DNA from: Cordylochernes scorpioides | Taxonomy: Eukaryota > Arthropoda > Arachnida > Pseudoscorpiones > Chernetidae | Direction of reading: 5' to 3' | NCBI GenBank assembly: GCA_030710605.1 | Contig: CP092870.1 | Location: 58,461,057 to 58,525,056 of the forward strand | Length of the DNA: 64,000 bases | In this document: positions 1 to 64,000 of the stretch, in pieces | How the letters are laid out: every line of letters starts with the position of its first letter | Position numbering within the stretch: position 1 is the first letter of the stretch | The notes under the pieces: generated by a model | What the model saw: the letters and a program-made list of their open reading frames with translations, nothing else | What the model was told of the DNA's origin: nothing | Databases searched by the model: none | Position numbers and translations under genes: made by a program

Positions 1-3000
1 AGAGAGGTGCTACTGTATTGGTGATGGAAACTGTCTTTTATAGAGAGGTGTCCGCTAAAGGGAGGTTCTACTGTATTGGTGATGGAAACTGTCTTTTATA
101 GAGAGGTGTCCGCTTCCGCTAAAGGGAGGTTCTACTGTATTGGTGATGGAAACTGTCCTTTATAGAGAGGTGTCCGCTAAAGGGAGGTTCTACTGTATTG
201 GTGATGGAAAGTGTCCTTTATAGAGAGGTGTCCGCTAAAGGGAGGTTCTACTGTATTGGTGATGGAAACTGTCCTTTATAGAGAGGTGTCCGCTAAAGGG
301 AGGTTCTACTGTATTGGTGATGGAAAGTGTCCTTTATAGAGAGGTGTCCGCTAAAGGGAGGTGCTACTGTATTGGTGATGGAAACTGTCCTTTATAGAGA
401 GGTGTCCGCTAAAGGGAGGTGCTACTGTATTGGTGATGGAAACTGTCCTTTATAGAGAGGTGTCCGCTAAAGGGAGGTTCTACTGTATTGGTGATGGAAA
501 GTGTCCTTTATAGAGAGGTGTCCGCTAAAGGGAGGTTCTACTGTATTGGTGATGGAAACTGTCTTTTATAGAGAGGTGTCCGCTAAAGGGAGGTTCTACT
601 GTATTGGTGATGGAAACTGTCTTTTATAGAGAGGTGTCCGCTAAAGGGAGGTTCTACTGTATTGGTGATGGAAACTGTCTTTTATAGAGAGGTGTCCGCT
701 AAAGGGAGGTTCTACTGTATTGGTGATGGAAACTGTCCTTTATAGAGAGGTGTCCGCTAAAGGGAGGTTCTACTGTATTGGTGATGGAAAGTGTCCTTTA
801 TAGAGAGGTGTCCGCTAAAGGGAGGTTCTACTGTATTGGTGATGGAAACTGTCCTTTATAGAGAGGCGTCCGCTAAAGGGAGGTGCTACTGTATTGGTGA
901 TGGAAACTGTCCTTTATAGAGAGGCGTCCGCTAAAGGGAGGTGCTACTGTATTGGTGATGGAAACTGTCCTTTATAGAGAGGCGTCCGCTAAAGGGAGGT
1001 GCTACTGTATTGGTGATGGAAACTGTCCTTTATAGAGAGGCGTCCGCTAAAGGGAGGTGCTACTGTATTGGTGATGGAAACTGTCCTTTATAGAGAGGCG
1101 TCCGCTAAAGGGAGGTGCTACTGTATTGGTGATGGAAACTGTCCTTTATAGAGAGGTGTCCGCTAAAGGGAGGTTCTACTGTATTGGTGATGGAAAGTGT
1201 CCTTTATAGAGAGGTGTCCGCTAAAGGGAGGTGCTACTGTATTGGTGATGGAAACTGTCTTTTATAGAGAGGTGTCCGCTAAAGGGAGGTACTACTGTAT
1301 TGGTGATGGAAGCTGTCTTTTATAGAGAGGTGTCCGCTAAAGAGAGGTGCTACTGTATTGGTGATGGAAACTGTCCTTTATAGAGAGGTGTCCGCTAAAG
1401 GGAGGTGCTACTGTATTGGTGATGGAAACTGTCCTTTATACAGAGGTGTCCGCTAAAGGGAGGTTCTACTGTATTGGTGATGGAAACTGTCCTTTATAGA
1501 GAGGTGTCCGCTAAAGGGAGGTTCTACTGTATTGGTGATGGAAACTGTCTTTTATAGAGAGGTGTCCGCTAAAGGGAGGTTCTACTGTATTGGTGATGGA
1601 AACTGTCCTTTATAGAGAGGTGTCCGCTAAAGGGAGGTTCTACTGTATTGGTGATGGAAAGTGTCCTTTATAGAGAGGTGTCCGCTAAAGGGAGGTTCTA
1701 CTGTATTGGTGATGGAAACTGTCCTTTATAGAGAGGCGTCCGCTAAAGGGAGGTGCTACTGTATTGGTGATGGAAACTGTCTTTTATAGAGAGGTGTCCG
1801 CTAAAGGGAGGTTCTACTGTATTGGTGATGGAAACTGTACTTTATAGAGAGGTGTCCGCTAAAGGGAGGTGCTACTGTATTGGTGATGGAAACTGTCCTT
1901 TATAGAGAGGTGTCCGCTAAAGGGAGGTTATACTGTATTGGTGATGGGAAGTGTCCTTTATAGAGAGGTGTCCGCTAAAGGGAGGTTCTACTGTACTGGT
2001 GATGGAAACTGTCCTTTATAGAGAGGTGTCCGCTAAAGGGAGGTGCTACTGTATTGGTGATGGAAAGTGTCCTTTATAGAGAGGTGTCCGCTAAAGGGAG
2101 GTGCTACTGTATTGGTGATGGAAACTGTCCTTTATAGAGACGTGTCCGCTAAAGGGAGGTGCTACTGTATTGGTGATGGAAACTGTCTTTTATAGAGAGG
2201 TGTCCGCTAAAGGGAGGTTCTACTCTATTGGTGATGGAAACTGTCTTTTATAGAGAGGTGTCCGCTAAAGGGAGGTTCTACTGTATTGGTGATGGAAACT
2301 GTCTTTTATAGAGAGGTGTCCGCTAAAGGGAGGTGCTACTGTATTGGTGATGGAAACTGTCCTTTATAGAGAGGTGTCCGCTAAAGGGAGGTGCTACTGT
2401 ATTGGTGATGGAAACTGTCCTTTATAGAGAGGTGTCCGCTAAAGGGAGGTTATACTGTATTGGTGATGGGAAGTGTCCTTTATAGAGAGGTGTCCGCTAA
2501 AGGGAGGTTCTACTGTACTGGTGATGGAAACTGTCCTTTATAGAGAGGTGTCCGCTAAAGGGAGGTGCTACTGTATTGGTGATGGAAACTGTCCTTTATA
2601 GAGAGGTGTCCGCTAAAGGGAGGTTCTACTGTATTGGTGATGGAAAGTGTCCTTTATAGAGAGGTGTCCGCTAAAGGGAGGTTCTACTGTATTGGTGATG
2701 GAAACTGTCCTTTATAGAGAGGTGTCCGCTAAAGGGAGGTTCTACTGTATTGGTGATGGAAACTGTCCTTTATAGAGAGGTGTCCGCTAAAGGGAGGTTC
2801 TACTGTATTGGTGATGGAAAGTGTCCTTTATAGAGAGGTGTCCGCTAAAGGGAGGTTCTACTGTATTGGTGATGGAAACTGTCCTTTATAGAGAGGTGTC
2901 CGCTAAAGGGAGGTGCTACTGTATTGGTGATGGAAACTGTCCTTTATAGAGAGGCGTCCGCTAAAGGGAGGTGCTACTGTATTGGTGATGGAAACTGTCT

Positions 3001-6000
3001 TTTATAGAGAGGTGTCCGCTAAAGGGAGGTTCTACTGTATTGGTGATGGAAACTGTCCTTTATAGAGAGGTGTCCGCTAAAGGGAGGTGCTACTGTATTG
3101 GTGATGGAAACTGTCTTTTATAGAGAGGTGTCCGCTAAAGGGAGGTGCTACTGTATTGGTGATGGAAAGTGTCCTTTATAGAGAGGTGTCCGCTAAAGAG
3201 AGGTGCTACTGTATTGGTGATGGAAACTGTCTTTTATAGAGAGGTGTCCGCTAAAGGGAGGTTCTACTGTATTGGTGATGGAAACTGTCTTTTATAGAGA
3301 GGTGTCCGCTTCCGCTAAAGGGAGGTTCTACTGTATTGGTGATGGAAACTGTCCTTTATAGAGAGGTGTCCGCTAAAGGGAGGTTCTACTGTATTGGTGA
3401 TGGAAAGTGTCCTTTATAGAGAGGTGTCCGCTAAAGGGAGGTTCTACTGTATTGGTGATGGAAACTGTCCTTTATAGAGAGGTGTCCGCTAAAGGGAGGT
3501 TCTACTGTATTGGTGATGGAAAGTGTCCTTTATAGAGAGGTGTCCGCTAAAGGGAGGTGCTACTGTATTGGTGATGGAAACTGTCCTTTATAGAGAGGTG
3601 TCCGCTAAAGGGAGGTTCTACTGTATTGGTGATGGAAACTGTCCTTTATAGAGAGGTGTCCGCTAAAGGGAGGTTCTACTGTATTGGTGATGGAAACTGT
3701 CCTTTATAGAGAGGTGTCCGCTAAAGGGAGGTTCTACTGTATTGGTGATGGAAACTGTCCTTTATAGAGAGGTGTCCGCTAAAGGGAGGTGCTACTGTAT
3801 TGGTAATGGAAACTGTCCTTTATAGAGAGGTGTCCGCTAAAGAGAGGTGCTACTGTATTGGTGATGGAAACTGTCTTTTATAGAGAGGTGTCCGCTAAAG
3901 GGAGGTGCTACTGTATTGGTAATGGAAACTGTCCTTTATAGAGAGGTGTCCGCTAAAGAGAGGTGCTACTGTATTGGTGATGGAAACTGTCTTTTATAGA
4001 GAGGTGTCCGCTAAAGGGAGGTTCTACTGTATTGGTGATGGAAACTGTCTTTTATAGAGAGGTGTCCGCTAAAGGGAGGTGCTACTGTATTGGTGATGGA
4101 AAGTGTCCTTTATAGAGAGGTGTCCGCTAAAGAGAGGTGCTACTGTATTGGTGATGGAAACTGTCTTTTATAGAGAGGTGTCCGCTAAAGGGAGGTTCTA
4201 CTGTATTGGTGATGGAAATTGTCTTTTATAGAGAGGTGTCCGCTAAAGGGAGGTTCTACTGTATTGGTGATGGAAATTGTCTTTTATAGAGAGGTGTCCG
4301 CTTCCGCTAAAGGGAGGTTCTACTGTATTGGTGATGGAAACTGTCCTTTATAGAGAGGTGTCCGCTAAAGGGAGGTTCTACTGTATTGGTGATGGAAAGT
4401 GTCCTTTATAGAGAGGTGTCCGCTAAAGGGAGGTTCTACTGTATTGGTGATGGAAACTGTCCTTTATAGAGAGGTGTCCGCTAAAGGGAGGTTCTACTGT
4501 ATTGGTGATGGAAAGTGTCCTTTATAGAGAGGTGTCCGCTAAAGGGAGGTGCTACTGTATTGGTGATGGAAACTGTCCTTTATAGAGAGGTGTCCGCTAA
4601 AGGGAGGTTCTACTGTATTGGTGATGGAAACTGTCCTTTATAGAGAGGTGTCCGCTAAAGGGAGGTTCTACTGTATTGGTGATGGAAAGTGTCCTTTATA
4701 GAGAGGTGTCCGCTAAAGGGAGGTTCTACTGTATTGGTGATGGAAACTGTCTTTTATAGAGAGGTGTCCGCTAAAGGGAGGTTCTACTGTATTGGTGATG
4801 GAAACTGTCTTTTATAGAGAGGTGTCCGCTAAAGGGAGGTTCTACTGTATTGGTGATGGAAACTGTCTTTTATAGAGAGGTGTCCGCTAAAGGGAGGTTC
4901 TACTGTATTGGTGATGGAAACTGTCCTTTATAGAGAGGTGTCCGCTAAAGGGAGGTTCTACTGTATTGGTGATGGAAAGTGTCCTTTATAGAGAGGTGTC
5001 CGCTAAAGGGAGGTTCTACTGTATTGGTGATGGAAACTGTCCTTTATAGAGAGGTGTCCGCTAAAGGGAGGTACTACTGTATTGGTGATGGAAACTGTCC
5101 TTTATAGAGAGGTGTCCGCTAAAGGGAGGTGCTACTGTATTGGTGATGGAAACTGTCCTTTATACAGAGGTGTCCGCTAAAGGGAGGTTCTACTGTATTG
5201 GTGATGGAAACTGTCCTTTATAGAGAGGTGTCCGCTAAAGGGAGGTGCTACTGTATTGGTGATGGAAACTGTCTTTTATAGAGACGTGTCCGCTAAAGGG
5301 AGGTGCTACTGTATTGGTGATGGAAACTGTCCTTTATAGAGAGGTGTCAGCTAAAGGGAGGTGCTACTGTATTGGTGATGGAAACTGTCCTTTATAGAGA
5401 GGTGTCCGCTAAAGGGAGGTTCTACTGTATTGGTGATGGAAACTGTCCTTTATAGAGAGGTGTCCGCTAAAGGGAGGTGCTACTGTATTGGTGATGGAAA
5501 CTGTCCTTTATAGAGAGGTGTCCGCTAAAGAGAGGTGCTACTGTATTGGTGATGGAAACTGTCTTTTATAGAGAGGTGTCCGCTAAAGGGAGGTTCTACT
5601 GTATTGGTGATGGAAACTGTCTTTTATAGAGAGGTGTCCGCTTCCGCTAAAGGGAGGTTCTACTGTATTGGTGATGGAAACTGTCCTTTATAGAGAGGTG
5701 TCCGCTAAAGGGAGGTTCTACTGTATTGGTGATGGAAAGTGTCCTTTATAGAGAGGTGTCCGCTAAAGGGAGGTTCTACTGTATTGGTGATGGAAACTGT
5801 CCTTTATAGAGAGGTGTCCGCTAAAGGGAGGTTCTACTGTATTGGTGATGGAAAGTGTCCTTTATAGAGAGGTGTCCGCTAAAGGGAGGTGCTACTGTAT
5901 TGGTGATGGAAACTGTCCTTTATAGAGAGGTGTCCGCTAAAGGGAGGTGCTACTGTATTGGTGATGGAAACTGTCCTTTATAGAGAGGTGTCCGCTAAAG

Positions 6001-9000
6001 GGAGGTTCTACTGTATTGGTGATGGAAAGTGTCCTTTATAGAGAGGTGTCCGCTAAAGGGAGGTTCTACTGTATTGGTGATGGAAACTGTCTTTTATAGA
6101 GAGGTGTCCGCTAAAGGGAGGTTCTACTGTATTGGTGATGGAAACTGTCTTTTATAGAGAGGTGTCCGCTAAAGGGAGGTTCTACTGTATTGGTGATGGA
6201 AACTGTCCTTTATAGAGAGGTGTCCGCTAAAGGGAGGTTCTACTGTATTGGTGATGGAAAGTGTCCTTTATAGAGAGGTGTCCGCTAAAGGGAGGTTCTA
6301 CTGTATTGGTGATGGAAACTGTCCTTTATAGAGAGGCGTCCGCTAAAGGGAGGTGCTACTGTATTGGTGATGGAAACTGTCCTTTATAGAGAGGCGTCCG
6401 ATAAAGGGAGGTGCTACTGTATTGGTGATGGAAACTGTCCTTTATAGAGAGGCGTCCGCTAAAGGGAGGTGCTACTGTATTGGTGATGGAAACTGTCCTT
6501 TATAGAGAGGCGTCCGCTAAAGGGAGGTGCTACTGTATTGGTGATGGAAACTGTCCTTTATAGAGAGGCGTCCGCTAAAGGGAGGTGCTACTGTATTGGT
6601 GATGGAAACTGTCTTTTATAGAGAGGTGTCCGCTAAAGGGAGGTTCTACTGTATTGGTGATGGAAACTGTCCTTTATAGAGAGGTGTCCGCTAAAGGGAG
6701 GTGCTACTGTATTGGTGATGGAAACTGTCCTTTATACAGAGGTGTCCGCTAAAGGGAGGTTCTACTGTATTGGTGATGGAAACTGTCCTTTATAGAGAGG
6801 CGTCCGCTAAAGGGAGGTGCTACTGTATTGGTGATGGAAACTGTCCTTTATAGAGAGGCGTCCGCTAAAGGGAGGTGCTACTGTATTGGTGATGGAAACT
6901 GTCCTTTATAGAGAGGTGTCCGCTAAAGGGAGGTTCTACTGTATTGGTGATGGAAAGTGTCCTTTATAGAGAGGTGTCCGCTAAATGGAGGTGCTACTGT
7001 ATTGGTGATGGAAACTGTCCTTTATAGAGAGGCGTCCGCTAAAGGGAGGTTCTACTGTATTGGTGATGGAAACTGTCCTTTATAGAGAGGTGTCCGCTAA
7101 AGGGAGGTTCTACTGTATTGGTGATGGAAAGTGTCCTTTATAGAGAGGTGTCCGCTAAAGGGAGGTGCTACTGTATTGGTGATGGAAACTGTCCTTTATA
7201 GAGAGGTGTCCGCTAAAGGGAGGTGCTACTGTATTGGTGATGGAAACTGTCCTTTATAGAGAGGTGTCCGCTAAAGGGAGGTGCTACTGTATTGGTGATG
7301 GAAACTGTCCTTTATAGAGAGGTGTCCGCTAAAGGGAGGTTCTACTGTATTGGTGATGGAAACTGTCCTTTATAGAGAGGTGTCCGCTAAAGGGAGGTGC
7401 TACTGTATTGGTGATGGAAACTGTCTTTTATAGAGAGGTGTCCGCTAAAGGGAGGTGCTACTGTATTGGTGATGGAAACTGTCTTTTATAGAGAGGTGTC
7501 CGCTAAAGGGAGGTTCTACTGTATTGGTGATGGAAACTGTCTTTTATAGAGAGGTGTCCGCTAAAGGGAGGTGCTACTGTATTGGTGATGGAAACTCTCT
7601 TTTATAGAGAGGTGTCCGCTAAAGGGAGGTTCTACTGTATTGGTGATGGAAACTGTCTTTTATAGAGAGGTGTCCGCTAAAGGGAGGTGCTACTGTATTG
7701 GTGATGGAAACTGTCCTTTATAGAGAGGTGTCCGCTAAAGAGAGGTTCTACTGTATTGGTGATGGAAACTGTCCTTTATAGAGAGGTGTCCGCTAAAGGG
7801 AGGTTCTACTGTATTGGTGATGGAAACTGTCCTTTATAGAGAGGTGTCCGCTAAAGGGAGGTTCTACTGTATTGGTGATGGAAACTGTCCTTTATAGAGA
7901 GGTGTCCGCTAAAGGGAGGTGCTACTGTATTGGTGATGGAAACTGTCTTTTATAGAGAGGTGTCCGCTAAAGGGAGGTACTACTGTATTGGTGATGGAAG
8001 CTGTCTTTTATAGAGAGGTGTCCGCTAAAGAGAGGTGCTACTGTATTGGTGATGGAAACTGTCCTTTATAGAGAGGCGTCCGCTAAAGGGAGGTGCTACT
8101 GTATTGGTGATGGAAACTGTCCTTTATACAGAGGTGTCCGCTAAAGGGAGGTTCTACTGTATTGGTGATGGAAACTGTCCTTTATAGAGAGGCGTCCGCT
8201 AAAGGGAGGTGCTACTGTATTGGTGATGGAAACTGTCCTTTATAGAGAGGCGTCCGCTAAAGGGAGGTGCTACTGTATTGGTGATGGAAACTGTCCTTTA
8301 TAGAGAGGTGTCCGCTAAAGGGAGGTTCTACTGTATTGGTGATGGAAAGTGTCCTTTATAGAGAGGTGTCCGCTAAATGGAGGTGCTACTGTATTGGTGA
8401 TGGAAACTGTCCTTTATAGAGAGGCGTCCGCTAAAGGGAGGTTCTACTGTATTGGTGATGGAAACTGTCCTTTATAGAGAGGTGTCCGCTAAAGGGAGGT
8501 TCTACTGTATTGGTGATGGAAAGTGTCCTTTATAGAGAGGTGTCCGCTAAAGGGAGGTGCTACTGTATTGGTGATGGAAACTGTCCTTTATAGAGAGGTG
8601 TCCGCTAAAGGGAGGTGCTACTGTATTGGTGATGGAAACTGTCCTTTATAGAGAGGTGTCCGCTAAAGGGAGGTGCTACTGTATTGGTGATGGAAACTGT
8701 CCTTTATAGAGAGGTGTCCGCTAAAGGGAGGTTCTACTGTATTGGTGATGGAAACTGTCCTTTATAGAGAGGTGTCCGCTAAAGGGAGGTGCTACTGTAT
8801 TGGTGATGGAAACTGTCTTTTATAGAGAGGTGTCCGCTAAAGGGAGGTTCTACTGTATTGGTGATGGAAACTGTCTTTTATAGAGAGGTGTCCGCTAAAG
8901 GGAGGTTCTACTGTATTGGTGATGGAAACTGTCTTTTATAGAGAGGTGTCCGCTAAAGGGAGGTGCTACTGTATTGGTGATGGAAACTCTCTTTTATAGA

Positions 9001-12000
9001 GAGGTGTCCGCTAAAGGGAGGTTCTACTGTATTGGTGATGGAAACTGTCTTTTATAGAGAGGTGTCCGCTAAAGGGAGGTGCTACTGTATTGGTGATGGA
9101 AACTCTCTTTTATAGAGAGGTGTCCGCTAAAGGGAGGTTCTACTGTATTGGTGATGGAAAGTGTCCTTTATAGAGAGGTGTCCGCTAAAGAGAGGTGCTA
9201 CTGTATTGGTGATGGAAACTGTCCTTTATAGAGAGGTGTCCGCTAAAGAGAGGTGCTACTGTATTGGTGATGGAAACTGTCTTTTATAGAGAGGTGTCCG
9301 CTAAAGGGAGGTGCTACTGTATTGGTGATGGAAACTGTCTTTTATAGAGAGGTGTCCGCTAAAGGGAGGTTCTACTGTATTGGTGATGGAAACTGTCCTT
9401 TATAGAGAGGTGTCCGCTAAAGGGAGGTTCTACTGTATTGGTGATGGAAACTGTCCTTTATAGAGAGGTGTCCGCTAAAGGGAGGTTCTACTGTATTGGT
9501 GATGGAAAGTGTCCTTTATAGAGAGGTGTCCGCTAAAGGGAGGTTCTACTGTATTGGTGATGGAAAGTGTCCTTTATAGAGAGGTGTCCGCTAAAGGGAG
9601 GTGCTACTGTATTGGTGATGGAAACTGTCCTTTATAGAGAGGTGTCCGCTAAAGGGAGGTTCTACTGTATTGGTGATGGAAACTGTCCTTTATAGAGAGG
9701 TGTCCGCTAAAGGGAGGTTCTACTGTATTGGTGATGGAAACTGTCTTTTATAGAGAGGTGTCCGCTAAAGGGAGGTTCTACTGTATTGGTGATGGAAAGT
9801 GTCCTTTATAGAGAGGTGTCCGCTAAAGGGAGGTTCTACTGTATTGGTGATGGAAAGTGTCCTTTATAGAGAGGTGTCCGCTAAAGGGAGGTTCTACTGT
9901 ATTGGTGATGGAAACTGTCCTTTATAGAGAGGTGTCCGCTAAAGGGAGGTTCTACTGTATTGGTGATGGAAACTGTCCTTTATAGAGAGGTGTCCGCTAA
10001 AGGGAGGTGCTACTGTATTGGTGATGGAAACTGTCCTTTATAGAGAGGCGTCCGCTAAAGGGAGGTGCTACTGTATTGGTGATGGAAACTGTCCTTTATA
10101 GAGAGGCGTCCGCTAAAGGGAGGTGCTACTGTATTGGTGATGGAAACTGTCTTTTATAGAGAGGCGTCCGCTAAAGGGAGGTGCTACTGTATTGGTGATG
10201 GAAACTGTCTTTTATAGAGAGGCGTCCGCTAAAGGGAGGTTCTACTGTATTGGTGATGGAAACTGTCCTTTATAGAGAGGTGTCCGCTAAAGGGTGGTTC
10301 TACTGTATTGGTGATGGAAACTGTCCTTTATAGAGAGGTGTCCGCTAAAGGGTGGTTCTACTGTATTGGTGATGGAAACTGTCCTTTATAGAGAGGTGTC
10401 CGCTAAAGGGAGGTGCTACTGTATTGGTGATGGAAACTGTCCTTTATAGAGAGGTGTCCGCTAAAGGGAGGTGCTACTGTATTGGTGATGGAAACTGTCT
10501 TTTATAGAGAGGTGTCCGCTAAAGGGAGGTGCTACTGTATTGGTGATGGAAACTGTCTTTTATAGAGAGGTGTCCGCTAAAGAGAGGTGCTACTGTATTG
10601 GTGATGGAAACTGTCCTTTATAGAGAGGTGTCCGCTAAAGGGAGGTGCTACTGTATTGGTGATGGAAACTGTCCTTTATAGAGAGGTGTCCGCTAAAGGG
10701 AGGTGCTACTGTATTGGTGATGGAAAGTGTCCTTTATAGAGAGGTGTCCGCTAAAGGGAGGTTCTACTGTATTGGTGATGGAAAGTGTCCTTTATAGAGA
10801 GGTGTCCGCTAAAGGGAGGTGCTACTGTATTGGTGATGGAAACTGTCTTTTATAGAGAGGTGTCCGCTAAAGAGAGGTGCTACTGTATTGGTGATGGAAA
10901 CTGTCCTTTATAGAGAGGTGTCCGCTAAAGGGAGGTGCTACTGTATTGGTGATGGAAACTGTCTTTTATAGAGAGGTGTCCGCTAAAGGGAGGTTCTACT
11001 GTATTGGTGATGGAAACTGTCTTTTATAGAGAGGTGTCCGCTAAAGGGAGGTTCTACTGTATTGGTGATGGAAACTGTCTTTTATAGAGAGGTGTCCGCT
11101 AAAGGGAGGTGCTACTGTATTGGTGATGGAAACTCTCTTTTATAGAGAGGTGTCCGCTAAAGGGAGGTTCTACTGTATTGGTGATAGGTAGTGTCCTTTA
11201 TAGAGAGGTGTCCGCTAAAGAGAGGTGCTACTGTATTGGTGATGGAAAGTGTCCTTTATAGAGAGGTGTCCGCTAAAGAGAGGTGCTACTGTATTGGTGA
11301 TGGAAACTGTCTTTTATAGAGAGGTGTCCGCTAAAGGGAGGTTCTACTGTATTGGTGATGGAAACTGTCCTTTATAGAGAGGTGTCCGCTAAAGGGAGGT
11401 GCTACTGTATTGGTGATGGAAAGTGTCCTTTATAGAGAGGTGTCCGCTAAAGGGAGGTTCTACTGTATTGGTGATGGAAAGTGTCCTTTATAGAGAGGTG
11501 TCCGCTAAAGGGAGGTTCTACTGTATTGGTGATGGAAACTGTCTTTTATAGAGAGGTGTCCGCTAAAGGGAGGTGCTACTGTATTGGTGATGGAAACTGT
11601 CCTTTATAGAGAGGTGTCCGCTAAAGGGAGGTGCTACTGTATTGGTGATGGAAAGTGTCCTTTATAGAGAGGTGTCCGCTAAAGAGAGGTGCTACTGTAT
11701 TGGTGATGGAAACTGTCCTTTATAGAGAGGTGTCCGCTAAAGGGAGGTGCTACTGTATTGGTGATGGAAAGTGTCCTTTATAGAGAGGTGTCCGCTAAAG
11801 GGAGGTTCTACTGTATTGGTGATGGAAAGTGTCCTTTATAGAGAGGTGTCCGCTAAAGGGAGGTTCTACTGTATTGGTGATGGAAACTCTCTTTTATAGA
11901 GAGGTGTCCGCTAAAGGGAGGTGCTACTGTATTGGTGATGGAAACTGTCCTTTATAGAGAGGTGTCCGCTAAAGGGAGGTGCTACTGTATTGGTGATGGA

Positions 12001-12279
12001 AACTGTCTTTTATAGAGAGGTGTCCGCTAAAGGGAGGTGCTACTGTATTGGTGATGGAAAGTGTCCTTTATAGAGAGGTGTCCGCTAAAGGGAGGTTCTA
12101 CTGTATTGGTGATGGAAAGTGTCCTTTATAGAGAGGTGTCCGCTAAAGAGAGGTGCTACTGTATTGGTGATGGAAACTGTCTTTTATAGAGAGGTGTCCT
12201 CTAAAGGGAGGTTCTACTGTATTGGTGATGGAAACTGTCCTTTATAGAGAGGTGTCCTCTAAAGGGAGGTTCTACTGTA
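1..12279. repeat. 58-bp tandem satellite (about 210 copies), left end outside the window
   Basis: The whole stretch is head-to-tail copies of a 58-bp unit starting TACTGTATTGGTGATGGAAA and ending in GGGAGGTTC or GGGAGGTGC. Variants mix at a few positions (AACTGTCC/AAGTGTCC/AACTGTCT, GGTGTCC/GGCGTCC, GGGAGG/AGAGAGG). A 6-bp insertion (TCCGCT doubled) recurs near 110, 3308, 4300 and 5640, and a rare variant pair (GGTACTACTG followed by GGAAGCTGT) recurs at about 1288 and 7976. The distance between that pair equals 115 units plus the three intervening 6-bp insertions, so blocks of many units have been copied. Read on the minus strand each unit begins TACAGTAGAACCTCC, the same end as the MITEs elsewhere in the window. 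No long ORF survives because 58 is not a multiple of 3. The last units change GTCCGCT to GTCCTCT before the array stops. Confidence 0.97.
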
Positions 12280-12372
12280 CTACATTTAACACTACAACAA
12301 TGTGTTTGGATGTGTATGTATGAGAAGTGTGGTATGTATGAGTGCAGTGGTAACTTGGAGGTTTGTATGCAG

Positions 12373-51810
<39,438 letters not shown>

Positions 51811-51954
51811 TTTTGTTTACTTCTTGAGGGGTTTATACCTCCCACTTTGCCATCTGTGTGTGCTTGGACATTTCTATTCCTATATATCCTTCTGACTAAC
51901 ACAATTATAGACTATATTATGAAGCATAGCACACCATCTGTTATGAATATTCAA

Positions 51955-52525
51955 AACTATTATAGACGGATTCTTTTGAAAAAAATTAAACAATTTCTAC
52001 TGACCTTACTGCAATGGAAAAAATTAAAGGGAGGGCCTGGCTCATCATTGGTGAACCATCCCAGTTATATATTTATATATATTTATTTATATATATTTGA
52101 ATATTTAATCAAAAGAAATAAACACAAAAATATCAAATTAAATGAATGCAATAAAGAAGAAAATAATGCAAATTATATATATTCAAAACAACTATATGAT
52201 GATAACAACTTGAGAATTACAGAAGCAAAAAAAATGTTCACAGATATTTCACGCTGATATATTACAATAATTATATGTAATTCTGCTGTCCTCAAAGCTT
52301 ATGTCCATAGTTCATCTAAAATACCCATTCCAAGAGTCTAGCAACAGTATCACTATGAAAGGAAGTTCCAAAAATGCAATATAACAACGGTATGGTAGAT
52401 TAAACTGGCGAAACCGCTGGGAGGGTTCACCACTGATGAGCCAGGCCCTCCCTTTAATTTTCCATTGCAGTAAGGGCAGTTGAAATTGTTTAATTTTAAA
52501 AAGAACCATACGCGTCTATTATAGC
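51955..52525. mobile_element. MITE, about 570 bp, with inverted ends
   Basis: Left AAAACTATTATAGACGGATT, CTGACCTTACTGCAATGG, GGCCTGGCTCATCATTGGTG; right CACTGATGAGCCAGGCCCTC, CCATTGCAGTAAGGGCAG, CGCGTCTATTATAGCT. The AT-rich middle (52060-52260) is specific to this copy. Confidence 0.82.
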
Positions 52526-52656
52526 TACAGGAAAATACGATCTAATCCAAATAAGTTAATAGTGTGTGACATTTCAACCTTGTTACCATCATCAAACAAA
52601 AGAATAAATGAGTTCATTCAGTACTTTTTTTTGATGATGGTAACAACACTTACCTG

Positions 52657-52870
52657 AGGTAATAAGAACAAATCCAAATAAATAAATAGTGTGTGATGTT
52701 TCAGCGTTGTTATCATCTTCAGACAAAAGTACTGAATGAGAAATTTTACCACAGCATGTTTTAAATAGTAAAACTTTCTTATTCAGTACTTTTTGTCTGA
52801 AGATGGTAACAATGCTGAAACGTCACACACTATTTATTTATTTGGATTTGGTCTTATTACCTTGTGTTTA
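52657..52870. repeat. Penelope-type terminal palindrome
   Basis: AGTGTGTGATGTTTCAGCGT mirrored by TGCTGAAACGTCACACACT; centre near 52765 with TTTACCACAGCATG. Confidence 0.8.
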
Positions 52871-52956
52871 TAATCTATAATACATATTGTGCCGTAACAC
52901 TGTTACCTGAAATGTCACATACTATTAATTTATTTGGATTAGGTGCCTTATTTGTA

Positions 52957-53126
52957 TATACAGTAGAACCTACCTGTAAAGGACAACACCTAATTGCAGA
53001 GCCAAAGTGTTCTTTAGAGAGAGATGTCCTCTTACCAAAGAGTTACTAAATAATAAAAATGGTCCTTTTTCAAATGAAAACTGTTCTTTGTAGAGAGGTG
53101 TCTTCTAAAGGGAGGTTCTACTGTAT
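52957..53126. mobile_element. Short complete MITE, likely parent of several arrays
   Basis: About 170 bp bounded by TACAGTAGAACCTACC and GGGAGGTTCTACTGTA, inverted ends with TA at both tips as in Tc1/mariner-pogo elements. From left to right it contains GTAAAGGACAACACCTAATT (72-bp array unit), TACTAAATAATAAAAATGG and CAAATGAAAACTGTTC (74-bp unit), and TTTGTAGAGAGGTGTC plus GGGAGGTTCTACTG (58/60-bp units). It has no ORF, so it would need an outside transposase. Confidence 0.8.
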
Positions 53127-53224
53127 ATCCTTCTATTACATTCAGACAATGTTTGAAGCTAATATTCAATGTGATCCCATTTCTCATTGTTTTGAAAATA
53201 GAGCAATCCATAAATAAATCTTTA

Positions 53225-53540
53225 ATTAAAAAGACATATATTGAATCAAAATATCATTTATTTTACCAATATTTCAACTGGCTGAACGCCAACTTTATCA
53301 AGGTGTTATAACATATTAATTGTGTGTCAACAACAAACTTAGCGCCACATAACGTCAATAGAATTAAGTTTTAAAAATATTTTGTTATATTAAAACTTAA
53401 TTCTATTGACGTTATGTGGCGCTGAGTTTGTTGTTGACACACATTAAAATGTTATAATACCTTGATAAAGGTTGGCGTTCAGCCAACTTAAATATTGGTA
53501 AAATAAATGATATTTTGATCCCCAATATATGTCTTTTTGT
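53225..53540. repeat. Second palindromic family (TTGATAAAGGTTGGCG)
   Basis: AAGACATATATTGAATCAAA mirrored by GATCCCCAATATATGTCTTT. Each arm holds CTTGATAAAG, a stem TTGGCG/CGTTCAGCCAA, then AAATATTGG, and TCAATAGAATTAAGTTT meets its mirror at the centre. Single-arm copies are at 54745-54875 (+) and 62515-62700 (-). Confidence 0.8.
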
Positions 53541-53655
53541 TCAAATATTTCTCATTGTGTGTAACTACAGTAGACCTTTCTCTCTATACCTATCTATAAC
53601 TCTTGTTTAAAAGCATGTTCTCCACTTAAAGACAACTGTGTTATTTGAACTAAAC

Positions 53656-53720
53656 CAGAGGTCATCAAACTGCAGCTCACAAGCCCATACAGCTCTTGGA
53701 TGTGAAGCTTCGGCTATTTA
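53656..53720 (+). mobile_element. hAT-like terminal fragment
   Basis: CAGAGGTCATCAAACTGCAG, CTCACAAGCCCATACAGCTC, TTGGATGTGAAGC resembles the widespread hAT end CAGGGGTC..CAAACTGCGGCTC. The other end is not found. Confidence 0.5.
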
Positions 53721-53996
53721 TATAGTTTTTTGATAATTAAAACACCTTTATTGACTTCTTAATCAAGATTTACATTTTTAAAAATCAAGAAAATTATAAG
53801 AAATCAGCCAGGGATTCTTCCCCTTGGTGATAGCTCTTTATATTGTAGCGTAGGAAATTAAGTCTTTGTATATCTGGGGATGTGAAGGTATTTATTAATG
53901 ACGTCAGCACGACAATTATCAACAAAACTATCTACAGCTAGAGAATCTTGAGCATGCACGCAAAGAAATATTTCGATCATTATTTTATATTGAATA

Positions 53997-54197
53997 AACA
54001 CAAGGTAATAAGACCAAATCCAAATAAATAAATAGTGTGTGATGTTTCGGTAACAGCGTTGTTACCATCTTCAGACACAATTCATTCTTTCATCACAATC
54101 ATTCAGTACTTTTGTCTGAAAATGGTAACAACGCTATTACTGAAACGTCACACACTATTTATTTATTTGGATTTGGTGTCTTATTACCTTGTGTTTA
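53997..54197. repeat. Penelope-type terminal palindrome
   Basis: AACACAAGGTAATAAGACCA mirrored by GGTGTCTTATTACCTTGTGT; CTGAAAATGG in the right stem is degenerate. Confidence 0.8.
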
Positions 54198-54448
54198 TTC
54201 TAAATAAAGAATTTCTCATTTGTGATATTTTCTAACTGTAAAAACATAACCCAATAAAATAATCCTATGTAGAAAGCCATCCAAACCACAAATCTAGAGA
54301 ATAAAAATGTTTTGAAAAGATACTTTACCCTGGAGGAATGATTGATTTTACTCAAAAAAAATTGAATAATCGCAGAAAAACTTTATTTTATATACATTTT
54401 AAAACTATATTTTTTTATAAGATATTTGAATGTTTTTATATAAATTAT

Positions 54449-54487
<39 letters not shown>

Positions 54488-54509
54488 CTTGGAATATATA
54501 TATATATAT

Positions 54510-54645
54510 GCAGTTAAACCTGTCTATAACGCCCCCTCTAAATAGACTAGAGAGCTGTTAAATAATAAAAATGGTAATTTTTTTGCAAATAGAAACTGTC
54601 CTTTGCGTAAAGAGCTGTCCTCTCATTGTGGTTCTACTGTATATA
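54510..54645. mobile_element. Chimeric fragment of the two pogo-like MITE families
   Basis: GCAGTTAAACCTGTCTATAA (left end of the 107-bp family) runs into AAATAGACTAGAGAGCTGTT and CTCTCATTGTGGTTCTACTG (right end of the other family). The two ends share a similar 5' CAGTNNAACC. Confidence 0.6.
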
Positions 54646-55164
54646 ATTGTTGCCTTTATATATTTTATATCAATTTTATTTTTTTATAAATATATATATG
54701 TGTGTGTTTTGAATATATAACAATCCATAAATAAATATTTAATTAAAAAGGCATATATAGGTACACATTAATATATTATAATACCTTGATAAAGGTTGGC
54801 TTTCAGCCAACAACTGAAATATTGATAAAATAAATGATATTTTGATCCAATATATGCCTTTTTAATTAAATATATGTGTGTGTGTTTTTTTGCTTGTATT
54901 GAAATTGGCTTGACTTTTTGATATGTTTTCAAAATAATAAAAAATGAGTTGAACCCAATATTATCATGTATTCAAGGTGTCATTCCTTTATTTTAACACA
55001 CAAAACATGATATCCATAGCAGGGATAATATTGTCAATTTACAATTGCTAAACCATAGGATGGCCTGAGTATTTGGTGATCTATGGATACGCTCTTGGGA
55101 TACCTAGTTTCTATTATTTTATGATAACCATAATACTAAATATAACTTTAATTATGATTTTAAT

Positions 55165-56126
55165 GTTTGCAATGTTTTCCCACTATGTACTAAGTGTCAA
55201 TCTGCAATCCTAAACATTATCTTTGACTCTATTGACTCATCCATTGTGAGCTTTACTCATCCCCAGAAGGCACCATCAACAAGCTCTACAAGCTTGATAC
55301 CCTAATATGATTGTTGAGTGGAGATAAGAAAGAAGAGACTCATCCCCAGCACAGACACCATCAACAAGCTCTACAGACTTGATACCCTGATATGATTGTT
55401 GAGTGGAGATAAGAAAGAAGAGACACATCCCCAGCACAGACACCGTCAACAAGCTCTACAGACTTGATACCCTGATATGATTATTGAGTGGAGATAAGAA
55501 AGAAGAAGAGACTCATCCCCAGCACAGACACCATCAACAAGCTCTACAGACTTGATACCCTGATATGATTGTTGAGTGGAGATAAGAAAGAAGAAGAGAC
55601 TCATCCCCAGCACAGACACCATCAACAAGCTCTACAGACTTGATACCCTGATATGATTGTTGAGTGGAGATAAGAAAGAAGAAGAGATCCATCCCCAGCA
55701 CAGACACCATCAACAAGCTCTACAGACTTGATACCCTGATATGATTGTTGAGTGGAGATAAGAAAGAAGAAGAGATCCATCCCCAGCACAGACACCATCA
55801 ACAAGCTCTACAGACTTGATACCCTGATATGATTGTTGAGTGGAGATAAGAAAGAAGAAGAGATCCATCCCCAGCACAGACACCATCAAAAAGCTCTACA
55901 GACTTGACACCCTGATATGATTGTTGAGTGGAGATAAGAAAGAAGAAGAGACACATCCCCAGCACAGACACCATCAACAAGCTCTACAGACTTGATACCC
56001 TAATATGATTGTTGAGTGGAGATAAGAAAGAAGAAGAGACTCATCCCCAGCACAGACACCATCAACAAGCTCTACAGACTTGATACCCTGATATGATTGT
56101 TGAGTGGAGATAAGAAAGAAGAAGAT
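55165..56126. repeat. TIR element with an 88-bp array on its right, about 10 copies
   Basis: Same body (GTTTTCCCACTATGTACTAA, 55170-55255) followed by about ten units in the opposite orientation to 41653-42460 (CATCCCCAGCACAGACACCA, GAGTGGAGATAAGAAAGAAG). Thus two insertions of one family have amplified opposite ends. Confidence 0.9.
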
Positions 56127-56261
56127 GAGGTATTTAGGTTACAAATATCATACAAATTTAAGACCAATGATAATCTTCCTTATAAGGAGAAAACAGGGAA
56201 CATCCTCCTGTTAATGATAAGGGACAATTTGGATTGTAGATTAGAAACATCTATCTATCAA

Positions 56262-56698
56262 AATTCGAAACTATTATAGACGCGATTGATTCTTTTTAGA
56301 AACTAATTAATTTCTACTGCCCTTATTGCAATTGAAAAATTAATGGTAGGGCATGGCTCATCAATGGTAAACCCTCCAAGCAGTACCCTACCGCTGTTAT
56401 ATTGCATTTTCGGTTTTTCTTTTATAGTGATGCTGACTCTTGGAATGGGTATTTTAGATGAACTATACATAAGCTTCGGGTCTAGCATTCCAAGAGTCTA
56501 GCATCAGTATCACTATAAATAAATATAACCGAAAAATGCAATATAACAGCGGTATGGTAGATTAAACTGGCGAAACCGCTGGGAGGGTTACCCACTGATG
56601 AGCCAGGCCTTCCCATTAATTTTTTCATTGCACTAAGGGCAGTAGAAATTGTTTATTTTTAAAAAGAATCATGCGTGTCTATAATAGTTTAGAATTTT
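56262..56698. mobile_element. MITE, about 435 bp, same family
   Basis: Left AATTCGAAACTATTATAGAC, right GTCTATAATAGTTTAGAATT; inverted ends of about 130 bp including CTACTGCCCTTATTGCAAT and its mirror. The middle holds TGGAATGGGTATTTTAGATG with its own mirror. It ends 48 bases before the candidate exon. Confidence 0.84.
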
Positions 56699-56746
56699 GA
56701 TAACAGATATGCGCTAATGCATCATAACATCTATCTTTTAACTCAG

Positions 56747-56893
56747 GCCGGAAGGGGACCGTGCTCTTGCACTACACACCCGCCCTAAAGAAGCTCCATC
56801 CAGACAACAGAGGAGCTCCAGTCCCCCTCGTTAGACCTAGCCACCTCCCAATGCTCCAAGGAGGTCACACGCACTTCCCTCTCCATGTTCCAG
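56747..56893 (+). CDS. Candidate extra exon of unknown gene
   Basis: A 147-nt GC-rich block in AT-rich surroundings, bounded by a good acceptor (CTTTTAACTCAG) and a GTGGAG donor. Two frames are open. One would be entered from the phase-1 donor at 49523 and contains GTVLLHYTPALKKLHPDNRG, staying open through the donor. The other reads PEGDRALALHTRPKEAPSRQ and stops at 56834. It could be an alternative 3' exon of the ankyrin gene, an exon of another gene, or chance. I do not recognise the protein. Confidence 0.33.
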
Positions 56894-56954
56894 GTGGAGA
56901 ACGATGCTCAATGCATCTCAGATTAGAAACATAACAAGACCAAATTAAATAGTC

Positions 56955-57540
56955 TTCTTCTTTCTTATCTCCACTCAATCATATTAGGGTATCAAGTTGT
57001 GACCCTTGATGGTGTCTGTTTGACAACCATCATGACTGGGTAAAGTAGATTGTGTCTGCCTTTGTCATTAAGACTGGGAGCACTACTCAGTAGCAGGCAA
57101 CTGACTTAGCTCCAATATGGAAGGGTAACATGAGGAACAGATGTCATGTACAGCCGCTCATAACATGGAGTACAAACACTGCTCATCCTGTATCCCTGGA
57201 GTCCTTACAGGGTACTATCAGCATGGCCAGCTGAGCCAAGGTTTTTTAGTGAGCTTGTTACTGCTCCCCCTCCTCTGACATGAGGAACAGATGTCATGTA
57301 CAGCCGCTCATAACATGGAGTACAAACACTGCTCATCCTGTATCCCTGGAGTCCTTACAGGGTACTATCAGCATGGCCAGCTGAGCCAAGGTTTTTTAGT
57401 GAGCTTGTTACTGCTCCCCCTCCTCTGACATGAGGAACAGACACCATGTACAGCCGCTCTTAACATGGAGTACAAACGCTGCTCATCCTGTATCCCTGGA
57501 GCCCTTACAGGGTACTATCAGCCGGGACAGCTGAACCCAA
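56955..57540 (+). mobile_element. CTTTCTTATCTCCACTCAA-family copy with internal tandem duplication
   Basis: The body segment from CTGACATGAGGAACAGATGT to GTTACTGCTCCCCCTCCT (about 145 bp) occurs two and a half times in a row, the first two nearly identical. So this element too is expanding, here from its middle. Confidence 0.8.
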
Positions 57541-57642
57541 AAAAATAGTGTTAGAACTAAATGATAATTTCTCTACTTACCATAGAAGAAAAAACACAAG
57601 TTGAGGAAAAAAGCTCTTTTTTCCTTTATTGTATTTCTACTT

Positions 57643-57802
57643 CTAAAATAGTGTTTGATGTTTTGTAAACAGTGTTGTTACCATCATCACACTTTTGTAT
57701 TCATGTATTCAGTACTTTTGTCTGATGATGGTAACAACGATTTTACTGAAATGTCACACATTATTTATTTTATTTGGATTTGCTCTTTTTACCTTATGTT
57801 TA
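57643..57802. repeat. Penelope-type terminal palindrome
   Basis: AGTGTTTGATGTTTTGTAAA and GTTACCATCATCA facing TCTGATGATGGTAACAACG and GAAATGTCACACATT. Confidence 0.75.
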
Positions 57803-57809
57803 AGACTTT

Positions 57810-58870
57810 AAATGACAATACCTAGTTGTAGGGCCGAGTGATCTTTGGGAGAGGTATCCTCTTATTGGAGAGTTGTTATTTAGAAAAAAAAGGTTATTTT
57901 GGTGATGAGAATTGTCCAGTGTAGAGAGGTGTCCTCTCATAGAGGTTGTTATACTGTATTGGTGATGGAAACTGTCCTTTGTAGAGAGGTGTCCTCTCAT
58001 GGAGGTTGTTCTACTGTATTGGTGATGGAAACTGTCCTTTGTAGAGAGGTGTCCTCTCATGGAGGTTGTTCTACTGTATTGGTGATGGAAACTGTCCTTT
58101 GTAGAAAGGTGTCCTCTCATGGAGGTTGTTCTACTGTATTGGTGATGGAAACTGTCCTTTGTAGAAAGGTGTCCTCTCATAGAGGTTGTTCTACTGTATT
58201 GGTGATGGAAACTGTCCTTTGTAGAAAGGTGTCCTCTCATGGAGGTTGTTCTACTGTATTGGTGATGGAAACTGTCCTTTGTAAAGAGGTGTCCTCTCAT
58301 AGAGGTTGTTCTACTGTATTGGTGATGGAAACTGTCCTTTGTAGAAAGGTGTCCTCTCATAGAGGTTGTTCTACTGTATTGGTGATGGAAACTGTCCTTT
58401 GTAGAAAGGTGTCTTCTCATGGAGGTTGTTCTACTGTATTGGTGATGGAAACTGTCCTTTGTAGAAAGGTGTCTTCTCATGGAGGTTGTTCTACTGTATT
58501 GGTGATGGATGGGGGGTCAGTGGAAGGCTGGTTAAACCGTTTGGGTTTCGACCACCACGACCCGGTTTCGATTCCCGCATTGGACACTTTTTCTGTTTAG
58601 CTCCAATGGCCCCCGATTCTTGCAAAAGTCCAAACCCACCAGCGAGTACAAGTAACCAAACGGGGCTCTGGCACATTTGTAAGTGCAAAGTCGAACTGCT
58701 TTTCACATGTGTAGACATGTGGTGTACTTACAGTAAAAGCAGTCGCTAACTACCCACCATGATTATCATGACCTGTACCATGTGTACTAGGGATAAGCAA
58801 AAAAAAAAAAAATTGGTGATGGAAACTGTCCTTTATAGAGAGGTGTCCTCATAGAAGTTGTTCTACTGTG
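57810..58870. repeat. MITE with 60-bp array (10 copies), broken by a SINE
   Basis: Left part ACCTAGTTGTAGGGCCGAGT, then about ten near-identical 60-bp units (TTCTACTGTATTGGTGATGG and so on). Unit variants are GTAGAGAGG/GTAGAAAGG and CATGGAGG/CATAGAGG. The tenth unit is split by the SINE at 58510-58812 and resumes after it. Confidence 0.92.
58510..58812 (+). mobile_element. tRNA-derived SINE inserted into the 60-bp array
   Basis: Head GGGGTCAGTGGAAGGCTGG, B box GGTTTCGATTCCCG, tail ACTAGGGATAAGC plus poly(A). The 12-bp duplication ATTGGTGATGGA (58498-58509 and 58813-58824) is itself part of the array unit, dating the insertion after array growth. Confidence 0.95.
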
Positions 58871-59094
58871 TAATGTATTTGCATGCTTGGATATTTGTAG
58901 ATATGCAAATATCAACTTTGCATACTCAATTATTACTTTAGGAATATGTAGATATATAGTGGCACAATTTTGCTACTAGTCAGTCAGTAGGATGTATCTA
59001 CTGTAAGGTAAGTTTATTTCTAACAAACTGTGTTTCCTAAGTCCCTGGCCTAATACAACCAACACTTCATTTTTACTACATCTCTATCTGGCAA

Positions 59095-59560
59095 TACTAC
59101 ATTCTGCAAGTGTTCTGCAGTAAGGACAGTAGAAGTTTGTATTATGTATAAAAGAAACATTCATGCTTTTAAATCCTTTCATTTTATATGTATAGATGGC
59201 ACGTTATTGCTTTATGTTAATTTATGCCTAACTGACCTTGTCTTTATTGTTTGCGGAAGAGCATTGCTCGATGCAAATATTTGAATGTAATTCTACTGTC
59301 CTATAAGCTTATGTCCATAGTTTTCTTGAACACCATTTCTAAGATTCCATCCTTCAGTGCTGCGTATATAAGCAGAATTGTTCAATACAGTATTAGAACT
59401 CTGAGAAGCGGTCTGGTGGATTAAATTGGTGAAACCGCTGGGAGGGTTCACCACTGATGAGCCAAGCCCTCCCAATATATTTTTTAATCGCAGTAAAAAC
59501 AGTAGAAGTTTGTATTATGTATAAAAGAAACATTCGTGCTTTTAAATCCTTTCATTTTAT
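59095..59560. mobile_element. Diverged MITE of the same group
   Basis: GGTGAAACCGCTGGGAGGGT and CACTGATGAGCCAAGCCCTC are present. AGTAGAAGTTTGTATTATGT and GCTTTTAAATCCTTTCATTT occur as a direct repeat (59130 and 59500), and TTTGCGGAAGAGCATTGCTC matches the mirror in the 15996 element. Confidence 0.65.
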
Positions 59561-59610
59561 TCTCTAAATTGATAATTTTATTTTTTTGTATGAAGAATTT
59601 GATTGCTAAT

Positions 59611-59820
59611 AGAAACACAGGGTAATAATACACCAAATCCAAATAAATAAATAGTGTGTGATGTTTCGGTAACACCGTTGTTACCATCTTCAGACAAAAG
59701 TACTGAATCTGTTTCATTCATTCTGAATTTCCATTCAGTACTTTTGTCTGAAGATGGTAACAATACTGTTACCCACTATTTATTTATTTGGATTTGGTCT
59801 TATTATCATGTGTTTATAAT
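59611..59820. repeat. Penelope-type terminal palindrome
   Basis: AAACACAGGGTAATAATACA facing GGTCTTATTATCATGTGTTT. The right arm has lost GAAACGTC. Continues into the inserted element at 59822. Confidence 0.78.
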
Positions 59821-59821
59821 C

Positions 59822-60526
59822 TACTAGCCGAATGACCCGGGCAACGCCCAGGTTTTACCCGATTAAATGTTTTTATTCAAATACTATTCGTTACAATTAT
59901 AAATTGGCGCCATGGATGTCATTCTTCTGAAACGTCCCGCTCCAAACTTTGTGTCAGAGAAGCGATATTTTTATAAAAAGATGATCTGGCTTTGTGTCTT
60001 CTGCTCGAATGAATGTTTTTCTGTTAGAATTTTGTTCCTGCACACTAAAAATGAACTGGCTTCACCCGTGGTCTCAGCTTTTTGGAATTTTTCCCGATAT
60101 AATTTTGTATCTGATAATCAAACATGATACAGCAATATTGTCATCATCATTTTCTGACTAAAAAAACAACTATTTTTGCCCAAAACCTGTCAATTTTATT
60201 TTTTATCCGATAAATATCTTTTCCAGATTTTTCTCTATGTCCTGTCAAAACACGTTTTACATGTACATTAGGTCAGCTGATATTACTTCCCATCTTCACC
60301 GCTAGAGGCGCTGCTTGCGAGCAAAAAGGCAAATTTGCAACGCAATTTGCAAATAACTCGAAGAATTTTCGGGATAGAGACCTGAAATTTTCACTATAAG
60401 TTTTTCCAGATACTACTCTATATACTGTTAAAATTTCAGTCAGATTAGTTACGTATTGTGGACGTATATAGCCGACATAGGAACAAACACGCATACATAC
60501 ACTGACTTATATATATTTAGGGATAA
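59822..60526 (+). mobile_element. Related element, longer version (about 700 bp)
   Basis: Same first 100 bases (TACTAGCCGAATGACCCGGG to AATTGGCGCC) but a different interior: GTCATTCTTCTGAAACGTCC, GAATTTTCGGGATAGAGACC, ending ACGCATACATACACTGAC. ATAATC flanks both sides within a Penelope terminal repeat, a short target duplication. Frames in it are short. Confidence 0.72.
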
Positions 60527-60584
60527 TCCAAATTGTACCTTATCATTGTTAATAGAAAAAAACAACACAATATAGAGTTGACAT

Positions 60585-60590
60585 TTTATT
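60585..60590 (-). terminator. Probable poly(A) signal of the DDX49-like gene
   Basis: AATAAA on the minus strand (TTTATT on plus), about 75 bases past the stop codon, in an AT-rich stretch. Position and sequence fit a cleavage signal. Confidence 0.5.
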
Positions 60591-60663
60591 TACATACTTG
60601 TTTATAAACATATTTACATATTAAACAGAAAAAAAACAATGTAATAATACACTTTAGAAGATT

Positions 60664-60938
60664 TCATTTTGCATCAGGTCCATATTTCTTCTTCTTTTTC
60701 TCTTCCCATTTTTCTAAATCTTCCATAGCTTTCTTTTTGATCTTTTCTAGGAAGTCGGATTGATTTTCAGATTTCTTGTTCTTCTTTCTATTCATCTTCT
60801 TTTCCTTTTGTTTCTGAAGTCTCTTGATCTGTTGATAGCGTTCTTTGCGTTTGCCAAACTCCTCCATGTCTTTCATTTGCAGTTCTGAATGTCTCACTGC
60901 TACGTTGACTGACAGACTGATCTTGTTTACTTCTCCCT
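60664..60938 (-). CDS. DDX49: DDX49-like helicase, terminal exon with stop
   Basis: Acceptor GTTGTGTGCAG. It joins phase 1 to give [20 protein letters not shown], then a strongly basic coiled tail ([20 protein letters not shown] and [16 protein letters not shown]) and TGA at 60666-60664. Lys/Glu-rich tails are usual for nucleolar helicases of this group. The frame extends upstream of the acceptor, but that part is intron. Confidence 0.82.
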
Positions 60939-62463
60939 CTGCACACAACAGTCCTGTTAACTCTCTGCTCCAACAGTAATGTAACCACAACTTGCTATGA
61001 GAGGACACTCCCGCTAGAGGACACCTCTCTACAAAGGACAGTTTCCATCACCAATACAGTAGAACAACTTCCATGAGAACATTCATGCTAGAGGACACCT
61101 CTCTACAAAGGACAGTTTCCATCACCAATACAGTAGAACAACCTCTATGAGAGGACAGTTCTCTACAAAGGACAGTTTTCATCACCAATACAGTAAAACA
61201 ATCTCCATGAGAGGACACTCCCGCTAAAGGACACCTCTCCACAAAGGACAGTTTTCATTTTCAAAAATTACCATTTTTACAATTTAGTAGCTCTCCATTA
61301 AGAGGACACCTTTCCCTAAAGGACACTATGACTCTGCAATTAGGTGTATTTTACAGAGAGGTAGTTCTACCGTATATTCTTTAGAGAGTTTGTGTACAAC
61401 TCACAAATGCATCAATAGTATAAAACCAACAAATAGAAATCAAATAATTTTACAATTCAAGATATTGCAGTTATAATGAAAACAATTTAACAATTACAAG
61501 TTATGAAAGGAGTAAATTTACAACAATGCATTGTAATTATACCATAACAATTAACAAATCAATTATGCACCAAATAGGAATACTTTGTAATCCTATAACA
61601 ATGGCCAACTCAACAATGCAAATATTGTAATATGTGTTATAGTAAATTATAATGGTCAACTAAATAATCACTGTATACTTTGTAAGGACAATGTTTTTGA
61701 GCCAGTGTCCTCTTTTTAAAGACCTGCTGAATATATATATTTTTAAATTTATCCAAAGTGCTTGTGGTACAGGCCATGATAAGCATGGTAGATAATTAGC
61801 GAATGCTTTTACTGTAAGTACACCACATGTCTACACATGGTACAGGCCATGATAATCATGGTGGGTAGTTAGCGACTGCTTTTACTGTAAGTGCACCAGA
61901 TGGTACAGACCATGATAATCAAGGTAGGTAGTTGGCGACTGTTTTACTGTAAGTACACCACATGTTTACACATGGTACAGGGCATTATAATCATGGTGGG
62001 TAGTTAGTGACTGCTACACAATAAGTACACCACATGTCTACACATTTGAAAAGCAGTTTGACTTTACATTGTAGAGAAATGTCCTCTTTATCACTTCAAG
62101 AACCCACCTTTAACTAGCTGTTCCTTGAGGTCTGTTCCAATCCGTTTCTCAATCGCCTTCAAAGCATCCACGTCGCGTGGTCCTACGAGGGAGATGGCAA
62201 TACCATCTTTGCCTGCTCGAGCAGTACGACCCACCCTATGGATGTATGTATCAGGATCAGTAGGGACATTGTGATTGATCACCACGTCTACATTGGGAAT
62301 GTCCAGACCTCTACTGGCTACATCCGTGGTCACCAGTAGTTTGACTTTACGCGACTTGAACTTCTGGAAGTTGACGCGACGGTTCTGCATCTTCATCATG
62401 GAATGGAGGCAGATGTTGTCAAAGTTGAGTTCCTGGAGGGCCATTGACAGGTACTGGCAGATT
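60664..62463 (-). CDS. DDX49: DEAD-box RNA helicase, DDX49/Dbp8-like, last two exons
   Basis: Minus-strand gene whose 5' exons lie beyond the right edge. The two visible exons encode the second half of the helicase C domain and the charged C-terminal tail. Motif V is [10 protein letters not shown] and motif VI is [10 protein letters not shown], both intact, with VVINHNVP between them, an arrangement typical of DDX49 and yeast Dbp8. That subfamily acts in the nucleolus on 40S ribosomal subunit assembly. The family name rests on motif order and on the tail (VNVAVRH at the position of the family's VNVVRRE), not on a search. The intron (60939-62107) holds a MITE and SINE-tail repeats. Confidence 0.85.
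60996..61378. mobile_element. MITE of the TACAGTAGAACC family in the helicase intron
   Basis: Three to four copies of the left unit (GAGGACACTCCCGCTAGAGG, ACAAAGGACAGTTTCCATCA), the middle (TTACCATTTTTACAATTTAG) and the inverted right end (TTTTACAGAGAGGTAGTTCT). It shows the same family is present outside the ankyrin gene. Confidence 0.85.
61380..61760. other. AT-rich intron sequence of the helicase gene, nothing recognised
   Basis: Low-complexity sequence with imperfect repeats of ACAATGCAATATTGTAAT type. No ORFs, no known repeat ends. Confidence 0.6.
61765..62070 (-). repeat. Tandem array of SINE tails, four copies
   Basis: Four units of about 70-75 bp: GGTACAGGCCATGATAATCA, TGGTGGGTAGTTAGCGACTG, CTTTTACTGTAAGTACACCA, CATGTCTACACAT. 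Only the 3' part of the SINE is present; no tRNA head. It lies in the helicase intron, 30 bases from the exon donor. Confidence 0.88.
62108..62463 (-). CDS. DDX49: DDX49-like helicase, C-terminal core exon
   Basis: Starts after the acceptor TTTGTCCCAG (minus strand) with one base completing a codon, then [20 protein letters not shown] and SMMKM. The helicase motifs are [20 protein letters not shown] and [15 protein letters not shown]. It ends at G before GTGGGT, after LKEQLVK. The reading frame stays open a little past the donor to a TGA at 62093, but splicing at GTGGGT restores family-like sequence in the next exon. Confidence 0.88.
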
Positions 62464-62514
62464 CTGGGACAAACAGGATTTTTATAGAACTCTCTCACAA
62501 TACACAATACTTAA

Positions 62515-62840
62515 TTTTTAATTAAAAAGACATATATTGGATCAAAATATCATTTATTTTACCAATATTTCAGTTGGCTTAACGCAAACCTTTATCAAGG
62601 TATTATAACATATTAATGTGTGTCAACAACAAACTCAGCGCCACATAACGTCAACAGAATTAAGTTTCAAAAATATTTTTGTTTATATTCAATGGGGAGA
62701 AAAAATTTGATATATATTTATATTAATTAAAGGGCATATTTTGGTTCTAAAATAAAACAAACATTTTATTTAATATAAAATTCCAATATTTCAATAGGCT
62801 ATACGCCTAACTTCATCAGGGCGTTTCTTGTTTTTAAACT
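62515..62840 (-). repeat. Two single-arm copies of palindrome-family ends
   Basis: 62515-62700 is an arm of the TTGATAAAGGTTGGCG family. 62735-62840 belongs to a relative reading, on minus, CTGATGAAGTTAGGCG, TATAGCCTATTGAAATATTG. Both lie just upstream of the helicase exon and point to Penelope-like tips. Confidence 0.65.
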
Positions 62841-63200
62841 GCTTCGGATGATCACGCGATGCCTTCACGCGACGATATATAAAATATTTACAATTCTGGG
62901 GCTAAAATTTAAATATATACACACAAATATCAATAATAATAGACTATATATATATGATAATTTAAACCAATAACCCTATATTATGTAATACGTATAACAA
63001 GCTTGTCATGTTGTATATAGAACTAATTATAAACTAACTAATTATACGCATAATTGACATGTCTCCTTGCACCACCATATGTAATGTACTGAGGATGAAT
63101 AAATAAAACATAATAGATTAAAAGCCAAGTTAAAAGCAAGATTGAGAGATCCCAAAGTAACTTCTAAAGATAGATTGTTAGCCGACAGGTAGGCGCCAGA
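62840..63200. other. AT-rich stretch, nothing firm
   Basis: Between palindrome-family ends and the promoter at 63216. Contains TTCACGCGACGATATATAAA and GGCGCCAGACTCG. If the promoter belongs to an LTR, its left boundary should be in this stretch, but I cannot place it. Confidence 0.4.
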
Positions 63201-63215
63201 CTCGAATATCAGCGA

Positions 63216-63316
63216 CACGTGCCGTGTCTCGAGTAGCATCGACACGTGCATGACCCAATTCTCTTAGTCAGAGCGGTCGTATAAAAAGGCCGCGTAGCAA
63301 CAGCCAGTTCAGTCCA
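63216..63316 (+). promoter_or_regulatory. RNA polymerase II core promoter
   Basis: Two CACGTG boxes (63216-63221 and 63243-63248) each inside a TCGACACGTG or GCGACACGTG context, a CCAAT-like box at 63254, TATAAAAAG at 63280-63288, and an initiator TCAGTCC with A+1 at 63311. The TATA-to-start distance is 31 bases, the standard spacing. It could belong to an LTR retrotransposon or to an ordinary gene. Confidence 0.7.
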
Positions 63317-63365
63317 GTTCCCCATCAGCGCGTCGCCGGTTGTCTCCAAGTTCCCCTCATTCACC

Positions 63366-63371
63366 ATGTAA
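63366..63371 (+). promoter_or_regulatory. Minimal start-stop uORF
   Basis: The first ATG after the predicted start site, in good context (TCACCATG), is followed at once by TAA. Start-stop elements can stall ribosomes; here the role is inferred only from position in the leader. Confidence 0.3.
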
Positions 63372-63688
63372 AACAGTAAGGAATCTTCGATCTCCATCTT
63401 TGCTCTTGGCTCGCTTTTTATCTATTCAAGGAACTTTCTTTCAACTGTGTCTCTTCGTTTTGTGTGTGTGGACATCCCCGCTTTTCCACTCTGCCTCGAC
63501 CACGACTGCCTGTACTTTGTGAGAACTGTTAAAGGTCCTACAAGGTGCAGCGAGGTACTGGAAAACTCTCCACCCCTGACTGTCCCTCGCGGTTACTACA
63601 GGTTTGACCCTCGGTTGCCACAACTTATAGCGAGAGTCGACGAGGTTCTACAACAGGCTTACCAAACCTCAACGCAATATTACAGCTA

Positions 63689-63870
63689 GTCGACAGGATC
63701 CCTAATCACAGATAAGGATCCCAACATATTATCTCAGAGAGTCGACAGGATCCCTAATCACAGACAAGATCCAACACATTATTACAGATAGTCGACAGGA
63801 TCTCAACGCATTTATTACAGAGAGTCGACAGGATTACCACAACGAAGGATTACCACAACGAAGGAGACCA
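63689..63870 (+). repeat. Short direct repeats in the leader
   Basis: GTCGACAGGATC recurs at 63689, 63741 and 63791, and GTCGACAGGATT at 63824, each preceded by ATTACAG-like sequence and mostly followed by CCTAATCACAGA. Then TTACCACAACGAAGGA repeats about three times. This lies between the promoter and the ORF at 63925. Confidence 0.8.
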
Positions 63871-63924
63871 CAACGAAGAAGGTAAAAAGACTGTCCAGAT
63901 AGATAGAAGAGCCAAGTAGCAAAG

Positions 63925-64000
63925 ATGGAGGAACAAGCACGCCATTCCAACAAAACGACCAAGCAATCTTCCCCTCAACGACACAGCCGAACATCCCGCA
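63925..64000 (+). CDS. ORF running off the right edge, unknown
   Basis: ATG in a favourable context (AAAGATGG) opens a frame of 25 codons to the window end, starting MEEQARHSNKTTKQSSPQRH. It is hydrophilic and basic. It could be the start of a retrotransposon gag-like protein or of a host gene; the visible part is too short to tell. Confidence 0.4.
   Translation, partial: MEEQARHSNKTTKQSSPQRHSRTSR

Follow-up and report, generated by a model that had tools for sequence, protein, structure and literature searches.

How satellite DNA begins is an old question, and mostly finished arrays have been seen; in the genome considered here, several beginnings occur within one assembly. The window (the whole stretch of DNA analysed, 64 kb, at positions 58461057-58525056 of contig C8) contains tandem arrays with units of 44, 58, 60, 72, 74 and 76 bp, and it raises the question of whether these are distinct satellites or descendants of one transposon. 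A preliminary description attributed them to a single non-autonomous family, a 170-bp copy of which was taken to hold the seeds of several satellites. The reading favoured here, to which we give a probability of roughly 0.8, is that a TA-flanked MITE family repeatedly becomes tandem arrays through partial duplication, dispersal, local growth and change of period. One genome contains relatives in single copy, forms with two or three units, long arrays and, in one case, the host sequence that set the unit border, so that founding duplication, dispersal, local growth and period change can be told apart and counted within it.

The element in question is a single-copy MITE of 170 bp at 52957-53126 (plus strand), with ends TACAGTAGAACC...GGTTCTACTGTA, interior CAAATGAAAACTG and a TA target-site duplication on both sides. 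Its first 28-29 bp recur inverted at the opposite end with 85.7-86.2 % identity (BLAST), and its folding as single-stranded DNA (z = -3.5) is equalled by none of 200 shuffles. It also contains a direct repeat, positions 48-76 and 122-150, whose copies are 83 % alike and offset by 74 bp. A search of the genome (2.62 Gb, 24 contigs) gave 3057 first-look candidates, of which 40 were scored; these lie on many contigs, and each covers positions 4-168 or more with an identity no lower than 89 %. Only 40 candidates were scored in each DNA search of the genome, so that copy numbers are lower bounds. The element is thus a MITE by its short length, inverted terminal repeats, TA duplication and many copies at unrelated places. 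The TA target agrees with the Tc1/mariner-pogo superfamily; the terminal sequence of the family is TACAGTAGAAC, and its CAGTAGAACCTC presumably resembles pogo-type ends. TA also stands on either side of several multi-ended copies and is lost in some, for example at the left end at 40 kb.

Aligned copies fall into two interior subtypes, A (CAAATGAAAACTG, in 52957 and others) and B (GGTGATGAAAACTG). Pattern counts, which allow mismatches, record sites and not loci and list the first 100 places, give 5,883 genome-wide matches to the B-subtype interior AATGGTAATTTTGGTGATGAAAACTG with 2 mismatches at most (none in the control), mostly lone scattered sites among the first 100 exact matches listed. 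The window itself holds a B-subtype fragment at 42706-42807 (minus strand; interior TTGGTGATGAAAACTG). At 54551-54642 (plus strand), a right part of this MITE is joined to a left part like that of a second MITE family (CAGTTAAACCTGTC end), and the element looks like a chimera of both families.

The relation of the arrays to this MITE was assessed by aligning ten consensus units to 52957-53126, with 300 dinucleotide shuffles per unit: 58 bp; 74 bp; 72 bp; 76 bp at 40 kb; 60 and 76 bp at 44 kb; 44 and 76 bp at 47-48 kb; 60 bp at 58 kb; and 74 bp at 61 kb (no unit of the 41-kb copy was among them). The preliminary description had staked the match between units and MITE on its exceeding that of shuffled sequence, and all ten units exceeded all of their shuffles (scores of 48-136 against best shuffle scores of 23-36; 0/300 per unit). 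The units thus derive from the element, as in a satellite riding on a MITE, and the order of segments is also as first described: 72-bp units come from the left (positions 3-67), 74-bp units from the middle (48-150) and 58- and 60-bp units from the right (118-170), the 76- and 44-bp units also lying on the right part (about 117-158). With borders set by hand, the family and its arrays occupy 22.1 of the 64 kb, about a third. Five other window arrays (107, 81, 88, 123 and 47 bp; first 120 nt of the 123-bp unit) scored only 15-21, equalled by 17-269 of 300 shuffles, and were rejected as members of this family. The 81-, 88-, 123- and 47-bp arrays, unrelated to the MITE by this test, lie at 31405-35159, 41659-42450, 55255-56125, 46144-46925 and 50358-51019.

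Nine array loci of the family are present in the window. The 58-bp array at 1-12279 (plus strand; 206 units of 58 bp and four of 64 bp between 211 joins) stops at a MITE right end; its left border lies outside the window, which leaves eight loci testable for the left end. The 74-bp array at 25300-26205 (minus strand) is contained in a MITE copy with both ends, and its period is the same as the distance (74 bp) by which the two copies of the internal repeat are offset. At 37423-39236 (plus strand), 72-bp units composed of MITE positions 3-67 plus CAGC are followed by the full right part of the MITE, again with both ends present. Two MITE copies have three right ends, both on the minus strand and with an A-subtype founder: one at about 40046-40385, with two 76-bp units beyond the founder (search query 40044-40387), and one at 41322-41652, also with 76-bp units. 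The copy at 42921-45753 (plus strand) combines a two-copy 40-bp duplication of the left end with a right-end array of 76-, 60- and 58-bp units (40 joins) and retains both ends. At 47372-49391 (plus strand), a MITE left end precedes a right-end array in which the units measure 76 and 44 bp and 29 joins occur, the right end being lost. A left-truncated B-subtype MITE with a 60-bp right-end array and a right end occupies 57800-58868 (plus strand), and the locus at 60996-61374 (minus strand) consists of a left end, a founder and right units of 60 and 74 bp, its right end being truncated.

Judged by eye, the left MITE end is seen at 7 of 8 testable loci, the right end at 7 of 9 and both at 5 of 8, which bears out the claim that several arrays are still bounded by MITE ends. 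The terminal TA is missing on the left at 40 kb, on the right of the 74-bp array and on the right at 58.9 kb. The survey was extended to 40 right-type clusters from 32 sources (the window, L003-L009 and L040-L063; L001, L002 and the overlapping L010-L039 were omitted); L040-L059, 20 large loci, were taken as the first exact matches listed on one chromosome and are not a random sample. The left half of the MITE stands ahead of the first unit in 33 clusters, over at least 49 bp in 24 of them; the other 9 matches are short and might stem from the repeat inside the unit. A right end lies beyond the final unit in 34 clusters, of which two or more continue into another unit. Arrays far from any MITE end, which would have spoken against the preliminary description, are thus not the rule, these 9 and at least 2 doubtful cases included. 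Where the left match is required to start at the end itself, 13 of 40 clusters have both ends.

These observations bear on a scheme in which a MITE captured a pre-existing satellite, the arrays being older than the element. Such a capture has been published for a similar case, miDNA4 of Xenopus, as reviewed in PMC12628747; here it is very improbable. The present data yielded no support for it: the units include ends of the transposon itself and run collinearly with the interior of MITE copies, the B-subtype interior exists mostly as the lone scattered sites already mentioned (among the first 100 exact matches), and, in place of one acquired internal repeat, left, middle and right segments have been used, mostly including a transposon end.

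The right-type arrays share one structure. In their join, the outer right MITE end CTACTGTA is fused to the interior sequence TTGGTGATGG or to a close variant such as TTGGCAATG, which is frequent in the array at 47372-49391. With variants, this join is found at all seven right-type loci of the window (27-base pattern, up to 7 mismatches, then read), and genome-wide it has 17,801 matches at up to 2 mismatches against 0 for the reversed control (2.62 Gb). The same 27-base join has no match in either the viral or the prokaryote contig collection; one 18-base match occurs in the viral collection and was taken as chance. Unit alignments relate the periods to one another: the 60-bp unit is the 76-bp unit less a 16-bp block, the 44-bp unit the same less 32 bp, and the 58-bp unit the same less 18 bp. 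Because a single join is common to all, the 58-, 60-, 76- and 44-bp arrays, together with the 74-bp unit at 61 kb, are one satellite lineage with period variants, and their interpretation as products of different segments was dropped. The idea of one non-autonomous family with different segments expanded therefore stands for left, middle and right, with more classes elsewhere, and falls for separate expansions on the right-hand side. The element at 52957 lacks the TTGGTGATGG unit start, reading TTTCAAATGA in its place, and has no counterpart of the 16-18 bp block found in 76-bp units; it is a relative of the right arrays and not the seed it had been taken for. Unit alignments suggest that new periods would arise by deletion between short repeats within a unit (GTGTCCTCT, 16 bp apart; GAGGT, 32 bp apart) and would be amplified in turn, making one lineage look like several satellites. 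By way of caution, neighbouring satellites with unlike periods may belong to a single lineage.

Beyond the window, further classes were found: left 47-, 77-, 91- and 104-bp units and right 88-bp units. With these, nine period classes are distinguished (left 40, 47, 72, 77, 91 and 104; right 76-type; right 88; middle 74), and in eight of them a unit border lies at the transposon end or within about 27 bp of it, the middle 74-bp class being the exception. The founding step proposed from these joins is that part of a MITE copy was duplicated in tandem; for most classes, one border of the duplicated part would lie no more than about 27 bp from a transposon end and the other in the interior. Alternatively, the duplication would have taken place between the two copies of the internal 29-bp direct repeat. 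The latter, as unequal exchange between the repeats, fits the middle type, which may have arisen in this way. Middle arrays also occur at L042, where a middle and a right array lie within one element, and at L046 and L049; B-subtype runs at 76.63, 76.71 and 127.03 Mb of C1 were assigned to the middle type by their 73-74-bp spacing alone. Right 88-bp units at L041 (C1) contain about 27 nt of non-MITE filler.

At one locus, a founding duplication seems still readable in place. L060 (C20) has 27 unit starts with all 26 spacings of 47 bp and only two variants. Its unit border is the 9-bp word CCTAATTGC, which the host flank and the MITE interior have in common; each unit includes the 8 bp of host flank between this word and the transposon end. 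A match of at least 9 bp anywhere between the shuffled 30-bp flank and the MITE appeared in 14 of 1000 shuffles, the real match falling exactly at the unit border. This structure fits a founding duplication through a short match between host flank and MITE. The same mode was considered for TTGGTGATGG in the right units, as captured host flank, and was rejected, the B-subtype interior being common genome-wide (5,883 matches; control 0).

L060 would also agree with a purely local origin, in which each array arose at its own locus by slippage or microhomology, shared joins mark a preferred break point and transposition supplied only monomers. Every L060 unit carries 8 bp of host flank past the matched word, the two-copy 40-bp left duplication at 42921 takes in 2 bp adjoining the end, the middle type recurs, and founders are close to the units at the locus where they lie. 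Against this stands the 72-bp class, in which a 4-nt filler, CAGC, absent from the other MITE copies aligned, is common to C3, C8 and the window: the join has 2000 matches (control 2), of which the exact ones listed (the first 100) are on C3 and C8. In the window and in L063, whose flanks differ, the array opens with a unit that starts at the transposon end; at L061, one of the three 72-bp borders, the array starts in a truncated unit and not at the transposon end. As a general account, a purely local origin is unlikely, and for the right and 72-bp types it is already disfavoured, on this filler and on the evidence for dispersal given below.

A different route to duplicated ends is self-insertion, in which one MITE nests in an interior TA of another, giving two left or two right ends, and later transposes with one outer and one inner end, so that left- or right-type seeds are produced and then expand. 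It would account for left and right arrays together. In four arrays, its expected join, transposon TA to interior TA, is met with exactly or largely: four partial left units at L064 (C19), 104 bp apart, are joined to the end at an interior TA and followed by a full MITE; the 77-bp units of L065/L066 (C14), from another subfamily, have the L064-type join, the 77- and 104-bp classes having one join in common; three of four between-unit joins of the 91-bp array at L040 (C1) lie at a second interior TA; and the 107-bp array of the second TA-flanked MITE family (21829-23601, plus strand) has units that start at the transposon end with TACAGTTAAACCTGTC, its inverted right end GACAGGTTTAACTGTA lying at 23586-23601. 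Moreover, A-subtype founders bear B-subtype units in most typed clusters (21 CAAATG, 6 GGTGAT and 6 untyped; n = 33, segmental duplicates included). TA/TA joins are equally 2-bp microhomologies, however, and the joins of L040, L064-L066 and the 107-bp family may come from either. The left-hand self-insertion pattern has 267 matches (control 2), which include chance flanks, to which the reversed control is no guide.

For the right join, self-insertion fares worse. Its exact product at the interior TA hardly exceeds background (14 matches against 3 in the control, one of them exact) and was rejected as the origin of this join, which falls 3 nt short of the expected product, and the variant source copy reading GGTATTGGTGATG, which would yield the join, is nearly absent, with 1 match genome-wide. 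Neither the self-insertion product nor such a source copy explains in detail the founding route of the right and 72-bp joins, the two commonest. Self-insertion is accordingly possible but doubtful as the founding mechanism, and somewhat more doubtful in its wider form, in which MITEs inserting into their own interior TAs gain duplicated ends, any left end pairs with any right end, and mobile, self-expanding satellites bounded by a transposon end result.

Partial duplication followed by dispersal, the favoured course, proposes that a copy with an extra end retains its outermost left and right ends, would stay mobile and would carry one join to many places. The right and 72-bp joins are both widespread. 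The 344-bp stretch 40044-40387, with its left end, founder and two more right ends, gave 4173 first-look candidates genome-wide. Forty of these were scored, the query's own copy among them: full-length matches number 26 and are spread over 13 contigs, and matches of 300 bp or longer number 36, over 17 contigs. For 15 elements whose left end was recognised, comparison of the upstream 200-bp flanks gave only three matching pairs (same-strand BLAST), two of them segmental duplicates and one a 76 % stretch. Both results tell against pure local origin, and the wide spread of the joins is best read as transposition of elements already bearing an extra end. The scattering of such copies is well supported for the right-end type and fairly supported for the 72-bp type; a shared join could nevertheless arise repeatedly rather than once. 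In the window, several loci have stretches of other repeats in common within 300 bp on each side, so that this comparison alone cannot separate transposition from other copying. Given the shared flank repeats and the segmental duplicates on C1, some of the array spread is not transposition. Segmental duplications with array loci lie at 76-80 Mb of C1 (L051/L053, L045/L046 and L057/L058).

Local growth is indicated by the likeness of units within loci, which exceeds that between them. Among 91 distinct right-type units, the nearest neighbour belongs to the same locus in 85 %, against a mean of 30 % and a maximum of 51 % in 1000 permutations. In the 58-bp array, the 206 58-bp units comprise 35 sequence variants, and runs of variants repeat in identical order tens of units apart. 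This pattern would follow from multiplication and homogenisation of units at each locus, most likely by unequal exchange. Founders show a related effect, with mean distances of 0.151 to units of their own locus, 0.177 to units elsewhere and 0.222 to other founders (n = 33; own locus versus elsewhere, Wilcoxon p = 6e-4). For these distances, the second members of the segmental duplicates in the survey (L045/L046 plus strand, L051/L053 and L057/L058) were removed, and a few badly aligned founders were kept (58.8 kb and two L050 clusters). The closeness of founders to their own units implies that founders and units exchange sequence or that part of the duplication is local, and it tells against dispersal alone, since the scatter of a fixed founder-plus-unit structure predicts the opposite. 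A tree of 11 founder left halves (about 110 bp) has support never above 74 and was set aside. The low-copy forms, regarded in the preliminary description as successive stages, could be steps of growth or of shrinkage, the two being indistinguishable in them. At L050 (6416-7712), right-type arrays alternate minus, plus, minus within 1.3 kb, which suggests inverted expansion too.

The origin of satellites from transposon parts and the riding of arrays on MITEs are already known. In Xstir/Xmix of Xenopus (Hikosaka and Kawahara 2004, as reviewed in PMC12628747 and PMC9659126), MITE, array and composite forms coexist; there as here, units derive from the element, and MITE, tandem array and MITE-plus-array stand side by side. 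The reviews describe one unit type for Xstir/Xmix, whereas several segments are used here, most with a border at the transposon end. For miDNA4, a Tc1/mariner MITE of Xenopus tropicalis with a variable array that can become a free satellite (Scalvenzi and Pollet 2014, from the same two reviews), the array is likewise carried by a MITE, and short repeats and microhomology are invoked; the proposal there is capture of an already existing repeat, in contrast to the element's own ends and interior in the present case. Tetris/TIR-220 of Drosophila virilis offers another parallel, as repeats inside transposon ends became satellite arrays and unequal exchange was proposed (PMC4079207). Tandem units within a transposon end expand to satellites in both systems, but Tetris, according to the account given there, is a foldback element with one unit type of about 220 bp in its ends, and the present element a TA-flanked MITE of 170-190 bp.

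Plant MULEs with tandem terminal inverted repeats, for which slippage and nested insertion are discussed (PMC3310237), still transpose and thus share extra tandem ends and preserved mobility with the MITE copies considered here. MULEs with a one-sided extra end are hardly amplified in that account, which describes no long arrays, whereas the right-only extra-end element is abundant here. Several satellites from one transposon family are reviewed for Ogre in Lathyrus and for LTR-derived satellites of potato (PMC9659126); those are LTR retrotransposons, unlike the present MITE. In the mostly open literature on MITE-to-satellite origins, as far as its content was accessible, no report describes a single MITE family that gave rise to arrays from this many of its segments. 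The present case stands apart by the number of segments and joins per family, the abundance of an element with a one-sided extra end, and a founding event readable in place.

Several minor features of the window may be added. Units like those of its 81- and 88-bp arrays recur in several C1 loci. A near-perfect palindrome of the unit (ACAAAGGACAGTTTGGTGATGAAACCTGTCCTTTGT) at 15428-15463 places the right half head-to-head, its 126-bp context folding at z = -5.0. The 60-bp array holds, at about 58510-58812, a SINE-like insertion with a poly-A tail and an 11-bp flanking duplication, TTGGTGATGGA; within it, GGTTTCGATTCCCG is what we take to resemble a pol III B box. Ankyrin-repeat gene fragments and a helicase domain are also present within the 64-kb window.
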